Below are positions 1 through 64,000 of a stretch of 64,000 nt of DNA, in pieces. The number at the start of each line of letters is the position of its first letter. Position 1 is the stretch's first letter. The translations under genes were made by a program, and so were the position numbers. Source of the DNA: a virus; the IMG/VR virus record IMGVR_UViG_3300036770_006893, positions 160,358 through 224,357 of that record; one strand, given 5' to 3'. The notes beneath the pieces are model-generated. The model saw nothing but the letters and a program-made list of their open reading frames with translations. It did not search any database and had not been told where the DNA came from.

Positions 1-1579
1 ATCCTTCTATAAAATTAATGTTAGTAACTGTATTTTGCCAATTTGCAAAAACTTGAATCTGTCTATCTATAGCATACGATATACCAAAATTTACTGATGG
101 GCCTGGTATTGTACCAATGGATGGAGCATATATCAGAGTAGGCGCACTTAGTCCATTATTTACAGTTAAACTACCATTTAATGTATTGTCTTCTGATGTT
201 TGTTGATAAAAATTTCGGCCTTGAATCGTTCCAGTATTTAGTAGAGTACCGTCTGGATTTAAATATACCGTTTTATCTAAAAGATTATCTCCACCACTAC
301 TGGTGCGCAAATAAATTCTAGCACTAGGATTTAAAGAAGTTGAGGATGCCTCATCAACAATCTCCATTCTTAAACCGCCAAGAATAGTCACGTTTTTGTT
401 ATAATCTAAACTTTCTCCTCGTACAGCAAATATACCATCACCACTATTAGCTATTTCTGGTAAAACTTGTGTGCCTCGTGCTCTTCTAAAAATTAATCTA
501 CTTGGTTCGATATCAGCGTTATAGAATTGATTAATTCTAAAATTGCCTATGGTTTCATCAGCTATTAGCCTAAGAGTATTATTATCTGTGCTATATGTTA
601 AATACGAGCTAGGTTCCCAATTGTTTGTGTTAGAATTATATACTAATAAATGATCGTTTTGTAAACCGGCTAAATCTACATCATGATTATCATCTAAATG
701 TCCATAACTAGTTGGTCTTACAAAAATGCGACCAGTATTTTGACTAACATATAATACTATAGCAGCGCTGATGCTATGTTTTGGTTCAACCTTTGTTAAT
801 TTACCAGGAACTGTTGGATGAACATATAATATGTCACCTTCAACCCAAGCTGGTTCATCGGCCGCATATAAATTTTGATCGCCATTAACTGCTCCGTTGC
901 CTCTGGTATCTAAATTTTCAACATGACCAAAATTAATAGCATAACCTTTTTGATTAATGTCAATATCTGTTAATACTAATCCCATAAAGCGTATTTCTCT
1001 TATAGTTCCATCAGCAGTGTACAAACTAGCTTCTATGAGAGAGTTATTATGAACATCACTGACATAAACTGCTTGACCAGCTCTAAGAATGGAACCAGTA
1101 TTATTGCGAATTCTAAAATAGTTATGTTCGCCAACATGAATTTTAGTCCCACCTTCTAGACCCAAATCCAATGTGCCTTGTGCTTCATCCCAACCTATTT
1201 CAGCAGTTTCTATTGTAGGGTCTGCTGTTATGTTAAAAGATATTTTATCAAATTCAGCATTGCCGCTGGTACTAATGGTTAAATTATCATTATCGTCATC
1301 ATAAACTATATTTATTCCGCTACCGGGTATTAAAAATCCGCTGGCGCCAACAACATCTTGAACATCTTCTGGCTGCAATATAACGTCTTGATTATTTTCT
1401 GATTGTAAATATGGTAAGCTATTCCAAGCAGTAACTCCATCGCCAATTTTTAATTTACCAGTATCTTTTTCATATCCTGGCTCTCCTAAGCGTAAAACTT
1501 CACCACCGGGTTGCGGCTCACTATTGGCCCATTCAGCAGCGGTACCTCTTCTAAATTTTATTACATCTTTACGCGTCAT
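1..1579 (-). CDS. Tail fibre / adhesin protein, 3' part outside window
   Basis: Translating the minus strand from the ATG at 1577-1579 gives an open frame of 526 residues that runs off the left edge, so the C-terminus is missing. The N-terminus (about residues 8-55) has the pattern FRRGTAAEW, GEVLRLGEPGYEKDTGKLKIGDG, typical of the short N-terminal domain of phage tail fibres and tropism proteins. The rest is rich in Gly, Asn, Thr and beta-type sequence. It is the last gene of the fibre module, 67 nt after the 1878-residue fibre gene. An AAAAGGG stretch upstream may be the ribosome site. A role in host attachment is inferred from domain and position. Confidence 0.75.
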   Translation of the reverse strand, partial: MTRKDVIKFRRGTAAEWANSEPQPGGEVLRLGEPGYEKDTGKLKIGDGVTAWNSLPYLQSENNQDVILQPEDVQDVVGASGFLIPGSGINIVYDDDNDNLTISTSGNAEFDKISFNITADPTIETAEIGWDEAQGTLDLGLEGGTKIHVGEHNYFRIRNNTGSILRAGQAVYVSDVHNNSLIEASLYTADGTIREIRFMGLVLTDIDINQKGYAINFGHVENLDTRGNGAVNGDQNLYAADEPAWVEGDILYVHPTVPGKLTKVEPKHSISAAIVLYVSQNTGRIFVRPTSYGHLDDNHDVDLAGLQNDHLLVYNSNTNNWEPSSYLTYSTDNNTLRLIADETIGNFRINQFYNADIEPSRLIFRRARGTQVLPEIANSGDGIFAVRGESLDYNKNVTILGGLRMEIVDEASSTSLNPSARIYLRTSSGGDNLLDKTVYLNPDGTLLNTGTIQGRNFYQQTSEDNTLNGSLTVNNGLSAPTLIYAPSIGTIPGPSVNFGISYAIDRQIQVFANWQNTVTNINFIEG

Positions 1580-1646
1580 AGTATTCTGTTGCCCTTTTAA
1601 ATAGATGGCTCATTTTAATATATTCGCTATTTAAGTAATACACCAA

Positions 1647-4600
1647 TTAAATATCCCAACCCGCCTGTCTAAGATTAACTAATGCTTGCGCACCAGGAAT
1701 AGTTCTTGCGATTATCGTACCACGACTACTAGTACGCACTCTAATTTTTGTATTAGCAGTATAATTGTACTCGAACGCAGAACTTGCTGGCCTGGGTGTT
1801 GTGAAATAAGTAGAGAATAATGATTTATTTTGATCCCATTTGATTAACAGATTGTCCAAGTCACTGCCCGGTAAATACAAATCGCTCAGTAAAGCAGGGA
1901 GAATCCAATCGTCTGTTCCCAGAATACTAAAGTCTGCCGCATCCTTAAGACTACTAGCATTCCATCTAGATAATTTTGTTGTGTATCCGGTAAGCCTAAA
2001 CATATCTCGCATACTTATAACATTAGAAACATTCCAATTATTGATATCTGTTGTGAAAGCACCAGCATTATAAAACATGCTATTCATATTTGTAACTTGA
2101 GAAGTATCCCAATTGCTTATATTTCCTCTAAAGCTTACAGCCGACTCAAACATAGAACTCATGTTTGTAACTTTACCGGTATTCCAAGAATCTAGTGTAT
2201 CGCCGGTAAATGCCCGAGCGTCTTGAAACATCCTCGACATATTTGTAACATTGCTGGTATCCCACAGGGATAACGGAATATTAAATCTTACACATCCTCG
2301 AAACATGTTATTCATATCATTTATGCTCGATGTGTCCCAGCTCATAACATTAGGGTCATTGAAAGTAGTACATAATGGTAGTTGTATGTGTTCGGCCTTT
2401 GGAATATAATCTGGAACAGAATTGAGGAGTGGTAAAGAGTCTAAAGTTATTCTCTTAAGCGAACTTATCCAAGAAGATATTCCCGTAACACCGCCTGCTA
2501 CACTCGATGTGGGAGTAGAGGTAAAGCTATCAGCAATGACTACATCCGTAGTATTAGTATGATTAATTGGAGTAATTTTAATAGATCCAGTTTTATTCCT
2601 TGCAGTAACCACACTAGGTCTTCTGTCGGTAAAGTTAATAACTAGCCTATGTTTGCCATCAAAGAATACTGTTCCAACTACCCCATCCTGCTGAGTTCCG
2701 CCCTCTACTAAGTACCAGCTGGGCTCCGACGCGTCTATAGTAATCGTTATAGCCATCGTACTAGAATTAATTAGGGTAGAATAATTATGGCCATAATCTA
2801 TAATTAAGGGGCTTATTACTGAGTCAGGTGGTATTGGAGAAACACTAACGCTTGGACTAACAGTAGGACTGATGGTTTGTGTTGGTGTTGCTGTTGCGCT
2901 AACGCTAACGCTAACGCTTGGAGTGGGCGTCATGCTGTGTGTTGGCGTTAGTGTTGGAGTCATGGTTTGCGTTGGTGTTGGAGATCTCGATGGCAATGGT
3001 GTTGGTGTTACTGTTGCGCTCACGCTATTGGTTGGCGTTACTGTTCTTGTTACAGTCGGCGATACTGTTATACTTGGACTAACTGTTTGGCTAACCGTAA
3101 CCGTGGGTGTGGTCGTGGGTGTAGTAGTTGGACTATTAGTTATTGTTGGCGTGGGCGTAGGAGTTCTTGTACTAACGGGAGTTGGAGAAGGAGTTGGGGT
3201 GCATTGTGCTGCACACTTTAATGCAATGTAGTCTGTGCTTGTGGCGCCGGTTGATTCTCTAGTTAATCTAATAAAAGCATTAACATTTACATTACCATTC
3301 AGGAGGGCTAAAGATGTTAATCTAGCATTATTTGCCACATAAACGTGGCCGCCAGCAGGATAAAATGAAACATTGCTAGAATCACTACCAAATCTAAAAT
3401 AGTACTTTTCTTTAGAAATATTATTAGTACTAGACAAGTCATCTATATAACTATCTGGTAAATAATTTTTAATATCTACCATAATTGGTATATATTGTTT
3501 ACATCCATTTCCAGAAACTTCTATTTGACGATTAGAAGGAGCAACAAACTCTACATCTGTTACAAATTCCTTGGAATAGCATTTGTTGCATTTTAATAAA
3601 GACTCAGACCAAGCAATACCACAATTTGGTTGAGATGCTTTTGCTATATTGAAACGTAATATATTATAGATTTTACTAAAATCTTTAGTTTTTTCAGAAA
3701 CTGGTGGTAGATTAAAATTAGTGTTTTTATCATTGACAAATGTAAAGGTGGATGATATTGTATGAGTATCGCCATTTGCAATGAACACATTATCTTTATC
3801 GGATATATGAGCTGGCCAATTACTGTCGGTGGAATCAAAGAAATACGAATATGATGTATTTTTAGATAGTCCAGTTACCACAACATCAACCACAGCATGA
3901 TCACCCTCAAATTGAGACAAATCAATATTATTAGTCATAGATAATATTTTAGGGCATTTATTGTACTGTTCTTTAGCGTCATGGCATGAGTCGCACTGTA
4001 CAGTAAAGATATGATCAACTTTTTCTGGACATAAAGTTTGGATATTTTTAGCATTTCCCGAAGAATCAGATAAAACAGGCTGTGGAGCATCATGGGATTG
4101 GGTGGGATATGTCCAATAGGCGGCTAGTTCTGAATCATAAAATGCCGCCTTGTACCATTCGTTGTGAGATGGAATAAAATATTTTGCATCAAAATTTCTG
4201 TATATTTGGTTATCAAATATTATATTGCGTAAATCATATGCTCCGACTAGTAGTTTATCATTGATAGTAGCAGGATCGTATACTCTAATATTAACGTCAA
4301 AAGACCCGAAGTTATCTTCAGTACATCTGACATCGTTTATGCCTAGGTATAGTCGTCCAGAAATTTCTGGGTTATACCTACCGCCAGTACCTATTTCAAA
4401 AATAGTTCCATTATCTCCTATTTTTCCAACCAAAGCAGCCACTGGTATACTTACTGCTTGAGGAACATCAAAGCCACAAGTTGCGGAAGCGAGTTCTCCT
4501 AAATTAACACCCTCTGGTCCTGTCCATTGGTTTATATCAGTAACATCTGTAAACTTAATTGTCCCAGACGCTTGTATCTCAACAATAGAGTCGGGATGTA

Positions 4601-7283
4601 AGTCTATATTGGAATCAACCCAATCTTGAGCTATAGAATTATTTGGTACATTTTCATATATATCCCATCCTTTATTATTGTGTAACCAATTGCAGTATTT
4701 TGCGGCTCTAATCCAGGAGATAAAATTAGCAGGTTTATTGCTCATTAACGGTTTAATTACATATCTTTCTCCAAAGTTTTTGCATGAATCTAAGGCTATG
4801 CCTCCTGTATGATGGTTCGCCATTCTGTAATCATACAAATCAAGATTATTTTCACCCAGAGGATCAACAGTATTTAAATAGTCGCAGTATTCTTGATTAG
4901 TTAATAAATTTTGTTGTATATAATAACTATAGTATACGCTACCAAGATTACAACTTTCTGGGCTTGGGTCGTTAATATTTCCTTCGTTTTCTATTATAAT
5001 AAAATTATTATAATTGTCTGGATTTTCATATGAAGCAATTCTTAGACCAAATCCTCCGTCGTCAAAAACAGAAAAAATATCATGGTTTTTAAATATGTGC
5101 TTACTAAGAGCAAGACTATCGCTATCTAGCCAGCTACCACCACGTAAAATTTTATGATTAGGTTTATTGTCTGGGCTAGTATCTGTCCATTCGTATAACT
5201 GACCGGCCATATCATAGATACCATATTTTGATGGCCTTCCATTAAGGCCGATTGTTGTTAATCCAGCATTACCACCCCATACGGCCCTTTCTGCGTAATT
5301 ACATGAATTATTATCTAATTCTTTGTTGCTATTAAGAGACAGCTTAATAACAGAATAAATATTTTTATCATTACTGATAAGCTTTGATAGATTAGCTTGT
5401 TGAATAAACACATCATCAAAACCAAATTCTATAACCCCAGCGATTTCTGATGTTTGGTCATGTCTATTTGTGATTATTCCAGATAAGGGATAGATTGAAC
5501 ACGGGGCAGAAGCGTCCACAGATTCAAAAGAGTAAGAATAATTATCTAAAAGCCCGGATAGTGATATATTGAACGGGATCATTAATCCTGTAGATATAAT
5601 TAAATTATCAGAATTAATACCAGAAATATTGATATTTGGACATATGTTGGTTTCACAAAGGATTTTTGGATCTGCCTCTAAGCATCTGGGTATATGTATA
5701 TCTTTATCTGGGTATTCACGAGTTATAAAATAATAGGATTCGCCAGGTTCTAGTTCAGATAAGGAGCTGTATGGATTAGGTACAAATGCATTACCAGATG
5801 GTAATACCCAAAAAATTGCAGTATTATCATCTATACTTTTTGTACTATATATAGTAGAAATATTGTCTATAAAATTGTGCCATAGTTGATATTGTTTTTC
5901 TCCAGGCTGAAAAACCTTATCTCCACATTTAGGCTCAAGTAAAGATAGTTTATCACTACCAAGATATGTTTTAATATTAAACATCGATTCTAGAATCATG
6001 TTATTAATATTATCTACTTGTGGCGCCGTAAATATTGATGGGGTGGGTGTGTTACTTGGGGTTGTGGTTATTGTTGGTGTTACTGTGGGAGTTACTGATC
6101 TTGTTGGCGTTGGAGTTTTTGTGGGTGTTTTTGTTGGACTTATTGTATTTGTGGGAGTACTTGTTGAGGTTGGGGTTGTAGTAACAGTAGTAGTGACTGT
6201 TGGGGTTGGGGTTAGTGTTGGTGTGATGCTGCTAGTTGGGGTGTGGGTTGGAGTAGTTGTAGGTGTGGTTGTTATGGTCGGAGTTGTTGTTGGAGTAAGA
6301 CTAACAGACAAAGATTGTGTAGGAGATAAGGTTGGAGTTACTGTATTTGTTGGAGTAGTAGTTGGAGTTAGGCTTGGTGTCAATGTAGGGGTGGGACTAG
6401 GAAAAATATTATTTACTGGTCCATCACCTAATATGTTCGATATAACGCATGATGGGTCTGTATCGTATTGCGTAGCATATAACCAATATCCACTATTTAA
6501 TCCGTCAGCTTTATAGTATGCTGATTTATACCATTCATTTTCTGAAGATATAGCATATTTAGCATTTGGGTTTCTAGTTATAGACAATATATTAGTGCCA
6601 TTAGTTAAATCATATGCGCCCGATTCTGTATCTCCGAAATCATTATGAAGCCAATTCGCCATCCTTGCGGCACAAAACCAGTCAACATAATTTACTGGCT
6701 TATTTGACATATTATTTTTAACTATATATTTTGATCCAACAGGATTGCTAGGAACATAAATAATACCTCCTCTAAAATTATTTGTCATATCTATAGAATA
6801 TGTATTATACAGATTTTGGCCGCTAGGATCTGTGTTGTTCAAAAATTCGACATATTCTTGATTAGTGACAGGATGTATCATGATGTGATAATCATAAGAT
6901 ACTGATCCTTTTGAGTTTGTGTCGGCTTCATTACCAGAGTCGTTTATCCCTACAAAAGAACCAAAAATAGAACCAATTGATAAATGTACTAATCTAAAAC
7001 CTATATTAAATGATTTCGTACTAGCGGAACTATTGATAGAAAAATTAGAAGATAAAACCGAAGTGGTTGTTGAGTTCCAGGCTCCTCCTCTAAGAATTTT
7101 ATTATAATTGCCTTGATTTTCTATGGTATTTTCATTCCATTCCCAAACATTTCCGGATTGATCTCTTGTCCCGTATGCACTAGTGCCACCATTTGTACCT
7201 ACTGAGGTAATATTACCGTTTTGTAGATTCCATCTAGCACAATTATTAAAATTGGCAGTATTACTACCTTTTGGAAAAGCCAT
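1647..7283 (-). CDS. Giant multidomain tail fibre: permuted SUMF1 domains, LecA-like lectin, Pro/Thr stalks, BspA-like repeats
   Basis: 1878 residues. In order: the C-terminal half of a SUMF1/FGE-like domain (about 28-100; GNVWEW, LRGGAW, GFRL), then its N-terminal half (127-280; VTNQEY, KPVNYVDW, ENEWYKSAYY); a Pro/Thr stalk (about 293-425); a structural region with Ig-like parts (425-650); a second C-half (about 655-750; GQLYEW, LRGGSW) and N-half (780-1070) with a LecA/PA-IL-like lectin inserted (about 890-1005; ALVGKIGDNG, SGRLYLGINDV); a second Pro/Thr stalk (about 1360-1485); then BspA-like/DUF285 repeats (about 1645-1785; WDTSNVTNM, MFQDA). FGE catalysis is unlikely; the SUMF1 fold is lectin-like and probably serves as a binding head. 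Likely a host-surface adhesin of the virion. The permuted order and the inserted lectin are unusual. Confidence 0.85.
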   Translation of the reverse strand: MAFPKGSNTANFNNCARWNLQNGNITSVGTNGGTSAYGTRDQSGNVWEWNENTIENQGNYNKILRGGAWNSTTTSVLSSNFSINSSASTKSFNIGFRLVHLSIGSIFGSFVGINDSGNEADTNSKGSVSYDYHIMIHPVTNQEYVEFLNNTDPSGQNLYNTYSIDMTNNFRGGIIYVPSNPVGSKYIVKNNMSNKPVNYVDWFCAARMANWLHNDFGDTESGAYDLTNGTNILSITRNPNAKYAISSENEWYKSAYYKADGLNSGYWLYATQYDTDPSCVISNILGDGPVNNIFPSPTPTLTPSLTPTTTPTNTVTPTLSPTQSLSVSLTPTTTPTITTTPTTTPTHTPTSSITPTLTPTPTVTTTVTTTPTSTSTPTNTISPTKTPTKTPTPTRSVTPTVTPTITTTPSNTPTPSIFTAPQVDNINNMILESMFNIKTYLGSDKLSLLEPKCGDKVFQPGEKQYQLWHNFIDNISTIYSTKSIDDNTAIFWVLPSGNAFVPNPYSSLSELEPGESYYFITREYPDKDIHIPRCLEADPKILCETNICPNINISGINSDNLIISTGLMIPFNISLSGLLDNYSYSFESVDASAPCSIYPLSGIITNRHDQTSEIAGVIEFGFDDVFIQQANLSKLISNDKNIYSVIKLSLNSNKELDNNSCNYAERAVWGGNAGLTTIGLNGRPSKYGIYDMAGQLYEWTDTSPDNKPNHKILRGGSWLDSDSLALSKHIFKNHDIFSVFDDGGFGLRIASYENPDNYNNFIIIENEGNINDPSPESCNLGSVYYSYYIQQNLLTNQEYCDYLNTVDPLGENNLDLYDYRMANHHTGGIALDSCKNFGERYVIKPLMSNKPANFISWIRAAKYCNWLHNNKGWDIYENVPNNSIAQDWVDSNIDLHPDSIVEIQASGTIKFTDVTDINQWTGPEGVNLGELASATCGFDVPQAVSIPVAALVGKIGDNGTIFEIGTGGRYNPEISGRLYLGINDVRCTEDNFGSFDVNIRVYDPATINDKLLVGAYDLRNIIFDNQIYRNFDAKYFIPSHNEWYKAAFYDSELAAYWTYPTQSHDAPQPVLSDSSGNAKNIQTLCPEKVDHIFTVQCDSCHDAKEQYNKCPKILSMTNNIDLSQFEGDHAVVDVVVTGLSKNTSYSYFFDSTDSNWPAHISDKDNVFIANGDTHTISSTFTFVNDKNTNFNLPPVSEKTKDFSKIYNILRFNIAKASQPNCGIAWSESLLKCNKCYSKEFVTDVEFVAPSNRQIEVSGNGCKQYIPIMVDIKNYLPDSYIDDLSSTNNISKEKYYFRFGSDSSNVSFYPAGGHVYVANNARLTSLALLNGNVNVNAFIRLTRESTGATSTDYIALKCAAQCTPTPSPTPVSTRTPTPTPTITNSPTTTPTTTPTVTVSQTVSPSITVSPTVTRTVTPTNSVSATVTPTPLPSRSPTPTQTMTPTLTPTHSMTPTPSVSVSVSATATPTQTISPTVSPSVSVSPIPPDSVISPLIIDYGHNYSTLINSSTMAITITIDASEPSWYLVEGGTQQDGVVGTVFFDGKHRLVINFTDRRPSVVTARNKTGSIKITPINHTNTTDVVIADSFTSTPTSSVAGGVTGISSWISSLKRITLDSLPLLNSVPDYIPKAEHIQLPLCTTFNDPNVMSWDTSSINDMNNMFRGCVRFNIPLSLWDTSNVTNMSRMFQDARAFTGDTLDSWNTGKVTNMSSMFESAVSFRGNISNWDTSQVTNMNSMFYNAGAFTTDINNWNVSNVISMRDMFRLTGYTTKLSRWNASSLKDAADFSILGTDDWILPALLSDLYLPGSDLDNLLIKWDQNKSLFSTYFTTPRPASSAFEYNYTANTKIRVRTSSRGTIIARTIPGAQALVNLRQAGWDI
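2830..3210 (-). repeat. Degenerate Pro/Thr-coding repeat (stalk 2)
   Basis: Short tandem codon pattern giving TPTPT/TPSVSVS on the minus strand, inside the giant fibre gene. The plus strand of the same stretch reads as Val/Gly-rich open frames, which are shadows. Probably an extended, glycosylatable linker; prone to slippage and length variation. Confidence 0.85.
6030..6410 (-). repeat. Degenerate Pro/Thr-coding repeat (stalk 1)
   Basis: Same type of TPT/TPS repeat, separating the first SUMF1-like head from the following structural region of the giant fibre. The plus-strand Val/Gly-rich frame is an artefact of codon composition. Confidence 0.85.
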
Positions 7284-7350
7284 ATTTGGTCCTATTAAAT
7301 TTTTATGTGATATATTGATTTACACCAATGTTTTAGGTCGTAATTAATTT

Positions 7351-7767
7351 TTATGAGCATATTGGTATCAATAAAGCCTTATCATCAGGAGCGCATTGCT
7401 CAAAAATAACTTCATCAGTAGAAGGGTCTATAATTTGTATTTTGGCTATGCCTCTATGTACAGAGCCAGGGCTTGGGATGCCAACGAGTTCTATTTTATA
7501 TTTAGCATCTTGCGAAGCTGTGCCAGCGGGTAATATTATTCTAGATTCTCTATATCCACCATCTGATGCATTATTTAAATCAATTTCTCCAACTTCGTTG
7601 GAATTAATATAAACATCAAATCTTGCTCTATTGCACCTATGACCACCGGAACATACCGATGGATCATAGCTTACTTTTAATACAAAAGAACTGATATCTT
7701 CGTATGCAACGCACGGTGGAGGAGGTTCTGGATCTGGGAAGTCGATACAAGAATAGTCATCGGTCAT
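7351..7767 (-). CDS. Small virion-associated protein, unknown
   Basis: 138 residues. A Pro-rich N-terminus (PDPEPPPP) is followed by a compact, beta-rich, probably Ig- or jelly-roll-like region with five cysteines and a C-terminal CAPDDKALLIPICS. I do not recognise the family. It lies between two fibre genes, 12 nt from the upstream one, so a structural or chaperone role in the fibre module is inferred. Nothing enzymatic is visible. Confidence 0.7.
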   Translation of the reverse strand: MTDDYSCIDFPDPEPPPPCVAYEDISSFVLKVSYDPSVCSGGHRCNRARFDVYINSNEVGEIDLNNASDGGYRESRIILPAGTASQDAKYKIELVGIPSPGSVHRGIAKIQIIDPSTDEVIFEQCAPDDKALLIPICS

Positions 7768-7779
7768 AATAGAATTCCT

Positions 7780-8979
7780 TTAAGAACATATAGGCTGCTT
7801 ATTAAATGTTGATACTATCCATCTTATCCATCTTTCAGAATTGCACAGTATGCGTCTTGTTGTCAATCCATTATTTTTAGCTATGGTGAAATATTCTGAT
7901 ACTCCATCTTTTACCGAAGACCAGCCGAGAGAAGGGCTATCATCGACAAATACATTAACCTGAGAAGAGGGATTGATGTCACCAAAAGCTTCTTTTATTT
8001 TTTCGTTTATCCAATTCCCAGTCAATGGCTCATTATTTATTATACAAGCGGGGACATTTCTAGACGATGGTATTATTCTAGAATCTGGTATTGGCATCTG
8101 GTATCCGTCTGGCACATTAATATATGGATATAATGGTAAAATAGTACATTGTTGTTTGATAAAAGATCTTACATGAAATATTAAAATTTTATTTACGTCT
8201 ATAGCTTTAAGGCTGTCCAATAATTTAAAATCATCCATGTCCTGATACCAGTATATATTAGGGGTACCATATGGGGATTGATTAACATATCCAAAAATAT
8301 TTGGTGCTGATGGATATAAAGACTCGTCAGCAAAAATAATACAATAATCATCAAAGCCTATGCCTGCTTCTGGAGGCTGTGGGGGAGGGGGCAGAACAGG
8401 AGGATCTAATGCCTTACACACAGTATTTGAGTACTGATTTGGCGATCCAGGACCACAACAATCTGTTCCGCCAACCCTAAAACATATTCTAGAATAATTT
8501 TTATCATTAAAGACATTACCCGGAATAATAACTTGTATATATGTTTTATCGCAAGTTGGTGTTGGTATGGGGGAACATCTCAAAACTAAAACATCATAGG
8601 TTATCAAAGCTCCAACTCTTGTTGTTTTACCACAAATATATGCTGTAGTATCTAAACTAGCACCCTCATACTCAGCAACTATAGATACCTGCTCGCCGAT
8701 GATCCAGTCGTCTATAGGAGAACCGGGATATAACAAGGAATTCGCACCGCGTATAACCTGAAATAAACAATCATCACCTATGCATTTTTTATATGGATCA
8801 TTAAGTTGATCGCTATTATAAGTAACCGCACATGCTACCCAAGAAGACCCAGAGGACAGACCCTGTATTCTGAAGGCGCTTTCAGTAAAAACACAATTAC
8901 ATTCTATTGGGACAAATTTACTAAAGCATGCATTGTCAGAGTAATCACAATATCTCAGCGATTCTTCAGTAGGTATCAT
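7780..8979 (-). CDS. Structural protein of the fibre module, unknown family
   Basis: 399 residues, Cys- and Pro-rich. A hinge at about residues 193-200 (PPVLPPPPQPPE) divides an N-terminal beta-rich half from a C-terminal half. The C-half ends WIRWIVSTFNKQPICS, and the preceding gene product ends similarly in PICS. No signal peptide or catalytic motif is seen. It is cotranscribed with the fibre genes on both sides (18 nt from the upstream gene). Probably a virion protein; the exact role is unknown. Confidence 0.7.
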   Translation of the reverse strand: MIPTEESLRYCDYSDNACFSKFVPIECNCVFTESAFRIQGLSSGSSWVACAVTYNSDQLNDPYKKCIGDDCLFQVIRGANSLLYPGSPIDDWIIGEQVSIVAEYEGASLDTTAYICGKTTRVGALITYDVLVLRCSPIPTPTCDKTYIQVIIPGNVFNDKNYSRICFRVGGTDCCGPGSPNQYSNTVCKALDPPVLPPPPQPPEAGIGFDDYCIIFADESLYPSAPNIFGYVNQSPYGTPNIYWYQDMDDFKLLDSLKAIDVNKILIFHVRSFIKQQCTILPLYPYINVPDGYQMPIPDSRIIPSSRNVPACIINNEPLTGNWINEKIKEAFGDINPSSQVNVFVDDSPSLGWSSVKDGVSEYFTIAKNNGLTTRRILCNSERWIRWIVSTFNKQPICS

Positions 8980-8997
8980 AATTATTACTCACAAAAT

Positions 8998-11658
8998 TTA
9001 CGGAATTAAATTAGTACAAATCGATGGTAGAGTTATATACTGATATGGGCTGCAATCAACCCAAGAGGCATCTGCACGTTGCCAATCTGCAAAACTTACT
9101 TCGTGCTTAATATTAACGTAGTATAGGCCACAATGTAATTCATCTATGCAATTAATATGATTAATAGCTAAATATAATCGACCAGATGCTGCTGCTTTAA
9201 GAGACAGGTCGGATCCTATAAAGAAAGGCGATCCGTTTTCACCAATTTTGCCTATTAGTGATAGGGAAGGTAAGTGTTGAGCTTCTTGTAGTTTGCATGA
9301 AGTTAAATTGTTTGAGATACCATTAGGACCGGATTGTAGAGGAACGGGTGTTGTAACGGTGGATGGGGACAGAACAGACGATGGGTAGTACACGACTCCA
9401 GTAGCCCCAAACTCTAATTCTTCTTCATCTACTATGTCTATAAAAGTATCTTTCCACGAAGGGGTTCTGGCTCCAACATATATATCAATAGATTCTCTTT
9501 CTATAAGTCTGTATTCAACGTTGCAACAACAGCTTGGGTTTCTAAGCATATCTAGTATAAAAATACCTCCGCCATCAGCTAATTTGTCGGTTAGTGTAGC
9601 ATCACAAATTTCTATACTTGGACATTCACAAATAGCGTCTCTTGGGAAGGGCCCATTTTTAAGACTATCTATTAATGGACATACGGGTTGTTTGTTTGAC
9701 TGTGTGGCATATCGATAATATCTCGAATCAATGGGGTTATAGTACGCAGCCTTATACCACTCATTGTCTGTTGGTAAGAAATATTTTGCGTCGTTGTTTC
9801 GCTTAATTAAATGTATATTCCTTGGCGATACATCAGAAGGTATACTATAGGCGCCATCTTCTGTGTCTCCGAAATTATTGTGTAACCAATTACAGTATCT
9901 TATGGCGGTTAGCCAGGTAACAAAATTAACTGGTTTATGGTCCATATTTTGTTTTAGATAGTATTCATATCTATCTTTTAACGGATTGAATCTTCTGATA
10001 ATTCCTCCGTTATTATCATCTTCCATTTCTTGGTGATATAGTCGTAAGTGATCGGAAGATTGATCGAATGCTACAGAATTTAGAAATGCTATAAACTCAT
10101 AGTTAGTTACTTCATACTTATGGATTTTGTAGCTATATTTTACTCTTCCAAAACCAAGCGAACTAGATAGATTGCAAGGCTCGTTTACATCGGCGAAACA
10201 CTTGATATCTAATGGGTTATTATACGATGCTATTCTAAAACCAAATTGTGAAGACACCTGATCAAAATTATTGGAATACCGAGACGATAAGCTAAACGCA
10301 TCGATTTCCATTAAGCTACTAGCATAGGAACCGCCCCTAAGTACTTTATGTAAGGTATTATCTCCTGTTGATTCTGTCCACTCCCAAACATTTCCATTTT
10401 GATCAAAAGTACCATACCCACTCTGTCTACCATTAGTACCTACTGTTGTAACTATAAAAGCATAGTCTGTGGGGTCGCAGTCTATACATCCGGCAAAATT
10501 AATAGAAGATCTAACATCAGGAGATGGACTTGGAGTAGGAGAAACTATTGGACAGTCCGCCGTTGCGCAACCGCAGTTATCGTTTTTTACCACTACAATT
10601 TTAGAATCTTCTAGATGTGTTTCTAGATCAAGTACTCTAATTGATACAGTGGCGCTATCAGATGATTCTAGTCTAGTTAATAAAAGAGTAATGTCTTGAT
10701 TGCCATCGTATTTGGCAACAAATTCTATTTCACTAGGCACGATTTTTGTAATACTATCATAATCATTGGAAAATATGTTGACTTTGTATCTATGAGAAGA
10801 TATTAATGGTCCTATAGATGCCTGTATAATACAATCATTTAATGCTAAATTCGGAGTAATAGAAGGAGTAGGAGATGGGGCAGGGCAAGAGGTTTCGCTA
10901 GGGGTCGGTGTTGGCGTGGCTGTTCTAGTGGGTGTTGGTGTGGGCGTTCTTGTTGGTGTCTTAGTAGGTGTGGCGGTTTGTGTTGGGGTAACGGTCGGAG
11001 TACTAGTTGATGTGCGTGTGGGTGTGTTGCTAAGAGTTTGGGTTGGTGTGATAGTTATGCTAGATGTTGGGGTCAGGCTAGCAGTAAGGCTTACGGTGAT
11101 AGACGGAGTAGGGGTATGAGTCAAAGAAACCGAAGGGGTCGGAGTTTGTGTTGGAGTGGTGGAGGGTGTCGGGTTTGGGGTAGGCGTTACAGAAGCTGTT
11201 ACGCTAGGTGTCGGATTGGGGGTTGGTGTGCATGTTGGGGTTGGGGTGGCAGATACGCTTATACTTATACTAGGAGTCACCGAGACACTCGGGGTAACAG
11301 TAGGGGTGTTAGTTGGCGTTATCGTTGGTGTGGCGGTTGGTGAGGGTGGTGGAGGAATATCCTCAGAAGTTACTTGACCTATCCAGTTACCTGTGCGGGC
11401 ACTAACTACTAACCACCTACTACCATTCCATGCCCAATGACCATTATCGTTTGGAGAACTATAATTAGTTCTGGAATCATTTATGGGGGACCTAGGATCT
11501 ATAAAAGTTATTCGACGCCCTCTTTCGTACTCTATACTATGAAGCTTATTTATTGTAAGCGTATCAAAACGGATAGATCCAGGTGCGTTAGGCTCATAGA
11601 CTGGCCTATTAAAATATGATGTGACCGACCTAAAGCCTACTCGTCTATAAATTGCCAT
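8998..11658 (-). CDS. Tail fibre with Pro/Thr stalk, permuted SUMF1-like domain and LecA-like lectin domain
   Basis: 886 residues. A short N-terminal domain (1-95, with GHWAWNGSRWLV) probably attaches to the virion. It is followed by a long Pro/Thr stalk (about 104-267) and an Ig-like region (270-380). Next comes a SUMF1-like domain in permuted order: C-half at about 405-487 (GNVWEWTES, VLRGGSY, FGFRIASY), then N-half at about 505-660 (YEVTNYEF, KPVNFVTW, DNEWYKAAYY). The C-terminal 170 residues resemble the LecA/PA-IL galactophilic lectin fold (SLIGKIGENG, FFIGSD, SGRLYLAIN). It shares this architecture with the giant fibre downstream, so the two probably arose by duplication. Receptor binding is inferred. 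Confidence 0.85.
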   Translation of the reverse strand: MAIYRRVGFRSVTSYFNRPVYEPNAPGSIRFDTLTINKLHSIEYERGRRITFIDPRSPINDSRTNYSSPNDNGHWAWNGSRWLVVSARTGNWIGQVTSEDIPPPPSPTATPTITPTNTPTVTPSVSVTPSISISVSATPTPTCTPTPNPTPSVTASVTPTPNPTPSTTPTQTPTPSVSLTHTPTPSITVSLTASLTPTSSITITPTQTLSNTPTRTSTSTPTVTPTQTATPTKTPTRTPTPTPTRTATPTPTPSETSCPAPSPTPSITPNLALNDCIIQASIGPLISSHRYKVNIFSNDYDSITKIVPSEIEFVAKYDGNQDITLLLTRLESSDSATVSIRVLDLETHLEDSKIVVVKNDNCGCATADCPIVSPTPSPSPDVRSSINFAGCIDCDPTDYAFIVTTVGTNGRQSGYGTFDQNGNVWEWTESTGDNTLHKVLRGGSYASSLMEIDAFSLSSRYSNNFDQVSSQFGFRIASYNNPLDIKCFADVNEPCNLSSSLGFGRVKYSYKIHKYEVTNYEFIAFLNSVAFDQSSDHLRLYHQEMEDDNNGGIIRRFNPLKDRYEYYLKQNMDHKPVNFVTWLTAIRYCNWLHNNFGDTEDGAYSIPSDVSPRNIHLIKRNNDAKYFLPTDNEWYKAAYYNPIDSRYYRYATQSNKQPVCPLIDSLKNGPFPRDAICECPSIEICDATLTDKLADGGGIFILDMLRNPSCCCNVEYRLIERESIDIYVGARTPSWKDTFIDIVDEEELEFGATGVVYYPSSVLSPSTVTTPVPLQSGPNGISNNLTSCKLQEAQHLPSLSLIGKIGENGSPFFIGSDLSLKAAASGRLYLAINHINCIDELHCGLYYVNIKHEVSFADWQRADASWVDCSPYQYITLPSICTNLIP
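10860..11350 (-). repeat. Degenerate Pro/Thr-coding repeat (stalk of 886-residue fibre)
   Basis: About 490 nt of TPT/TPS/SVS-coding repeats on the minus strand, the longest of the four such stretches in the window. Plus-strand Val/Gly-rich frames here are shadows. Confidence 0.85.
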
Positions 11659-11659
11659 T

Positions 11660-11965
11660 TTATCTTTCTATTCTACTTTCTAGTGCCTCTAGCGTATGGC
11701 CTAAAGTAGCTATTTGTAATTTAAGCTCATTCATAACTTCTGTATTTCTTTGTAGAGCAGCAGCAAATGCTGCTTGGGTTTCTTTATTAACGGCTAGTCT
11801 TTCCATTATAAACTGACGATCTTGAACATATGGTGACTTTGTTTCTATCATATCGCATACTTCGCTTTTAGTAGCCATATTACGACCTATAGTAAACCAA
11901 AATCCTAACATAGTTAATATAATACCTATACTTGTTGTTGCAACGTATTGCCATACTTCTGTCAT
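11660..11965 (-). CDS. Small membrane-anchored coiled-coil protein (holin/XhlA-like?)
   Basis: 101 residues with one N-terminal membrane segment (about 9-27, TSIGIILTMLGFWFTIG). This is followed by an amphipathic helix with heptads (ALQRNTEVMNELKLQIATL) to the C-terminus. The layout resembles haemolysin XhlA-like or spanin/holin accessory proteins, but no family motif proves this. It sits immediately upstream of the fibre genes and just after a terminator, so it is the first gene of that transcription unit. The ribosome site is GGAGG-like (AACCTCC on the plus strand). Confidence 0.65.
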   Translation of the reverse strand: MTEVWQYVATTSIGIILTMLGFWFTIGRNMATKSEVCDMIETKSPYVQDRQFIMERLAVNKETQAAFAAALQRNTEVMNELKLQIATLGHTLEALESRIER

Positions 11966-11984
11966 TTTATTTAACCTCCATCAA

Positions 11985-12021
11985 TAAAAAAGCCAATGAT
12001 ACGAATAGCATCACTGGCTTA
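11985..12021 (-). terminator. Rho-independent terminator after the 168-residue gene
   Basis: On the minus strand, AAGCCAGTGAT and ATCATTGGCTT form an 11-bp stem (one G-T pair) with a 9-nt loop, followed by a run of six T. It lies between the stop at 12057 and the next start at 11965, isolating the upstream gene as its own unit. Confidence 0.85.
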
Positions 12022-12056
12022 AGGTAATAAGTATTTAACAACCTATTAAATATATA

Positions 12057-12563
12057 TCAATTGGTTTTGCTAGAATAGCTTGTAACAACTGGATAGTTTT
12101 TATTTCCAAGAGTATATGTTATAACACCAGGGGATTGTCTATTCGTTCTTGCGGCATTGTCTTGGCCAAAAGAATCCACAGAAGTTTGTGGCGCTACTGT
12201 CCATTCATGATCAAACTCATTCCAATAGCCAGCTCTAAAAGCTGTGGCGTATTTTGTTGTGGTAATGCTTTCAATTTTTAATGGCGAAGAAATTAATCCT
12301 GGCATACCAGCACCGCTTAGTAAGTAGTCGTTAGTTAGTCCACCAGCTAAAAACACCGTTATTCTTTTGGCTATTGGTTCGTTGTTGTCGTGTGGGAAAT
12401 TACCTAATATGGTATTTTTTGTGACATCTGATGTTTCGACAACTCTTGATCCAATGCTTTCAGGCACAAAACCATCTGGAACTGAAGCTAATAGTCTTGT
12501 TGCCGTAATGCGATGGGTTGCGCCGCCATTATTATTAATTTTGTTAACTGACAGAATTGCCAT
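12057..12563 (-). CDS. Putative abundant virion protein, unknown
   Basis: 168 residues from MAILSVNKINNNGG. This start is chosen because GGAG lies 6 nt upstream; the longer frame has no such site. The sequence is beta-rich with many Thr, Ser and Asn, and has no Cys or membrane segment. The gene stands alone with its own strong terminator, a layout common for highly expressed structural genes such as head decoration or tail-tube proteins. No family is recognised. Confidence 0.7.
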   Translation of the reverse strand: MAILSVNKINNNGGATHRITATRLLASVPDGFVPESIGSRVVETSDVTKNTILGNFPHDNNEPIAKRITVFLAGGLTNDYLLSGAGMPGLISSPLKIESITTTKYATAFRAGYWNEFDHEWTVAPQTSVDSFGQDNAARTNRQSPGVITYTLGNKNYPVVTSYSSKTN

Positions 12564-12662
12564 ATTAATCTCCATAACTTTTATGTTAATTGAGTAAACC
12601 ATCTCATATATGATACCCCAAAAAGACGAAATAACGCAAATTTTGTTTACTAGAGATTAGGC

Positions 12663-13310
12663 TTATATAAGGGTTAATGCATTTAAATTATTTATTCTAA
12701 AACCGTAGATATTTGAATGCAATATATTATTTACATGTTGTTGGCGGTAAATATTGCCATTACATATGGTTTTTATATTGGTTTTTGTTTGTAAAAATTT
12801 GCAAGCAATAATATTGTCATTTATATCGTCCAGCATCATTCCAGATGATGGTAAAATAGTATCAATATTTAGGTCTTTTAAAATTTGGCAAACTTTAGCT
12901 AGTACATCATGTCCATATCTTCTATATTCTAAGACATATCTGAGCTGAACATTATTTTTTGAACATATATCAAGATTTGTTTTTATATCTTCTCTTAATT
13001 TATCATATTTACGATTAGTTATTGCCTTAGTGGGTATCATAAGGTCTATAAAAGAAATTTTATTGGATTTAGCTAGATGCTCAACCGTATAATTTCTTGT
13101 TTTTTGGTCAGAGAGACCGTAGGGAAAATCTATAGGGCAGCCGAATTTAATGTCGCTATCTACAGAAAATAGTTCAGATCTAATATAGTTTATAGAGTAT
13201 GGTAGTAAGAATATATTTTGAAGACCATGCTTAATAGCTGTTTCGACATTAAATGTCGTTTCTGTCTCATTTATATCATAGTCATAGCAACAATATTCTA
13301 TATGTGTCAT
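12663..13310 (-). CDS. DeoC-like aldolase family protein (putative)
   Basis: 215 residues. The pattern of alternating strands and helices with IDLMIPTKAITNRKYDKLREDI, LRYVLEYRRYG, CQILKDLNIDTILPSSG and IKTICNGNI resembles the TIM-barrel deoxyribose-phosphate aldolase family, including a lysine-containing strand and a phosphate-binding-like SSG. Deoxyribose-phosphate aldolase would cleave deoxyribose-5-phosphate from nucleotide breakdown. The family is inferred from motif layout and the catalytic lysine cannot be fixed by eye. Its start overlaps the stop of the ClpP-like gene by 4 nt. Confidence 0.5.
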   Translation of the reverse strand: MTHIEYCCYDYDINETETTFNVETAIKHGLQNIFLLPYSINYIRSELFSVDSDIKFGCPIDFPYGLSDQKTRNYTVEHLAKSNKISFIDLMIPTKAITNRKYDKLREDIKTNLDICSKNNVQLRYVLEYRRYGHDVLAKVCQILKDLNIDTILPSSGMMLDDINDNIIACKFLQTKTNIKTICNGNIYRQQHVNNILHSNIYGFRINNLNALTLI

Positions 13311-14002
13311 ATTTTTTTACAGTAAGATTTGATGTAGTCTATATTTGGAAATTTTTTAGTACCAAGTACCCCATCAGCAAATCCGTAATTAACAGCTTCT
13401 TCTGCTGTTAGTATCCAATCTCTTTTTGTTGCCAATTGTGTAACGATATGTTTTTTTGCCATCATCTTTTTCCAATTTTTTTCTTTGCAAATCCTACTAT
13501 TCATACACCTTTCGGTAAAGATGTCGATCATCTTATCGCTCTCTTTTTCGCTCCACTGAACCATGCTAAGTGCCGCTTTGTGCTCGTTGTCAACACTTAT
13601 AGAACCATAATGGATTAAGAAGTTGGTGTTTGGAGTAAGTATCCTCAGGTCTGCTGCTTGTAGTAAAACACTACTACTTGATTCGACTTTTGCGTACGCT
13701 AGGATAGCTACCCTTGCTTTTGAATATTTTATTGCGTCAAAAATACCCAAACAATCTTGCCAATCTCCTCCAGGCAAGTGCATATGAACTAGTATCGGTT
13801 CTAGAGATAATAAATTAAGGTATCGTAAATTTTTTTCAAATATAACCGCGCTCTTGTAGTTTACTCCACCCTCCTCGTCACCGCCGTCTATAGAAGAGTG
13901 AAGGTAAATTTCTCTGTTTGGTATGTCTATATTATAAGAGTGAATATATCCTATATCATATTCTATGTCGGAATATTTTTTATTTTTATTCATCATCATC
14001 AT
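13307..14002 (-). CDS. ClpP-like serine protease (crotonase fold)
   Basis: 231 residues. ClpP/crotonase-type features: a strand PILVHMHLPGGDWQDCLGIFDAI matching the oxyanion-hole Gly-Gly region, a Ser-rich nucleophile helix (VESSSSVLLQAADLRI), the His motif NFLIHYGSIS, and a C-terminal WILTAEEAVNYGFADGV containing the likely Asp region. ClpP-fold enzymes serve as prohead proteases in some phages and as degradative proteases in others; no capsid genes are adjacent. Four consecutive Met codons leave the exact start open. It overlaps both neighbours. Confidence 0.8.
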   Translation of the reverse strand: MMMMNKNKKYSDIEYDIGYIHSYNIDIPNREIYLHSSIDGGDEEGGVNYKSAVIFEKNLRYLNLLSLEPILVHMHLPGGDWQDCLGIFDAIKYSKARVAILAYAKVESSSSVLLQAADLRILTPNTNFLIHYGSISVDNEHKAALSMVQWSEKESDKMIDIFTERCMNSRICKEKNWKKMMAKKHIVTQLATKRDWILTAEEAVNYGFADGVLGTKKFPNIDYIKSYCKKI

Positions 14003-14450
14003 TTTTATTTTCTAGAAAATTGTATATATTATTTTGAATAAGTAACATCGTGTCAGCATCATTGAATGCTTTTCCTATTGCTATTCTAAAGCGATATCTA
14101 GTAAAAATATCCAAGCACTCTACACCGTCTGTATTTTCTATGAGATCACATATTTTTGATGTTATATTAAAATTGGTATGACCCATCCAAAAATTAAAAA
14201 TTTTACCACTGGCAGTATTCTCGTTTATTGGTATGATTCCCATGGGCGTAGCTATAACTTTGATACCCTTAACAATTTTTGGTATATAGCTATTATTTTG
14301 TGGTGGCCATTCATAATCCTCACCAGGATACTCATCCTCTGGGTCAACATCAGATTGGTTGTCGTTTGTTTCGCGATAAATATCGTCGTCGATATCTTCG
14401 CCAAATGGATCAAACCATTTTTGCCATATAATAGTATTGTTTTGTTTCAT
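13986..14450 (-). CDS. Conserved-type phage protein, unknown
   Basis: 154 residues. A very acidic N-terminal half (DPEDEYPGEDYEW) precedes a compact domain (about 60-145) with IKVIATPMGIIPI and FNFWMGHTNFNI, ending in NDDDE. There is no known motif. It overlaps the ClpP-like gene by 17 nt, so the two are probably translationally coupled. Confidence 0.65.
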   Translation of the reverse strand: MKQNNTIIWQKWFDPFGEDIDDDIYRETNDNQSDVDPEDEYPGEDYEWPPQNNSYIPKIVKGIKVIATPMGIIPINENTASGKIFNFWMGHTNFNITSKICDLIENTDGVECLDIFTRYRFRIAIGKAFNDADTMLLIQNNIYNFLENKNDDDE

Positions 14451-14492
14451 ACTATGTATGATAATCGCTGGCGACCGTGGATCAATACGTAA

Positions 14493-14945
14493 TTATAGTC
14501 TAAAGACATTTAGTGGCCTAACCACTGGTAAATTTTTTGAAATATTTTTTGTTAAATCTTTTTCTAATTCATTTTCTAGTATTGGAAAAAAATATAGCAC
14601 ATTTTGTAAGAATAGTTTTTTATTTAGGTCTTTGGTGTCTTTCATCGTTTTTTCCACTAGATTTATGATTTGATCATGAACTAATCCGTTTGTTATATAG
14701 ACCAAAAAATTTGCATAGTTTTCTGCTTGATCCAGTAAAGCGTTTTGATCATTGTTGGTGTCAGAAATATCTGGAGTATTTACTAGCATTGAAATATAAT
14801 TATCTTCATATAACCCAAATATTACAGAGCCATTATCTGTGATATTTTTTTTTGTAGTGTTTTCAATATCGGGTTCGATTTTTTGAGAACTGTTTATTTT
14901 AAGCAATGTTAAAAACTTTTCGTATATTTTTAATAATATTTTCAT
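14493..14945 (-). CDS. Hypothetical protein
   Basis: 150 residues. A basic N-terminal helix (MKILLKIYEKFLTLLKI) is followed by a mostly helical, charged protein. No signal peptide or catalytic motif is visible. The start lies 47 nt inside the upstream gene; no better internal Met exists before residue 50. Confidence 0.6.
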   Translation of the reverse strand: MKILLKIYEKFLTLLKINSSQKIEPDIENTTKKNITDNGSVIFGLYEDNYISMLVNTPDISDTNNDQNALLDQAENYANFLVYITNGLVHDQIINLVEKTMKDTKDLNKKLFLQNVLYFFPILENELEKDLTKNISKNLPVVRPLNVFRL

Positions 14946-15255
14946 TATTTGTTTTATTTAGAGGAATAAAATAACCACTTGTATTAGTAACGCCAAATGG
15001 AACAATACAAAAATATGAGAGCATTAGTTTATTTTCATAATTGTCAATATCTAATGTAGTAAATTGATACATATCGCAAACTACGTCATTAAAAAATTTA
15101 GAGAACAGTTTTTTGATATTAAGCTCCATATCTTCATTAGTTGATATCGCTGCTGATGGTGGTGTTATCACATCTTCTGAAACAGACAATATCTCATAGA
15201 GCAGATTGGTCTTATTTCTTGTAAAAACATAAATACATACATTAGCTTCTATCAT
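14899..15255 (-). CDS. Hypothetical protein, possibly degenerate Nudix-like
   Basis: 118 residues. Its strand/helix pattern (VCIYVFTRNKTNLLYEILSV, then an acidic helix ELNIKKLFSKFF, then LSYFCIVPFGV) is reminiscent of a Nudix fold, but the Nudix-box glutamates are not in place. Function unassigned. It overlaps the sigma-factor gene by 14 nt. Confidence 0.55.
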   Translation of the reverse strand: MIEANVCIYVFTRNKTNLLYEILSVSEDVITPPSAAISTNEDMELNIKKLFSKFFNDVVCDMYQFTTLDIDNYENKLMLSYFCIVPFGVTNTSGYFIPLNKTNNENIIKNIRKVFNIA

Positions 15256-15826
15256 AGGATTTAATCAGCTCCAGTCCCCTTTTGATATTTTGTCTAACAG
15301 CTTCTCTAGACACATTGAAAACCTTACCAATTTCGGATAGCGTTTTGTCTTCGAAATAATACATATATATTTGTTTTCTTTGTTTTTCGGATATGATCGA
15401 GCTATTCAAGATAGAATCTAGAGCAAAACTTAAGTCTTCTGCGCTTTCGTTCTGAATAGCTATTTCTAATGGATCTTTTTGTTTTTTATCGACAATTAAA
15501 TGAGCATGGGTATTATCGTCATTAATATAATTATCTATGCTTAGGCATTTTTGCTTTTTATATTTTGATGTAATGTATGTTTGTATGGCCCATATAGCAC
15601 ATTGATTTCTGTATGAGTACAGCGTTTTCTGTTTACCAGAAGCACCGACCCTATCAGGATCAAACCTCCAGTCGGCATACATAATAGCCGTAGCAACATC
15701 CGATATAGCCTCTTCGCTTTTAAGCATCTCAGTAGACAAACCGTTATAAAATTTTGGTGCAAATTTTGCAATAGTTTTTTTAGCTAATGAAATATATGTG
15801 GATAGAGAATCTTTTACTTCTGGCAT
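15242..15826 (-). CDS. RNA polymerase sigma factor, sigma-70 type
   Basis: 194 residues. A region 2-like helix set (about 38-95, ISDVATAIMYADWRF, SYRNQCAIWAIQTYITSKYKK) is followed by a linker. Region 4 is a clear helix-turn-helix (about 145-190: QRKQIYMYYFEDKTLSEIGKVFNVSREAVRQNI, shown here as one stretch only to mark the fold). Region 1.1 is absent. It resembles group-4 and T4 gp55-type late sigma factors. It would direct host RNA polymerase to phage promoters, probably the late ones, because the fibre genes lack the sigma-70-like sites seen in the right half. A TTGACA element sits upstream at about 15876-15881, with a poor -10. Confidence 0.85.
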   Translation of the reverse strand: MPEVKDSLSTYISLAKKTIAKFAPKFYNGLSTEMLKSEEAISDVATAIMYADWRFDPDRVGASGKQKTLYSYRNQCAIWAIQTYITSKYKKQKCLSIDNYINDDNTHAHLIVDKKQKDPLEIAIQNESAEDLSFALDSILNSSIISEKQRKQIYMYYFEDKTLSEIGKVFNVSREAVRQNIKRGLELIKSYDRS

Positions 15827-15872
15827 TGTTAATTTAATCCTTATGTTGTGTCCTAATAAATTTATTGATACT

Positions 15873-16601
15873 TTACTTTGTCAATTTTTTCCACTGTTCT
15901 GGATCTGGCCTATCTTTATCCCCAGGTTTAGCTGGCTTATAATTTTTTCCTTCTCGTTCTTTTTTCTTACGAATATTTTCCCATAGGCCAGGAAGATTTT
16001 TTGCTGCCTCTGCTCCTTCTGTATCGGTTTCAGTTTCGCCGAACATTAGGAAATTATGAATTGTTAGCATATAGTCTTCTGTTACGGCGATTTTACCTTG
16101 TAGCCAGCTCTCTGTCAATCTTTCTTTTACGGAAGGGTTGGATAGTGCATCTACAATCGCTTGAGCGTGTTGAGCAATAGACTGTATGGAACCCATACTC
16201 ATTTGATAAAAGTCGTACTTGTATTCCATAAGTTCCATTTCTGGGCTTTCATCTTCCATGTCTTCTACTTGTGTAAAATCGCCATCTTCTGCTTTTGCTG
16301 TTTTAATACCAAGCTTATCTTTGGTCGCTTTCGGTAAAGCAGCAACAAATTCTGGACCTTTGCGCTTAGCCATGTTGTATAATTTTTTAATAAATACATC
16401 GTAACTCATTTGTCCCTTCATGCGACCAAAATTACTGATTGCATCAGGAACATCAGATGGAGAAACAATTGGGAAAGAACGAGTTTCGGGAAATAAAAAG
16501 TCACTATCTTTAAGATCACTTCTTTTTTTACCTTTATACGTTTTTTGTGCAGCTTCTATGGAGTCCTGAATATCAGATAGTATTTCAGTATATCTTTTCA
16601 T
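15873..16601 (-). CDS. Conserved phage/bacterial protein, DUF6582-like
   Basis: 242 residues. The block KRSDLKDSDFLFPETRSFPI, then ISNFGRMKGQMSYD, resembles the DUF6582-type motif found in phage and bacterial proteins. The middle is acidic and helical; the C-terminus is Lys/Pro-rich (KPAKPGDKDRPDPEQW). AAGGAAAT precedes the ATG by a good distance. Molecular role unknown; a virion or scaffold role is possible. Confidence 0.7.
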   Translation of the reverse strand: MKRYTEILSDIQDSIEAAQKTYKGKKRSDLKDSDFLFPETRSFPIVSPSDVPDAISNFGRMKGQMSYDVFIKKLYNMAKRKGPEFVAALPKATKDKLGIKTAKAEDGDFTQVEDMEDESPEMELMEYKYDFYQMSMGSIQSIAQHAQAIVDALSNPSVKERLTESWLQGKIAVTEDYMLTIHNFLMFGETETDTEGAEAAKNLPGLWENIRKKKEREGKNYKPAKPGDKDRPDPEQWKKLTK

Positions 16602-17250
16602 TGTAATATTTCCTTAGCTTTGGTTGTAAATGATTAAATAATGTTTTACTAAATATTAAAGAAGCTTTATTATCTGTGGGATAATGAACGCCTTGAATAA
16701 CTCTTGCTCTAGCCGTTTCTAATACAATATGGTCTAATTCTTTAGTATTAATCTGTTGAAATAGATGTTTAAGTATATTAGCAACTAAACTGCTATACAC
16801 CGTATGTCCAGAAGGATATGCTGCTGTATGATGAGTATCTGTTAATATAATGTCAATATCTACACCATAAATATCGGCCAATTGATTGGGTCTTGCTCTA
16901 TTCCAATAGCTTTTAGTATTTAGCAAAACAGGCTTAACTATGTCATAGAATAGGTCTATATAGTTTTGTGGATAGTTTAGCTTATATTTTTTAAGAAGTA
17001 AAATAAAGGGCTTGTCTAGGTCTTTATCAACACTATAAACTAAAGATACATCTTCTTTTGATCTGTTTTTTGTCGATTTAGAGATTAATATCAGCTCATC
17101 TCTGGTTTTATCGCTAGTGTTTTGTGGGGGAGGGTCTAGAATTTTTTTCCAGTCAAAATCAATAAGATTTGACATGGGTTTTTCTAGATATATAGTATCA
17201 TATCCAATAGAATTAATTTTATCTTTGGATAAAAAATATGGTAAATTCAT
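16585..17250 (-). CDS. PAP2-family acid phosphatase
   Basis: 221 residues. All three PAP2/haloperoxidase-superfamily signature motifs are present in order: KSYWNRARP (motif 1), AAYPSGHTVYS (motif 2) and ARARVIQGVHYPTD (motif 3 with catalytic His and Asp). The family dephosphorylates lipid phosphates or small phosphoesters. No clear signal peptide or membrane segments are seen, so a soluble, non-specific acid phosphatase is likelier than a membrane lipid phosphatase. Nucleotide salvage or envelope alteration are possible roles. It overlaps the next gene by 17 nt. Confidence 0.88.
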   Translation of the reverse strand: MNLPYFLSKDKINSIGYDTIYLEKPMSNLIDFDWKKILDPPPQNTSDKTRDELILISKSTKNRSKEDVSLVYSVDKDLDKPFILLLKKYKLNYPQNYIDLFYDIVKPVLLNTKSYWNRARPNQLADIYGVDIDIILTDTHHTAAYPSGHTVYSSLVANILKHLFQQINTKELDHIVLETARARVIQGVHYPTDNKASLIFSKTLFNHLQPKLRKYYNEKIY

Positions 17251-17262
17251 ATTATTGCTTTT

Positions 17263-17981
17263 TTATTTTAATAATAGTCTATATACTATTGCCTTACTTT
17301 GATTAATTGTTAGTCCTGACTTTAAGGAATATTCTTTAATAATGTCTTGTTTTGATCTAGTATTTTTATTTTTGATCGACTGAAATATTTCTAGTTTTTT
17401 CTTTTTGGTTAAGCCTATATATTCTGGCTTATATAATCTAAGCCAATCTTTAAATTTTGATCTTGATATTTTATGTCTATCAGCAAAAGATTGTTGAGAT
17501 TCTAGTGGATTGGTGGCCCAAATTTCTATTAGATTTATTATTTCTGAATATGGTTTAGTTAAATTCCTATCCCTATTAGCTTTTCTAATGTTTTGATTTC
17601 TGTTAATATTTTTGAGAGCATTAGAGATTCTTTGTTTAGTTTGTTCGGTTTTTGACTTATGACACAAAGAAAGATCCTGTGCCGAAGATAAAACATTAGT
17701 TAATAATCCTCCATCAGATTTTTTACCAAACCATCTTATTAAGAATTCTTCTCTATCTTTTAGATCTTCTATATCATCAGTCTTCCATCATATTCTTAAT
17801 TCAAAATCATATTTAGCTATTATATTTAATTTTTGTGGATTAGATTTTTCTCGTCTATGATTTTTTCTCTGTGATAAAGATTTTTATCGCCACTAGCTAT
17901 TCCTATATAAAATAAATGCTCAGACAAGCTATTAGTTTTATAGGTTATATTTTTTTTATATAATCCATAAACATAGTTCAT
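17263..17981 (-). pseudogene. Decayed GIY-YIG homing endonuclease
   Basis: Reading from the ATG at 17979-17981 gives MNYVYGLYKKN and then LFYIGIASG, the GIY-YIG catalytic start. The frame breaks in an A run at 17861-17866; a one-base shift restores HRREKSNPQKLN. A TGA at 17788-17790 then interrupts that frame between ELRI and WKTDD. The remaining part, open from 17667, carries a NUMOD3-like KTEQTKQRISNALK and helix-turn-helix-like DNA-binding repeats (QQSFADRHKISRSKFKDWLR). A free-standing homing endonuclease gene that has been inactivated. Confidence 0.8.
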
Positions 17982-18034
17982 TTTGGTGATTCTCCAAAAC
18001 ATTATACGCCTAATCGCTAGGAGATCACCAAAAA
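17980..18034 (-). repeat. Long inverted repeat before the GIY-YIG remnant
   Basis: ATTTTGGTGATTCTCC and GGAGATCACCAAAAAT pair over about 15 bp with one bulge around a 24-nt loop. It lies between the stop at 18039 and the endonuclease start. It could terminate or process the upstream message, or mark the edge of the inserted gene; there is no T tract. Confidence 0.6.
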
Positions 18035-18038
18035 TAAC

Positions 18039-18578
18039 TTAGTCCTCTACAGGAGAACTTGCTCTCCATTGACGACAACTCCAATATCTGGCTTTCCATT
18101 TGGGGCCGGGATTATCACAATTATGTCTTGCTCTAAAGCTTTTACGTCTAGCAGGATTGTCTCTTTTTATATCCATATCGGGGCTGCCAAAATTAACTTT
18201 GACAACATTGCCTTTTTCATTTTTTACATACACACTAAATTTTTTAGGACCATCAGGCGTTCTGAAAGGTTTATTTAAAGTTACTTTTCTGCCTTGATAT
18301 TCCGATGCAGATACGATGTTTCCTTCTTCATCATAAATTTGATTTATTTCTATGTCCCATATAAATTCGTCCCACTCATCATCCCATGAGCAATTTTTTG
18401 CGAACAGCTGATCATGTACGCGCTCTATAATTGAAGCTTTATTATCTGATGCTTGACTAAGGCATACTGCGATTCTTTGTTGTGAGTTTGGGTACTCTTT
18501 TTTCATAACATCGCTGCTCATGCAACGACTTACATATTTTTGTTTGTCTTCGCTAGGTTTTTTTTCTGGTATTGGCAT
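18039..18578 (-). CDS. Phage protein with RCM...AVC and RARHNCDNPG motifs, possibly virion-assembly linked
   Basis: 179 residues from MPIPEKKPSED, chosen because AAGGAGA lies just upstream. The N-terminal block (KYVSRCMSSDVMKKEYPNSQ then RIAVCLSQA) matches a short Cys-containing motif seen on phage head-protease and portal-associated proteins. The C-terminal block (PARRKSFRARHNCDNPG, KARYWSC) is a basic, possibly metal-binding tail also common in phage proteins. The middle has an acidic stretch and a strand-rich domain. A role in capsid assembly is a guess from motif company. Confidence 0.7.
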   Translation of the reverse strand: MPIPEKKPSEDKQKYVSRCMSSDVMKKEYPNSQQRIAVCLSQASDNKASIIERVHDQLFAKNCSWDDEWDEFIWDIEINQIYDEEGNIVSASEYQGRKVTLNKPFRTPDGPKKFSVYVKNEKGNVVKVNFGSPDMDIKRDNPARRKSFRARHNCDNPGPKWKARYWSCRQWRASSPVED

Positions 18579-18588
18579 AGTGGTCTCC

Positions 18589-19662
18589 TTAAAGACCAAT
18601 ACACCTTTGTATAGTTTTAGCGGTATTATCCCATGAGTATTTTTTAGCCGTATTGATACCATTTATATTCGTTTTTATACCGTTTTGATATACATGTCTC
18701 ATATATCCTATTGCTTGATCTATTTGTTTTTGGCTTATTTTAGCCCAATGTCCTTGGCCTTTAAACGCTTTTCCATCGAATGCTGGTTCTGTAGTATCTA
18801 TGTCGATAAGATACGAATTTTGGCTATTGCAGAATTCTGTATGGGCTGAGAAATTGGTTGCTATTACTGGCTTATTCATTGCCATGCACTCTAGTAGTTC
18901 AAGATTCCAGCCTTCTGCTCTGGATGGAAATATACCGCAATCTGCCTGGGCTATTAATTCGGCTATTTGAAAATGCGTATCTACACCATTAAATAACTTA
19001 ATGTTGTTGTGACTATAGATATTTTTCCATTTTTCTAATTCTTCTTTAGATGAGTAAGAGTTTGTGTTTTCAGACGCCAAGATCCATAGTTCTACATCTT
19101 CATTATCAGGAAATGCATCCCGAAAAATATTTAATAGTATATCATGCCCTTTTCTAATTTCCCACTTACCAATATTAAGAAAAACAAACTTATTCTTGTA
19201 TTGATATTTCTGATTAAGTTCTGCATTAAAAATATTTAGATCAACACCCAAAGGGCAAACAAAAGTCTCCGTGTCAATATTATTCTTTTCAATTATATTT
19301 TTTGCCCATTGACTAGTAACAAATAATGCATCTGGAACGGTCATGTGTTTTTTTTCAAGATCGTTAAAAGTATCAAGCTCAAAAAAAGGAAAGGCAAAAT
19401 ATTTTCCTCTACCTATTTTTTGTATAAGATCAAACTGATGCCAAATTTTAACGAAAGGGGCGTCTATATCTAAGTTATTGACGGAATTAACTACAAGCTC
19501 AGAGAAGAAATCATATTCCTTTTGATCTTCTACATAAGAGCTACCTATAGGAAAAAGACTAATATTTTTAGAAAATGTATTATATATGCTTTTAAGTATA
19601 TTTTTTGATACTATACCATATCCAGTGCTATTTATAGGACAAGAGACGTTTATATTGTTCAT
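18589..19662 (-). CDS. Glycosyltransferase family 4
   Basis: 357 residues, GT-B fold. The C-terminal donor-binding half is clear: FLNIGKWEIRKGHD, then FPSRAEGWNLELLECMAMNK with the conserved glutamate pattern, and PVIATNFSAHTEF. The N-half has FPFFELDTF and VPDALFVTSQWAKN. It would transfer a sugar from a nucleotide donor; the acceptor could be virion protein, phage DNA base or host glycan. It starts after a 120-nt intergenic region and ends 10 nt before the next gene. Confidence 0.9.
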   Translation of the reverse strand: MNNINVSCPINSTGYGIVSKNILKSIYNTFSKNISLFPIGSSYVEDQKEYDFFSELVVNSVNNLDIDAPFVKIWHQFDLIQKIGRGKYFAFPFFELDTFNDLEKKHMTVPDALFVTSQWAKNIIEKNNIDTETFVCPLGVDLNIFNAELNQKYQYKNKFVFLNIGKWEIRKGHDILLNIFRDAFPDNEDVELWILASENTNSYSSKEELEKWKNIYSHNNIKLFNGVDTHFQIAELIAQADCGIFPSRAEGWNLELLECMAMNKPVIATNFSAHTEFCNSQNSYLIDIDTTEPAFDGKAFKGQGHWAKISQKQIDQAIGYMRHVYQNGIKTNINGINTAKKYSWDNTAKTIQRCIGL

Positions 19663-19784
19663 TTTTAATATACCTTATTATGTGTGTTATTAACTTGAAT
19701 AAATATTGTTTTTACTAATTTTGTTACATATATCTATATAGAATTGGTATTATGCGATTCATAATGTTTTGCTCATTATATAGT
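19663..19784 (-). promoter_or_regulatory. AT-rich intergenic region with small palindrome
   Basis: 122 nt without a gene. It contains the inverted repeat ATTATG-CGATT-CATAAT at 19749-19765 and TATATAG-type stretches before an AAGG ribosome site for the glycosyltransferase. No consensus -35/-10 pair is seen on the minus strand. Confidence 0.35.
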
Positions 19785-20885
19785 TTATACGCCAAAAACT
19801 GGATTTTTGTTGGAATGAATTTGATTAACTCTATAAAATTGTCCACACTTACTCATATGCTTGATAGATCTAGCCCCTATATAACAGCAGCATGATCTTA
19901 TACCTCCTAATAATTCTTGAACCACCGTATTTGTTGTTCCTTTATAAGGGACTGTAATTTTAGTGCCTTCTGAAGCCCTATATTTTTTAATATTATCCTC
20001 ATATGTTTCTTGAGCATGATGTGTGCTCATACCATAATACGTGAAACTACCTTTAGTTTTTTTATTCGATTCTAATATTGTAGAATAATCTCCTCCAAAT
20101 TCCCATTCTCCTTCGCTCTCATCAACACCAGCAAAATATCCTCCCAGCATTACAAAATCAGCACCGCCGCATAGAGCCTTACAAACATCTCCAACGTTTT
20201 TATGACCACCATCAGAACAGATCAATCCAGGTTTTTTATCTCCGTTTTGAAGACCATGTGCCACATAAGCATTTTCTAAACAACAGCTCAACTGAGGCAA
20301 ACCGCATCCTGTCAAGAAACGAGTTGTACATGCGGACCCGCCACCAATGCCGCATTTTACAATATCTACGCCACCATAAATAATCAGTTCTTGGGTCGAA
20401 GAAGTATTGGTTATATTACCGGCTATAATAATACTTTCTGGGAAATTATCTCTTACTTTTTTACAATACTTAACAAAAACGTCCATATGTCCATTTGGTA
20501 CATCTATACAGATATTAGGCTGTATATTGATTTTATTTTTTAGTTCAAGTAAATGATTTAAGTCACTTTTTTTATATCCAATAGATACAAATGTATAATC
20601 TATATTATCTGGATAATCCTTGAAGTACTGAAATAATTCATCTACAGTATGATATTTATGTAAGCAAGCTATAATTTTATGACGAGCTAGTGCTATAGCC
20701 ATAGAAAAACTACAAAAGCTCATATTTGCACATATGATAGGTACTCCATTCCAAACTCTTGGAGAATGATAAAAGTGAAAAGTTCGACTAATATCTATAT
20801 CCGATCTACTAGTAAGGGTAGATCTTTGAGGAGCAATTAATACATCATCAAAATCAAGTTTGGTTTCATTAATTATTTTTTGCAT
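19785..20885 (-). CDS. guaC: GMP reductase (IMPDH/GMPR family)
   Basis: 366 residues without CBS domains. The N-terminus KLDFDDVLIAPQRSTLTSR is typical. The catalytic loop is VDIVKCGIGGGSACTTR, with the Cys nucleophile. ICSDGGHKNVGDVCKALCGG and FVMLGGYFAG bind the phosphate, and TYYGMSTHHAQ is a GMPR-like flap. GMP reductase converts GMP to IMP with NADPH. In a phage this could drain guanine nucleotides toward adenine or feed modified-base synthesis. It overlaps the deoxyribosyltransferase-like gene by 17 nt, so purine or deoxynucleoside handling is the likely shared theme. Confidence 0.88.
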   Translation of the reverse strand: MQKIINETKLDFDDVLIAPQRSTLTSRSDIDISRTFHFYHSPRVWNGVPIICANMSFCSFSMAIALARHKIIACLHKYHTVDELFQYFKDYPDNIDYTFVSIGYKKSDLNHLLELKNKINIQPNICIDVPNGHMDVFVKYCKKVRDNFPESIIIAGNITNTSSTQELIIYGGVDIVKCGIGGGSACTTRFLTGCGLPQLSCCLENAYVAHGLQNGDKKPGLICSDGGHKNVGDVCKALCGGADFVMLGGYFAGVDESEGEWEFGGDYSTILESNKKTKGSFTYYGMSTHHAQETYEDNIKKYRASEGTKITVPYKGTTNTVVQELLGGIRSCCCYIGARSIKHMSKCGQFYRVNQIHSNKNPVFGV

Positions 20886-21411
20886 TGAAAAAATACCATC
20901 TGTTAAAAGCTTCTATTTCTGAATAATCATTTATGTAGTTTAGATAATCTCTAATTTCTAGCCATGATGAAAAAATCATCTGATGAGGTATGGTGCCAAA
21001 AAGCCAATCAGGGGCTTGTTGTTTGCCTTGAACCATATGAACTATAATAGGTTTTTTCTGACGATTTGCCCAAAAAATTTCTTCATATGTTCCGCACGGA
21101 TGAACATCTAGATCCAGATTGACTATCATAAAGTCGCTGATATCAACCAGTCTTAAATCTACAGATCGAATTACTTTCATTAATTGAGCTAATTCATCAT
21201 AAGATTTTTGCTGCTTTAACATTTTTTTATAAAGGTGCGTTCTTTCATCTTCTTGACCAATCATAATTGGTTTTTTGATTGGATTAAAAACAACTATACC
21301 TAAATTTTCTAGGAATGGAGTAATATCGTCCCTCCATCCACTTCCCCTATCGGCAACCCTATCCATTGCCCCTGCTAGATAAACTCTTTGATTTCTAAGC
21401 CTATTATTCAT
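20869..21411 (-). CDS. Nucleoside 2-deoxyribosyltransferase-like protein
   Basis: 180 residues. The Rossmann-like pattern RVYLAGAMDRVADRGSGWRDD, VVFNPIKKP, VDLRLVDISDFMIVNLD and HPCGTYEEIFWANRQKKP is that of the nucleoside 2-deoxyribosyltransferase / DUF4406 / Rcl superfamily. GTYEEI supplies the expected catalytic Glu. These enzymes cleave or exchange the base of deoxynucleosides or deoxynucleotides. Adjacent GMP reductase supports a nucleotide role. Substrate unknown. Confidence 0.75.
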   Translation of the reverse strand: MNNRLRNQRVYLAGAMDRVADRGSGWRDDITPFLENLGIVVFNPIKKPIMIGQEDERTHLYKKMLKQQKSYDELAQLMKVIRSVDLRLVDISDFMIVNLDLDVHPCGTYEEIFWANRQKKPIIVHMVQGKQQAPDWLFGTIPHQMIFSSWLEIRDYLNYINDYSEIEAFNRWYFFNAKNN

Positions 21412-21418
21412 TTAGATA

Positions 21419-21496
21419 TTAATATTTGTTTGTTAGGCCTTTGTGAATTCCTAAGAGGATGCAGCTAACAAAAACTATAGCAAAAACTACATTCAT
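21419..21496 (-). CDS. Tiny membrane peptide
   Basis: 25 residues (MNVVFAIVFVSCILLGIHKG, then five more), almost all one membrane helix. It lies right after a good minus-strand promoter and directly before the deoxyribosyltransferase-like gene. Its short length limits certainty. Confidence 0.45.
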   Translation of the reverse strand: MNVVFAIVFVSCILLGIHKGLTNKY

Positions 21497-21502
21497 ATGT
21501 GT

Positions 21503-21530
21503 ATTATAGCGCATGGAGCAGGATAGGCAA
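21503..21530 (-). promoter_or_regulatory. Sigma-70-like promoter
   Basis: TTGCCT at 21525-21530, 16-nt spacer, TATAAT at 21503-21508 on the minus strand. It would drive the tiny peptide, the deoxyribosyltransferase-like gene and GMP reductase. Confidence 0.65.
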
Positions 21531-21586
21531 GCGGTTTTATAAGCCTAAGGCACACTGTTAATAATTAATCTAGTGTCACGTACTAT

Positions 21587-21608
21587 GACAATATTTTGGT
21601 TTATTGTC
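21587..21608 (-). repeat. Perfect inverted repeat downstream of a glycosyltransferase
   Basis: GACAATA and TATTGTC, 7 bp, around an 8-nt loop, just after the stop at 21614. There is no T tract, so a terminator role is uncertain; RNA 3'-end protection is possible. Confidence 0.45.
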
Positions 21609-21613
21609 TGTAA

Positions 21614-22387
21614 TTATATTTTAAGCCTATGTTCTTGAAACTGCTCTTGGAAATCGTCCATTGACTCGTGTACTTTGTGTATCGGTGGTTCGCCACCAGA
21701 TTCTAATAACCAGTGTTTAAGCCAAAAGTTTTTGTTTCTTAATAGGCGGTTTTCAAGAGATAAGTATCCGGTATGAACAACAAAAGGTAGATTGTTTCCC
21801 CTGAGGCTTTGTATGTCGCTTGGAAAAGCTTTGCATAAAACCAAATTACCATTAGAGTCTATTAATTCACATGTATCGCTTTTTGTAGTGTCTATAAATC
21901 CGTTGTTTTTTATTGCAAAATTAACAGGACCCCTAAATAAACCAGACTTATGCATATACCATTTTGGTGTTATGGATGAATAATATTCATATGTTTTATA
22001 TAGATTGATAGATGGTATCATATATGATTGACTATTGTCGTAAATTAAATTGGAGGCAGCGGCATACCATATTGGCTTTTGCCATATTGGTATGTATTCA
22101 TCCATATCTAGGCCTATTTTTATTTGATGTGTGCTAGAAGTAGATTGAAGAGCTAGATTTTTAATCTTACCATCTAGTAGATAATCAGAGTAGGGTATGT
22201 CTGATGATATAATTTTTAAATTATTATATAATCTTTGCTCACTAGTAAGCACAGATAGAGTTTCATCCTCACTAGTATTTACACATATAACCACTTCATC
22301 AGCCATAGCGCAAAAGTTTTTAACTGAGTATTTATAGTTAAAATTATTTTTTATTAGATTGAATGCTGATGAGTATATAGAAATCAT
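21614..22387 (-). CDS. Glycosyltransferase, GT-A type
   Basis: 257 residues. The N-terminus (MISIYSSAFNL, DEVVICVNTSEDETLSVL) is a GT2-like nucleotide-sugar fold. IKIGLDMDEYIPIW supplies the metal-binding DxD. A His-rich C-terminus (HWLLESGGEPPIHKVHESMD) is seen in related glycan enzymes. It overlaps the upstream glycosyltransferase gene by 4 nt, so the two probably act in sequence on one glycan. Confidence 0.75.
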   Translation of the reverse strand: MISIYSSAFNLIKNNFNYKYSVKNFCAMADEVVICVNTSEDETLSVLTSEQRLYNNLKIISSDIPYSDYLLDGKIKNLALQSTSSTHQIKIGLDMDEYIPIWQKPIWYAAASNLIYDNSQSYMIPSINLYKTYEYYSSITPKWYMHKSGLFRGPVNFAIKNNGFIDTTKSDTCELIDSNGNLVLCKAFPSDIQSLRGNNLPFVVHTGYLSLENRLLRNKNFWLKHWLLESGGEPPIHKVHESMDDFQEQFQEHRLKI

Positions 22388-23241
22388 TTGATTATTATTT
22401 TATCACTTGTTGATATATTATAAGCTTTATTAATTTGTTCGATTTGATTTAATTGATTTTTGGCTATACTTTTACACGCGTCAATATTGATTTTGGATAG
22501 ATCAATATCTGTTTTTGGAGTACATGATGGGAGTATGTATATGTCTCCGTATCTTGATACTGAGTAACAGAAATTTACATGTTCTATGTGTCCACATGTT
22601 GACCAATAACAATCTGGTCTTTTTAATATATCTGTTTTGATTAGTGCAAATCCGCTAAATCCAGACATGATTTTTATAGCACTATTTTGTTTCCACAATT
22701 GCCTATCAGAATCTAATAAAAATGGACAATCGGTAAAATACAATCCGTTATTGCCAAAATAATCTCTGAACGCCGAAACATCGTAAAAACTATTTTGTGT
22801 TTCATTGGTCATGAGATCTTCTATTTGATTCTGTCTTGTATTAGCAACTACCATTGCGCAGTTTTTCACATTTGTTATGAATTCATATAGTATTATAAAA
22901 TTTTGATTAGTAAATATAATATCAGTATCTATTAAAAGAGTATATTCAGAATCGATGTTTTTTATTAATGTTTTTGCCTTATTTCTATAATAGGCCATAA
23001 GCACAAGTCTTTCCACAAGGCTTACAGAACCAAATTGGGGAGTATTTAATTTTTCTGATATTATTGATCCTGATTTATTTTTGATCCAAGAATTAATAAT
23101 TTCTAATGTTTTATCTTCAGAGTCATTCTCATAAAAGTAAAAACTAAAATCTCCCAGTGTGGACAAGTCATCTAATGAACGCAAAGTTCGATAGATGTGT
23201 TTTTCAGAATTTCTCCACAATCCTATTACAGAAATATTCAT
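22384..23241 (-). CDS. Glycosyltransferase, GT-A type (CMT1/GT69-like)
   Basis: 285 residues. FSFYFYENDSEDKTLEIINSW is the donor-fold start, YTLLIDTDIIF the DxD motif, and SGFSGFALIKTDIL with CGHIEHVNFC the acceptor side. The layout resembles the cryptococcal mannosyltransferase-1 family. Sugar and acceptor are unknown. Confidence 0.75.
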   Translation of the reverse strand: MNISVIGLWRNSEKHIYRTLRSLDDLSTLGDFSFYFYENDSEDKTLEIINSWIKNKSGSIISEKLNTPQFGSVSLVERLVLMAYYRNKAKTLIKNIDSEYTLLIDTDIIFTNQNFIILYEFITNVKNCAMVVANTRQNQIEDLMTNETQNSFYDVSAFRDYFGNNGLYFTDCPFLLDSDRQLWKQNSAIKIMSGFSGFALIKTDILKRPDCYWSTCGHIEHVNFCYSVSRYGDIYILPSCTPKTDIDLSKINIDACKSIAKNQLNQIEQINKAYNISTSDKIIIK

Positions 23242-23251
23242 TGAATATAAT

Positions 23252-23818
23252 TTATTTTCCTAGAATATGAACAGTTACATTGAACTTAGACCAAATATCA
23301 TCAATTAAATCTGATATGAAATACCAGTTTCCTCCAGCTAATCCGCTACCAAACCTAGGACAATGTATGTCGAAGATATCTGTAGATGATTCATTATTTT
23401 TCAGTTGGCTGTTAATGAAAGAGGCAACTGCGCTCATGGATTTGGTAAGGGCCAAATAGTTCAATGGTCTAGTATTTGATGGCGATATCACCCCATTCTG
23501 GGCAATCATATTAGCAACATATAGAGAATTTTTTGTTTTGTTATTTTCGATAACCTTTATAATTTGACAATATCCCAAATTAGACCTAAGAAATGATTTA
23601 CCAAGCATGTGGTAGTTCATTTTGACTATAGGAAATTTATCAGCTATAAAAGCAGCGAATCCTGCGCCAAAAGAATCAATGTTGTTGCATACGTGTGGGA
23701 TTATGACACTCGAACCATTATTAGGTGTATTAATTTTTTCAATACAGCAATTAAATATGTCGTGCTTACTAATAACGTATGAATGTCTTTTATTGTTTTT
23801 ATTGGTTTTTATTGACAT
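23252..23818 (-). CDS. Macro-domain protein (ADP-ribose-1''-phosphatase-like)
   Basis: 188 residues from MSIKTNKNN. This start is chosen because AAGG precedes it and it avoids overlap with the upstream stop. Macro-domain landmarks: VIIPHVCNNIDSFGAGFAAFI (ADP-ribose-binding loop), YVANMIAQNG, RPLNYLAL, and FDIHCPRFGSGLAGGNW (second binding loop). Such domains bind or hydrolyse ADP-ribose derivatives. A role in reversing host ADP-ribosylation defence, or in tRNA-splicing by-product removal, is possible but inferred. Confidence 0.82.
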   Translation of the reverse strand: MSIKTNKNNKRHSYVISKHDIFNCCIEKINTPNNGSSVIIPHVCNNIDSFGAGFAAFIADKFPIVKMNYHMLGKSFLRSNLGYCQIIKVIENNKTKNSLYVANMIAQNGVISPSNTRPLNYLALTKSMSAVASFINSQLKNNESSTDIFDIHCPRFGSGLAGGNWYFISDLIDDIWSKFNVTVHILGK

Positions 23819-23823
23819 TTTAA

Positions 23824-24075
23824 TTACCTTATAATTTTTGTCCATTTTAATTTTGGACACTCTTGATCAGCCCAAGCTAATTTATTTAAAAACTTGCTAC
23901 TATTACTAATATTACATCCACATATTTTACATTGTGAATTTTTGCTATCAAATTCTTCGCAGCTAAGACATATTTGGTATCTATATAGAATTTCAGACTT
24001 GGTTGACTTTGGTAGACCTCTACTAATATGAAAGAGAAGGGATTTTAAAAAGGTTTTTATTCTAAGAAATATCAT
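23824..24075 (-). CDS. Small zinc-binding protein
   Basis: 83 residues. After a basic N-terminal helix come YQICLSCEEFD, QCKICGCN and QECPKLKW, forming a CxxC...CxxCxC...C metal site as in DUF6171-like proteins. It probably binds zinc. It overlaps the preceding gene by 14 nt. Confidence 0.65.
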   Translation of the reverse strand: MIFLRIKTFLKSLLFHISRGLPKSTKSEILYRYQICLSCEEFDSKNSQCKICGCNISNSSKFLNKLAWADQECPKLKWTKIIR

Positions 24076-24295
24076 TTTTTTCTCTTCTTTTAAGAGCTAC
24101 TATATTTTTATCATTGTCTGTTGTCAGTAATTCTATTTGATTCACCATACTATTCGGCGGTAGCCATTTAGTAAAGCCATCGAATAATCCGAGACACATA
24201 ATATCTCCGTTACTTTTAAAGTCCTTCGACATAATGTAATACCTATTTCCATATTCAAAGCAATCACCTCCTGTTAGTTCTTCTAAGTATTTCAT
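24062..24295 (-). CDS. Small hypothetical protein (beta-barrel-like)
   Basis: 77 residues from MKYLEELTGGDCFEYG. The ATG overlaps the upstream gene's end region (TAGAATG). The pattern of short strands with FTKWLPPNSMVNQIELL suggests a small SH3-like fold. No known function. Confidence 0.55.
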   Translation of the reverse strand: MKYLEELTGGDCFEYGNRYYIMSKDFKSNGDIMCLGLFDGFTKWLPPNSMVNQIELLTTDNDKNIVALKRREKNDIS

Positions 24296-24296
24296 T

Positions 24297-24494
24297 CTAG
24301 TGATTGTAGTACCTGTCCCAGTCTTCCCATTCTTCTTCTTCAAAATCCTGTTTTATTTTTTTATATTCAGACTGTTTCCTTAACTTAGCTTCTAATGGAT
24401 CTTCATCCGCGCTTGTATACTTTTTCTTTTTGTTTTTAATCTTACTTCTTCTTATTTCTTTTCTAATTGAAAAGTCATCAGATTCATTTTTCAT
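24297..24494 (-). CDS. Small highly charged protein
   Basis: 65 residues from MKNESDDFSIRKEI, with TGGAGAAAAAC directly before the ATG. A basic Lys-rich N-half precedes an acidic Trp-containing tail (EEEEWEDWDRYY). First gene downstream of a minus-strand promoter. Function unknown. Confidence 0.6.
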   Translation of the reverse strand: MKNESDDFSIRKEIRRSKIKNKKKKYTSADEDPLEAKLRKQSEYKKIKQDFEEEEWEDWDRYYNH

Positions 24495-24516
24495 GTTTTT
24501 CTCCAAAATCAAACCT

Positions 24517-24544
24517 ATTCTATAGGGTCATAGAAAAAAGTCAA
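24517..24544 (-). promoter_or_regulatory. Sigma-70-like promoter
   Basis: TTGACT at 24539-24544, 16-nt spacer, TAGAAT at 24517-24522 on the minus strand. It points away from the plus-strand glycan island, forming a divergent control region. Confidence 0.7.
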
Positions 24545-24615
24545 GGCGCAAGCAGTAAATTTTATTGAGTTGACGAACACAAAAATCCCTTTATATATTA
24601 TGCAGGCCCGGGCGC

Positions 24616-24621
24616 TATAAT
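24616..24621 (+). promoter_or_regulatory. -10 element of a possible leaderless promoter
   Basis: TATAAT on the plus strand, 6 nt before the ATG at 24628, after a GC-rich stretch (GCCCGGGCGC). No ribosome site fits between them, so transcription may start at or next to the start codon. The -35 region is weak. Confidence 0.5.
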
Positions 24622-24627
24622 ACTCTT

Positions 24628-26274
24628 ATGAATACAAATATAACTCTGGTGACAGGAATATGGGACCTTGGTAGATCTAATCTATCAGATGGTTGGTCTA
24701 GGGCTTTTGAGCACTATATAAATAATTTCAGGCTACTGCTAAATAATACTAAAGATATAAATTTGGTAGTATTTATAGACAAGTCGTTGGAAGAATTAGT
24801 GTGGTCTATAAGAGAAAAGACTAATACCAGAGTATACCACCATTCAGTAGAAGAGTTTGATAGTAATTTTTTCCCATTTCGTGAAGAAGTAGAAAAAATA
24901 AGAAAAAACGAAGAATGGTTGAACCAAGCGGGTTGGCTTAGAGAAAGCACTCAAGCTAGGCTAGAAATGTACAATCCTTTAGTTATGAGCAAGATGTTCC
25001 TGCTGCATAATGCTAAAATATATAATGATTTTAATAGTGATTATCTTTTTTGGATAGATGGCGGGATAACAAATACTGTGCATCCAGGTTATTTTAGTAG
25101 CGATAAGGTTCTTCAGAAAATATCTGAAAAATTAGATAATTTTTTGTTTATATGCTTTCCATATAATACAGAATCCGAAATACATGGGTTCAAAATAGAA
25201 GGAATGAGAAAATTTAGTCAGTGTGATTCTGTTAAAAGAGTTGCTAGGGGAGGTTTTTTTGGTGGAAAATCTGAGCTTATATCACCAGCTAATGATATGT
25301 ATTATGCTTTGCTTAAGGATACTTTGTCTCAAGGATATATGGGAACCGAAGAAAGCATATTTACTATCATGTCTTATTTAGACAGCAAAAGTTTTAGAGT
25401 AGAGATGATAAATGAGGACGGCCTTATATCTACCTTCTTCGAAAATGTAAAAAACAATAAATTTATATCACTAAATAAATCACAAAAAATACACAAAAAC
25501 AAAAACATAGAGCTGTATATAAATACATTTAACTCTCCAAAACAACTTAAAATGGTGATAGAAAGCTTTGAACGGCACGATACAAATTTCCTAAATAAAA
25601 CAAAAAAGTTTCTAATTAATAATTCAACAAATGAAAAATTTGATACAGAATATGACGAGATATGTAATCAATATAACTTTAATCAAATCAAAAAAGGTAA
25701 TATAGGTATATGCGGTTCCAGACAATTGGCCGCAGAAATGTTCTATAAAAATAAAAGCCAGTATATGTTATTTTTTGAGGATGATATGTTAATAGATTTT
25801 TCTGGTGTTTGTAGATTCGGTTTTCCCAAAAAAACAAAAGATCTCTTTAATAATTTAGTTTCAATAATGGATCAAGAAAATTACGATTTTATTAAGCTCA
25901 GCTTTTCAGAATTCTACGGACATAATGGAATGCAATGGAGTTGGCATAATGTTCCACATAATAAAAAAATAGAATATTTTGGCGAAATCAAAAACAAACC
26001 ATTCACATTATTTAAAAACATAAAATCAAAGAATGGTGTTCCGTATGCCGACGGAGAGGTTTACTACTCCAACTGGCCACATATTATAAACCAAGAAGGC
26101 AATAAGAAAATGTTTATAGACACCAAATGGGCCAACCCTTTTGAACAAACTTGGATGAGCCATATTTACTCATTGACAAAAGAACAAAAAGTATTTCCAG
26201 CAATATTGCTATCTAGTCCAATAACACATAATAGGGTAGATTTTTATGAGTCTTCAGAAAGAAAAGAAAACTAA
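24628..26274 (+). CDS. Two-domain glycosyltransferase (HtrL/YibB-like plus GT-A)
   Basis: 548 residues. The N-half (about 1-285) resembles the HtrL/WlaTC glycosyltransferase family: TLVTGIWDLGR, EMYNPLVMSKMFLL, YLFWIDGGITNTVH, GGFFGGKSELI. The C-half (about 290-530) is a GT-A domain with IELYINTFNSPKQLKMV, GICGSRQLAAEMF and MLFFEDDMLIDF as metal-binding acidic motif. A fused enzyme could add two sugars. First of five plus-strand genes for glycan work. Possibly translated without a leader. Confidence 0.82.
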   Translation: MNTNITLVTGIWDLGRSNLSDGWSRAFEHYINNFRLLLNNTKDINLVVFIDKSLEELVWSIREKTNTRVYHHSVEEFDSNFFPFREEVEKIRKNEEWLNQAGWLRESTQARLEMYNPLVMSKMFLLHNAKIYNDFNSDYLFWIDGGITNTVHPGYFSSDKVLQKISEKLDNFLFICFPYNTESEIHGFKIEGMRKFSQCDSVKRVARGGFFGGKSELISPANDMYYALLKDTLSQGYMGTEESIFTIMSYLDSKSFRVEMINEDGLISTFFENVKNNKFISLNKSQKIHKNKNIELYINTFNSPKQLKMVIESFERHDTNFLNKTKKFLINNSTNEKFDTEYDEICNQYNFNQIKKGNIGICGSRQLAAEMFYKNKSQYMLFFEDDMLIDFSGVCRFGFPKKTKDLFNNLVSIMDQENYDFIKLSFSEFYGHNGMQWSWHNVPHNKKIEYFGEIKNKPFTLFKNIKSKNGVPYADGEVYYSNWPHIINQEGNKKMFIDTKWANPFEQTWMSHIYSLTKEQKVFPAILLSSPITHNRVDFYESSERKEN

Positions 26275-27532
26275 AAACCAAAACAGCATATTTGTGCAGA
26301 TAGCTGCTTATAGGGATCCACAATTGATGCCGACCCTAGACGATATGCTAGATAAGGCCATGAGACCTGATGATCTAAGCATAGGAATAGCTTGGCAACA
26401 CTGCGATAATGATAAATGGGACAATTTAGACAAATACATCAATGATAATAGATTCAAAATTATAGATATAAACTATAAGGAATCTAAAGGAGTTTGTTGG
26501 GCAAGAAACATGGTTCAGCAGTTATATAACAATGAAAAATATACTCTTCAATTAGATAGTCATCATAGATTTGAAAAAGATTGGGATAAAACTCTAATAG
26601 ATATGGTTAAAAATTTACAAAAAAAGGGATATAAAAAACCATTATTAACATCTTATATACCTAGTTTCGATCCGGATAATGATCCAGCAGCAAGAGTTTT
26701 GCAACCATGGAAAATGAATTTCGACAGATTCATACCTGAAGGCGCTGTATTTTTTATACCATCTAATTTTGATCCATGGGACAATGTTGATGAACCACTT
26801 CCGGCAAGATTTTATAGTGCTCACTTTGCTTTTACTGTCGGACAATTTTCTAAAGAAGTTCAGCATGATCCTGAGTATTATTTTCACGGAGAAGAAATCA
26901 GTATAGCAGCACGAGCTTATACGCATGGGTATGACTTATTTCATCCAAACAAGGTTGTTTGTTGGCATGAATACACAAGAAAAGGCAGAACAAAACAATG
27001 GGATGATGATCCGAAGTGGGTAGAGAAAAATAATTTGTGTCATCTAAAAAACAGAAAACTTTTTGGTATGGACGGCGAAAAACAAGATATTGATTTTGGC
27101 AAATATGGATTTGGTAGCCGTAGGACTCTTAGAGAGTACGAAAAATATTCAGGTTTGAGCTTCAAGGACAGATCCATCCACAAGTCTGTACAACAAAAAA
27201 TAGACCCAATATCTGCAAATACCTTGTCCTTAACCGACGAAGAATTTGATGCTAGTCTCATGAGTATTTTCAGACACTGTATAGATATTTCTTATGATCA
27301 GGTTCCAGAAAGCGATTATGATTTTTGGGCAGTTGCATTTAAAAATGCTAAAGGCGAAGATATGTATAGGCAGGATGCTGATAGAAATGAAATTATTTCT
27401 ATGAAAGCAGACCCAGATGGATATTGCAAAGTTTGGCGAGAGTTTCAAACAAAACAAAAACCCTATAGTTGGATTGTTTGGCCCCATAGCGAAAGTAAGG
27501 GATGGGCCAGTCCAATAACAGGAGTACTATAA
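26246..27532 (+). CDS. GlcNAc-transferase-like glycosyltransferase (PF11397 type)
   Basis: 428 residues. The first 270 carry the GlcNAc-transferase pattern of the Skp1 hydroxyproline GlcNAc-transferase family: FVQIAAYRDPQLMPTLDDML, GVCWARNMVQQLY, TLQLDSHHRFEKDWD (metal site), EISIAARAYTHGYDLFHP and VCWHEY. The C-terminal 150 residues form a separate domain with VPESDYDFWAVAFKN. Because the fibres are Pro/Thr-rich, glycosylation of Thr or hydroxyproline in the stalks is a possible role (inference). It overlaps the previous gene by 29 nt. Confidence 0.85.
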   Translation: MSLQKEKKTKNQNSIFVQIAAYRDPQLMPTLDDMLDKAMRPDDLSIGIAWQHCDNDKWDNLDKYINDNRFKIIDINYKESKGVCWARNMVQQLYNNEKYTLQLDSHHRFEKDWDKTLIDMVKNLQKKGYKKPLLTSYIPSFDPDNDPAARVLQPWKMNFDRFIPEGAVFFIPSNFDPWDNVDEPLPARFYSAHFAFTVGQFSKEVQHDPEYYFHGEEISIAARAYTHGYDLFHPNKVVCWHEYTRKGRTKQWDDDPKWVEKNNLCHLKNRKLFGMDGEKQDIDFGKYGFGSRRTLREYEKYSGLSFKDRSIHKSVQQKIDPISANTLSLTDEEFDASLMSIFRHCIDISYDQVPESDYDFWAVAFKNAKGEDMYRQDADRNEIISMKADPDGYCKVWREFQTKQKPYSWIVWPHSESKGWASPITGVL

Positions 27533-27569
27533 TTCAAATCAAATTCAACATTTTTATAACGAGGAATTC

Positions 27570-28310
27570 ATGTGGCTTGAGTGCTTAAAAGTATACGATG
27601 TAAATTTTTCAAAAGTCCGAGTAGGCAATGCTAGTGATGGCGGATATATCTTGAACGATGAGATCTTAAAGTGCGCCGAAAAATTAGTATCTATAGGTAT
27701 AGGTTATGACGATGGCTTTGAGTTAGACTGGGTAGACAAATTTCCAGACTCAACTATAGAAATGTATGATGGGACATATCCATGTAATAATATTTGTAAT
27801 AAATATCCAGAAAAAATAAATCGTAATATTTTTTATTATCACAAAAATGTAGGCAATAAACCAGATCAAATAAATTTATCAAGTATAATTAATAAAGATA
27901 ATAAAAAAACTTTACTAAAAATAGATATTGAAGGTGGCGAGTATGAAATATTTGACTCAATAACCATAGGCAATAATATTATTGGCTTAACTCTAGAAGT
28001 ACACGATTTGTATATGCCAATTAATCAAAATAAGCTGTATCAAATAATTAACAATAATTTTCAAAATATGATACTATTCCATATTCATGGAAATGCTCAT
28101 GGTAATTCATTCGAATTAGAGTACGTAAACTCTTCAAATGAAAAAATAATACTTCCTAATTTTCCTCATGTTATTGAGCTTTCTTTTATTAATAAAAACA
28201 TAGTTGGTAACTATGGTTTAGAAACTAATACTTTTCCTGTTCTTGGTTTAGACGCATCAAATAAAGAAGATTCTCCAGATATAGACTTATACTGGGTAAA
28301 TAAAGTATGA
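27570..28310 (+). CDS. FkbM-like SAM methyltransferase
   Basis: 246 residues. VRVGNASDGGYIL and LVSIGIGYDDGFELDW are the SAM-fold start, and TLLKIDIEGGEYEIFDSI is the FkbM-type motif, followed by LTLEVHDLY. FkbM methyltransferases often O-methylate sugars, which fits its place among glycosyltransferases. Good ribosome site (CGAGGAATTC). Stop and next start overlap (ATGA). Confidence 0.8.
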   Translation: MWLECLKVYDVNFSKVRVGNASDGGYILNDEILKCAEKLVSIGIGYDDGFELDWVDKFPDSTIEMYDGTYPCNNICNKYPEKINRNIFYYHKNVGNKPDQINLSSIINKDNKKTLLKIDIEGGEYEIFDSITIGNNIIGLTLEVHDLYMPINQNKLYQIINNNFQNMILFHIHGNAHGNSFELEYVNSSNEKIILPNFPHVIELSFINKNIVGNYGLETNTFPVLGLDASNKEDSPDIDLYWVNKV

Positions 28311-29152
28311 TATATATATCTGTTTGTTGTTTACCAGATAGAATAGCTAACGAACATATCTGTCGTAAATTTTTATTTGGTTTATTAAATCAAAAAAGCA
28401 AGCTAGACTATCAGATAATATTAAATATACCAAAATATTTTATAAACTATAAATCATATGAAATACCAAGTTGGTTTTTTACTTATCTTAAAGACTATCC
28501 AAACATAATCTTATTAAGAGATGATAATGATTACGGCCCAATAAGTAATATCATTCATCCATTAAAACATATTAATTTTAAAAAAAATGATATTTTATTA
28601 GTATGTGACGATGACCATTTATATAGTCCGTATATGATAGACTATCATTTTAAAAAGCTCATAGAATATCCAGACAATCATTCTATATGCTTTAGGGGTA
28701 ATCAGCCGATGGAGCTTAGAACATGGTACGATAATGGTAAAAAATTCGGAAAATTTTATCAAAGCTCAGTACTTTTTCCAACAAAAAAAGATCTTTACTT
28801 AAAACTCCCAGATCATTGGCATAGTGTCTCTTACTGGGTAAAAAATCTAAATTTAGAATATTTGATGAGTCCTGATTTTTTGAACATGACATGGAATAAT
28901 GATTTACTTATGGGTTATTATGGTTGGGATAACAATATGTTTTTTGCATGCTGCTCATATGAGTGTGAAACAGACTATAGGCCAGTCAATTACGACGGTA
29001 GGGGATCAAATAGCTTTCCAATAGACGAAATGCTACCATTTGAATCTAATAGCGGCTGCAATTTATTTAGAGCAAAAGATACAAGCGATATATGGGATAA
29101 TCAAAAATTTTGTAGCGTAATAAATAAAGATAAGGGTATTATCGAACTATGA
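28307..29152 (+). CDS. Glycosyltransferase, GT-A type (paralogue A)
   Basis: 281 residues. IYISVCCLPDRIANEHICRKFL, LRDDNDYGPISNI and ILLVCDDDHLYSPYMIDYH give a GT-A fold with an acidic DDD metal site. It shares order and motifs with the next gene and is probably a diverged duplicate. ATGA coupling joins it to both neighbours. Confidence 0.75.
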   Translation: MIYISVCCLPDRIANEHICRKFLFGLLNQKSKLDYQIILNIPKYFINYKSYEIPSWFFTYLKDYPNIILLRDDNDYGPISNIIHPLKHINFKKNDILLVCDDDHLYSPYMIDYHFKKLIEYPDNHSICFRGNQPMELRTWYDNGKKFGKFYQSSVLFPTKKDLYLKLPDHWHSVSYWVKNLNLEYLMSPDFLNMTWNNDLLMGYYGWDNNMFFACCSYECETDYRPVNYDGRGSNSFPIDEMLPFESNSGCNLFRAKDTSDIWDNQKFCSVINKDKGIIEL

Positions 29153-29919
29153 GTATAGTATTATCTTTGACTACTATTCCAGACAGAATGAATTTTAGGG
29201 GAGATCATTCTACTACTAAAATTTGTTTAGACAACTTATTAAATCAGACATATCCAGAATATGAAATTCATCTAAATATCCCCCGTGAGTATATGGGTAA
29301 GATAGTAAATATACCAGAATGGGTTCATTCCTATGTAAATAAGTATAAAAATCTTAAAATATTCACCGTAGATGACTATGGCCCAGTAACCAAATTATTA
29401 CCAACCCTACAAAGGATATCGGACCCTGATTGTATAATTATAATAGTAGATGACGATCTCTATTATAATACTGATATGCTAAACTATCATATAAGCATCA
29501 GAAACAAATATCCCAATTCTGCTATAGGTTTTGCTGGCATAACCGCGATAAATGGCAGTTGTCATTTTTGTACATCTCTATCGAAAGATACTAGGGTTAA
29601 AATGTTGGAGGGTTATAAAACAGTATCTTTTCTTAGAAAATTTTTTGAAGTAGAAGACTTTATAGAAAACTTTGCCACAAAAACCTGGAACGATGATGTG
29701 GCTATTTCTGCTTATCTTGGATATAGAAATATAGAAAAAATAGTTGTATCATATGATAAAGACACGGATTTCTCTCCTAGGGTAGAGTCTTTTCCAGTTA
29801 TAGGCCACATACCAACAGAGCGTAGCGGGTGTTCGAATTTTAGATCATCTAAACTATCAGTTGAGGTTAATGATAATATGGCTAATGAATGGTATAGGCT
29901 TGGTTACCTTGAGAGATAA
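29149..29919 (+). CDS. Glycosyltransferase, GT-A type (paralogue B)
   Basis: 256 residues. VLSLTTIPDRMNFRG, FTVDDYGPVTKLLPTL and CIIIIVDDDLYYNTDMLNYH parallel the motifs of the upstream gene. WNDDVAISAYLG is the acceptor-side acidic motif. Last glycan gene of the plus-strand island. Confidence 0.78.
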   Translation: MSIVLSLTTIPDRMNFRGDHSTTKICLDNLLNQTYPEYEIHLNIPREYMGKIVNIPEWVHSYVNKYKNLKIFTVDDYGPVTKLLPTLQRISDPDCIIIIVDDDLYYNTDMLNYHISIRNKYPNSAIGFAGITAINGSCHFCTSLSKDTRVKMLEGYKTVSFLRKFFEVEDFIENFATKTWNDDVAISAYLGYRNIEKIVVSYDKDTDFSPRVESFPVIGHIPTERSGCSNFRSSKLSVEVNDNMANEWYRLGYLER

Positions 29920-29969
29920 AACTTTGCCTGATACACGCTTTGCGTTATTATTAAATAAGGAGCCTACCA

Positions 29970-30404
29970 ATGAAAAAAATAATTCTGATTGCTGTTTTTC
30001 TATATTCATCTAGTGCATTTTCTCAAAATTATTCCTTTAATTCAGGATCTGTTTATGCCCCTAGTCCAGTTGCTGGTATCGGTTATAATCTTGATCGTCT
30101 TGTAAACAATAGCATGAGTAATTCAGACACATATGCCTCCAGAACATATGCTAATGGAGACTATGCTTATAAAACATCACTAGCCAACATCAATAATCAA
30201 GTTGCATACTCTATGTATTTAAATAACGATGCTCTAAAAACTAGTGTTTATTTTGAGAAAAAACAAATGAATCTATATAATAGAACCCTATTAGAGTTTC
30301 AAAAAAAAGAGATATCAAGAATGCGAAGATATCAAAACTTTTCTAAAGAAGATTTAGATGATATGTTTGATGTTCGCTACAAGACTGGTTTTATAATGCC
30401 ATAA
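29970..30404 (+). CDS. Secreted hypothetical protein
   Basis: 144 residues with a cleavable signal peptide (MKKIILIAVFLYSSSAFSQ, cut near SAFS-Q). The mature part is Tyr/Asn/Ser-rich and then helical. A strong ribosome site (AATAAGGAG) precedes the ATG. The last 28 nt overlap the convergent subtilase gene. Probably periplasmic; function unknown. Confidence 0.72.
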   Translation: MKKIILIAVFLYSSSAFSQNYSFNSGSVYAPSPVAGIGYNLDRLVNNSMSNSDTYASRTYANGDYAYKTSLANINNQVAYSMYLNNDALKTSVYFEKKQMNLYNRTLLEFQKKEISRMRRYQNFSKEDLDDMFDVRYKTGFIMP

Positions 30405-31279
30405 CCCTCGTATCTCTTTTGTCCAGAGTACGCTGGGTCTTTTAAAGGTATGGCTGTTTTTCTGAAAAAGCTAATATAGTCTTGCGAATTCATTTTTTTA
30501 CCAAAATTATTTTTGAAATAAGAGCACACCAGTGCCGCACAACCAACAGCAAACGGATTGCTCATGCTTGTTCCGCTCATCAGCGCATATCTATTATTTG
30601 GAACACAGCTTAATATATTATGCCCAGGTGCCAAGAAGTCCAATGATTCTCCACTACATGTGAAGCTAGTTCTATCTAGATTCTCATCTATAGCTCCTAT
30701 ACTAATAGTTTCTTTATATTTAGCCGGATACATTATATCGCTCGATGGACCAGAGTTACCTGCTGCACAAAATATTATACATCCCTTATTGCTTGCATAC
30801 TTTATAGCGTCGTGTAAATGATGCGAGTCATATGGCGACCCAAGCGACATAGTTATAAAATCCACACCGTAATCTGCTGACCATATTATTGCTTTAATAA
30901 TAGATTCTAATGAGCCATTTCCATCATCAGCTAAGGCTTTGACCGGAACTATTTTAGCCTTCGGTGCTACTCCAACCATACCTGTTGTATTATTATTTGC
31001 GCATATGGTTCCACAAACATGAGTTCCATGACCATTTTTATCTATGGGGTCTTTACCTTCATGAATTGCATTAAACCCCTCTAATATATTTTTTTTTATA
31101 TCTTCATGAAAAATATCACATCCAGTATCTATTACTGCTATCTTTACTCCTAGGCCTTCACTTTTGATCCACTGTTTTTGAATATCAAATTTTTTTATTT
31201 CCCAACCAATTATTTGTTGCTGATTTATTCCAAATATATCTTCTCTTATATATGGTAATAGTCCGTATTTTTTTTTCAT
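30377..31279 (-). CDS. Subtilisin-like serine protease (S8)
   Basis: 300 residues with the full S8 triad: Asp in IAVIDTGCDIFHED, His in NGHGTHVCGTI, Ser in MSGTSMSNPFAVG, plus the oxyanion Asn in FCAAGNSGPS. No signal peptide and almost no propeptide, so it probably acts in the cell or on the virion. It overlaps by 4 nt the Pro/Thr-rich structural gene upstream; processing of that protein or of fibres is a reasonable inference. Confidence 0.93.
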   Translation of the reverse strand: MKKKYGLLPYIREDIFGINQQQIIGWEIKKFDIQKQWIKSEGLGVKIAVIDTGCDIFHEDIKKNILEGFNAIHEGKDPIDKNGHGTHVCGTICANNNTTGMVGVAPKAKIVPVKALADDGNGSLESIIKAIIWSADYGVDFITMSLGSPYDSHHLHDAIKYASNKGCIIFCAAGNSGPSSDIMYPAKYKETISIGAIDENLDRTSFTCSGESLDFLAPGHNILSCVPNNRYALMSGTSMSNPFAVGCAALVCSYFKNNFGKKMNSQDYISFFRKTAIPLKDPAYSGQKRYEGYGIIKPVL

Positions 31280-32838
31280 ATAAAGTCAGATGATACTGAT
31301 GGTGATGGAGGTGTTTGTGTTGGTGTTCTCGTTGGTGTTATAGTTGGTGTTGGAGTTGTAGTCGGCGTAACTGCTGGAGTATCGTTTGGGTCTATTGGAA
31401 CAGACTCACAGCTTAATTGACTAAAGCTTGCTGTTTCATACATCAATGGTAATAATTCTCTTGGTGGGAAACATTGACCATTACAGCATATTCCAATCGC
31501 TGGGGCAGTAGTTACTGCGGTTATCACCCAGCCAGCATCAGAAAATTCTTGGGCAAATGCTTCAGAAGTTGCTAAGAATTGATCCATATCATTCCAAACT
31601 ATTGACACCTCTCTATAATTGCCTAAATTGTCTGTAACGCCTACTTCAGCAACCTCATAAGTACAATTTGATTGTATGCATGGTGTTGGTGTGGGTGTTG
31701 GTGTTATAGATTTCGTTATTGTTGGTGTTGTTGTTGGCGTTGTGGTTGGTGTTGAAGTAGATGTTATAGATGGTGTTATTGTTGGGGTTGGCGTTGGCAT
31801 TGGAGTAGAAGTTGGATCACACTCAACAATTGGCCCACTACAGTCAATAGTACCTATTAATTTAGTATTAGTTGGGCCAGGAGCAACGCAACTCTTAAAT
31901 AAGACCACAGGATCATTAGTTGTTGCATCATAACCCACTAGAACAATAAATGTTACACCCGTGTGGCAATATTGTAATTCGCACCTTAATACCAGTTGCG
32001 AGTCTACTATATCTTCTGTACCGTTTGTAGCAAAAGAGAACGTATCAAATCTTGATCCGCATATATCCCCATTCAAATTATTCATGTTAATTGTTTTATT
32101 TGCCAAAATTTGCGACCCATCAGATTTTACCAAAATTGGCATAAATATTGTTCTATCACAACAATGACCCCTTGCGCATGTTGGATTCACTAATCCTATA
32201 CCAGGAATATCTATAGGCACATTAATATCGTTAGCATAATAAGCATATCCATTAATTATGCCTTTTAAATTTTGTGGAATAGATACAATTTCACAATCTG
32301 GTGGTTGATCAACACACAAAGCTGGAACAACACATCGACAAGATACTGGATCAAATGTCTCTCCTGGTTGGCATATAATACCTTGGCAAGTATTACATGA
32401 TAGTGGAGTGTGCTGACTTTCTTGCACTGTTTTTATACTAGTGCCTTTTGGATATCCTGATATCTGATCATAACTTGTTGTGTAGTGTTTAGATCCTATA
32501 CTTATAATCGACCCTAGCGTTTCTGAACATAACCTATACGAGTCAGATTCCGGATATCCCGCATTAAATTTATTTAAAGAAATGTTGTACTTGAATTCTC
32601 TAACAGCTTTTTCTGTTAATGTTATATTAATTACTTTAGAATTATTATACGTAACTTCGTTATTATATAGACCTATATAGCTTTTAAAATTTTGATCATA
32701 AATATTTTTATCGTGTTTTATATACCTGTTTTCTATATTATTATCAATACTAATATTTATATTTTCTCTATTTTGATTAAACACAGCCAGGTTAGTTTGT
32801 TGATTTACTGGCCGGTTAATATTGCTAAATATGGTCAT
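31276..32838 (-). CDS. Pro/Thr-rich structural protein
   Basis: 520 residues. N-terminal part (1-150) is Asn-rich. A Cys-rich stretch at about 150-180 (CNTCQGIICQPGETFDPVSCRC) resembles small chitin-binding or EGF-like modules. A beta-rich middle follows, then a Pro/Thr stalk (about 340-390), a Cys-containing domain (390-480) and a second short stalk at the C-terminus. Probably a virion surface protein related in style to the fibres at 1-12 kb, but placed 20 kb away next to the subtilase. Confidence 0.75.
   Translation of the reverse strand: MTIFSNINRPVNQQTNLAVFNQNRENINISIDNNIENRYIKHDKNIYDQNFKSYIGLYNNEVTYNNSKVINITLTEKAVREFKYNISLNKFNAGYPESDSYRLCSETLGSIISIGSKHYTTSYDQISGYPKGTSIKTVQESQHTPLSCNTCQGIICQPGETFDPVSCRCVVPALCVDQPPDCEIVSIPQNLKGIINGYAYYANDINVPIDIPGIGLVNPTCARGHCCDRTIFMPILVKSDGSQILANKTINMNNLNGDICGSRFDTFSFATNGTEDIVDSQLVLRCELQYCHTGVTFIVLVGYDATTNDPVVLFKSCVAPGPTNTKLIGTIDCSGPIVECDPTSTPMPTPTPTITPSITSTSTPTTTPTTTPTITKSITPTPTPTPCIQSNCTYEVAEVGVTDNLGNYREVSIVWNDMDQFLATSEAFAQEFSDAGWVITAVTTAPAIGICCNGQCFPPRELLPLMYETASFSQLSCESVPIDPNDTPAVTPTTTPTPTITPTRTPTQTPPSPSVSSDFI
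31675..31820 (-). repeat. Pro/Thr-coding repeat
   Basis: TPT/TPS-coding tandem pattern on the minus strand within the 520-residue protein. A second, shorter run lies at about 31296-31380 near its C-terminus. Confidence 0.8.
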
Positions 32839-32896
32839 ATTATAACACCTATTTATTGATTAAGTTTTCCTCAATCTATTTGTACACCATAAAAAT

Positions 32897-33220
32897 TTAT
32901 TGAATTATATTCTTATATGGTCTGTTTTGGTATTTATGTAAAAATTTTTGGCAGTCATCTGCGACTGATGGATTCCAGCTCTTATAATCCATAAGATGAC
33001 CGAATACTAAATGACACGGACTATCGCATAGAGTTATAAGATTAGTCATATCTAACTCTCTATCTGGATTCACATGCACTGGCTCTATATGATGAACTTC
33101 AAGTTTTTTATTTCTGCCACACGCCGCACATGTACCATTATTATTAAGATGCTCTTTTCTGATCGTAGACCATTTTGGAGACCTATATGCAAACCTAGTA
33201 TATTTTTTAATACCAAACAT
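32897..33220 (-). CDS. HNH endonuclease
   Basis: 107 residues. The HNH core is CAACGRNKKLEVHHIEPV, then LITLCDSPCHLVFGH, with paired Cys as zinc ligands. N-terminal YRSPKWSTIRKEHL is typical of small phage HNH proteins related to terminase-linked or homing nucleases. Its ATG overlaps the stop of the actin-like gene (TAATG). Confidence 0.88.
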   Translation of the reverse strand: MFGIKKYTRFAYRSPKWSTIRKEHLNNNGTCAACGRNKKLEVHHIEPVHVNPDRELDMTNLITLCDSPCHLVFGHLMDYKSWNPSVADDCQKFLHKYQNRPYKNIIQ

Positions 33221-34221
33221 TACAGTACCTTAGACGCTATTAAACATCCTTTCGATACTGAGTGCAGAGGATCCTGTGCGTGTACCACCTCTTTAATAGG
33301 TAGCGGAAAATTATTATCTTTTATTTTTTGGGCAAATAATTCAATATATCCCTTTGCTTGTGATGTTCCACCGGCGATAACAATTTTAAGAGGGTTCTTG
33401 AACTTTGGTAAAGACTTATGGCCAGATAATGCATTTGATAACTGTTTTGTTGTATAATCTATCAACCTCTCATAATAGGCGCACACTGCTGCTAAAACAG
33501 GATTTTCGTTGTGTTCGCCTATTTTAAACTGCCCGCCCTCTTTCTCTGCCTGAACAACACTATCGCTTTCTCCGGTGGCTACAGCACTCATACGATCAAT
33601 CCAGTCGCCTGACTTTGTGGTACTAAAGACTACAGTTGGTTCTCCATTCAACATAACGCAAACATTCGTCATACCAGCACCACAACTGATTGCTATGCCG
33701 GTATAATCATCATCCTCTAGTTCTGCATAACAAAGAGCCTCTGCTTCGTTTATGGCTCTAGCGTCATATCCACATTCTGCTAAAACGCTCTTTACAACAT
33801 CTTCGTGGTATCCAACATCAAAATCTTCATCTTCTTGATCAACTGGTTGTGCCGGCACACAAAAAACCAGCTTTTCATTTGGTTCCGAAGCTTTACCTAC
33901 GACTTCTTTAAGAATAAATGCTAGTACTCTTTTTGCGTCTTTTTCTTTAGCAGATACTACTCCTCTATACATTGGACGTTTAGCAATATCGTTTCTTTCT
34001 ACAGCTTTTTCTATAGCATCTTTACCCAATATAATGAATGAGCCATCATTGTCTTTGATAAATGTTTTTCCAGCCAGTCCTTTTTCTATCATTTTTGTGG
34101 CGACTGGAGTTGTTGGTCTTATTATGTAAAAAGCATCTCGAAAATCTTTGTATTCAATATTGCCTTCTTTTTCTGATGACAAAACTATGAAGCTTGTACC
34201 TACATCTAAACCTTTTGACAT
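33220..34221 (-). CDS. Actin/ParM-like ATPase
   Basis: 333 residues with the actin-fold order: phosphate-1 GLDVGTSFIVLSSEK, connect-1 INEAEALCYAEL, phosphate-2 GIAISCGAGMTNVCVML and adenosine motif IVIAGGTSQAKGYIE. No substrate-binding chaperone domain, so it is not a full Hsp70. Actin-like phage proteins can form filaments for DNA segregation or positioning; chaperone-like or MreB-like roles are alternatives. The protein is acidic. It is next to a small membrane protein gene which could be a partner. Confidence 0.82.
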   Translation of the reverse strand: MSKGLDVGTSFIVLSSEKEGNIEYKDFRDAFYIIRPTTPVATKMIEKGLAGKTFIKDNDGSFIILGKDAIEKAVERNDIAKRPMYRGVVSAKEKDAKRVLAFILKEVVGKASEPNEKLVFCVPAQPVDQEDEDFDVGYHEDVVKSVLAECGYDARAINEAEALCYAELEDDDYTGIAISCGAGMTNVCVMLNGEPTVVFSTTKSGDWIDRMSAVATGESDSVVQAEKEGGQFKIGEHNENPVLAAVCAYYERLIDYTTKQLSNALSGHKSLPKFKNPLKIVIAGGTSQAKGYIELFAQKIKDNNFPLPIKEVVHAQDPLHSVSKGCLIASKVL

Positions 34222-34224
34222 AAT

Positions 34225-34530
34225 TTACCTCTTTAATTTCTTTAGTTTATCTACAGAATTAGATATGTTTTCTTCGCTTTTTTTTATTTCACCTAATGAA
34301 TCGTATTTTTTTTCTAATCCTTCTGTTTTTATATCTACAACAAATTTTTTGTCATCTATTAAAATTTGTGAGTTTTTTTGAGCCAATGATTCCTGATCAA
34401 AAAAAGATCTAGGCTTACTGTTTAATACACCATTATCTCGTCCAGACCGACCTAATAAATATCCTATAAAAAACGAATTAATAACTAAAATAAGTATAAT
34501 ACAAATAATAATAATATTTTGGTCAATCAT
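34225..34530 (-). CDS. Small membrane protein
   Basis: 101 residues: N-terminal membrane helix (IIIICIILILVINSFFIGYLLG), then a charged helical tail with coiled-coil character (SEENISNSVDKLKKLKR). It lies 3 nt before the actin-like gene and overlaps the thioredoxin-like gene by 8 nt. A membrane anchor for the actin-like ATPase is conceivable but unproven. Confidence 0.6.
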   Translation of the reverse strand: MIDQNIIIICIILILVINSFFIGYLLGRSGRDNGVLNSKPRSFFDQESLAQKNSQILIDDKKFVVDIKTEGLEKKYDSLGEIKKSEENISNSVDKLKKLKR

Positions 34531-34903
34531 TACTCAACCATTTAATATAGTTTTCTTTTGAATACCCTATAATTTTCTTTTTTTGTTTTTCGTTGATAAA
34601 AATCCTTGAATCAGGTATTGTTGAAATATTGTATTGATTTTTAATTTCTAAATTCTTTTTAATATCTATATAACATACTATATATTTATCAGTATGCGGC
34701 GTCAATTTACTTGATAATATATCGTTTTTTAACGATTCACAAAATCGACAGTAATCGGAACCAAATATTATTAAAGCTGGTCTGTTGGTTTCTTTTGATA
34801 GTTGATTAGCTTCTTCTACTGAAGTTAATATAAAGCTATCATTGGCGCTAGCGACCGTCAAGATTGTTGATAAAATAAATAGCAGATATATTATTTTAAC
34901 CAT
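34523..34903 (-). CDS. Secreted thioredoxin-fold protein
   Basis: 126 residues from MVKIIYLLFILS, chosen because it begins a signal peptide (cut near TVASA-ND); the longer frame would bury it. Thioredoxin fold: PALIIFGSDYCRFCESLKND with CxxC active site, then IVCYIDIKKN, and a cis-Pro-like STIPDSRIF. It would work in the periplasm on disulfides. First gene after a promoter carrying a palindrome. Confidence 0.82.
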   Translation of the reverse strand: MVKIIYLLFILSTILTVASANDSFILTSVEEANQLSKETNRPALIIFGSDYCRFCESLKNDILSSKLTPHTDKYIVCYIDIKKNLEIKNQYNISTIPDSRIFINEKQKKKIIGYSKENYIKWLSND

Positions 34904-34970
34904 AGTATTTTTTAGTCTTATTATATAATATATAATTGGATCATGCTTATAAAATGCATAGGCCCAGTAT

Positions 34971-35001
34971 ATTATACACTTTTTAGTCATTTTTGACTAA
35001 A
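34971..35001 (-). promoter_or_regulatory. Promoter with operator-like palindrome
   Basis: -10 TATAAT at 34971-34976. A perfect palindrome TTTAGTCA-n4-TGACTAAA at 34982-35001 covers the spacer and -35 (TAGTCA at 34994-34999, 17-nt spacer). A near copy of the layout occurs at 51882-51915. The palindrome looks like a repressor site. Confidence 0.6.
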
Positions 35002-35066
35002 TATTTTAGTGCCAATATAATAATTGGTCAACTATATCATAAGAATCTGTATTATCTTGAGCAAAA

Positions 35067-35729
35067 CTAATTGTTCATGTAATACATGTCTGTGTATTTA
35101 GCATAAATTTGCGATGTTTGCTGGTCTTTTATGCTATTTTGTATTTCTTTGTTACTTATTTTTTTGGGATGTGTTCCAAACTTATTTATTGATTTATTTA
35201 ACACATCTGGTTTTTCTAAATTTTGTTTTAAGCTTAATGTAAATTTGTCTTTAATTTTGTTTATATCTTGATTAATACGCTCTATTCTTAGATTAGCATA
35301 AATATTATTCATTGATTCTATTATTTCATTCCAATATAAATATGAATATATGGCACACTGAATTGGTTTCATTGTAGATATATTAATATTATATATTTGA
35401 TTTATCACAAAAGAACGATATTTAAACGAAACGTTGTCTCTAGACCTGAATTCGTTTTCCAATACCAGAGAAGATATACAGTCTTGAGGTTGTCGTAGTA
35501 GTCTAATCGTAGTTTTAGGCTTAAAATAAAGACCAGTTTGCCTACAAAAATAAATCTCACCGCCCGATTCATTATAACTATTCCACCAAGAAACTATTCC
35601 AGATTTTTTTAGTATTTCGTGACCGATATCTAAGCCTAAAAAATTAAGATATTGAGCAAGGGATGCGGAGCCGCTTCTAGGAGAACATAAACACAACAAT
35701 TCGCAGTCTATAAAAAATTTATCTCTCAT
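35067..35729 (-). CDS. Sulfotransferase-like protein
   Basis: 220 residues. LLCLCSPRSGSASLAQYLNF is the 5'-phosphosulfate-binding loop, and IRLLRQPQDCISSLVLEN the 3'-phosphate-binding motif of PAPS-dependent sulfotransferases. The acceptor could be a sugar or protein tyrosine; neighbours include a glycosyltransferase. It overlaps that gene by 4 nt. Confidence 0.78.
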   Translation of the reverse strand: MRDKFFIDCELLCLCSPRSGSASLAQYLNFLGLDIGHEILKKSGIVSWWNSYNESGGEIYFCRQTGLYFKPKTTIRLLRQPQDCISSLVLENEFRSRDNVSFKYRSFVINQIYNINISTMKPIQCAIYSYLYWNEIIESMNNIYANLRIERINQDINKIKDKFTLSLKQNLEKPDVLNKSINKFGTHPKKISNKEIQNSIKDQQTSQIYAKYTDMYYMNN

Positions 35730-36445
35730 ATTAGATCAATTTTTTCTGATACAACAGACCAGTGGTTGGTTTCCCTTTGCTTATCCATAACCAGTGAGTT
35801 TCCGTAAAACCTATACAGGCTGTCATCTTCTACAAAGATTCTAAAAAATTTTAATATTTGATCTGTATTTGACGGCTGTGTATTAAAGTCGATAATTTCC
35901 CCTTTTTTATTAAGATGGTTATACATACCGTTACCACATGCTACATACATATCTTTTTTATATTGTCCGGCTCTAATTTTATTAGACAAAATTATTTCTT
36001 TGACCTTAATATTCATTACATCCAGACATTCTAGTAATAGTTTTGCTTTTGGTTGAGAATATATCAACCCCATCGGTTGCGTATAGCATAAGCTGTCTTT
36101 GTTATAATCATTCAAATTGTTATCGTAACAAATATTATTTAGCGATCCATATAATCCAACATGACTATCTAAGTAAAATCCACCATATATGAATAGATGT
36201 GCTATTCTAGCTATATCTGATCTTATGGAATATAGATTAAATCTATTAAAATATAGGTACAGATACTTATAATTATATTCTTGTAAGAACTCCTGTATTT
36301 CTGCTCTATCTATTAGAGACAGAGCATAATCTTTATTATGCTTTTTCCAAGAACTTAGCGTTTGTTTAATAACACTAGTCTTGCCATCGTCCCAATAGGT
36401 GCAGATATTTTTTACAATATCTAATTCATCAGATAGCTTTCTCAT
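35726..36445 (-). CDS. GT32-like glycosyltransferase with altered DxD
   Basis: 239 residues from MRKLSDELD; this ATG overlaps the RuvB stop (ATGA). WDDGKTSVIKQTLSSWKKHN and SIRSDIARIAHLFIYGGFYLDSHVGL match the OCH1/GT32 family. The usual DxD is DSH here, so the second acidic ligand is replaced by His; activity may be changed or lost. It is paired with a sulfotransferase. Confidence 0.78.
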   Translation of the reverse strand: MRKLSDELDIVKNICTYWDDGKTSVIKQTLSSWKKHNKDYALSLIDRAEIQEFLQEYNYKYLYLYFNRFNLYSIRSDIARIAHLFIYGGFYLDSHVGLYGSLNNICYDNNLNDYNKDSLCYTQPMGLIYSQPKAKLLLECLDVMNIKVKEIILSNKIRAGQYKKDMYVACGNGMYNHLNKKGEIIDFNTQPSNTDQILKFFRIFVEDDSLYRFYGNSLVMDKQRETNHWSVVSEKIDLI

Positions 36446-37347
36446 GCTTGAGCTTTCCATACTTGACTAAGAACCCTGCCTTTTTGGGTACGACTAACAA
36501 AACCCTTCCTTACTAAGTATGGTTCTATGCTGTTTTCTATTGTTTCAATTGCTATTCCAGTAAGGGAACTTATAGACTTTAATCCCAATGGATTACCTCT
36601 GTTATTTTTTAGTATCTCCAAATATGCTCTATCATAGATGTCAAGACCGTGCTCGTCTATACCCTGTATACGAAATATATCGTCAATACTACATTGTGTA
36701 TCATTGCACATCTTGTAGTTTTTATACCATTGTAATCTTGCATTTAAAATTCTCGGAGTTCCCTTACTTCTTTTTGCAATTTCTAGAAGGTCTGATTCCG
36801 ATATTACTAATCCCAGACTATCAGAATTCAATCCTGCTAGTTTAGCTAGTTCATCGTCCGTATAAAATGATAAATGTTCTTTTATTTGAAATCGATCATA
36901 GAAAGGCTGACTAAGACTACCCCCACTGGTTGTTGCACCAATAAGGGTAAATGCTGGGATTTCAATTTCTTCTGGCTCTTTTTCTAGAACAATATTAATC
37001 TTAAAGTCTTCCATAACTGGATACAAAAACTCCTCAACTAGTTTGGGTAATCTATGGATTTCATCAATAAAAAACACTGATTTTTTAGTCATTCTCATTA
37101 GGTACGGTAAAACATTTTTTACACTTCTCAAGTTTGCGGCATTAGCAGTATATAGATTAACATCCATTTCGGTCGCTATTGCTCCAGCTATAGTTGTTTT
37201 ACCAAGACCAGGAGGCCCATCAATTAAAACATGGGGTAACACACTATTGCTTTTTTTACAGCCTAGCGTACTTATTTTAAGTCTATTAACTACCTCGGAT
37301 TGTCCTATAATTCTATCGAACGATGTTGGTCTCTTAATTGTTGACAT
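36442..37347 (-). CDS. ruvB: Holliday-junction helicase RuvB
   Basis: 301 residues. RPTSFDRIIGQSEVV is the N-terminal box; Walker A is DGPPGLGKTTIAGA, Walker B is VFFIDEIHRLPK, sensor 1 is LIGATTSGGSLS, and FYDRFQ carries the arginine finger. The winged-helix tail is YLVRKGFVSRTQKGR. It drives branch migration when bound to RuvA. Its start overlaps the zinc-ribbon/RuvA-III-like gene by 14 nt. It is slightly shorter than bacterial RuvB. Confidence 0.95.
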   Translation of the reverse strand: MSTIKRPTSFDRIIGQSEVVNRLKISTLGCKKSNSVLPHVLIDGPPGLGKTTIAGAIATEMDVNLYTANAANLRSVKNVLPYLMRMTKKSVFFIDEIHRLPKLVEEFLYPVMEDFKINIVLEKEPEEIEIPAFTLIGATTSGGSLSQPFYDRFQIKEHLSFYTDDELAKLAGLNSDSLGLVISESDLLEIAKRSKGTPRILNARLQWYKNYKMCNDTQCSIDDIFRIQGIDEHGLDIYDRAYLEILKNNRGNPLGLKSISSLTGIAIETIENSIEPYLVRKGFVSRTQKGRVLSQVWKAQA

Positions 37348-37768
37348 TTAAATCCTCCAAATTTTGTAATATGTATCTAATCAACGACCCAGAGTTGTCC
37401 ACCGGGTTTTTCTCAAAAGCTTTTTTGCACAAAGATTTTGCTTCACTATCTGTAAAGCCATAGCCTATCAAGACTTTAGCACAATCGGCCAAAAGATCAA
37501 GACCCATCTCAGATTTTTCTTTAGTTGCAACTTCTTCTTGTTTGACTTTCGCCAATGGCTTTGGTTGACTAAAGACTATTTCTATTTTTTGTATCCTCTT
37601 TGGACGAAAAACCAAACCACAATCACAAACTATCTTGAATCCTTTTGTTTGGGATTCTTTCAAAGATAGCCAGTGATCAAATCCACAATCTGTTTTAGGA
37701 CACCTGTACTTGAAGTGAGCATCAACATCAATCGGTTTCTGGTTTTTCAATCTCTTCTTTGTATTCAT
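37334..37768 (-). CDS. Zinc-ribbon protein with RuvA domain III-like tail
   Basis: 144 residues. N-terminal zinc ribbon: YRCPKTDCGFDHWL and VCDCGLVF (CPxxxC...CxC). C-terminal 50 residues (LLADCAKVLIGYGFTDSEAK, then CKKAFEKN and IRYILQNL) resemble the three-helix RuvA domain III that contacts RuvB. The tetramerising and HhH domains of RuvA are missing. Genetic coupling to RuvB suggests an adaptor that recruits the motor to a different DNA structure or partner. The domain III call is by eye. Confidence 0.65.
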   Translation of the reverse strand: MNTKKRLKNQKPIDVDAHFKYRCPKTDCGFDHWLSLKESQTKGFKIVCDCGLVFRPKRIQKIEIVFSQPKPLAKVKQEEVATKEKSEMGLDLLADCAKVLIGYGFTDSEAKSLCKKAFEKNPVDNSGSLIRYILQNLEDLNVNN

Positions 37769-38159
37769 TATTTTTTACCCAAAATACGAAGTCGTTTGCC
37801 TTCTCGTCAAAAGCTGTTTCAACCAATCCCTTTTGAACTAGACCTACCATTATATTACTTACCATTCTATCATTAAGCTTACTAACTATTTCAGTAAAGA
37901 TCTTATCATCTAAAAGATATCTAGTTTTTTTTGTTATTTTATGTCTTTGAGTTTTGATATTTTCTTTTACTATAACTAGTGACTCTTGGTGAGATAATAT
38001 CTTATTTAGTTCCTCTTTTTCAGCATCTTTTATATCGTCTATAAGAGTATCTAACTCAGACCTATCATCCCATGATCCAAAATTATTATATACTATATAC
38101 CTTACTCTGTCTGTAAATTCTGATAAATCTGGTATTATATACCATTCTGGTTTTGACAT
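37728..38159 (-). CDS. Winged-helix-like phage protein
   Basis: 143 residues. The C-terminal block (LNDRMVSNIMVGLVQKGLVETAFDEKANDFVFWV, a single conserved unit at about 95-128) has a helix plus beta-wing look and recurs in looser form in the 129-residue protein at 54166. Possibly a small DNA- or protein-binding regulator. It overlaps the zinc-ribbon gene by 41 nt. Confidence 0.6.
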   Translation of the reverse strand: MSKPEWYIIPDLSEFTDRVRYIVYNNFGSWDDRSELDTLIDDIKDAEKEELNKILSHQESLVIVKENIKTQRHKITKKTRYLLDDKIFTEIVSKLNDRMVSNIMVGLVQKGLVETAFDEKANDFVFWVKNNEYKEEIEKPETD

Positions 38160-38168
38160 TGTTGCTCC

Positions 38169-38573
38169 TTAATTTAAAATCTCGAATAAGCCCTTATAAT
38201 ATTTTGGCTGAGTAATAAAATGAACAGCATTCGCCTGAATATGAGACTTGTAAGCTGAGTTAATTGGGTCTATAGCCCAATATTTTGTTTTCCATATAGG
38301 CTCGTTTGCATAATTGGACCCCAAATACTGGAGTTTGTCCTTGCCTCCAGCATTGGGGTTCCAACTATTCACAGGAAACACTATCATCTTATCTGGATCA
38401 AAATCTTTACCAAGAAAGTTATTTACCATTTTGCTTATCCATTCGGATAATGGAGAATTCTGATTAAGGTCGAACTTAAAATAAAATTTATATGGGTCAT
38501 ATTGATCGCCATAATCATAGTTATAATAATCGTCATCATAGCCATCATCTTCATCGTCGTATGGATCATGCAT
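38169..38573 (-). CDS. Hypothetical protein with acidic Asp/Tyr-rich head
   Basis: 134 residues from MHDPYDDEDDGYDDD, the ATG just after the upstream stop. The head (1-28) is almost only Asp, Tyr, Glu and Gly. The body is a compact domain (PDKMIVFPVNSWNP, WKTKYWAIDP). Tail-like acidic Asp/Tyr stretches also occur in rIIB at 39891. Unknown function. Confidence 0.6.
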   Translation of the reverse strand: MHDPYDDEDDGYDDDYYNYDYGDQYDPYKFYFKFDLNQNSPLSEWISKMVNNFLGKDFDPDKMIVFPVNSWNPNAGGKDKLQYLGSNYANEPIWKTKYWAIDPINSAYKSHIQANAVHFITQPKYYKGLFEILN

Positions 38574-38575
38574 CT

Positions 38576-39727
38576 TTAACCTATACAAAATTGGTCGCCA
38601 AGTTGAGCAGCAAGGTCTTTGGCAGCACTACTTAGAAAGCGATTGTTGCTGAAATACAACGCTGTGGACGCTTGATTAAGGTACTCCACGACCGTTTTTA
38701 AAAGTTTGGTCTGCTGACCAGTCAGGTTTAAACAACCGTCACCAGATACTCTTCCAGGCACAACAGGATTAGCATCTCCATAAGCCTTGACTTGATCTGT
38801 TGAGTTAACATAAACAGCATCATCAAAATCTGAAGATGTAATAGTCGCATTATAATTCGTATTAGCTCCAAGATGATGAAAAGTATCTATAGAATTCTGA
38901 GTATTTTTCTGACCGCAACTAGGACTAAGTTGTTGCAAAATTTCTTTTGCCACATCTACAGATACAGGTAGACCATTTTCATCAGCCTTCTTATATGCCT
39001 TAGCATAACCCTTATACCATTCATCACTGCATTTAGCAGGATCGGTGACTATGTTGGTGCTTTGACCAGTTAGTGCCGACTGCAAAGCCGCAACATTAAT
39101 TGGTTGACCAGTTGATCCTGGCAGAATACTGGTAAAATAAGGAGCTTTCTTCTCCCAACCCTTACGCCACCAAGTATAAGGAACACGATAAATCTGATTA
39201 GGCTTGATCGCTCGTGGATCGCCACCAAAGTAATTTACCAGTTTCTTTTGTAGACCATTCCAGTAGGTTTTATTCTTACCGATTATTTGGCGACTAGATT
39301 CATCAAAAATCCAGTAGCACTGATAACCATTACGAGTATCAACTACCCAACTAGGCTTAACTGGAAAGTTGTTAATCTTTTCAAGAAATCGCTTCTTGTG
39401 CTGCATTACAACACTAGGCTTAAAATACTTGCCTTCATTGTCTCTACCAGCATCCATATCACAAAAGCAACTAGTAAACTGATTAATCGCATACATTTTG
39501 CGACCACCGTTTACATAGAAATAAACGTCAGAGTCATTACTATTATTGGCATTTATCGCCTCTGTAAGACGATCAGTATGACTCATACTGCTAATCTTCT
39601 TACGAGGATTACCGTTGTAAACAAAAATATGATTTTGCTTAAAAGAATTCAAGAATTTTTCGCTGTTCTTGACCGACGTATTATTGTTCTTATCAAAAGG
39701 ATTAAATCCAAGATTATCACTAAACAT
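38576..39727 (-). CDS. Primase-polymerase-like protein (RepB/AEP type)
   Basis: 383 residues from MFSDNLGFNPF, chosen because AGGTAAAG lies just before; the longer frame needs a TTG start. Archaeo-eukaryotic primase-like signs: FTSCFCDMDAGRDNEG (metal-binding acidic pair), SWVVDTRNGYQCYWIFDE (where other members often have His), and FGGDPRAIKPNQIYRVPYTW. The C-terminal half is unassigned, with a helical end. It could prime phage replication. The call rests on motif order only. Confidence 0.62.
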   Translation of the reverse strand: MFSDNLGFNPFDKNNNTSVKNSEKFLNSFKQNHIFVYNGNPRKKISSMSHTDRLTEAINANNSNDSDVYFYVNGGRKMYAINQFTSCFCDMDAGRDNEGKYFKPSVVMQHKKRFLEKINNFPVKPSWVVDTRNGYQCYWIFDESSRQIIGKNKTYWNGLQKKLVNYFGGDPRAIKPNQIYRVPYTWWRKGWEKKAPYFTSILPGSTGQPINVAALQSALTGQSTNIVTDPAKCSDEWYKGYAKAYKKADENGLPVSVDVAKEILQQLSPSCGQKNTQNSIDTFHHLGANTNYNATITSSDFDDAVYVNSTDQVKAYGDANPVVPGRVSGDGCLNLTGQQTKLLKTVVEYLNQASTALYFSNNRFLSSAAKDLAAQLGDQFCIG

Positions 39728-39794
39728 TTCTTTACCTGTTTCTTCTGTGAACCTATATTGGGGCGGCAACCTCTACCACCATTAGCAATATAAA

Positions 39795-39880
39795 ATAGCG
39801 GGAGGGAATCGAACCCTCTCAAATAGCGTGTGTATCATTCGATACCAGAGGCTACTATCTTAGTCCCCAGACTCCACTAA
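39795..39880 (-). tRNA. tRNA-like element, non-canonical or decayed
   Basis: On the minus strand a perfect T arm (GAGGG-TTCGATT-CCCTC) is followed by CCGCTAT, which pairs with TTAGTGG at the 5' end over 6 of 7 positions. The centre does not give a normal D arm or 7-nt anticodon loop; instead GTATC-GAAT-GATAC forms a short hairpin. No anticodon can be assigned. A decayed tRNA, or a tRNA-like structural element between rIIB and the primase-like gene. Confidence 0.4.
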
Positions 39881-39890
39881 TCCTTTTTAA

Positions 39891-40751
39891 TCAATAAACG
39901 CTATCGTAGTCATCCTCATCTTCGTAATCATCTTCATCGTCATCAAACTGATCCCAGTAATCGTCGCGGATATCATAATCCTCGTCATCATCATAATCAG
40001 CATACTCATCCTCTGAGAATGTAGCCGAATACAATGGCTTGAGAAGTTCTCCTTGGTATTCTCCAACCACAAGATATTCGCATGTGCGAAGTTTCTCGCA
40101 GTTGCAGTCGCTAGGAACACTCACAACGTCCTTGGGATTAATCTTAACAATGACAATACGATCACCAGCATCAACACTCCCATAACCAGCAACATAATTT
40201 AATGCACCAGCATGAAGCCCATCAGAACAACCGCGACTACGATCATCGTCAACCTTTGCTCTGGTCATCTTACAGATGTTGCCAACGCTATTATCGAATA
40301 CTCCACGATACTTATCCTTGTAATCACTTCTGACTGCCTTATAAGCAAGAAAACAACCGTCCTCAGTAATGGGTAGGTGTTCGTGTTCAAGGAAATCATA
40401 AAGCTCTTTTTGACTCTGCATACTAGGATTATCCATAAGATTATTCAGGAAATTAACAAGAGGCTGAAAAGGCAGACCCTTGCTCATAAATTCCAGAATA
40501 CGCTTACTAATACTGCCATGAACAACCTCGCCCTCATAAAGAACTTGACCGTTCTTAATCTCCACAAGGCCATCACTAAAAGTAGCAACAGCCTTTTGCA
40601 CATCAACAATCTCCAAGAGTTCATCAGCGGTTGCGGTTGGCAACGCCTCAAGAATCATCTTGTAATTAATATGATCCGGCAAAACCTGATAACTCTTGTT
40701 GTTAAGAACAAGGGTAAGATTACCATCAACCCACATAAAAGGAACGCTCAT
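39891..40751 (-). CDS. rIIB: rIIB-like protein
   Basis: 286 residues. The central block ELYDFLEHEHLPITEDGCFL, then AYKAVRSDYKDKYRGVFDNS, CSDGLHAGALNYVAGYG and DRIVIVKINPKDVVSVP match the T4 rIIB-type family. The last 40 residues are Asp/Tyr/Glu only. With rIIA it is known in T4 for exclusion and lysis-control phenotypes; the biochemical role is unsettled. It sits 26 nt after rIIA, with a leader containing CACAGGAAACAGGAGAAAAC. Confidence 0.85.
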   Translation of the reverse strand: MSVPFMWVDGNLTLVLNNKSYQVLPDHINYKMILEALPTATADELLEIVDVQKAVATFSDGLVEIKNGQVLYEGEVVHGSISKRILEFMSKGLPFQPLVNFLNNLMDNPSMQSQKELYDFLEHEHLPITEDGCFLAYKAVRSDYKDKYRGVFDNSVGNICKMTRAKVDDDRSRGCSDGLHAGALNYVAGYGSVDAGDRIVIVKINPKDVVSVPSDCNCEKLRTCEYLVVGEYQGELLKPLYSATFSEDEYADYDDDEDYDIRDDYWDQFDDDEDDYEDEDDYDSVY

Positions 40752-40777
40752 TTGTTTTCTCCTGTTTCCTGTGAAAA

Positions 40778-43420
40778 TTAACCAATCATTTGACCAAACT
40801 GAACCTTTAATCTCTCAACATCATCAATAGAGTTAGACCAACTATTGTTATCACGATAGTAGTAACCCCTATTACCGTCATGCTGCTTGAGAGGATTAAT
40901 GTTCTTCAATTCTCTCAGGTTGCCACTGACAGGCGTAACACACATAGTATACTTCAGTATCGGATTGTTGTCAAGTTCCGCTTTAATAATTTTTCTAAGA
41001 GAAGAAATCTTTGGAGCCGTATACTCTTTATCTGACTCGGATTTCTTAAAGACATTCTTATATTGTGAAACCTTGCCACTATCATAAATCTGATCAATAA
41101 CCCGATGAATTTGATTATAGACCACATTAGAATCTTTGATTTTAGCACTGTCCAAGCCGTTGATACCAAAATCACTAAGTAGTTTGGTCATGTGACCATA
41201 GTAATCGTCTTTCTTGAACTTGCTAATATCAAATTCGTTACGATGAATAGTATCGGCAAAGAACTCCAAAATCATCAGACTGTCCAAAGCGGACACAATC
41301 TTCTGATTATTGATAAACTTACTATATTCAAGTCCGAAAATATTAAGCATATGGAATAGGAACTGGCGATCAATGTATCCGTGACCATATCCATGACTCA
41401 TCTTATCGTCTGAATTGAACTCAGCTTTACACTGTTCAACAAGGCTATTAAACTGATAGATATCCTTAAACTTTGTGTCATTGAGTTTCTTTAGACGGGT
41501 CTTGAACCAAGTGTTAAAATCGACAAGGTTGTAACCCTCCTTGACTAAACGATTGACTACACTCTGCTTGATACCATAAATATTTGTGTCATCAAATATC
41601 TTTTGCTTCTCAAGAAAGTCCTTATTCATAGACAAACTACTAATTGATGGATAATCAGTAGTAGCGGCTGCGTATCTAAGAATAGGAATATACACAATTT
41701 GATCCTCATCCTCAAGATCATCGAGCCTACTCTTGCTAAGACTACGCATCAGACTAGCATCATTGTAGTCATAATTAAGAGGCTCTGTATTCTTACGATC
41801 TCCAAAGATCAAGAAAATATCTTGGTCGCTAACGCTACCCTTGCTACCCTGACTCCCTCTTGCTTTAGGGGTGGACTTAATCAGATCACGATAATCTGAC
41901 ACGTTCAGAATATTCTTTTCTCCAACATCTTCAACAAGAGAGGCAAAGTTATTCTGTACATCAGTATGATCATTAGCATTGACCAACAGATAAGCAAAAC
42001 AATCGTTCTGATTGCAATACTTCGTAACAATCTTTTTGGCGGTTTCTGTGGCAGAAATATCGCACCAGAAGAAAACCATATTGCCGGACTTGCGACTACT
42101 ATTCCAGTAAGAATAACCCTTACCAGTAAGAGTATCGTGATGGATTCGGTCTGTCATATAAACTAAGCGACGAGAGCGATATCCAGATGTTCTGTAATTG
42201 AACACATATAGATTCTCATCCTTCTTAAGTTTATACTCAATATCTTGACCACTAGTAATATTATGGTCATTACCAGATGAATCAGTCCAACTAGCACCAA
42301 CGCCCCAACCACCAGCAAGATCATTCATCTGATAATAAGTGGTGATTGCCTCAATCTTAGTCTTAGCAGTAGCGATCTTGTCACTAAAATTCTTCTTGAG
42401 TTCCAAGAAAATATCCTGGGTCTTTTCTCGTAGAGTCTTTACAACACTCTTAGTGTATTGCAAACCTTCTCGACTAACATCCATCTCAAGTTCACCAATA
42501 TTGAACTCAAGCTCAAGGTAAAGACCCTGACTAATAATTTCTCCGACAAAAGCCTTCCATGAAGCGATATCTGCCTTATTGAAAGCCCTATTCCACTTTG
42601 CAATATGGTCTGGAGTTTCAGCCTTTTCCTCACCAATAAGATGAGAAACCTCAACTGGGTACGCAATGTTACCCATCAGAGCAATAACACCACTCTGAAT
42701 ACGATGATAATTGTTAGGAAACTTATTACTATCATTATTGAGTCGGCAAACACGCCAACCATCACCATCAATAACAATATTTCGCTGGCTGTATTCCTTG
42801 TTAAAATCCCAAGTAACACCGCCAGAAATAATAGGCTTCATCTTAAAGTAATGAAAAACCCTGATAGCTTTCTGACTAAATTCTTGGAAATCATATTGCT
42901 TAACAGCAAAACTAATCTCAAGACCATTAGGCTCAGATGTTTCGCAAGAATGAATAAGATTCAGATTAGGAACACCAGCATCGTCAATAGCCGCGATATA
43001 TGTGTATTGAGTGCCGTTGAAATAAGACGTTGTGGTAAAGCTCTTAGTATAAGCAAACGGACTCTTAGAACCTAGACCAAGGCAACCAACGAAATCATTA
43101 CTATCATTCTTATTAGAAGCACCATAAGTTGTGTACAGATGCTCCATATCCTTCTGACTAAGACCAGTGCCGTAATCACGCACACTGAAATTGGGATCAG
43201 CAGCGGTTGGCAACTTTACAAGAAAAGGATTCTTATTACCAGCACTAATGTGAGAGTCATAAGCATTAGTGGCAAGTTCACGAATAACTGCCATAACCTT
43301 GTCGGAATAAAGAGAGTCCGACAGAATCTTAAACATTTTGCTAGTTTGAGCAATCGTAAACTGATTAGATGCACTAATACCAGCACTATGAACTTCAACC
43401 GTTCGATCCGCAAGTTTCAT
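40778..43420 (-). CDS. rIIA: rIIA-like protein, GHKL ATPase fold
   Basis: 880 residues. The N-terminus carries the GHKL/HATPase motifs: VIRELATNAYDSH (Asn and metal), FSVRDYGTGLSQKDMEHLYT (DxGxG), and GCLGLGSKSPFAYTKSF (ATP lid). The long C-terminal region is helical and less conserved. T4 rIIA is the best-known relative; it affects superinfection exclusion and lambda-mediated exclusion. The gene has its own consensus promoter at 43452-43479 and a leader with GGAGAAAC. Codons are richer in C than in neighbouring AT-rich genes, suggesting strong expression. Confidence 0.88.
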   Translation of the reverse strand: MKLADRTVEVHSAGISASNQFTIAQTSKMFKILSDSLYSDKVMAVIRELATNAYDSHISAGNKNPFLVKLPTAADPNFSVRDYGTGLSQKDMEHLYTTYGASNKNDSNDFVGCLGLGSKSPFAYTKSFTTTSYFNGTQYTYIAAIDDAGVPNLNLIHSCETSEPNGLEISFAVKQYDFQEFSQKAIRVFHYFKMKPIISGGVTWDFNKEYSQRNIVIDGDGWRVCRLNNDSNKFPNNYHRIQSGVIALMGNIAYPVEVSHLIGEEKAETPDHIAKWNRAFNKADIASWKAFVGEIISQGLYLELEFNIGELEMDVSREGLQYTKSVVKTLREKTQDIFLELKKNFSDKIATAKTKIEAITTYYQMNDLAGGWGVGASWTDSSGNDHNITSGQDIEYKLKKDENLYVFNYRTSGYRSRRLVYMTDRIHHDTLTGKGYSYWNSSRKSGNMVFFWCDISATETAKKIVTKYCNQNDCFAYLLVNANDHTDVQNNFASLVEDVGEKNILNVSDYRDLIKSTPKARGSQGSKGSVSDQDIFLIFGDRKNTEPLNYDYNDASLMRSLSKSRLDDLEDEDQIVYIPILRYAAATTDYPSISSLSMNKDFLEKQKIFDDTNIYGIKQSVVNRLVKEGYNLVDFNTWFKTRLKKLNDTKFKDIYQFNSLVEQCKAEFNSDDKMSHGYGHGYIDRQFLFHMLNIFGLEYSKFINNQKIVSALDSLMILEFFADTIHRNEFDISKFKKDDYYGHMTKLLSDFGINGLDSAKIKDSNVVYNQIHRVIDQIYDSGKVSQYKNVFKKSESDKEYTAPKISSLRKIIKAELDNNPILKYTMCVTPVSGNLRELKNINPLKQHDGNRGYYYRDNNSWSNSIDDVERLKVQFGQMIG

Positions 43421-43451
43421 TTTGTTTCTCCAAGTGTCCTGTGATGCTCCA

Positions 43452-43479
43452 AGTATACATCGTCAATCCGCGTTGTCAA
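43452..43479 (-). promoter_or_regulatory. Sigma-70-like promoter for rIIA
   Basis: TTGACA at 43474-43479, 16-nt spacer beginning ACGCGGATT, TATACT at 43452-43457. The -35 lies inside the end of the upstream membrane-protein gene. Confidence 0.85.
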
Positions 43480-43759
43480 CATTACGCTTTCTGGATTGCA
43501 AGATTTCTTTCGCTTTCATGGTTACGAAAGTTCCAGCAAATGCACCTAAAAATAGCGGAATAATATATAGCATATTTTTGCTAAAGCTTACTACCCCAAA
43601 TGCGGATAGTGAAGTTATCATACCAGCCATAAAAGACGACATTAAATTTTGTCTAGATTCTATGCAAAGAATATAATATGCATAAAACATATCTAGTATA
43701 AAATATGTTATAAATATCAGTAATGCTGAATTCGCATCAAATTGATTCGTCTGTATCAT
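43463..43759 (-). CDS. Small integral membrane protein
   Basis: 98 residues from MIQTNQFDANSALL, chosen for GGGAAA before the ATG. Three membrane helices: about 13-32, 48-68 and 70-90. Then a Lys/Arg-rich tail. Function unknown. Its C-terminal coding part contains the rIIA promoter. Confidence 0.65.
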   Translation of the reverse strand: MIQTNQFDANSALLIFITYFILDMFYAYYILCIESRQNLMSSFMAGMITSLSAFGVVSFSKNMLYIIPLFLGAFAGTFVTMKAKEILQSRKRNVDNAD

Positions 43760-44051
43760 TTTCCCAAAAATTATCGTCTTTTGATGCCCAATTTTCTTCT
43801 TCATAATCTTCTACATCCATATCATCTTCTTCTGCCAATAGAATGGTGAAGTTATTCAAAATTTCTAAAACAATATCTACTTTTGTCATAATTTCAGAAA
43901 CCTCTTTTTTAATAGAGCATATCTCTTTTTTAAGGCTAGATGTTTCTTTTCCAAGATCTGTTACTTGTTTATTTAACATTAAGTCATTTTTATCAGACTC
44001 CCGAGATAGTTGATCCAATTTTTTGTATAAGTCATCTATATTTTTAGACAT
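43737..44051 (-). CDS. Coiled-coil protein with acidic tail
   Basis: 104 residues from MSKNIDDLYKKLDQL, with TGGAGAAAACA before the ATG. Heptads run from about residue 5 to 75, then a Glu/Asp-rich tail (EEDDMDVEDYEEENW). Possibly a scaffold or inhibitor. Unknown family. Confidence 0.6.
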   Translation of the reverse strand: MSKNIDDLYKKLDQLSRESDKNDLMLNKQVTDLGKETSSLKKEICSIKKEVSEIMTKVDIVLEILNNFTILLAEEDDMDVEDYEEENWASKDDNFWENDTDESI

Positions 44052-44100
44052 TGTTTTCTCCATCGGGATTTATAGACGCAAAATAAATATACACCATCTT

Positions 44101-44634
44101 CTATGCGAAACACTTACACTTGTATCGTCTGCAATATGAGCATTTTGGGCCTGGGTCTGGATTTCCCCAAGCATTAGATATTCCATTAAAACTTTCTTTT
44201 CCAGTATCTATGCAGACAACTTTCTTTTTTCGGCCTCTTTTTACTGTTCCAACATTATACCAATGACAGTCCCAAAATTTTAAGCCGGTTTTGAATTCTA
44301 TATCATTGACTAAATTTTGAATGTCCCGCATACTAATTTCCGTAGCAGGATCATATAGCGTGGCTAATTCGGTAACGAACCCCCAGTTGCTAGGATCGTC
44401 AAAATATATGTCGTTATGATAAGCAAATTTTAACTTACATATTTCTGTGTATATTTTTGGAGCAAGATCGAATCGTGATAATTTTTTTTGTATTGAGTGT
44501 GCTGCTATGGCCTTTTTTTTGTTTTTGAATTCTTTGAATACTAGATTGGATTGATTTTTAATTGGATAAACCTGACAAGATCCTCCTTCATCACTCCAGT
44601 CTGAACAGTCTATTAGATACTGATTATTAATCAT
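44101..44634 (-). CDS. Protein-kinase-like fold protein
   Basis: 177 residues. NLVFKEFKNKKKA supplies a lysine strand as in kinases, APKIYTE and WGFVTELATLY the hinge, LKFWDCHWYNVGTV the HRD-like catalytic loop (D...N), and VVCIDTGKESF the DFG-like metal site (IDTG). It is shorter than standard kinases. The C-terminus has a Cys cluster (CSYCRRYKCKCFA), a likely zinc site. Could be an atypical kinase or phosphotransferase; substrate unknown. Confidence 0.6.
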   Translation of the reverse strand: MINNQYLIDCSDWSDEGGSCQVYPIKNQSNLVFKEFKNKKKAIAAHSIQKKLSRFDLAPKIYTEICKLKFAYHNDIYFDDPSNWGFVTELATLYDPATEISMRDIQNLVNDIEFKTGLKFWDCHWYNVGTVKRGRKKKVVCIDTGKESFNGISNAWGNPDPGPKCSYCRRYKCKCFA

Positions 44635-44956
44635 TAGATCTATCTACTATTTTGTTACCCATTATTTCTTCAGAAATATTGATAGCTTCTTTCAAATCTT
44701 TAGTGTCTGTAATTTTAAGCGGACCTTTCGGAATGTCTATCCAATAAGATGCATAGACCCCGTAGAAAACATCTCCCAAAGAATGATCGTGCATCAAAAA
44801 ATCTACAGCATCATGGAAAATGTCTAAATACCAATCGCCGTGTTCGTCTTGAACTTCTTTTATCGTATCGACTAAAATAAAGCGAAAATTTGGATGCTTA
44901 AAGTCCGGGTCACTATGCACAATACCTCGATAAAATCTATTTGGTAAACTTACCAT
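44627..44956 (-). CDS. Hypothetical protein
   Basis: 109 residues. Mixed alpha/beta, with aromatic and acidic content (DEHGDWYLDIFHDAVDFL, VFYGVYASYWIDIP). It overlaps both neighbours by 8-20 nt. No recognised family. Confidence 0.6.
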   Translation of the reverse strand: MVSLPNRFYRGIVHSDPDFKHPNFRFILVDTIKEVQDEHGDWYLDIFHDAVDFLMHDHSLGDVFYGVYASYWIDIPKGPLKITDTKDLKEAINISEEIMGNKIVDRSND

Positions 44957-45311
44957 ATTGGTTATATCCTTTCCAGTCTCCAGCTAAAAATTCTTTTTTG
45001 TTAGAGTAAAGAGGAACCACTTTTTCATCTGGGTTGTATGGATTGTCAATAAGTCTTAGATCATATAGGTCTTGTCTATCGTTGACTAGACCATAAGCAA
45101 CAGGATGCTTGAATATATCTATGATCTTAGTATATTTTTGCTTTAGGTCGCTTAGTTCTTTCTCACAGCTTAACCATCTTTGAGAATCTGCGCTATCTGC
45201 TCTAAGTTTTTTTAACTCATCTTTAGCATTATTTACTACAAAACGATCAGCACCACTGGCCCAAGCAAATTCAATAATAAAGTCGATAGGGTTAGAGTGT
45301 TCGTTCATCAA
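44937..45311 (-). CDS. Hypothetical phage protein
   Basis: 124 residues. An N-terminal helical part with heptads (LSCEKELSDLKQKYTKII) is followed by a block HPVAYGLVNDRQDLYDL and EKVVPLYSNK, a pattern found in short phage proteins of unknown role. Confidence 0.6.
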   Translation of the reverse strand: MMNEHSNPIDFIIEFAWASGADRFVVNNAKDELKKLRADSADSQRWLSCEKELSDLKQKYTKIIDIFKHPVAYGLVNDRQDLYDLRLIDNPYNPDEKVVPLYSNKKEFLAGDWKGYNQYGKFTK

Positions 45312-45526
45312 ATGAATCCTATTCTAGTTTTTTCTGTTGTAACAACAGCCTCTATATCAGAAGAGTTAAAGATTTCGGTACAATATGATCGACCGCTCCA
45401 CCACCCACACTTATAAGTGATTGCATGATTAGGACCAATACTAACACAAATGATAGTCCCGTAAACATCATCTGTCAACTTAACCCTGGTTCCAATATTG
45501 TAAAATTCTAGAGAGTTTTTGCTCAT
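45308..45526 (-). CDS. Small beta-barrel-like protein
   Basis: 72 residues from MSKNSLEFYNIGTRV, the ATG following AAGGAAAACA. The longer open frame upstream is the tRNA-Leu region and not coding. GTRVKLTDDVYGTIICVSIG looks like an SH3 or Tudor-type barrel. It would be cotranscribed with the tRNA. Confidence 0.6.
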   Translation of the reverse strand: MSKNSLEFYNIGTRVKLTDDVYGTIICVSIGPNHAITYKCGWWSGRSYCTEIFNSSDIEAVVTTEKTRIGFI

Positions 45527-45565
45527 TTGTTTTCCTTGTTCTTTAAAAAGGTTTTGGTGTAATAA

Positions 45566-45648
45566 TCTCACGGGAGGGACTCGAACCCTCAAGACTAAAA
45601 GTCGAGGCATTTTAAGTGCCTTGCGTATACCAGTTTCGCCACCGTGAG
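45566..45648 (-). tRNA. tRNA-Leu (UAA)
   Basis: 83 nt without encoded CCA. Acceptor CTCACGG/CCGTGAG, D arm GCG...CGC, anticodon stem AGGCA/TGCCT with loop CTTAAAA (anticodon TAA), long class II variable arm, and T arm GAGGG-TTCGAGT-CCCTC. It reads TTA, a frequent leucine codon in these genes. The 5' end is 8 nt from the start of the opposite-strand HNH gene. Confidence 0.95.
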
Positions 45649-45655
45649 GTATGAT

Positions 45656-46087
45656 ATGAATCCTAAACGAAAGTGTTCCTGTTGTCAAGTGTACAAAGAC
45701 GAATCATTTTTTGCATTTAAAAATAGAAAATTAGGTAGATTACAAACTAGATGTAAAAAGTGTCAATCAAAATATCATAAACAACATTATAAATCAAACA
45801 AAGAAACATATTGCGAAAGAGCCAGAGCCAATAATCCAAGATATAAACAAAGAAATCAACAATTTATTAATGAATATAAAGCCAAAAAGGGTTGTAAATT
45901 CTGTCAAGAAAATACTCCTGTATGTTTGGATTTTCATCATGTTGACCCAAACATTAAAGATTGGAATATATCAGTAATGTCTAGGAGTGCTAGTTCAATA
46001 GCAACAATTAAAAATGAAATTGATAAGTGCATAGTAATCTGTTCTAATTGTCATAGAAAACTTCATGCTGGAATAATAAAAGAATAA
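45656..46087 (+). CDS. Free-standing HNH homing-type endonuclease
   Basis: 143 residues from MNPKRKCSCCQVY, with GAGG 7 nt upstream. N-terminal zinc pair (CSCC, RCKKCQ); basic middle; HNH core CKFCQENTPVCLDFHHVD and IVICSNCHRKLHAG. Plus strand, against all neighbours. It begins 8 nt from the 5' end of tRNA-Leu. Probably a mobile homing gene that settled beside the tRNA. Confidence 0.88.
   Translation: MNPKRKCSCCQVYKDESFFAFKNRKLGRLQTRCKKCQSKYHKQHYKSNKETYCERARANNPRYKQRNQQFINEYKAKKGCKFCQENTPVCLDFHHVDPNIKDWNISVMSRSASSIATIKNEIDKCIVICSNCHRKLHAGIIKE
45660..45688 (-). promoter_or_regulatory. Sigma-70-like promoter for tRNA-Leu
   Basis: TTGACA at 45683-45688, 17-nt spacer, TAGGAT at 45660-45665; 11 nt from the -10 to the tRNA 5' end. 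It lies inside the start of the plus-strand HNH gene, so expression of the two would collide. Confidence 0.65.
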
Positions 46088-46178
46088 AAAAAGCAATCGA
46101 CTACAACAATCAAAAGTTTGAGGTTGATTATTTGTGTGCCTCTCCCATTATAACCGTTGTAGCCGACTACCTTTTTTA
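46086..46178. terminator. Bidirectional hairpin terminator
   Basis: GCAATCGACTACAAC at 46093-46107 pairs with GTTGTAGCCGACTACC at 46156-46171 (about 13 bp with mismatches), with a smaller hairpin (AATCAA/TTGATT) inside. It has an A run on the left and TTTTTT on the right, so it can serve the converging HNH gene (+) and the gene at 46191 region (-). Confidence 0.7.
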
Positions 46179-46190
46179 TAGTATTGACTC

Positions 46191-46472
46191 TCAGCCGTTG
46201 TTATGAGCCTTGAGGCGACGAACAAACTCAGCCATAGCCTCAACATTATCTACTGTCTTGGTTGGCTTCGCACGTTCCATAGAAGGAAGTTCGATACCCT
46301 TCTGGGCCAGAGCGGCCTTGGTGCGAGCATAACGAGCCATAGTACTGGCAACCTTTTGACCAGTCTTACTAGCGATCTCAGCATAAGTCTTAGACGAGTA
46401 AACCGCTTCAAGAAATGCCTCATCGCTGCAACGAACACGGGTCTGCTTCTCAACATTACTAATTTCTGCCAT
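46191..46472 (-). CDS. Small helix-turn-helix-like protein
   Basis: 93 residues from MAEISNVEKQTRV; GGAGG lies 9 nt upstream of this ATG. A central HTH-like block (AFLEAVYSSKTYAEIASKTG, then QKVASTMARYARTKAAL) is followed by a basic tail. It has its own strong promoter and terminator and C-rich codons, so it is probably made early and in quantity; a DNA-binding regulator is inferred. Confidence 0.68.
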   Translation of the reverse strand: MAEISNVEKQTRVRCSDEAFLEAVYSSKTYAEIASKTGQKVASTMARYARTKAALAQKGIELPSMERAKPTKTVDNVEAMAEFVRRLKAHNNG

Positions 46473-46549
46473 GATAATCAACCTCCAAATTAAGTTACCT
46501 TACTTCACGGTTTCGGCCACACGACCTCAAACACCCGTGTTGTATTAGC

Positions 46550-46577
46550 ATTATATCCTATGTATCGGCGTTGTCAA
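46550..46577 (-). promoter_or_regulatory. Sigma-70-like promoter
   Basis: TTGACA at 46572-46577, 16-nt spacer starting ACGCCGATA, perfect TATAAT at 46550-46555. Drives the HTH-like gene. Confidence 0.88.
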
Positions 46578-46596
46578 TACCCAAACTTGAAAAATT

Positions 46597-46779
46597 CTAC
46601 TCAGACGGCAAAATAATTGCGAGTAATATATATATCCACAATAATAGACTGCCGGTTGCAAAAAATCCTAGTACAAATAAAATTCTAACTAAAGAAACTT
46701 CGATACCCATATATTCAGAAATGCCTCCGCAAACACCAAAAATATTTTTATGTTTTTGACTTTTAGTTAATCTTTTCAT
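46597..46779 (-). CDS. PspC-domain protein
   Basis: 60 residues: KNIFGVCGGISEYMGIEVSL and VRILFVLGFFATGSLLLWIY, then ILLAIILP, the full PspC domain with one long membrane segment. PspC in bacteria senses or counters envelope stress. A phage copy could stabilise the host membrane during infection or interfere with the stress response. Confidence 0.88.
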   Translation of the reverse strand: MKRLTKSQKHKNIFGVCGGISEYMGIEVSLVRILFVLGFFATGSLLLWIYILLAIILPSE

Positions 46780-46915
46780 TTCTAGAACCTTCTTTTTCTA
46801 TTAAGGCTTCTTGTTTTATTTGATCTTCTACATCTTTAATAATTTTTTGCAGATATTTTATATAAGAAATCATTTGTTCATCTGTTGCATCATCTGGCAG
46901 TGGTATTATTTCCAT
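46763..46915 (-). CDS. Small acidic helical protein
   Basis: 50 residues (MEIIPLPDDATDEQMISYIK, then a charged helix to KEGSRNEKIN). It overlaps the PspC gene start by 17 nt, as coupled phage genes often do. Function unknown. Confidence 0.55.
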   Translation of the reverse strand: MEIIPLPDDATDEQMISYIKYLQKIIKDVEDQIKQEALIEKEGSRNEKIN

Positions 46916-46927
46916 ATTATGTACGTT

Positions 46928-47725
46928 CTAAAAATAGTAATTATTCATTAGGGCCATTAATCTATCTACACCAATCGATTGACTTACGCAGCTTTTTAAC
47001 ATCCATAAATGGATAATATTGCTTTGTTTTAAAACACTAAAAACGTCCCAAAAATTTTTACAGTGGAAGGTATCTATTAATGTTGTTGGTGGTATGGGAA
47101 TACTATCAATCAACACCATCTGTTCTATAAAAACACTTTTAACCCATGAGGAGTCTGGCGTATTAATATGATTGACCAAGCCACTATCAAATGTATCTAA
47201 GTTATTTATTGTTGTTGATATAGTCCTTTTAATTGCGTTATTAATAATTTGTGTATCGCTGCCACCAAACACAGCACAATTATAACTGTCTAGTTCAGAT
47301 GTTTGAGTGTTATATATTTTACTATATAAGGCGTGGTCAACCTTAAGTATATTTTTGATCCATGGTTCTATATGTAGTGTTATAAGGCCAGTATTGATTT
47401 TATCAGCTAATATATTTTCTATTAAAAATAGATCTATGTCAATATGAACATATGGTCTTTCATGCTTACAGCACGAAACCAATTTAGTACCAGACCAGAA
47501 GTTGTTTTTAATAATATCTTTGTATTCATCTTCATCTATACAGATTATATCGTCGTAAGGGTTTTCTTTAAAAGAATCTTTTAGGTCTGGAGATGTATAT
47601 AGAACAACAGTATATTTATGCTTTTTAAGGAATTTACAAGAAACTAAAGATTGACTAGCAACAAGGCTAATATTTGATCTTATATTATTGCTTAAATTGC
47701 TAAAATAGCTCTGTATAATTTCCAT
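46928..47725 (-). CDS. Glycosyltransferase-like protein (DUF6734-like)
   Basis: 265 residues. The first half has a short Rossmann-like pattern (KYTVVLYTSPDL) and HERPYVHIDIDLFLIE, the DxD motif of a GT-A fold. The remainder (CAVFGGSDTQIINNAI, VFIEQMVLIDSI) fits bacterial proteins of the DUF6734 type. Far from the main glycan island. Confidence 0.6.
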   Translation of the reverse strand: MEIIQSYFSNLSNNIRSNISLVASQSLVSCKFLKKHKYTVVLYTSPDLKDSFKENPYDDIICIDEDEYKDIIKNNFWSGTKLVSCCKHERPYVHIDIDLFLIENILADKINTGLITLHIEPWIKNILKVDHALYSKIYNTQTSELDSYNCAVFGGSDTQIINNAIKRTISTTINNLDTFDSGLVNHINTPDSSWVKSVFIEQMVLIDSIPIPPTTLIDTFHCKNFWDVFSVLKQSNIIHLWMLKSCVSQSIGVDRLMALMNNYYF

Positions 47726-47726
47726 T

Positions 47727-48038
47727 TTATTTAATTAATTTTGTTATGCAAATATTTTCAAACGTATTATTGCCTTTATCTAAAATAGCCTTTGTAGCCA
47801 GATCTTTAGAGATAGATGCTAGGTTTTTTTCATACACCATAATTTCCTTGAGTGTATTTATGCAATAACTAACAGAGCTTGTAGTAAAATTACTGTAGTG
47901 TTGGTATGTAGATATATTTGCTTCTATTTTTTCTATAATATTATTAACAATCAAAATTATCTCTGGACTCTCTTTGTATTTAACAGATAGTCTTTGTGAG
48001 ATCCATCTTAAATAATTAAGATCGTTTGCGTCTAGCAT
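47727..48038 (-). CDS. Helical hypothetical protein
   Basis: 103 residues from MLDANDLNYLRW (the longer frame uses TTG). All helical, no motif. Ends 1 nt before the next gene and overlaps the 44-residue gene by 23 nt. Confidence 0.55.
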   Translation of the reverse strand: MLDANDLNYLRWISQRLSVKYKESPEIILIVNNIIEKIEANISTYQHYSNFTTSSVSYCINTLKEIMVYEKNLASISKDLATKAILDKGNNTFENICITKLIK

Positions 48039-48150
48039 ATTTATTTTTCTTTTTTTCTTTTTTACCAAAAATGTTTTCGTAATTTTTACTCCACGTATTA
48101 TAGTCTACACTTTTTGGCCTTCTCTTATCGCCTTTTCCATTTTGGCTCAT
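48016..48150 (-). CDS. NGKGD-type small conserved phage protein
   Basis: 44 residues beginning MSQNGKGDKRRPKSVDYNTW, then NYENIFGKKEKKK and a basic end. The NGKGDxxRP...W..NY..IFGKK pattern is a recurrent short protein in phages and prophages; its role is not known. Strongly basic, perhaps nucleic-acid binding. Confidence 0.75.
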   Translation of the reverse strand: MSQNGKGDKRRPKSVDYNTWSKNYENIFGKKEKKKNKYARRKRS

Positions 48151-48155
48151 ATTCA

Positions 48156-48857
48156 TCACTCCAGTACAAATGACCAATAACGAGAATCGTCTTTCTTTTG
48201 AAGATTATCCCAATACAAGCACCGAGCAATATATGGTGGAATTTTATATTTTCCACAATTAATAACCCAATGACGTTCCATTTTCTTGTAAGAATCGGTT
48301 CCGATCTTGCTCTTATTATATTTCAAATGTTCCATATCGTAAAGGCGAAGTTGATGAATATCTCCACACAATACTCTTGCTTCATTAGGATGAATCATTT
48401 CCAGAGCAAAACTAACTTTAGCCAGACCAATACCATTGATCTTATTAACAATAGCATCACGCTTTTTAACGTGGCCTTTTTTAGTTGTAAAATAAAAGTC
48501 TTTAGGGTTTGTCCAAAATTTAGTAGCAAAATCCCAAATATACTTGGTGCGATTATTGTGTAGACCAACACCACTCTTATGCAGTTTTTCTCTCAGAATA
48601 TTTTCGTTATCAATCCATTCGTCAAAATTCTTAATGGCATTATAGCCCTTAACATTGCCTTGCCAAGTAGTATGTACGCTTGTGTATGCAAAAAGATATC
48701 TACGAAAAATATCTTCCACATTCTGTGGACGCACACTCTCCCAATATTCCTTGTATGAAACTACCTTGTCTCTAGGAAAAGTAGCAAAGAAAATATCAGC
48801 CTTGGTCTTATCAAGAGTAGTATTCTGAACCGGAATTACAGTATTCTCAACAATCAT
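48156..48857 (-). CDS. HhH-GPD-like DNA glycosylase (putative)
   Basis: 233 residues from MIVENTVIPVQ, with TGGAGAAAACC before the ATG. The HhH-like motif is NKINGIGLAKVSFALEMI, followed by VLCGDIHQLRLYD, where the conserved catalytic Asp of the HhH-GPD superfamily would be. GLHNNRTKYIWDFATKFW precedes it. Similar in outline to archaeal-type 8-oxoguanine glycosylases. It would excise a damaged or foreign base; specificity unknown. Own promoter upstream. Confidence 0.62.
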   Translation of the reverse strand: MIVENTVIPVQNTTLDKTKADIFFATFPRDKVVSYKEYWESVRPQNVEDIFRRYLFAYTSVHTTWQGNVKGYNAIKNFDEWIDNENILREKLHKSGVGLHNNRTKYIWDFATKFWTNPKDFYFTTKKGHVKKRDAIVNKINGIGLAKVSFALEMIHPNEARVLCGDIHQLRLYDMEHLKYNKSKIGTDSYKKMERHWVINCGKYKIPPYIARCLYWDNLQKKDDSRYWSFVLE

Positions 48858-48882
48858 GGTTTTCTCCAATGGTTATGCTACG

Positions 48883-48911
48883 ATTCTACACTACGAGTAT
48901 CGACTTGTCAA
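48883..48911 (-). promoter_or_regulatory. Sigma-70-like promoter
   Basis: TTGACA at 48906-48911, 17-nt spacer (AGTCGATAC...), TAGAAT at 48883-48888. Between the ligase stop and the glycosylase-like gene. Confidence 0.82.
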
Positions 48912-48922
48912 GACTCGTTTCT

Positions 48923-50236
48923 TTAGACGGTTCTCGCAGACCCATGTAGAATTTTAAACGTAGGAAATCGCAAACTGATACCACCATCTTGGTTTTTAGT
49001 TTCCTCAAAATACTGCACAGTTATAATCTGTCCAAGAATCTTATTAGGGTTCCGATAAAATTCCTGACGTTGTTCTATAGTGAAACCGCTACCAACTCTC
49101 ACAAGATGATCCTTATGCTTAATAGTAACGCAACTCAACATAGTTTCTTCACACTCAGCACCATTCTTTACATAACGAAATGGCCCCATTTCTGTGTCGA
49201 TTACTTCATACTCGTCATCAAAAAACTTCTTAACTTTCAACAGGTCTTTGCTACGCTTGCCTTTATATGGCTCGTCTGCTCGTAGCATTACTCCTTCCCA
49301 ACCATAATCAGCCGCTTCTTTGACCCATTCTTGAAAATGCTCGTCATTATGAATCAATTCTTGTTCAAGCAGAGTAAGGCACGGACATTCATTTTTGGTC
49401 ATAATCTCTGTAAGATTTGCTAACCGAATAGAATATGGACGATTCTTTTCACCCTTCTTGCTATAAAACTCGTCGTGAGAGATCATATCAAAAATTTTGA
49501 ATGACGGATTAGGAATAGTATGATCCTTCTTTTTAAGTTGTTTCATAATCCCTTGGAAATCCTCATTACCATCATCATCTACAAGACACAGTTCACCATC
49601 AAATATTACATCAGTAACCCCCAAAGCCTTAATCCCACGGCTAACAACACCAAGAGTTTCAAAACTCTTTCCTGTGCGGGAATAAAAAGTAGAGTCCCCA
49701 TTACCATCAACAATACAAATACATCTAGCACCATCAATTTTTCTGCTAACATACCAATTATCCTTCCATTCTACAAGTTTAGGCTCATACTTATCTGCCA
49801 GAGCAACACTAAACTCTGGAATATGGTCAGGAATAGCCTTGTTGATAATCTTGTCACCAGCACGGGTTTTCAAGTCCTTATCAATAATGCAATAAATAAG
49901 TTCCTCAATATTGTCTTTATTTGACTGACTATCAATAAAAGTATGGACTGCTCCAATAGCATCGTGACCAGTAATCTTTCGACTCTTTAGGGCATCAAGT
50001 AGATCGAAGAAATTCTTATAGGATTTTCCTCTCAAAGAATTCTTCTTTTTCAGATTGTCGCTAGTAACATTATACTGCCACAAAGGGTGATAGGTGTAAA
50101 GAAGAATTTTTTTAGCAAAATTTGCAGCCTCAGAATTATGATTACAATAATCTTCAATAATACCTTGCTTATCAATAGTGCTGCTAGTAGCCCTAAGATC
50201 ACGAACCATACCCCAAACATAATTAAAATCGTGAAT
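48923..50236 (-). CDS. ATP-dependent DNA ligase
   Basis: 437 residues from MIHDFNYVWGMV. The longer frame would start upstream of the promoter -10, and CGGAGAAAC lies 9 nt before this ATG. Motif I is WYVSRKIDGARC (adenylated Lys), motif III FDGELCLV, motif IV YGWEGVMLR, motif V LLKVKKF; an OB domain follows (GSGFTIEQRQEF, FPTFKILHG). The N-terminal 170 residues are a helical DNA-binding-type domain. It seals nicks in phage replication or repair. Confidence 0.94.
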   Translation of the reverse strand: MHDFNYVWGMVRDLRATSSTIDKQGIIEDYCNHNSEAANFAKKILLYTYHPLWQYNVTSDNLKKKNSLRGKSYKNFFDLLDALKSRKITGHDAIGAVHTFIDSQSNKDNIEELIYCIIDKDLKTRAGDKIINKAIPDHIPEFSVALADKYEPKLVEWKDNWYVSRKIDGARCICIVDGNGDSTFYSRTGKSFETLGVVSRGIKALGVTDVIFDGELCLVDDDGNEDFQGIMKQLKKKDHTIPNPSFKIFDMISHDEFYSKKGEKNRPYSIRLANLTEIMTKNECPCLTLLEQELIHNDEHFQEWVKEAADYGWEGVMLRADEPYKGKRSKDLLKVKKFFDDEYEVIDTEMGPFRYVKNGAECEETMLSCVTIKHKDHLVRVGSGFTIEQRQEFYRNPNKILGQIITVQYFEETKNQDGGISLRFPTFKILHGSARTV

Positions 50237-50271
50237 CATCCAAAGTTTCTCCGGTTTCCTGTGTTCAAGCC

Positions 50272-50300
50272 AGTATATCATATACTATCGGCGTTGTCAA
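50272..50300 (-). promoter_or_regulatory. Sigma-70-like promoter for ligase
   Basis: TTGACA at 50295-50300, 17-nt spacer starting ACGCCGATA, TATACT at 50272-50277. It places the true ligase start at 50236. Confidence 0.9.
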
Positions 50301-50314
50301 GCACATTTCTTTAG

Positions 50315-50707
50315 TTAGTCTTGATTAAATTTTAATTCAACCAGCTTTTGTGCTGAATCAACCAACCTATCCCAATTTTTGTTCACATATTCTGGTGGTC
50401 CTCCAATTTTTGCTACAATTTCTGGAGCTGATTCTAGGGGAACCATTTCTATAGCATCCCAAGGACAAACCTTTAAATCATATGGATTAGATTTTTTTTG
50501 AGGTATCCGGACACAAACTTCACACCCAACACATTTATCAAGATCTATTTCGCACCAACTTTGTAAGTTTCCTAGATTATCATTTTGTTGTATTTTGATT
50601 ATGCAATCCACGGGACAAACTTCCAAACAAGCCCCACAGCCTGTACAATTATCGGCATTTATAATTGCTAATTCTTTTGGTAGTTTTTTTCTTGAAGATT
50701 GTTTCAT
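50315..50707 (-). CDS. Ferredoxin, two [4Fe-4S] clusters
   Basis: 130 residues. Cluster motifs: NCTGCGACLEVCPVDCI, and CVGCEVCVR followed later by KVCPWDAIEM. The second site has a long loop between its third and fourth Cys. The C-terminus (GGPPEYVNKNWDRLVDSAQ) is a specific extension. A low-potential electron carrier that could feed a reductase or support host metabolism. No redox partner is visible nearby. Possibly host-acquired. Confidence 0.9.
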   Translation of the reverse strand: MKQSSRKKLPKELAIINADNCTGCGACLEVCPVDCIIKIQQNDNLGNLQSWCEIDLDKCVGCEVCVRIPQKKSNPYDLKVCPWDAIEMVPLESAPEIVAKIGGPPEYVNKNWDRLVDSAQKLVELKFNQD

Positions 50708-50886
50708 TTATATTGATTGCTATTTTTAAGGGCTTCTAAAACCATTTCGACATCTTCTTTACTATATGGGGTTTCTATACCTAATTGTTTATGCATACCC
50801 ATTTGTACATATAATATATTTAAAGCATCTATAACAATTTGTAAATCGTTTGGTTCTAGATAATAGAAGTTACTTTTTAGTTTCAC
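50704..50886 (-). CDS. Small helical protein
   Basis: 60 residues (FYYLEPNDLQIVIDALNILY then YSKEDVEMVLEALKNS). Two helical repeats; no known family. It overlaps the ferredoxin and upstream genes. Confidence 0.55.
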   Translation of the reverse strand: MKLKSNFYYLEPNDLQIVIDALNILYVQMGMHKQLGIETPYSKEDVEMVLEALKNSNQYK

Positions 50887-51082
50887 GACTAAACCTCTTG
50901 CTTAATTTTTTAACTAAATCACTGCCTGCTGTTGGGAAAAAACATGGTAATATAGAATGTATTATTAATAGTAATCCGGCCAATAAACAACAGATACCAT
51001 AAAATAAAGCAAAGCCCAAATGCTCTATATAAGTCATATTATTTTCTTTAAGATGATCTTTCCATTTTTGTGTTATTCTCAT
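50870..51082 (-). CDS. DUF6356-like membrane protein
   Basis: 70 residues. KWKDHLKENNMTYIEHLGFA and then a membrane segment (LLAGLLLIIHSILPCFFP) followed by TAGSDLVKKLSKRF fit the DUF6356 pattern seen in bacteria. Unknown function. Confidence 0.65.
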   Translation of the reverse strand: MRITQKWKDHLKENNMTYIEHLGFALFYGICCLLAGLLLIIHSILPCFFPTAGSDLVKKLSKRFSRETKK

Positions 51083-51096
51083 AGACGTTTTACTGC

Positions 51097-51855
51097 CTAC
51101 TTTTTAAGTTCGGTTTTGGATTCTTTTATCCATTCTAAAAATTTAGAAACTCTGGTATGCCCAGATTCTTCTCCATACTTTGACATTGGAGATTTACCAA
51201 TAGTCATTACACACGAATTTATTCCTGCTAGTTTACCTTCTATAAAAAGACCCCCACCACTATCTCCACTTCCTATCATATACTCTAATATTGTATGATC
51301 TTTTGCTCCATATCGCGATGGAGAACATAGCAGCATATCTTTTTCTATTCCATCGATCACATTGGATCCTGCTCTTAATTTATTATCTGATTTATATATA
51401 CCGGTATTGAAATTACCAGTTAGTCCCCAGCCAGCAATTGAGGCTACTTTACCAACTTCGTTTTCATCTTCATATAATGGAGGAAAATGCTCTTGATCAA
51501 AACCGCTTTCAGAATATCCTAATGCTATATCAGCCACTCCAAATCGGCCATCAAAATCTTTGTGTACAATTATATTGTCTACAATAAACTGTTTGTCTCC
51601 TATTTTTACATAACAAGTTTTGTATCCTTTAACAACGTGACCGGCAGTTAGTACAAAATGTTTTTCAATAATAACTCCAGAAGCACAAAATTTTGTATCA
51701 TCTTGGTATGTGCCACAAAGCCTAACAACACAATAAAATTTGCTACCAAAATCTAAATATTTTTGATCTGGTATATTTGGATCTATAGTTCCGCTATAAG
51801 ATAGAGAGCATAGTCCTAAAAGAGAAAACAAAAAAAGCTTTTTAAGTATAAACAT
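51097..51855 (-). CDS. Secreted trypsin-like serine protease (S1)
   Basis: 252 residues with a signal peptide (FLFSLLGLCSLSYSG). S1 triad: His in VLTAGHVVKG, Asp in VADIALGYS, Ser in GSGDSGGGLFIEGK. Four or more cysteines probably form disulfides in the periplasm, fitting the secreted thioredoxin-like protein under a similar promoter. AAAGGAGGG is a strong ribosome site. Role: perhaps envelope remodelling or inactivation of periplasmic defence proteins. Confidence 0.9.
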   Translation of the reverse strand: MFILKKLFLFSLLGLCSLSYSGTIDPNIPDQKYLDFGSKFYCVVRLCGTYQDDTKFCASGVIIEKHFVLTAGHVVKGYKTCYVKIGDKQFIVDNIIVHKDFDGRFGVADIALGYSESGFDQEHFPPLYEDENEVGKVASIAGWGLTGNFNTGIYKSDNKLRAGSNVIDGIEKDMLLCSPSRYGAKDHTILEYMIGSGDSGGGLFIEGKLAGINSCVMTIGKSPMSKYGEESGHTRVSKFLEWIKESKTELKK

Positions 51856-51881
51856 GATAAGCCCTCCTTTAAAAGCGGCTT

Positions 51882-51915
51882 AGTATAATACACTATTTTT
51901 GTCTATTTTTAGACA
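51882..51915 (-). promoter_or_regulatory. Promoter with operator-like palindrome
   Basis: The -10 region is TATTAT/TATACT at 51882-51890. The perfect palindrome TGTCTA-n4-TAGACA lies at 51900-51915. The layout (palindrome, A run, GTGTAT, TATACT, GCC) parallels that at 34971-35001. It overlaps the end of the endonuclease VII-like gene. Confidence 0.55.
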
Positions 51916-52240
51916 TAATTAAATAGTTAGCAGCTTTAATTATGCCGTCTAGATTATCTCCCAACTTTCCCAATCCCGTATTACAAGGCTCACAGAGCCA
52001 ACCCCTAAAACTATCGTCACTATGATCGTGATCTAAACACCATTTAAGAGGAATTTTTCCACAACATTCACAAACTTCTGGTTTTGGCGGAGCTTCTTTA
52101 TGTAGCTGATTTCTTACTTTGCTGTGTTTTTTAACGCAACTTCTACATCTGCTATCCAAATTATCTTTGTACATACTGTGCTTGGGAAAACTTTTATGGT
52201 TTTTTCGTTTGCCGCAGTAAGTACAAATTTTTCTAGGCAT
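51893..52240 (-). CDS. Endonuclease VII-like (HNH/His-Me) nuclease
   Basis: 115 residues. N-terminal zinc pair (CTYCGKRK, CRSCVKKH), then CECCGKIPLKWCLDHDHSDD, FRGWLCEPCNTGLGKLGDN, and a helical end. This is the recombination-endonuclease VII pattern (T4 gp49 family), but small free-standing forms often act as homing nucleases. The ATG is only 2 nt from the 3' end of the tmRNA gene on the same strand. Confidence 0.9.
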   Translation of the reverse strand: MPRKICTYCGKRKNHKSFPKHSMYKDNLDSRCRSCVKKHSKVRNQLHKEAPPKPEVCECCGKIPLKWCLDHDHSDDSFRGWLCEPCNTGLGKLGDNLDGIIKAANYLIMSKNRQK

Positions 52241-52242
52241 AC

Positions 52243-52595
52243 TGGACGAGAGGGGAGTCGAACCCCTGTCCTATCATATTTCTAATTACATCTTCTACAA
52301 GTTTATTCTGTTCATAAGTTTTGAGAAAGATTAAAGAACAAACAACATTCATCTTTCCGTACCAACTAGTCTCAGGCTAGAACCCGTTGGCTATTCTAGC
52401 AGCCGAAGGATTTTACGACAATCTTTTGAACGCTACCTTCATCGCTTTCTAAGATTGTTGCTACCTTTTATTAAGCAGCAAGGGCTAACTGAGTATTGCC
52501 AGTTACAGCATTTGGTAGATTTTTAAAGTGGCCTTTCCACCAACCACTACTTGCCAATATAATCTTCTTTATGTAGTCGAAACCTTTACTCGCCC
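52243..52595 (-). ncRNA. ssrA: Phage-encoded tmRNA
   Basis: 353 nt. 5' GGGCGAG pairs with 3' CTCGTCC (one G-T), discriminator A, CCA not encoded. The 5' part GTAAAGGTTTCGACTACATA matches the tmRNA D-arm-like region (TTCGAC). T arm AGGGG-TTCGACT-CCCCT. The tag frame at 52471-52509 ends LALAA. Regions between can form pseudoknots, not resolved by eye. It would rescue stalled ribosomes and tag products for proteolysis in the infected cell. Confidence 0.93.
52471..52509 (-). other. tmRNA proteolysis tag reading frame
   Basis: Codons from the likely resume codon GCT give AVTGNTQLALAA then TAA. The ALAA end is the usual ClpXP/ClpAP recognition end. Confidence 0.88.
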
Positions 52596-52801
52596 TAATT
52601 ATTATACACAAAATCTTTGTTTTTCAAATGTTCCAAAGCCTCTAACTTCAGATACAAATATTCAAAAAATACTTTGTACGTTGCTTTTTCTTGTCTCAAT
52701 AATTTTATCTCTTCGTATTGAATAAGATTAAAACCTAAAGACATAGATAGAATACCAATTATTATTACATAATATGGCATATGTTTTGAACGATTTGTCA
52801 T
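52595..52801 (-). CDS. Small membrane protein before tmRNA
   Basis: 68 residues with one membrane helix (YYVIIIGILSMSLGFNLIQY) and a helical tail. Its TAG stop ends exactly at the tmRNA 5' base, and the tmRNA promoter lies within its coding end. Unknown function. Confidence 0.6.
   Translation of the reverse strand: MTNRSKHMPYYVIIIGILSMSLGFNLIQYEEIKLLRQEKATYKVFFEYLYLKLEALEHLKNKDFVYNN
52601..52627 (-). promoter_or_regulatory. tmRNA promoter
   Basis: TATAAT at 52601-52606, 5 nt before the tmRNA 5' end. TTGAAA at 52622-52627 gives a 15-nt spacer (TTTGAA gives 16). The -10 is preceded by GTG, as at the tRNA-Ile promoter. Confidence 0.7.
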
Positions 52802-52809
52802 GAATTTTG

Positions 52810-52838
52810 TTGCCTGTTAATCGAAAATGGTGTATGAT
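52810..52838 (+). promoter_or_regulatory. Promoter for plus-strand HNH gene
   Basis: TTGCCT at 52810-52815, 17-nt spacer, TATGAT at 52833-52838, then GAAAGGAG and the ATG at 52869. The homing gene thus carries its own promoter. Confidence 0.72.
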
Positions 52839-52868
52839 ATTATCTAGTTATAGAAAGGAGATTCGATT

Positions 52869-53360
52869 ATGAATCAATGCGTCAACTGTTCCAAAGAAAC
52901 AAGTAATCCAAGGTTTTGTTCAAGATCATGTGGTGTGTCATACAATAATCGAATAAAACCTAAAAGAATTAAAAGGATGAGAACTTGTAAATTTTGTAAA
53001 AATCAATTTCATTCTCTTCATAGTTATAATCAAAAATATTGTAATAAACAATGCTTACAAAATCATAGAGAATACAATATTCAAACTAATGGTTTTGGTG
53101 AAGGTCATTACCACAATAATTCTATAAGAAAATATCTAGTTAAAAAGCATGGTAATAATTGTATGATTTGCGGACAGTCAGGAAATGATTGGAATGGTAA
53201 ACCTATAACTCTTATTGTGGATCATATTGATGGAAAATCTAATAATAATAAACTAGATAATCTTCGTATTGTTTGTCCTAATTGCGACTGTCAATTACCA
53301 ACCTATAAAGCAAAAAATAAAGGAAATAGTTCTCGTAAATATTACATAGTCCAAAAATAA
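52869..53360 (+). CDS. Free-standing HNH homing-type endonuclease
   Basis: 163 residues. N-terminal zinc fingers (CVNCSKETSNPRFCSRSC, CKFCKNQFHS, YCNKQC), a basic middle, and the HNH core CMICGQSGNDWNGKPI, LIVDHIDGKSNNNKLDNLRI, VCPNCDCQ. Plus strand, with its own promoter and AAAGGAG site. Its stop codon ends at 53360; the opposite-strand tRNA begins at 53361. Probably mobile. Confidence 0.9.
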   Translation: MNQCVNCSKETSNPRFCSRSCGVSYNNRIKPKRIKRMRTCKFCKNQFHSLHSYNQKYCNKQCLQNHREYNIQTNGFGEGHYHNNSIRKYLVKKHGNNCMICGQSGNDWNGKPITLIVDHIDGKSNNNKLDNLRIVCPNCDCQLPTYKAKNKGNSSRKYYIVQK

Positions 53361-53440
53361 TACTCCTGCTTGGAATCGAACCAAGTCCCCTTTCGGATTA
53401 CCTTATAAGAGTAATTGCCGGGAACCACCGGCACAGGAGC
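53361..53440 (-). tRNA. tRNA, probable Ile (UAU), with extended variable loop
   Basis: 80 nt. Acceptor GCTCCTG/CAGGAGT (one G-T), discriminator A; D arm CCGG-TGGTTC-CCGG (short loop); anticodon stem TTACT/GGTAA (one T-G) with loop CTTATAA, giving TAT; variable region of about 12 nt (can pair CC/GG); T arm CTTGG-TTCGATT-CCAAG. TAT would read ATA, a very common Ile codon here. The long variable region is odd for Ile, so identity is tentative. Confidence 0.72.
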
Positions 53441-53449
53441 GTATGTTGT

Positions 53450-53478
53450 ATTATACACTATCGACCGATCTCTGTCAA
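53450..53478 (-). promoter_or_regulatory. Sigma-70-like promoter for tRNA
   Basis: TTGACA at 53473-53478, 17-nt spacer, TATAAT at 53450-53455, about 10 nt before the tRNA. It lies inside the end of the SpoU-type methyltransferase gene. Confidence 0.88.
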
Positions 53479-54024
53479 CTCTCCAGTTTCGTTTTTCAAT
53501 TTTTCCACAAAGTTTCTATAAATTCCCATAACAATACCACTAGTTGTTCCCACGTTGAGAGAACGAACGCTACCATAATTAGGAATAGTAAGGATAATAT
53601 CACACTTATCCAAAATGAAATCTGATAGTCCTTTATTTTCTTCTCCAAATAAAAATATAGGTTGAGTAGTATTGTAGTATTGATAATCAAAGAGATTAAC
53701 GGTTTTGTGACTATATTCGGGAACGTTATTTTCAATAGCAATAACAGTCCTACCAGGGCATTGTGAAATAAAAGACTGTTCATCTTTATGGTGATACATT
53801 GGTGTGTAGTGATGGGTTCCTACGCTGCCTCTTTTATCCCATTTCTTTTTACCGATATAATGGACACTACTAAACCCAAAAAAGTTTGCGTTACGAACCA
53901 GTGTACTAAGATTAAAATCTCCGCTAATATTAATCATGGCAACACTCGCTGGTATGCTGTTACTAATACAGTATTCAGCAATATCAGGAATAGCATATTC
54001 TTTTAGGCTATCAATCACGTTCAT
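53458..54024 (-). CDS. SpoU/TrmH-family RNA methyltransferase
   Basis: 188 residues with the SPOUT motifs: motif 1 NLSTLVRNANFFGFSSVHYI (Arg for catalysis), motif 2 PIFLFGEENKGLSDFIL, motif 3 LTIPNYGSVRSLNVGTTSGI (SAM knot). The family adds 2'-O-methyl groups to tRNA or rRNA. Its position directly upstream of a tRNA suggests phage or host tRNA as substrate, perhaps in defence against anticodon nucleases (inference). Confidence 0.92.
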   Translation of the reverse strand: MNVIDSLKEYAIPDIAEYCISNSIPASVAMINISGDFNLSTLVRNANFFGFSSVHYIGKKKWDKRGSVGTHHYTPMYHHKDEQSFISQCPGRTVIAIENNVPEYSHKTVNLFDYQYYNTTQPIFLFGEENKGLSDFILDKCDIILTIPNYGSVRSLNVGTTSGIVMGIYRNFVEKLKNETGELTEIGR

Positions 54025-54212
54025 TTTTCAATTTTTCTTTGTAAGCTTTCCAATTTTTTTTCCAACCTAAATATTAGAGAATATGTGTCTGAGCATTTTT
54101 TACAATAATCAGAAACTATATATTCTCTAGCCTCCCATATATCTTCTTTGATCTTTGATATGCGTTCAAGAATTTTTTCTTTTTCGTTTTCGCTTAGGTT
54201 TTGGTTGGTCAT
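54021..54212 (-). CDS. Small coiled-coil protein
   Basis: 63 residues. Heptads at both ends (ENEKEKILERISKIKEDIWE, LIFRLEKKLESLQRKIEK) with two Cys between (CKKC), perhaps a dimer or metal site. It overlaps both neighbours. Confidence 0.58.
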   Translation of the reverse strand: MTNQNLSENEKEKILERISKIKEDIWEAREYIVSDYCKKCSDTYSLIFRLEKKLESLQRKIEK

Positions 54213-54555
54213 TTTGAATAGTCTCCTTATGCCAAAATACCATTTCGTTTAACTCATCGTCCCAAGCACATTCTACAATGTCTCTTGCTGCTAGTTTAGC
54301 AAGCCCGGTGTTGTGGATCATTGTCGCTGTTTCATGAAAAATAATTTCGTTTTGTTTTTCGTTCAAAAGAGGTCTATTATTAGCGTCAAAGCCCAAACAA
54401 TAAGACTCAACTAAACCAATCATTTGGCCAATGCTAATATAGTCATCCAAATTGTCTTGGTGGCTATGTTCACTAATGCTTTTTGCTGCTGCTTCTCTCA
54501 TTTGAGAAACATAACCATTAATGTCAGTAATAGCATAAACAGTATCGTCCTGCAT
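54166..54555 (-). CDS. Hypothetical phage protein
   Basis: 129 residues. The helical body has KLAARDIVECAWDDELNEMV then FWHKE, resembling the C-terminal block of the protein at 37728. A very basic tail (KPKRKRKRKNS) suggests nucleic-acid contact. Confidence 0.6.
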   Translation of the reverse strand: MQDDTVYAITDINGYVSQMREAAAKSISEHSHQDNLDDYISIGQMIGLVESYCLGFDANNRPLLNEKQNEIIFHETATMIHNTGLAKLAARDIVECAWDDELNEMVFWHKETIQNDQPKPKRKRKRKNS

Positions 54556-54572
54556 TATTAATCTCCAATAAG

Positions 54573-54851
54573 TTATTTAATAAACTTAGATACACCCTGA
54601 CCGGAATCTTCTGATATTTTATCAAGAATTCGGCTAATTGTATATTGCATATTTACTTCTCCTCTATTTAACCATCGGCTATTACTATCTAGTGCCGTTA
54701 TAATTTGAGGAATCCAGTGCTGATACGCTACATCAAATTCTTCTGGAAAATAAGTCTTCAATATTCTCTGTATATGAAATATAGAACTGTCTATTTGGTC
54801 TCTATAATCCATAAGTAGGTTCAATTGATCTTTTTGATCCTGGCTTAACAT
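54573..54851 (-). CDS. Small helical protein
   Basis: 92 residues, all helical, with aromatic HWIPQIITALDSNSRWLNRG. No family recognised. Its ATG shares one base with the upstream stop. Confidence 0.58.
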   Translation of the reverse strand: MLSQDQKDQLNLLMDYRDQIDSSIFHIQRILKTYFPEEFDVAYQHWIPQIITALDSNSRWLNRGEVNMQYTISRILDKISEDSGQGVSKFIK

Positions 54852-55285
54852 TAAACTAATGCCTTATCGTATTTAGGATTATATGCAGAATCTTTCTTTT
54901 TCATTTTGAGAATTTTATGTTTAACTTTCCAAACTCCAGTTTCAGGATTTTGACAATCTGGCCCCATATAAATATGAGCAAATCCAGCGTTCTTATCAAT
55001 ACCCCAAGCGCAGATGCCTTTATCATCAATCTTTTCTACAACAAATCTTCCTCTATATCCCATAGGGACAAGTTCTCCATTGTGTAGAAAATATGGGCCG
55101 CCACCTACCTTGATCTTATCGCCCGGCTCAAGATCCTTCCAGTTAAAGTCTCTAATAATTTTATGTGTTCGCTTTTCTTTGTTGTTGATTTTAAAAGAAA
55201 AAACATGATTGCAATTCTTACAAACATAGGCTCGCGGCCCAACCATGTTAGAACAATTCGGACAAGTCTTTTTGCCTTTGGGCAT
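54851..55285 (-). CDS. Zinc-ribbon protein with beta-rich domain
   Basis: 144 residues. N-terminal zinc ribbon (KTCPNCSNMVGPRAYVCKNC). The rest is a strand-rich domain (DLEPGDKIKVGGGPYFL, GYRGRFVVEKIDDKGI). Strong leader (CACAGGAG) and its own promoter. Perhaps a nucleic-acid binding regulator. Confidence 0.65.
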   Translation of the reverse strand: MPKGKKTCPNCSNMVGPRAYVCKNCNHVFSFKINNKEKRTHKIIRDFNWKDLEPGDKIKVGGGPYFLHNGELVPMGYRGRFVVEKIDDKGICAWGIDKNAGFAHIYMGPDCQNPETGVWKVKHKILKMKKKDSAYNPKYDKALV

Positions 55286-55315
55286 TTCTAATCTCCTGTG
55301 TCAGTGAATATGCTA

Positions 55316-55343
55316 AGTATACTACCGTTATCGGCGTTGTCAA
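55316..55343 (-). promoter_or_regulatory. Sigma-70-like promoter
   Basis: TTGACA at 55338-55343, 16-nt spacer starting ACGCCGATA, TATACT at 55316-55321. Drives the zinc-ribbon gene. Confidence 0.88.
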
Positions 55344-55561
55344 GCGGTTTTCTTTAGACCGTCCACAATTGTGAGTTTTCCAGGCTCATAATGACAAAAA
55401 TAACTAGAATGAATTCTTCTCTTAATTAGGTTATTTTCTTCTATTTCGATATATACATTAATTCTGTATCTATTTTCCCAAACATTTATAATTTTGGTCA
55501 TTAGATGACGTTTAGGTTTCTCTACTTGCTTAAACAGAAGGTTTTCAATTTCAAGATCCAT
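55340..55561 (-). CDS. Small hypothetical protein
   Basis: 73 residues from MDLEIENLLFKQV, with TGGAGAAAATA before the ATG. Beta-rich (RINVYIEIEENNLIKRRIH). Its last codons overlap the downstream promoter -35. Confidence 0.58.
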   Translation of the reverse strand: MDLEIENLLFKQVEKPKRHLMTKIINVWENRYRINVYIEIEENNLIKRRIHSSYFCHYEPGKLTIVDGLKKTA

Positions 55562-55754
55562 TATTTTCTCCAGAATCAAATTTTATGTAAATTCCCTTTT
55601 CCTCTGTGTCATTAAACTCTATTAGATCACCATTAAATAATCCACCATAAGCATTGTCGTAAACCTTAACATCTTGTTGCCAATCAAATTTACCAAATGC
55701 TTTCATATCATTTGCTTTTTGATGAAGAAAATTATATAGATCAAGCCAGTTCAT
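55551..55754 (-). CDS. Small hypothetical protein
   Basis: 67 residues: DLYNFLHQKANDMKAF helix, then strands (GDLIEFNDTEEKGIYIKF). Overlaps the next gene by 11 nt. Unknown. Confidence 0.58.
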   Translation of the reverse strand: MNWLDLYNFLHQKANDMKAFGKFDWQQDVKVYDNAYGGLFNGDLIEFNDTEEKGIYIKFDSGENNGS

Positions 55755-55756
55755 TA

Positions 55757-55975
55757 TTATCTAGCCCTCCGGTTTGCTCTATCTAATTTGCGAATAGTTT
55801 CTCTAGCATTAGCAGGAACCATAACCAAACTGGGTGCTGTTTTGTGTCCCCAATCCATAAATCCAACAGCACGATTCTCTACACTACAATCTTTACAGAT
55901 AATCTTACGGCCAGTTTCAACAAGAAATTCATAACGATCAAAATCAATATCGTTTTGACAATAAATACAATTCAT
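55757..55975 (-). CDS. DksA/TraR-like zinc-finger protein
   Basis: 72 residues. CIYCQNDIDFDRYEFLVETG then ICKDCSVENR gives a four-Cys zinc site as in DksA/TraR-type fingers, followed by a basic helix (TIRKLDRANRRAR). Could modulate host RNA polymerase, but it lacks the DksA coiled coil. Own promoter upstream. Confidence 0.62.
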   Translation of the reverse strand: MNCIYCQNDIDFDRYEFLVETGRKIICKDCSVENRAVGFMDWGHKTAPSLVMVPANARETIRKLDRANRRAR

Positions 55976-55995
55976 TGGTATCCTCCGTTGATTGG

Positions 55996-56023
55996 ATTAT
56001 ACCATACTCATCGGCACTGTCAA
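55996..56023 (-). promoter_or_regulatory. Sigma-70-like promoter
   Basis: TTGACA at 56018-56023, 16-nt spacer (GTGCCGATG...), TATAAT at 55996-56001. It lies in the end of the deaminase-like gene and drives the zinc-finger gene. Confidence 0.86.
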
Positions 56024-56455
56024 CCGGGTTGCTTGAATCGGATTTCCTATACTATCAACAAAGTCTCCGTTGTCAGTACTATAATAAACATCATTCAAGC
56101 CAACGCTGCTTAATAACTTGCTGCAATTTTCACAAGGTTTACTACCCAGAATTAATCCTTTTCTATTAATTCGCATAACAACAATACTCCAGTTAGGATC
56201 AATAGTATTATAACGACCCAGCAATTCAGAAATAAGCCTAGACTCACTATGATAGTAGGGAAACTCTTTATATTTAGGAAGATTAAAGTCTTCGCCTATT
56301 CTGTAGGCTCCAGCATGGGTTTTGATAGGATTGTTTTGGGTGAAACAAATTAGTTTTGTTCCATCATAACAACCAGCATAATGGTAACATCGAATACTTT
56401 TAGTCGGATTCCAATTCTTGTATGCTCGTCTGATCGTTTTGTTTATTATTTTCAT
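55997..56455 (-). CDS. Cytidine-deaminase-superfamily protein
   Basis: 152 residues. The zinc-site signature is split as in the CDA fold: YYHSESRLISELLG (HxE) and GSKPCENCSKLLSSVG (PCxxC). ThyX and nucleotide genes nearby suggest a dCMP-deaminase-like role, yet the long, Asn-rich insertion before HSE differs from classic dCMP deaminases. RNA or free-base deamination remain possible. Confidence 0.72.
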   Translation of the reverse strand: MKIINKTIRRAYKNWNPTKSIRCYHYAGCYDGTKLICFTQNNPIKTHAGAYRIGEDFNLPKYKEFPYYHSESRLISELLGRYNTIDPNWSIVVMRINRKGLILGSKPCENCSKLLSSVGLNDVYYSTDNGDFVDSIGNPIQATRLTVPMSMV

Positions 56456-56576
56456 TTTTTATCCAAAGATCATCAGCCATTTCGATATCATAGTAAGTAG
56501 GTGTAGTTAGTGGAATTTTTTCTGGTTCTTTATTTCTTGGATTGTCTGTTAGTGGTATTTTTTTTGGTTCTTTCAT
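56400..56576 (-). CDS. Small protein with KEPxKIPLT repeats
   Basis: 58 residues with two repeats (KEPKKIPLT, KEPEKIPLT), then an acidic region. AAGGAAAT lies before the ATG. It overlaps the deaminase-like gene start by 56 nt. Unknown; possibly a short peptide motif for binding a partner. Confidence 0.55.
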   Translation of the reverse strand: MKEPKKIPLTDNPRNKEPEKIPLTTPTYYDIEMADDLWIKNENNKQNDQTSIQELESD

Positions 56577-56587
56577 AGCGTATTTCC

Positions 56588-56734
56588 TTATTTATTTGCT
56601 AGTATATATAGTCCAACATTAGCAAAAGCATATCCGATATATGTTATTAGCATACCAGTATTGCCTTTGTATCCTTGCTCGCAAGCAACGTACAAATAGC
56701 AGCAACCAGTAAAAGCAATTAACCAAGCACTCAT
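56588..56734 (-). CDS. Small two-helix membrane protein
   Basis: 48 residues (MSAWLIAFTGCCYLYVACEQ, then LITYIGYAFANVGLYILANK). Its start overlaps the UV endonuclease stop (ATGA). Known only as a type of small phage membrane protein. Confidence 0.62.
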   Translation of the reverse strand: MSAWLIAFTGCCYLYVACEQGYKGNTGMLITYIGYAFANVGLYILANK

Positions 56735-57648
56735 GCGATTACCCCTTTACAGATTTCTTCATGATGTTCTATAGCATAGTCTTTCATTTTGAGTTCCATA
56801 TCAACATCAAATTCTAATCCATAGTTATTAAACATATTTTCAGCATAATCAGCATGAGCACGGGGATTATTTCCCGGCCTACTTTCGCTGTAGTGAAAAA
56901 GCGGTCGATATCCTTGCCATGTCAAATAGCAAGACTCAAGTGCTTCTTGTTCATTTAAATCATTAGGATTGCACTTGTGATGAAGATAATCAAATGTAAT
57001 AGGTATATTTGTGGCAGGGTGAAAATGTTCGATAAGTTCTTTCACACTCCAGCAGTTAACTTTGTCATCATTTTCAATAACAAGTCTGCTCCTGCAATTA
57101 GGATCAAGACGATTAAAATTTTGAATAAAACGATCAATGATTTCAGAGTGTGTTCCATTTTTATTATGAACGTGCAGGTTCATCGGGTTGTTATAATTTG
57201 CTTCAAGGCCGATTCTGTCGAAGAAATTGCTGTAGAAGTTAAGTTCTTTGATTGTTTTTTCGACTGCTTTGGGATTGAGAGATGCCAATACATTAAATTC
57301 GCTAGGATGACAAGAAACACGAACCCCAGTATCGGAAATAGTTTGTGAAATATTCTTAAACTCGTTTTGTATGTCATCATAATTAGGCAACTCTTCTAAT
57401 GATACATTTGCCTCATCATATGTTATCAGTGGAAAGATATCACTACTAACACGATATGTATAATTATTTTTGGAGCAATATTTGATAGTTTCATTAGTTG
57501 TTTTGAGGTTGTTTAGAATTCTATCTCCAAGAGTTTGGACCGCCTCTTCTCTGCGTAGGCAATTAAATCTTTTAAAGGTCATGGTTTGATGACCAATACC
57601 CTGTTCTTTAAGTTTAAGGGAAATACAACACAGTCCGTAGCGATTCAT
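56731..57648 (-). CDS. uvsE: UV-damage endonuclease UvdE/UvsE
   Basis: 305 residues. YGLCCISLKLKEQG start, VRVSCHPSEFNVLAS, MNLHVHNKNG, LVIENDDKVNCW, ITFDYLHHKCNP and FHYSESRP give the TIM-barrel metal ligands of the UVDE family. It nicks DNA 5' of UV photoproducts. With ligase and a possible glycosylase this forms a phage repair set. Own promoter upstream. Confidence 0.95.
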   Translation of the reverse strand: MNRYGLCCISLKLKEQGIGHQTMTFKRFNCLRREEAVQTLGDRILNNLKTTNETIKYCSKNNYTYRVSSDIFPLITYDEANVSLEELPNYDDIQNEFKNISQTISDTGVRVSCHPSEFNVLASLNPKAVEKTIKELNFYSNFFDRIGLEANYNNPMNLHVHNKNGTHSEIIDRFIQNFNRLDPNCRSRLVIENDDKVNCWSVKELIEHFHPATNIPITFDYLHHKCNPNDLNEQEALESCYLTWQGYRPLFHYSESRPGNNPRAHADYAENMFNNYGLEFDVDMELKMKDYAIEHHEEICKGVIA

Positions 57649-57665
57649 AGTAAAGCCTCAAGCGT

Positions 57666-57693
57666 AGTATACCTCATCATCGACAAAAGTCAA
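57666..57693 (-). promoter_or_regulatory. Sigma-70-like promoter for UV endonuclease
   Basis: TTGACT at 57688-57693, 16-nt spacer (TTTGTCGATG...), TATACT at 57666-57671. Confidence 0.8.
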
Positions 57694-57887
57694 CCGTTCG
57701 CTTGAGGGATTTCTTCTACTGATAAAATTTTTTGAACGATGATATCATCAATTAAAAGATTAAAAGTAAATTGTTTTTCTGCCTTATCTTTATCTGATGA
57801 ATGCACTATTTCATTGTATAATAGGCTTTGCCCAGGATTATCTCCACACATATCACAAACCTGTGCCGTAACATTAAATGTTCTCAT
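57690..57887 (-). CDS. Small CxxC protein
   Basis: 65 residues from MRTFNVTAQVCDMCGDN. One CxxC, then a strand-rich body. It overlaps the ThyX stop by 4 nt. Unknown. Confidence 0.55.
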   Translation of the reverse strand: MRTFNVTAQVCDMCGDNPGQSLLYNEIVHSSDKDKAEKQFTFNLLIDDIIVQKILSVEEIPQANG

Positions 57888-58537
57888 AAAATCCAATCTT
57901 TTTCAAGACCTCCTAATGCCTCACTAATGATGGGAAAGTGTTCAACAAAAATTGCTTTACATTCTTTTGCTATAAGCATGTGTTCTTTTTGAGTGCCATT
58001 TTTTTCTCTTAAAGATATGTATGTTATCCACGATCTCAAATTTCCGCTCATGTACAATCTGGTAGGAGTGGCTAAGGGCAATATGAACCTAGCACACTCT
58101 TTTGCAATTCCATCACGAATCATTTGATCATATAATAATTTAGCGCTTCTAAAATGGTCTGAAATTCTAGCGTTCCAATATTTTTTTTCATAGTCATCTA
58201 TACAGTCTATACTATTTTGTCTGTTTTTTGTGTCTTGTTTACGCAAGTCGAACAGGGGTATATCGTCGCTAAGTAAGGTTGTATCAGCATATCTTTGGCT
58301 GAATTCTTGAAAAGTAAAACTACGATGGCGTAAAATCTGGGCAGCAAGACCTCTGGTTGTGTTTATTTCCAGAGTCATAAAGGCCATTTCAAATATACTC
58401 CAATGATGGTGGTCTATACAATACTTTAAAAGCTTGCTAATATTTTCATTGTCTTGGTTATTTGGATTGCTCACTCTAGCACAATACGCAATATGTTTTT
58501 CTGCGTCTGGAGTTGTGCTAATTAATTTTACATTCAT
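57884..58537 (-). CDS. thyX: Flavin-dependent thymidylate synthase ThyX
   Basis: 217 residues from MNVKLISTTPDAE, with GGGAAAAACC before the ATG. The ThyX motif is ILRHRSFTFQEFSQRYAD (RHRxxSxxxxSxRY type), with HWSIFEMAFMTLEI and PTRLYMSGNLRSWITYI. It makes dTMP from dUMP with methylene-THF, FAD and NADPH, supplying dTMP for phage DNA. It overlaps the small membrane gene by ATGA. Confidence 0.95.
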   Translation of the reverse strand: MNVKLISTTPDAEKHIAYCARVSNPNNQDNENISKLLKYCIDHHHWSIFEMAFMTLEINTTRGLAAQILRHRSFTFQEFSQRYADTTLLSDDIPLFDLRKQDTKNRQNSIDCIDDYEKKYWNARISDHFRSAKLLYDQMIRDGIAKECARFILPLATPTRLYMSGNLRSWITYISLREKNGTQKEHMLIAKECKAIFVEHFPIISEALGGLEKDWIL

Positions 58538-58689
58538 GGTTTTTCCCATAGTTTTGTAATTTTTTTCCATATCGGTCTAAAAAAATAAGCGGTTATTACG
58601 CTAGAGATACCGCCGATAATACCATTAGCAACTGCTACTGGTACAACCACACAGGTATAAACAAAGTTTTTATTTTTTTTAGTATTCAC
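58534..58689 (-). CDS. Small membrane protein (GTG start)
   Basis: 51 residues. A Lys/Asn start, then a membrane segment (CVVVPVAVANGIIGGISSVI) and a basic tail. The GTG at 58687-58689 lies in the end of the previous gene, and the TGA overlaps the ThyX start. Too short for other frames to be excluded with certainty. Confidence 0.5.
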   Translation of the reverse strand: MNTKKNKNFVYTCVVVPVAVANGIIGGISSVITAYFFRPIWKKITKLWEKP

Positions 58690-58927
58690 TTACTTCTACT
58701 TTTTTAAGTTCTAGGTTATCTCGATACTCTTTTTGATGATCTAACCACTTATCATCAGTCATATGATTGTATATCGCTGTGGCAAGTTTGCTAACGCTTG
58801 AGGCAACACCACTAGACATAGGATCACTAGAGTCAAATTTTGCCCAATAATATTGACCATCTTTTTTATCTTTAATGGTTTCATATCCTTTGTTTTTCGC
58901 CCAAGTTTTAATTTCTTTCCAAAGCAT
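58679..58927 (-). CDS. Small conserved-type phage protein
   Basis: 82 residues. WKEIKTWAKNKGYETIKDKK, then YYWAKFDSS, followed by a helix (SVSKLATAIYNHMTDDKW). This is probably a small binding fold with a tandem helix. A long competing frame (58759-59013) lacks a ribosome site. GGAG is placed correctly here. Own promoter upstream. Confidence 0.66.
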   Translation of the reverse strand: MLWKEIKTWAKNKGYETIKDKKDGQYYWAKFDSSDPMSSGVASSVSKLATAIYNHMTDDKWLDHQKEYRDNLELKKVEVSEY

Positions 58928-58946
58928 AACCAGTCTCCTTCAGGTA

Positions 58947-58974
58947 ATAGTACCACATTTGGATCAATTGTCAA
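58947..58974 (-). promoter_or_regulatory. Sigma-70-like promoter
   Basis: TTGACA at 58969-58974, 16-nt spacer, TACTAT at 58947-58952. Drives the 82-residue gene and likely ThyX. Confidence 0.78.
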
Positions 58975-58987
58975 TGCGGCCATAAAT

Positions 58988-59179
58988 CTATTTTTGTAAT
59001 TGCTCCATAGCATTTATTTTTTGTCTATCGAGAAATCCAGCGGCATATCCGTGCATATATATTTCCTTATATAAGGACATTATTTTTTCGACTGATATAT
59101 TTATTGCTGAATCATTTCGAGCCAGCCATTCATTAAATGAGCGTTCTTCATCACACAAATCATCCCAGTCTTCTGTCAT
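58988..59179 (-). CDS. Small acidic protein
   Basis: 63 residues (MTEDWDDLCDEERSFNEWL, MSLYKEIYMHGYAAGFLDRQ). Helical. Overlaps the zincin gene by 20 nt. Unknown. Confidence 0.58.
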   Translation of the reverse strand: MTEDWDDLCDEERSFNEWLARNDSAINISVEKIMSLYKEIYMHGYAAGFLDRQKINAMEQLQK

Positions 59180-59783
59180 GTTTTTTATATCTCCTATAAA
59201 TAGAAAAAACTTTATTTATTAAATTTGAATCAAGATTATTACGAATAAACTCGTCGTCATTATCGGTTATATATGCTTGTATTTCATCATTTAATACAGT
59301 TTTGGCATATCCTTTTGTAAGTATATAGTTTGATACTTTAGCAAAACCTTTACGATGTTTTTTGATTAAGTCATCTATTTCATTCCTGTAGTTTTCATCA
59401 TATCCATACATCGCGTGAGATAATTCGTGCCGTAGAGTACTATTATTTTGAGCTCCTATAATATAGAAATCATCAACTCTATATTTTAGCAAGGTTAATA
59501 ATTCTGTCTCTTGTGGTGTTAATGGATCAAATAGTCCGTCTTTAAAAGGACTCAGAACACAACTGGGAAAGTTAAAACCGATCCATATTTCACTATATAA
59601 ATCTGCGCCATATTTTTTGCTATAAAAACTTTTTATATCACCAAGAGTAAAAATTTTGTTACGAAATTTATTACTAGGACTCTCGTAATATTCTTGAAAA
59701 CGTATAAAAGTTTCACCAAGTTCTTTTTGAGAGTCTGCGCTAATCCAAACGCTGTTATAGGGCTGGTTTTTGATCTTTAACAT
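59160..59783 (-). CDS. Zincin-like metallopeptidase (HExxH)
   Basis: 207 residues. STLRHELSHAMYGYDENYRN carries HELSH plus a downstream acidic stretch as third-ligand candidate. A helical C-terminus follows. No signal peptide. It may act on a host or phage protein in the cell. The HExxH motif is clear; family unassigned. Confidence 0.72.
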   Translation of the reverse strand: MLKIKNQPYNSVWISADSQKELGETFIRFQEYYESPSNKFRNKIFTLGDIKSFYSKKYGADLYSEIWIGFNFPSCVLSPFKDGLFDPLTPQETELLTLLKYRVDDFYIIGAQNNSTLRHELSHAMYGYDENYRNEIDDLIKKHRKGFAKVSNYILTKGYAKTVLNDEIQAYITDNDDEFIRNNLDSNLINKVFSIYRRYKKHDRRLG

Positions 59784-60504
59784 ATTCGCCTTGCGTCCTT
59801 AGTTGCAAAATATAATTATATAGATCTATCTCTAATGGTATTTTTGATTTAATTTTTTCTATTAGATCATTTGGATAATTAGGTTTATTGCTACTTTTAT
59901 TAGTTATTATATTATTTAGTTTTAGATTAAATGGATTTGTTTTATTAAATATTTCAATGTCTTTGTCTAGGGTATGTAAATGAAAAATAAAATTATAGCA
60001 ATTTTTGTATATGTCTTTAGCTATGTCATATTTTTCTTGGTCTGATGCGTTTATATTGTATGTAACATAATTCATATAAAGCTTACCGCAGTCATAAATT
60101 AGGGCGTCAAGAGATTTTTCGTTATTTAATAAATCATCTATAGGTATTCGGCAGAAAAATTCATTGTGACTAATGATTCTGTCTATGGGGTTCCTGACGC
60201 ATACTGATCTATATGTTAGGCTTTTGTTTAAATCGAAGATGTTTTCTATTTGTAGATATTTACTATGATCAACGAATACTTTTGTTTTAGGATGTATTAT
60301 TTTTTTAATACATACATTAGATTCTTGGCCTAGTGTAATGTTGTTGTGGGTAAGGTCGCTTATGTATATGGGTTGCTCATAAAAATTATTCCCGTCATTT
60401 TTTAGACAGGCTCGGTATATCATGCGCCTAAAACTTGTTCCTCCACATTTTGGTATATGATTAAACACCAGATACTGTGGCGGTGAATTATAAGCTAAGT
60501 CCAT
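59755..60504 (-). CDS. Sulfotransferase family 2-like protein
   Basis: 249 residues. FNHIPKCGGTSFRRMIYRAC is the 5'-phosphosulfate loop, and SVCVRNPIDRIISHNEFFC the 3'-phosphate motif. A Lys/Asn-rich C-terminus follows. A second sulfotransferase besides that at 35067, from a different subfamily. The acceptor is unknown; phage or host glycan is plausible. Confidence 0.82.
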   Translation of the reverse strand: MDLAYNSPPQYLVFNHIPKCGGTSFRRMIYRACLKNDGNNFYEQPIYISDLTHNNITLGQESNVCIKKIIHPKTKVFVDHSKYLQIENIFDLNKSLTYRSVCVRNPIDRIISHNEFFCRIPIDDLLNNEKSLDALIYDCGKLYMNYVTYNINASDQEKYDIAKDIYKNCYNFIFHLHTLDKDIEIFNKTNPFNLKLNNIITNKSSNKPNYPNDLIEKIKSKIPLEIDLYNYILQLRTQGEYVKDQKPAL

Positions 60505-61250
60505 AGATTTTTACGCACTCGTATCAATTCGATCAGCATTTTAGTGTCTTCATTTTCTTGATCTATTTCTTTTTGATATGCTTGCTCGTATAACGTCTTT
60601 TTGTTCTTATATTTTTTATTATCACAAATATCTGCGATATCTCCTAATGATGGATCGTCATATGGAGATTTACGATTTGGTCTTTCATTTTTCCACCACT
60701 CATACAATTTTCTAATTTTTCTATATGCTTTTGCTTGATCTGTTAGTTTGCCATAATGCTCATCATCTGGAGATGTTAAATAATCTTCGTCGTATTTTAA
60801 ATTAGTAACCCAATCCAAATAATCATATGCTGCTTCTATACAGCGTCCGTTTTTGAATTTGTACTTTTTATCTTGACTCCAGAGGCTTAGGTGAGCCAAT
60901 TCTACCTCAACAAAGTCTACCAACTCATTAAATAAACCATATAATATACGAGTATCAAGATCGTAATATTGTCCAGGTTTTAATCCTGTGCGAATATAGT
61001 GAAGTTTATCAAAATAACGATTACGAATATAAATTTTTACTGTTCTGTAAATATCGTACGGAAAATAAACTATGTCTTGAATTTTTGGCAACAAGGTGTC
61101 GCTTAACCAAAAACGCCACGGTCTTTCTTCTTTTTGTTTTTTGTCCCACTTATCCCACTCTCCCCATTCAAGAGCATAGGGTTTCTTTTCGCCTCTTATC
61201 CAATCGGCAAATTTAGAACAATTCCAGTGATGTAATCTGTCTTTTATCAT
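60495..61250 (-). CDS. Trp-rich conserved phage protein
   Basis: 251 residues, with an N-terminal Trp-rich part (CSKFADWIRG, EWDKWDKKQKEERPWRFWLS), VELAHLSLWSQDKK and a charged helical tail. This type occurs in many phages, often beside the next gene. Role unknown. Confidence 0.7.
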   Translation of the reverse strand: MIKDRLHHWNCSKFADWIRGEKKPYALEWGEWDKWDKKQKEERPWRFWLSDTLLPKIQDIVYFPYDIYRTVKIYIRNRYFDKLHYIRTGLKPGQYYDLDTRILYGLFNELVDFVEVELAHLSLWSQDKKYKFKNGRCIEAAYDYLDWVTNLKYDEDYLTSPDDEHYGKLTDQAKAYRKIRKLYEWWKNERPNRKSPYDDPSLGDIADICDNKKYKNKKTLYEQAYQKEIDQENEDTKMLIELIRVRKNLWT

Positions 61251-61471
61251 AAGTCTATATTGACTTGGTTTTCATTAATTAGTCTATAAAATTCTTCTCT
61301 TATCTTATCTAAAGCATCATCAGCATCTTTAAATGTATGACCATACTTATGCCATGCTCGTAACTGTTGACTATAATCCCACAAAAAAGTTTGCATCTTA
61401 GTTGCCTGAGATGTTACCTCGTATTCTCTTTCTTCTTCTGGTAAGTCGAATTCAAATGTTATTTTTGGCAT
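61247..61471 (-). CDS. Small conserved phage protein
   Basis: 74 residues: ITFEFDLPEEEREYEVTSQA then LRAWHKYGHTFKDADDALDK. The DLPEE...RAxxKYGHxF pattern recurs in phages next to Trp-rich proteins like the upstream partner. It overlaps that gene by 4 nt. Confidence 0.72.
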   Translation of the reverse strand: MPKITFEFDLPEEEREYEVTSQATKMQTFLWDYSQQLRAWHKYGHTFKDADDALDKIREEFYRLINENQVNIDL

Positions 61472-61472
61472 A

Positions 61473-61709
61473 TTATTTTCCCAATGCTTTTGTGCTAAAG
61501 TCTAACTTATTATTTTCTTCACTTTCGTATAAAGAAATCCAATCCCCTACTAAATTTACCTCTATTTCTTCTGCGACAAGATCATAGTCCTTAAAGGTGT
61601 CGCCATCATATATTCTAAAAAAATATCCTTGTTTGACTGGACTATAAAGGAAAAACCCTTTAGCATTTTTTGCAGGCTTTTCTTTGTAGTTTACTAAATC
61701 ACCAAACAT
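61473..61709 (-). CDS. Small beta-rich protein
   Basis: 78 residues (GFFLYSPVKQGYFFRIYDGD, EEIEVNLVGDWISLYE). Barrel-like pattern; no family. Confidence 0.58.
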   Translation of the reverse strand: MFGDLVNYKEKPAKNAKGFFLYSPVKQGYFFRIYDGDTFKDYDLVAEEIEVNLVGDWISLYESEENNKLDFSTKALGK

Positions 61710-62052
61710 TAGTATAAACTCCTGGCTCTAATTTTGGTTCGTAGGGTCTAACAGTCCATCCTAATTTAATGAGATCAAGACGTATTTCGTCAGTTACAAC
61801 ACTTTCTGGAACGTAACCTTCTTTATCGGCCATACCAGAACAATACCAATCTAGATAAGTCTCACCGACATCCCTTATATCTGCTACAATATTACCAGCG
61901 CCACGCCAAGAAGTACTCCATTCTTCATCGCCATAAAAAAAACTATTATTACACATAGCAGCATAAAGATTTTGACTATAAACTGTGCTATGTTTACATT
62001 TTTCTACTATGGTATCGCTGTCGAATATATCTATATCTAGATTTGGTTTCAT
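61699..62052 (-). CDS. Hypothetical phage protein
   Basis: 117 residues from MKPNLDIDIFD; its ATG overlaps the upstream stop (ATGA). YSQNLYAAMCNNSFFYGDEE, WSTSWRGAGNIVADIR and YLDWYCSG form a conserved-looking core seen in other phage proteins. Unknown function. Confidence 0.68.
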   Translation of the reverse strand: MKPNLDIDIFDSDTIVEKCKHSTVYSQNLYAAMCNNSFFYGDEEWSTSWRGAGNIVADIRDVGETYLDWYCSGMADKEGYVPESVVTDEIRLDLIKLGWTVRPYEPKLEPGVYTNVW

Positions 62053-62321
62053 CTGTAAATTACTACTGGTTGTAGTATCCACTGAGTAAAAGGTCTACTA
62101 ACTACTGTTTGCGTTTTACAAAAAACTCTTTGTTGTTCGACTATAAAGTTTTGCTGAGAGATATAAGGAACCCATTGATAAACTACTACTGGTTGAGGTT
62201 GAGGAATATAAGTTGTTTGAGTTTGAACAACTTCTTGATATTGGACCCAATTTTGCGCATAAATATTTGATCCCATCACAATAAACACTAACACCATCAA
62301 GCATCTTGCTAAATTTTTCAT
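62049..62321 (-). CDS. Secreted Gln/Val/Tyr-rich protein
   Basis: 90 residues with a signal peptide (CLMVLVFIVMGSNIYAQ). The mature part repeats V, Q, T, P and Y (VVQTQTTYIPQPQPVVVYQW). Possibly an envelope-associated peptide. Low complexity limits assignment. Confidence 0.65.
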   Translation of the reverse strand: MKNLARCLMVLVFIVMGSNIYAQNWVQYQEVVQTQTTYIPQPQPVVVYQWVPYISQQNFIVEQQRVFCKTQTVVSRPFTQWILQPVVIYR

Positions 62322-62330
62322 ATTATCTCC

Positions 62331-62522
62331 TTAATTTTTATTCTTACCACACCACTCTGGAAAATCAGTAGTTTCTAAATTTCCCAGTAAAAGAGTAGAC
62401 GGACTTATTGAAAGATTACGAATAGCATAACATTTGTGGCCATCAGAATCATAGCCACAGTCCATGATATCGTATTCTGTTACGCTATGCAACATTTGGA
62501 TCAATTGCTCTATACTATTCAT
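62331..62522 (-). CDS. Small hypothetical protein
   Basis: 63 residues: helix IEQLIQMLHSVTEYDI, then DCGYDSDGHKCYAIRN and PEWCGKN with three Cys. Overlaps the next gene by 8 nt. Confidence 0.55.
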   Translation of the reverse strand: MNSIEQLIQMLHSVTEYDIMDCGYDSDGHKCYAIRNLSISPSTLLLGNLETTDFPEWCGKNKN

Positions 62523-62790
62523 GGGTTACTCCACCATAAAATAGTTCTAAGCCTAAACATAAGTTAGGTTTATCTAGATTAATTACTATATGGGTATCGT
62601 CTATTTCTTTAATAGGATCAGCAAATAACAAAATATGACCTATTTTCATAGAGTTATCAAAAAAGAATAAATAAGTATGGTCGTATGTCCATTTTGAATA
62701 ATCTTCGTACACACCATCGTGTACTAATCTTATCATAACAACTCCATCGAAGTTGTTTTTATCTTTAAAGTATTTTGCTAGTGATTTCAT
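62515..62790 (-). CDS. Small hypothetical protein
   Basis: 91 residues. Strand-rich (GVVMIRLVHDGVYEDYS, YLFFFDNSMKIGHILLFAD). Overlaps the 43-residue gene by ATGA. Unknown. Confidence 0.58.
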   Translation of the reverse strand: MKSLAKYFKDKNNFDGVVMIRLVHDGVYEDYSKWTYDHTYLFFFDNSMKIGHILLFADPIKEIDDTHIVINLDKPNLCLGLELFYGGVTHE

Positions 62791-62918
62791 TCTACATCAT
62801 AATACTCAGGAAACATATCTAGATACAAATCAGCAAACGGGGCATTAATACCGTCATTGATTTCTAATCCAAAAATTGGCATCTCATTTTCTTCTTGATT
62901 ATCTTCAGAATTTTGCAT
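62787..62918 (-). CDS. Very small acidic protein
   Basis: 43 residues (MQNSEDNQEENEMPIFGLEI, then NAPFADLYLDMFPEYYDVE). Acidic, no membrane part. ATGA overlap with the downstream gene supports it. Confidence 0.52.
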   Translation of the reverse strand: MQNSEDNQEENEMPIFGLEINDGINAPFADLYLDMFPEYYDVE

Positions 62919-62997
62919 ATATTTTTCTGATACAAAATAAAAAGAAATTAGCGAGTAAAATACCCAGGGATATTTCTAATATTTTCAGTAGGCTCAT
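62905..62997 (-). CDS. Possible tiny membrane peptide
   Basis: 30 residues (SLLKILEISLGILLANFFLF, CIRKIYAKF). One membrane helix and a basic end. It overlaps the 52-residue gene in another frame and has no clear ribosome site, so it is only a candidate. Confidence 0.28.
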   Translation of the reverse strand: MSLLKILEISLGILLANFFLFCIRKIYAKF

Positions 62998-63106
62998 GAT
63001 TGTATCTAGGTTTCTTATATCCACAAAATACTTGACTTGTAAGTACCCCAATACCAGTTATAAGGGCAACAGCAACACCGACCACAAAAATAATTATATT
63101 ATCCAT
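62948..63106 (-). CDS. Small single-pass membrane protein
   Basis: 52 residues: MDNIIIFVVGVAVALITGIG membrane start, then FCGYKKPRYNHEP and a polar tail. Start overlaps the end of the upstream gene. Unknown. Confidence 0.58.
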   Translation of the reverse strand: MDNIIIFVVGVAVALITGIGVLTSQVFCGYKKPRYNHEPTENIRNIPGYFTR

Positions 63107-63260
63107 TGTTTGTCAAATTCCCTAATGAAAGAATAGATGGAACCCAAAGACCAACAAAAACAGCCTGATCCCTAGATAGGTCAGTATCTCCGATAAACCA
63201 AAGAGTAACACTAAAAACAAAACTAGCGAAAGCCGCAACCAGAAAATAATACTTACTCAT
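63099..63260 (-). CDS. Small two-helix membrane protein
   Basis: 53 residues: YYFLVAAFASFVFSVTLWFI and QAVFVGLWVPSILSLG, the latter a pattern also found in small bacterial membrane proteins. It overlaps the next gene. Role unknown. Confidence 0.62.
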   Translation of the reverse strand: MSKYYFLVAAFASFVFSVTLWFIGDTDLSRDQAVFVGLWVPSILSLGNLTNNG

Positions 63261-63289
63261 ATAAATCCTATCTATTTGTAAAAGTTTAA

Positions 63290-63514
63290 TTAAGCCCTGC
63301 CGTCACGAATCATATCAATTAATTCCACAACATATCGCGCTGTGTCTGGAGCATTGTTTCCTCCAAAATAATAACTACCAGTAAAATCATACATGCTCTG
63401 TAAATTTTTATCTCTGGTATACTCTCTATAGTAGTAGTCGCCATACTCCATGTAAAGATAATTGGCTACTTGACTCATAAAATTAGTAACATTAAATACA
63501 ACAGGATTATTCAT
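63290..63514 (-). CDS. Small Tyr-rich protein
   Basis: 74 residues; VANYLYMEYGDYYYREYTRD, then YDFTGSYYFGGNNA and a short helix. High tyrosine. No family. Confidence 0.58.
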   Translation of the reverse strand: MNNPVVFNVTNFMSQVANYLYMEYGDYYYREYTRDKNLQSMYDFTGSYYFGGNNAPDTARYVVELIDMIRDGRA

Positions 63515-63525
63515 TTAAATTCCTA

Positions 63526-63774
63526 TTAAGAGTAAACGTCGGCAACATCATTATCGGTTGAATCTCTATATTGATCCAGTTTAAAACACTGAGTCATGGT
63601 ATCAAACAACTTATTTGCTTGGAGCGTAAGCATCACTCGTAGCCCCTCAATAGCATTAACAATCTCATCTCTGCTCAAACCATGCTCAAGAATTCCCTCG
63701 CTCAATGTTCCAAGATCATCAGTAAAAATATGTAATTTGGTAATCTCATTTTCTAAATCAAATCTATCTTTCAT
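63526..63774 (-). CDS. Small helical acidic protein
   Basis: 82 residues, all helical and acidic (LENEITKLHIFTDDLGTLSE, GLSRDEIVNAIEGLRVML). Overlaps the next gene's stop by ATGA. GAGG site upstream within that gene. Confidence 0.6.
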   Translation of the reverse strand: MKDRFDLENEITKLHIFTDDLGTLSEGILEHGLSRDEIVNAIEGLRVMLTLQANKLFDTMTQCFKLDQYRDSTDNDVADVYS

Positions 63775-64000
63775 ACTTCCTCTTCTCCTGTTTCAAAAAT
63801 AACTGTCTTTTTATTGAGACACACTTCAATTTTACCTACAATGTCATATAAATCTAAGTGATTACTAGCAATCAATCTTGCTGGTTCTGGTGATACATTA
63901 GATACGTTATGGCTTTCATCGTAGCAGACTTCATGTATGCTGTATGTGATGGTAGGTTCATCAAAACTAGTATGCTTCGTTGTTTGTTTAACAACTCTAA
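63771..64000 (-). CDS. Hypothetical protein, N-terminus beyond window
   Basis: The last 75 or so residues are open to the right edge (e.g. YSIHEVCYDESHNVSNVSPE, then LYDIVGKIEVCLNKKTVIFE, and stop). Strand-rich C-terminus. Its TGA overlaps the start of the gene at 63774. Identity cannot be given from this part. Confidence 0.55.
   Translation of the reverse strand, partial: RVVKQTTKHTSFDEPTITYSIHEVCYDESHNVSNVSPEPARLIASNHLDLYDIVGKIEVCLNKKTVIFETGEEEV

Follow-up and report, generated by a model that had tools for sequence, protein, structure and literature searches.

Reversed halves of FGE-like domains in phage tail proteins point to a circular permutation of the fold

Introduction

The FGE-sulfatase/SUMF1 family (PF03781) includes human FGE, SUMF2, CarF, the C-terminal domain of EgtB and PvdO. 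In phages, FGE-type domains have been described as receptors diversified by DGRs, and in bacterial conflict systems as effectors (PMC7159879, PMC8195603, PMC3521204). None was reported among 224 jumbo phages (PMC7824862), which may be accounted for by a different sample of phages. In Treponema denticola the FGE-like protein TvpA (2Y3C) is a DGR variable protein, and in Bordetella phage BPP-1 a DGR diversifies Mtd, a tail-fibre receptor binder with a C-type-lectin-like fold (PMC7159879).

We analysed a viral record of 224,357 bp (IMGVR_UViG_3300036770_006893), including the stretch of 64,000 nucleotides (positions 160,358–224,357) that we call the window. An initial annotation of the window, made from the letters alone, had claimed three SUMF1/FGE-like domains in which the two halves of the domain follow each other in reversed order, and had offered two readings: a consistent circular permutation, or an exchange of chains between neighbouring subunits.

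Both halves of these domains are homologous to PF03781 above the Pfam cut-off, and they share with the family the VTN, EWYKAAYY, GNVWEW, RGGSW and GFR motifs and the same set of predicted structural elements. They differ from it in the reversed halves, in their new termini, in lacking the catalytic cysteine pair and in lying inside large phage tail proteins. TvpA was the closest solved structure both for a profile of the permuted family and for an ordinary-order control; it shares with the permuted domains a non-catalytic, FGE-like C-type-lectin fold (here predicted) and a variable stretch in the C-half, but it has the ordinary order and is a DGR protein, whereas no reverse transcriptase was found in the phage record or 48 related records. 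Mtd has the phage tail and the C-type-lectin-like fold in common with these domains, and a gene with an Mtd_N domain adjoins one of ours; unlike them, Mtd is not permuted. The nearest ordinary-order relatives by sequence are secreted FGE-like proteins of Verrucomicrobiota and Planctomycetota (L090–L129), which differ in having the N-half before the C-half wherever both were found. A full-text literature search, in which few subscription journals and preprints were covered, returned no report of permuted FGE, SUMF1 or C-type-lectin domains in phages.

Results

The full record was searched with the PF03781 model, which has 255 positions. Two proteins of the window scored far above the cut-off of 23.3 bits: protein A (82.9 bits), the 1878-aa product of an ORF at 1647–7283 on the reverse strand, and protein B (67.7 bits), 886 aa long and encoded at 8998–11658 on the same strand, both as initially annotated. 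Each domain was matched in separate pieces that ran in the reverse of the model's order. Copy A1 matched model positions 149–254 and then 28–124, copy A2 matched 172–236 and then 36–109 with a marginal further match to 112–138, and copy B matched 168–254 and then 35–138. Half-match E-values lay between about 1e-11 and 6e-7; the one exception was the second half of A2 (0.01), which is interrupted by an insert of 142 residues. For protein A as a whole, the Pfam E-values were 3.8e-23 for FGE-sulfatase and 8.8e-43 for DUF285. The reversal claimed for the three domains of the window was thus borne out. The count of three holds for the window, but the whole record has four copies: the fourth lies outside the window in protein C, a tail protein of 1875 aa (about L009:6967–12600), and matched 159–252 and then 34–122.

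In none of the four copies did a single N-to-C match span the model. The copies can be aligned over their whole length as they stand, C-half before N-half, and share about 40% identity with copy B. Against solved structures, the first ~105 positions of the permuted-family profile fell on the last ~70–110 residues of the FGE, SUMF2 and TvpA chains (positions 13–103 on residues 185–291 of the 294 in TvpA), and nearly always only the first third of the profile matched chains of the FGE family. Read at the level of sequence, the reversed half-matches in four copies, together with these matches to solved chains, demonstrate the order of the halves directly and well beyond chance.

Protein A comprises a permuted domain, a Pro/Thr-rich linker, other domains, the second permuted domain, another Pro/Thr-rich linker and C-terminal DUF285 repeats. 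In A1, the C-terminal half comes first in the chain (6984–7283, reverse strand like all features below; residues 1–100), with the motifs MAFPKGSNTANFNN..GNVWEW..RGGAW..GFRLVH, and the N-terminal half follows (6414–6971; residues 105–290), with SIFGSFVGIN..VTNQEY..NEWYKSAYY..YATQYDTDP; both are backed by the PF03781 matches and the predicted structure. The domain begins at residue 1 and not, as initially annotated, at residue 25, and its new N-terminus is the first residue of the protein. A Pro/Thr-rich linker, read from the translation, lies behind A1 (6030–6413). The DUF285 repeats, a family named from Mycoplasma proteins, lie near the C-terminus (1935–2198).

A2 was delimited by PF03781 matches and by alignment. 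Its C-terminal half is again first (5028–5306; residues 660–752), followed by the N-terminal half in two parts, one running to NWLHNN (4674–5006; residues 760–870) and the other, only weakly matched by PF03781, carrying GAYDL..NEWYKAAFY..YPTQSHDAP (4068–4247; residues 1013–1072). Between NWLHNN and GAYDL is the insert (4248–4673), which resembles the galactose lectin PA-IL (LecA) (PF07828; E = 2.5e-4, 21.5 bits, 1 bit under the curated cut-off). The permuted domain placed at residues 655–1070 by the initial annotation is there, with an inserted lectin-like domain that it had not mentioned. Protein B has a Pro/Thr-rich region, a permuted domain with its C-terminal half (10222–10509; residues 384–479) before its N-terminal half (9673–10206; residues 485–662), and a C-terminal region homologous to the A2 insert (blastp, E = 2e-15).

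We predicted the structure of residues 1–305 of protein A with AlphaFold2 in monomer mode, from a family alignment of 97 sequences. The model was one confident, compact unit (pLDDT 93.5, pTM 0.90). As a control we used the ordinary-order domain of a phage protein (L027) that also holds a permuted domain (pLDDT 93.7, pTM 0.92). In these two models, the secondary-structure elements of the permuted domain are a rotation of those of the control. Control elements E14–17, E35–38, H44–54 and H66–69 correspond to E110–113, E132–135, H141–151 and H165–168 of the permuted model, and E76–79, E86–89, H103–114 and H163–171 to E174–176, E186–188, H202–213 and H248–256; the last control elements (E238–240, E250–254, E271–274 and E287–289) correspond to those at 47 to 100, ahead of all the others. 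In Foldseek, which respects chain order, the control matched TvpA (2y3c), CarF, FGE and EgtB over its full length (~310–350 columns and E-values of 1e-10 to 1e-8 for TvpA, CarF and FGE), whereas the permuted model matched only part of SUMF2 and CarF (58–106 columns, weak E-values). A search of predicted viral structures for the permuted topology gave no convincing match. The permuted C–N pair is therefore predicted to form a single compact fold; the halves did not fall into separate, unrelated folds, the outcome that the initial annotation had named as contrary to its claim.

Viral contigs were scanned with three queries: an alignment of permuted domains, the N-half of copy B by itself, and an alignment of ordinary-order bacterial domains. 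For bacterial and archaeal genomes the query was copy B. The order of the halves was then read in every ORF with profiles built for each half. The ordinary-order alignment was added because the first scan ranks permuted matches at the top. With that alignment, too, the large phage proteins were permuted, except for ordinary-order domains in L027, L187 and L212 and one nested in L157. These phages therefore do not strictly need the permutation. Removal of near-duplicates left 101 permuted domains, all on environmental phage contigs, and, in ordinary order, 31 domains from bacteria and 30 from the viral collection. Every bacterial ORF in which both halves were found had N then C (31 distinct domains). 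For the most part, the ordinary domains of the viral collection belong to short proteins encoded on small contigs, and these may be bacterial. Among the PF03781 matches listed in 48 phage records with a permuted domain, only two covered the model as a single match. In 50,697 phage records, tblastn found no match for three permuted domains or for an ordinary control; as the control was also without a match, the subfamily is rare in those records, and the result says nothing about permutation. A search for Gp23 (PF07068) as a mark of the T4-type lineage, run without a working positive control, gave no match.

Some proteins had more elaborate arrangements. In L157 (ORF of 3063 aa, residues 854–1396) a loop of a permuted domain holds an ordinary-order FGE domain, and both topologies thus occur in one nested unit. 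In L158 (1113 aa) an insert of ~300 aa appears to interrupt the permuted C-half between GNVEEY and ALRGGSF. A 1788-aa ORF starting at base 1277 of contig IMGVR_UViG_3300001335_000486 (L247) has the halves C1 C2 C3 N1a C4 N2 N1b N3a C5 N4 N3b N5, an order that can be read as permuted domains set within the loops of further permuted domains.

In ordinary relatives, YATQSDxxP..NxANY..TxVG..YGTFDQNGNVWEW is uninterrupted. The permuted family has its new N-terminus at NxANYN and its new C-terminus right behind YATQSDxxP, and this main cut site is uniform. The lead-in strand of the ordinary form is kept, behind GFR, and the C-to-N linker between the half-profiles has a median of 2 aa (range −2 to 41). 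Of the 101 permuted domains, 32 open the ORF or lie close to its start, 23 are C-terminal and 46 internal; many of those at the start begin close to the initiator methionine, as in MSNSANYKNSAIWNNVVGNITTNGTNG. Both halves are present and reversed, the old termini are joined and the new termini lie in one loop, as in a circular permutant. Two domains, in L086 (residues 77–373) and L242 (residues 34–345), have a second register, in which the ring is opened at another loop: the EWYKAAFY segment is followed by the stretch that the other permutants cut, the C-half and the remainder of the N-half. Two cut sites on one ring are as circular permutation predicts.

For trees, the halves were rotated into a common order beforehand. 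On the tree of all 162 rows, which has long branches, the permuted label changed three times, against 49 times in shuffles. Two reduced trees, for which long-branch rows were excluded and the permuted rows were a random sample, each had a single change: a quick tree of 75 rows without the longest branches (support 99), and a careful tree of 82 rows that took in the tail-tip orthologues, where the permuted rows fall on one side of a branch with support 100/98. This separation favours one origin, and on the evidence of these trees the permutation seems to have arisen once. Ordinary tandems of the form N-C-N-C occur in bacterial L090 and L094, where C1 and N2 are 12 and 5 aa apart.

The permuted proteins lie among tail genes: the gene for protein C follows one with tape-measure matches, and that for protein A adjoins the fibre gene with the Mtd_N domain. 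In ten of ten related genomes, a protein with the permuted domain is encoded directly after the tape measure gene, and in nine of the ten it is intact in a single frame. In L257, the C-half starts in one frame (ORF ~4420–6939) and the N-half lies in an overlapping frame (6774–7991), a frameshift that is either real or due to sequencing. Protein C is a single long protein in our record (G000) and in G005, and is encoded by two adjacent genes in eight relatives (L248–L255), where the gene is split ~130–180 aa past the permuted domain. Elsewhere in the window, a Clp-protease-like gene (PF00574; 13307–14002) lies a little upstream of fibre genes A and B, and a phage tmRNA gene (52243–52595; tag GNTQLALAA) is accompanied by tRNA-Leu and tRNA-Ile genes.

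We took the cysteine positions after RGGS as C336/C341 of human FGE. No cysteine of this active-site pair stood at either position in the permuted (0/97) or the ordinary (0/58) rows. An active FGE enzyme was ruled out because the catalytic cysteines are missing; the domain is therefore not an oxidase. The RGG–GFR stretch is the most variable part of the permuted domains (entropy 3.24 v 1.74 elsewhere), and ordinary-order relatives are almost equally variable there (3.02 v 1.79 elsewhere), so the variability is not special to the permuted form. Reverse transcriptase (PF00078) was found neither in our record nor in the 48 records with a permuted domain, which are possibly fragments, and on this ground a role as a DGR target was rejected. 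Most likely, the permuted domain is a non-catalytic, lectin-like or protein-binding module of putative adhesins at the tail tip and in the tail fibres, with the RGG–GFR stretch as its putative variable face.

Discussion

The best explanation overall, to which we assign a probability of roughly 0.86, is that the FGE-sulfatase (SUMF1/FGE, C-type-lectin-like) fold has truly been circularly permuted in these domains, which serve as non-catalytic tail modules and probably have one origin. A short linker would connect the old N- and C-termini, and the break in the chain would fall in the long, irregular loop that runs from the EWYKAAYY/YATQSD segment to the NxANYN..GNVWEW segment. Each C–N pair is predicted to make up one domain within its own chain, and the domains would often sit as beads on Pro/Thr-rich linkers in tail-tip and tail-fibre proteins. 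Of the two readings in the initial annotation, it is the consistent circular permutation that agrees with the single predicted unit, the rotated elements, the short C-to-N linker and the recurrence of the form in 101 phage domains.

Under the other of those readings, the C-half of one subunit of a trimer would complete the N-half of its neighbour, so that each full FGE fold came from two chains. Most phage fibres are trimeric, and domain swapping would preserve the contacts that a permutant makes; but linkers of at most ~40 aa, with a median of 2, are as expected if adjacent old termini were simply joined, the predicted monomer has a high pTM, and single-copy permuted domains are found at N-terminal, internal and C-terminal sites alike. 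We consider such an exchange quite unlikely, and it is not needed to explain the reversed order. A shifted array, in which the N-half of the first pair in protein A (C-N-404 aa-C-N) would form an ordinary domain with the C-half of the second across the Pro/Thr-rich spacer, leaving C1 and N2 as orphans, could appeal to the bacterial N-C-N-C tandems (L090, L094). This is very improbable: most relatives have one C–N pair and no partner across a spacer, the first pair of protein A folds as a unit in AlphaFold2, and the spacer is hundreds of Pro/Thr-rich residues long, as against a C-to-N gap of a few.

There is next to no chance that the order arose in assembly or from a misread frame. The window does come from a metagenome-assembled record, but the same order recurs in continuous frames on scores of separately assembled contigs, which refutes this reading, and orthologous proteins retain it. 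Somewhat more plausible, though still unlikely, is that phages permuted the fold several times under selection and not in one ancient event. The second register in L086 and L242 and the three label changes on the full tree would fit that history; against it are the uniform main cut site (a start at NxANYN, an end behind YATQSDxxP) and the single branch that divides the permuted rows from the rest in both reduced trees.

Most likely, the circular permutation arose once and began with the tandem duplication of an ordinary domain, giving N-C-N-C. If the N-half at the front and the C-half at the end were then lost, C1-N2 would remain, the phage form, and duplications would have carried it further, both within single phage tail genes and from one to another; the trees and the ordinary tandems of bacteria are consistent with such a course. 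More tentatively, one ancient permutation could have anchored the FGE/C-type-lectin module to the fibre by its opposite end, changing the face that it presents and opening its loops to the insertions from which nested adhesins such as L157 and L247 were built.

Variable recognition in phages and bacteria has a standard scaffold in the FGE/C-type-lectin fold. Here it has a natural permutant with an apparent single origin, more than 100 copies and ordinary-order cousins that sometimes sit in the same protein. Order-dependent tools detect only half-domains here, so that counts of FGE domains in large phages can come out too low. With such a permutant one can test directly which positions of its termini the fold accepts and for what reason a phage would re-anchor it.

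Follow-up and report, generated by a model that had tools for sequence, protein, structure and literature searches.

A complete tmRNA gene conserved in a lineage of large uncultured phages

Genes for tmRNA are known from phages: a 2021 survey counted them in 402 of 18,146 phage genomes (PMC9004378), they are present in mycobacteriophages such as Bxz1 and Wildcat and in Bacillus phage G (PMC4131195), and huge phages have been described that carry tmRNA together with SmpB (PMC7162821). Plating of lambda-immP22 requires trans-translation (an effect of about 10,000-fold), chiefly for ribosome rescue and recycling (PMC2862035). Phage tmRNAs have until now mostly been listed singly, with little evidence of their upkeep by selection. 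To these known cases, the locus described here adds a core, strongly selected tmRNA family of an uncultured lineage, set in a tight operon.

The window analyzed covers the final 64 kb of an IMG/VR virus record of 224,357 bases, which represents a large uncultured phage. An earlier note on this DNA had proposed a complete tmRNA gene at 52243-52595 and had called for a covariance-model search; ARAGORN and RF00023 both bear the proposal out, on the minus strand, and the search was strongly positive, the RF00023 model being matched end to end (positions 1-374) at 120.5 bits (E = 1.5e-46), compared to a gathering score of 47. ARAGORN calls the gene unpermuted, i.e. no circularly permuted or two-piece layout was found. 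The gene and its structural elements are as follows.

52243-52595, minus strand: one-piece tmRNA (ssrA) gene, 353 nt, CCA not encoded (ARAGORN; RF00023; covariation in 40 relatives)
52589-52595, minus strand: 5′ half of the acceptor stem, GGGCGAG, the third base being G3 of G3.U70 (sequence; 101 distinct relatives)
52243-52250, minus strand: 3′ half of the acceptor stem, CTCGTCC, with discriminator A73 (sequence)
52514-52547, minus strand: pseudoknot PK1 (P3/P4; covariation helices 5 and 6)
52405-52457, minus strand: pseudoknot PK2 (P6/P7; covariation helices 8, 9 and 10)
52362-52400, minus strand: pseudoknot PK3 (P8/P9; covariation helices 11 and 12)
52309-52358, minus strand: pseudoknot PK4 (P10/P11; covariation helices 13 and 14)

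As the earlier note had described, the acceptor halves pair (GGGCGAG/CTCGTCC, all 7 base pairs) and the T arm is intact, in its stem as well as its loop; the third acceptor pair is G3.U70. A G.U at the third acceptor pair is the main alanine identity element. The phage tmRNA therefore has the complete set of features that defines the tRNA-like domain (TLD), namely the 7-bp acceptor, G3.U70, the T arm and A73. Single-sequence folding gave weak evidence of structure (z = −1.74), and covariation was used instead.

Relatives were gathered by two DNA-pattern scans of viral contigs, a ligase scan and an HMM, yielding 101 distinct full-length family members from uncultured phage contigs, with pairwise identity down to 59%. 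The acceptor stem occurs in eight different sequences among these members, all fully paired and with G3.U70 invariant; the lone apparent exception (L108) was read as a one-base register error. Across 40 diverse relatives, a 93-pair structure that includes the four pseudoknots is paired in 95.9% of cells, compared to 82.9% when shuffled and 38-46% when slid. Double-sided changes were found in 471 cells vs. 138 expected from shuffles, a level reached by 0 of 500 shuffles, and 58 of the 93 pairs show changes on both sides. Compensatory changes are present in every helix and pseudoknot, and the pseudoknot helices (5-6, 8-10, 11-12 and 13-14) are paired in 88-100% of cells. Given these shuffled and slid controls, chance is excluded as the source of the structure. 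The covariation is strong evidence for selection on the tmRNA, in sequences that are related by a tree and hence not independent. Decay or an assembly artefact is very unlikely, given that the relatives conserve the gene. The sequence evidence thus gives good support to a tmRNA that is complete and probably functional. The TLD is unusually variable in some relatives, T-loop variants being found in L116, L122 and L127. In these three and in L149, the T-loop is swapped for sequences such as GGGCAGAA (alignment A3), and the D-arm region changes in step, from TTCGACTAC to ATCGATTGG-like forms.

The tag reading frame and the determinant of its resume codon lie within the gene.

52504-52505, minus strand: resume-codon determinant, U(−5) A(−4) (columns T91 A92 of alignment A3, invariant)
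52474-52500, minus strand: tag frame GGC AAT ACT CAG TTA GCC CTT GCT GCT, i.e. GNTQLALAA, followed by TAA TAA at 52468-52473 (ARAGORN; CM alignment; frame kept in relatives)

U(−5) and A(−4) ahead of GGC are invariant across the 40 diverse relatives, and their positions agree with the ruler rule for resumption at GGC, according to which the resume point lies 4 bases past a conserved A (A86 in E. coli) (PMC2481249). The earlier note had read a 12-residue tag, AVTGNTQLALAA, ending in ALAA; the ending stands, but the proposed start is three codons early. In relatives including L115, L139, L158 and L196, a one-base deletion turns the homologous GCT into GCT-TAA, an immediate stop, whereas the Gxx-QLALAA frame stays open. 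Because of these deletions and the invariant U(−5)A(−4), the tag is the nine residues GNTQLALAA, starting at GGC. The gene thus has an internal tag frame with a conserved A(−4) and a C-terminal LAA. The pattern G-x-x-QLALAA was found in 99 of the 101 distinct members, the other two having GTTPFALAA and GETHLALAA; positions 2-3 vary among ET, TN, VN, NN, NT, TT, KT, AN, VT and SH.

Most relatives were found via the tmRNA itself, and a collection based on the DNA ligase was used to avoid this bias.

48923-50281, minus strand: ATP-dependent DNA ligase, the syntenic marker for the prevalence test (phrog_114)

Of 35 ligase-selected loci in which the contig extends 3 kb or more upstream of the ligase, 34 carry the tmRNA; it is a near-universal core gene of one uncultured phage lineage. 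The order rIIA, ligase, endonuclease VII, tmRNA and then the genes of 53458-57884 is kept in 10 of 11 compared contigs, in which the proteins are mostly 40-87% identical (protein comparison); the T4-type genes flanking the tmRNA are those for rIIA, rIIB, ATP-dependent DNA ligase, endonuclease VII, ThyX and UvdE. No blastn relative of the tmRNA was detected in 50,697 deposited phage records, no meaningful blastn match to bacterial tmRNAs in five genomes, and no exact copy of its 5′ motif in 84,980 bacterial and archaeal species genomes. For terminase, portal, ligase and ThyX, the closest isolate phages gave distant or mixed matches only. Elsewhere in the record, an actin-like protein (33220-34221) matches Pfam Volactin (E = 2.9e-63) and is 84% identical in relative L293; for a GlcNAc-type glycosyltransferase (26246-27532; PF11397, E = 2.6e-75), the phage relatives are limited to three, from jumbo phages of Xanthomonas and Stenotrophomonas; and a single 5267-aa open reading frame (L011:1162-16965; record 79162-94965) lies outside the window.

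The immediate surroundings of the tmRNA gene comprise the following features.

53450-53478, minus strand: perfect sigma-70 promoter TTGACA-N17-TATAAT (12/12 match), the probable early promoter of tRNA-Ile, ORF, tmRNA and EndoVII
53361-53440, minus strand: tRNA-Ile (anticodon TAT), the usual upstream neighbour of the lineage's tmRNA (ARAGORN; relatives)
52869-53360, plus strand: HNH endonuclease gene, an antisense insert between tRNA-Ile and the small ORF (phrog_1271)
52595-52801, minus strand: 68-aa ORF, MTNRSKHMPYYVIIIGIL...FVYNN*, a probable small membrane protein (hydrophobic N-terminal segment)
52601-52606, minus strand: TATAAT 5 nt upstream of the tmRNA, doubling as Tyr-Asn codons of the 68-aa ORF (sequence)
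51893-52240, minus strand: endonuclease VII-like HNH gene (EndoVII), 115 aa, with its ATG 2 nt past A73 (PF02945, E = 5e-11; phrog_2633)

The promoter lies 9 nt ahead of tRNA-Ile(TAT). Perfect sigma-70 sites number 11 in the record, vs. about 0.6 expected after scaling, and sigma-70 promoters with at most one mismatch are found upstream in 47 of 78 relatives. Many of the eleven (e.g. 46550-46577, 53450-53478 and 55996-56023) contain a CGAT spacer motif, e.g. TTGACAACGCCGATACATAGGATATAAT; perfect promoters with this spacer are probably the early-promoter consensus of the phage. Of 76 relatives, 38 have tRNA-Ile as the nearest upstream tRNA; where there is no insertion, it is often separated from the tmRNA by 210-270 nt. 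The antisense HNH gene is optional: a homolog is present in 10 of 76 relatives, in most of which it stretches the gap between tRNA-Ile and tmRNA to about 765-815 nt. Its stop codon is flush with the 3′ end of tRNA-Ile, and relative L165 has an HNH remnant between tRNA-Ile and tmRNA.

The earlier note had also placed a −10 element five nt upstream of the tmRNA. TATAAT is indeed there, but the hexamer overlaps codons of the upstream 68-aa ORF. Of 88 distinct loci, 11 have an exact TATAAT placed 3-12 nt before the tmRNA, in some cases together with a good −35. The close relatives L310 and L202 retain the hexamer and pair it with TTTACA at 16 nt; at the same spacing, L042 has TTGACA. A second promoter directly upstream of the tmRNA is therefore possible, and appears credible in some relatives.

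On the downstream side, the EndoVII-like gene adjoins the tmRNA in 44 of 63 relatives. Its ATG lies 2-13 nt after A73 (within 15 nt) in 34 of 52 relatives, none with a Shine-Dalgarno 4-mer, so that, once the tmRNA is excised, translation of EndoVII may start on an mRNA with hardly any leader. Further downstream is a gene for a trypsin-like protease with an apparent signal peptide (51097-51855); this signal peptide and inconsistent linkage led us to reject the protease as a partner of the tag.

The G of the TAG stop codon of the 68-aa ORF is G1 of the tmRNA (52595). The same one-base overlap with TAG was found in 22 of 84 distinct loci, this one included, and in 11 more the stop codon abuts G1; among the 63 loci with an ORF close upstream, the 22 overlaps are always by TAG. 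By comparison, tRNA genes of the same phages overlap an upstream stop codon in 2 of 35 cases and abut it in 0 of 35 (Fisher p = 1.8e-6, uncorrected for kinship). Three unrelated upstream gene families show the overlap. The 5′ end of tmRNA is made by RNase P (PMC3985003); a cut at G1 would strip the upstream stop codon of its final base and so yield a nonstop mRNA. Conceivably, tmRNA excision acts as a switch on the neighbours, whereby the released tmRNA would tag the product of the upstream gene (a small membrane or thioredoxin-like protein) and the EndoVII mRNA would become almost leaderless, in a self-referential circuit similar to that of E. coli arfA, the mRNA of which lacks a stop codon and is repressed by trans-translation (PMC10107115). 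We consider such a circuit decidedly unlikely, and genome compaction is a simpler explanation of the overlap than regulation. If functional, the overlap would be a new way to couple tmRNA production to nonstop mRNA.

The earlier note had spoken of the phage's own trans-translation and had suggested a check for an smpB gene elsewhere in the genome. The RNA is phage-encoded; the SmpB search gave 0 matches in the 224,357-base record and in the contigs of 28 tmRNA-bearing relatives, and the system is thus half phage-encoded. Three records longer than 220 kb, counting this one, were covered, with relatives up to 233 kb; the search detects SmpB in 10 of 14 control genomes, and the negative is weakened by fragments and by phage records that may be incomplete. 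With no phage SmpB found, the phage would depend on that of its host.

With respect to the host, a related tag pattern has bacterial matches of which 51 of 53 are Bacteroidota or members listed with them, and GETNYALAA is the tag that predominates in those Bacteroidota tmRNAs whose resume region is similar. A Bacteroidota host, favoured at first from the Gly-start tag, was later lowered. TTGACA/TATAAT promoters and Shine-Dalgarno motifs are not the usual Bacteroidota pattern; such motifs precede 36% of phage ORFs vs. 10% in the background, and the QLALAA tag was found in none of 396 Bacteroidota or 399 Bacillota genomes. Because of these promoters, these motifs and the lack of a QLALAA tag in these genomes, a Bacteroidota host is less favoured. 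No photosystem reaction-centre gene was found in 12 records, leaving a cyanobacterial host without support.

The explanation that we consider probable is that a working phage tmRNA, made early, rescues ribosomes via host SmpB, mainly to free them. The analysis shows the gene, its structure, G3.U70, the tag frame, the conservation and the layout of the operon; the transcription, processing, charging, use of SmpB and benefit of the tmRNA are what we infer. Host RNA polymerase would start at the strong sigma-70 promoter early in infection and produce a single transcript comprising tRNA-Ile, the small membrane-protein ORF, the tmRNA and the endonuclease VII gene. The tmRNA would be released by RNase P and 3′ nucleases, receive its CCA end and be charged by host alanyl-tRNA synthetase via G3.U70. 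It would then be delivered by host SmpB and EF-Tu to ribosomes stuck on mRNAs that are broken or lack a stop codon; mRNA decay should make such templates numerous in a lytic infection. Translation would resume at GGC and add GNTQLALAA, and through its −LAA end the tagged fragment would be passed to host proteases. Most likely, the phage benefits mainly from ribosomes that stay free for its own translation, with degradation and amino-acid recycling secondary. It counts against this explanation that the host already carries a tmRNA, which raises the question of why a second one would be needed; the absence of SmpB from the phage record and the more variable TLD of some relatives also speak against it.

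Alternatively, the tag itself could be the point, the phage tmRNA substituting its own tag for that of the host and thereby rerouting tagged proteins (e.g. past a host adaptor), or tagging host proteins for recycling, as has been proposed for phage Melnitz (PMC9004378). The invariant Gly and QLALAA, with positions 2-3 alone free, and the absence of this pattern from the 396 Bacteroidota and 399 Bacillota genomes are compatible with such a role. However, −LAA is an ordinary ClpXP-type end, and tagging is at most secondary in the lambda-immP22 case (PMC2862035); we regard a tag-led function as unlikely.

It is highly improbable that the tmRNA is a mobile passenger that benefits the phage little and is spread by the adjoining HNH and endonuclease VII genes. 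The HNH gene does adjoin tRNA-Ile and the small ORF, 44 of 63 loci have the EndoVII-like gene behind the tmRNA, and in relative L287 the tmRNA is at another place. Nevertheless, the conserved gene order of 10 of 11 contigs and the finding of the tmRNA at 34 of 35 ligase-selected loci fit vertical inheritance, the HNH gene occurs in only 10 of 76 relatives, EndoVII is single-copy with phage-wide relatives, and both the structure and the tag of the tmRNA are clearly under selection.

Still further down the scale of probability is a decoy role, in which the RNA would titrate SmpB or the tmRNA pathway of the host instead of rescuing ribosomes: the TLD-only RNA of mycobacteriophage DS6A resembles an inhibitor and may titrate SmpB (PMC4131195), but the open tag, A(−4) and conserved pseudoknots, which a decoy does not need, are all kept here. 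Although the record is metagenomic and may be incomplete, an assembly chimera or bacterial contamination has a negligible probability, being refuted by conserved synteny (rIIA, rIIB, ligase and EndoVII flank the tmRNA in many independent contigs) and by the absence of the 5′ motif from the 84,980 species genomes.

The near-universal presence of the family, covariation in every helix and the almost invariant tag argue that trans-translation matters to these phages. The sequence set and the defined tag allow testing of why a phage brings a tmRNA without SmpB.

Compared with bacterial one-piece tmRNA (RF00023), the phage RNA is alike in its TLD with G3.U70, its four pseudoknots, its ALAA-ending frame and U(−5)A(−4); it differs in being phage-borne with no SmpB of its own found, in its Gly resume codon, its GxxQLALAA tag and CCA that is not encoded, and in its packing into an operon, where the 5′ end of the gene shares a base with a stop codon. 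As in E. coli arfA (PMC10107115), a nonstop mRNA under trans-translation is envisaged, analogous to the proposed effect of excision at TA|G; in arfA, however, an RNase III site is associated with the nonstop end, whereas the end proposed here would result from cleavage of the tmRNA itself by RNase P. The huge phages (PMC7162821) likewise have tmRNA in genomes larger than 200 kb, but SmpB, which they carry, was not found here. Similarly to the two-piece tmRNA of OM43 phage Melnitz and pelagiphages (PMC9004378), this tmRNA comes from an aquatic phage and lies behind a probable early promoter; in contrast, it is one-piece and not permuted, belongs to a different lineage and is accompanied by no riboswitch at the Rfam gathering score. 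Finally, like those of Bxz1, Wildcat and phage G, it is a complete tmRNA in a large phage genome; unlike them, it has no blastn relative among the 50,697 phage records, is near-universal in an uncultured lineage and has a tag pattern of its own.
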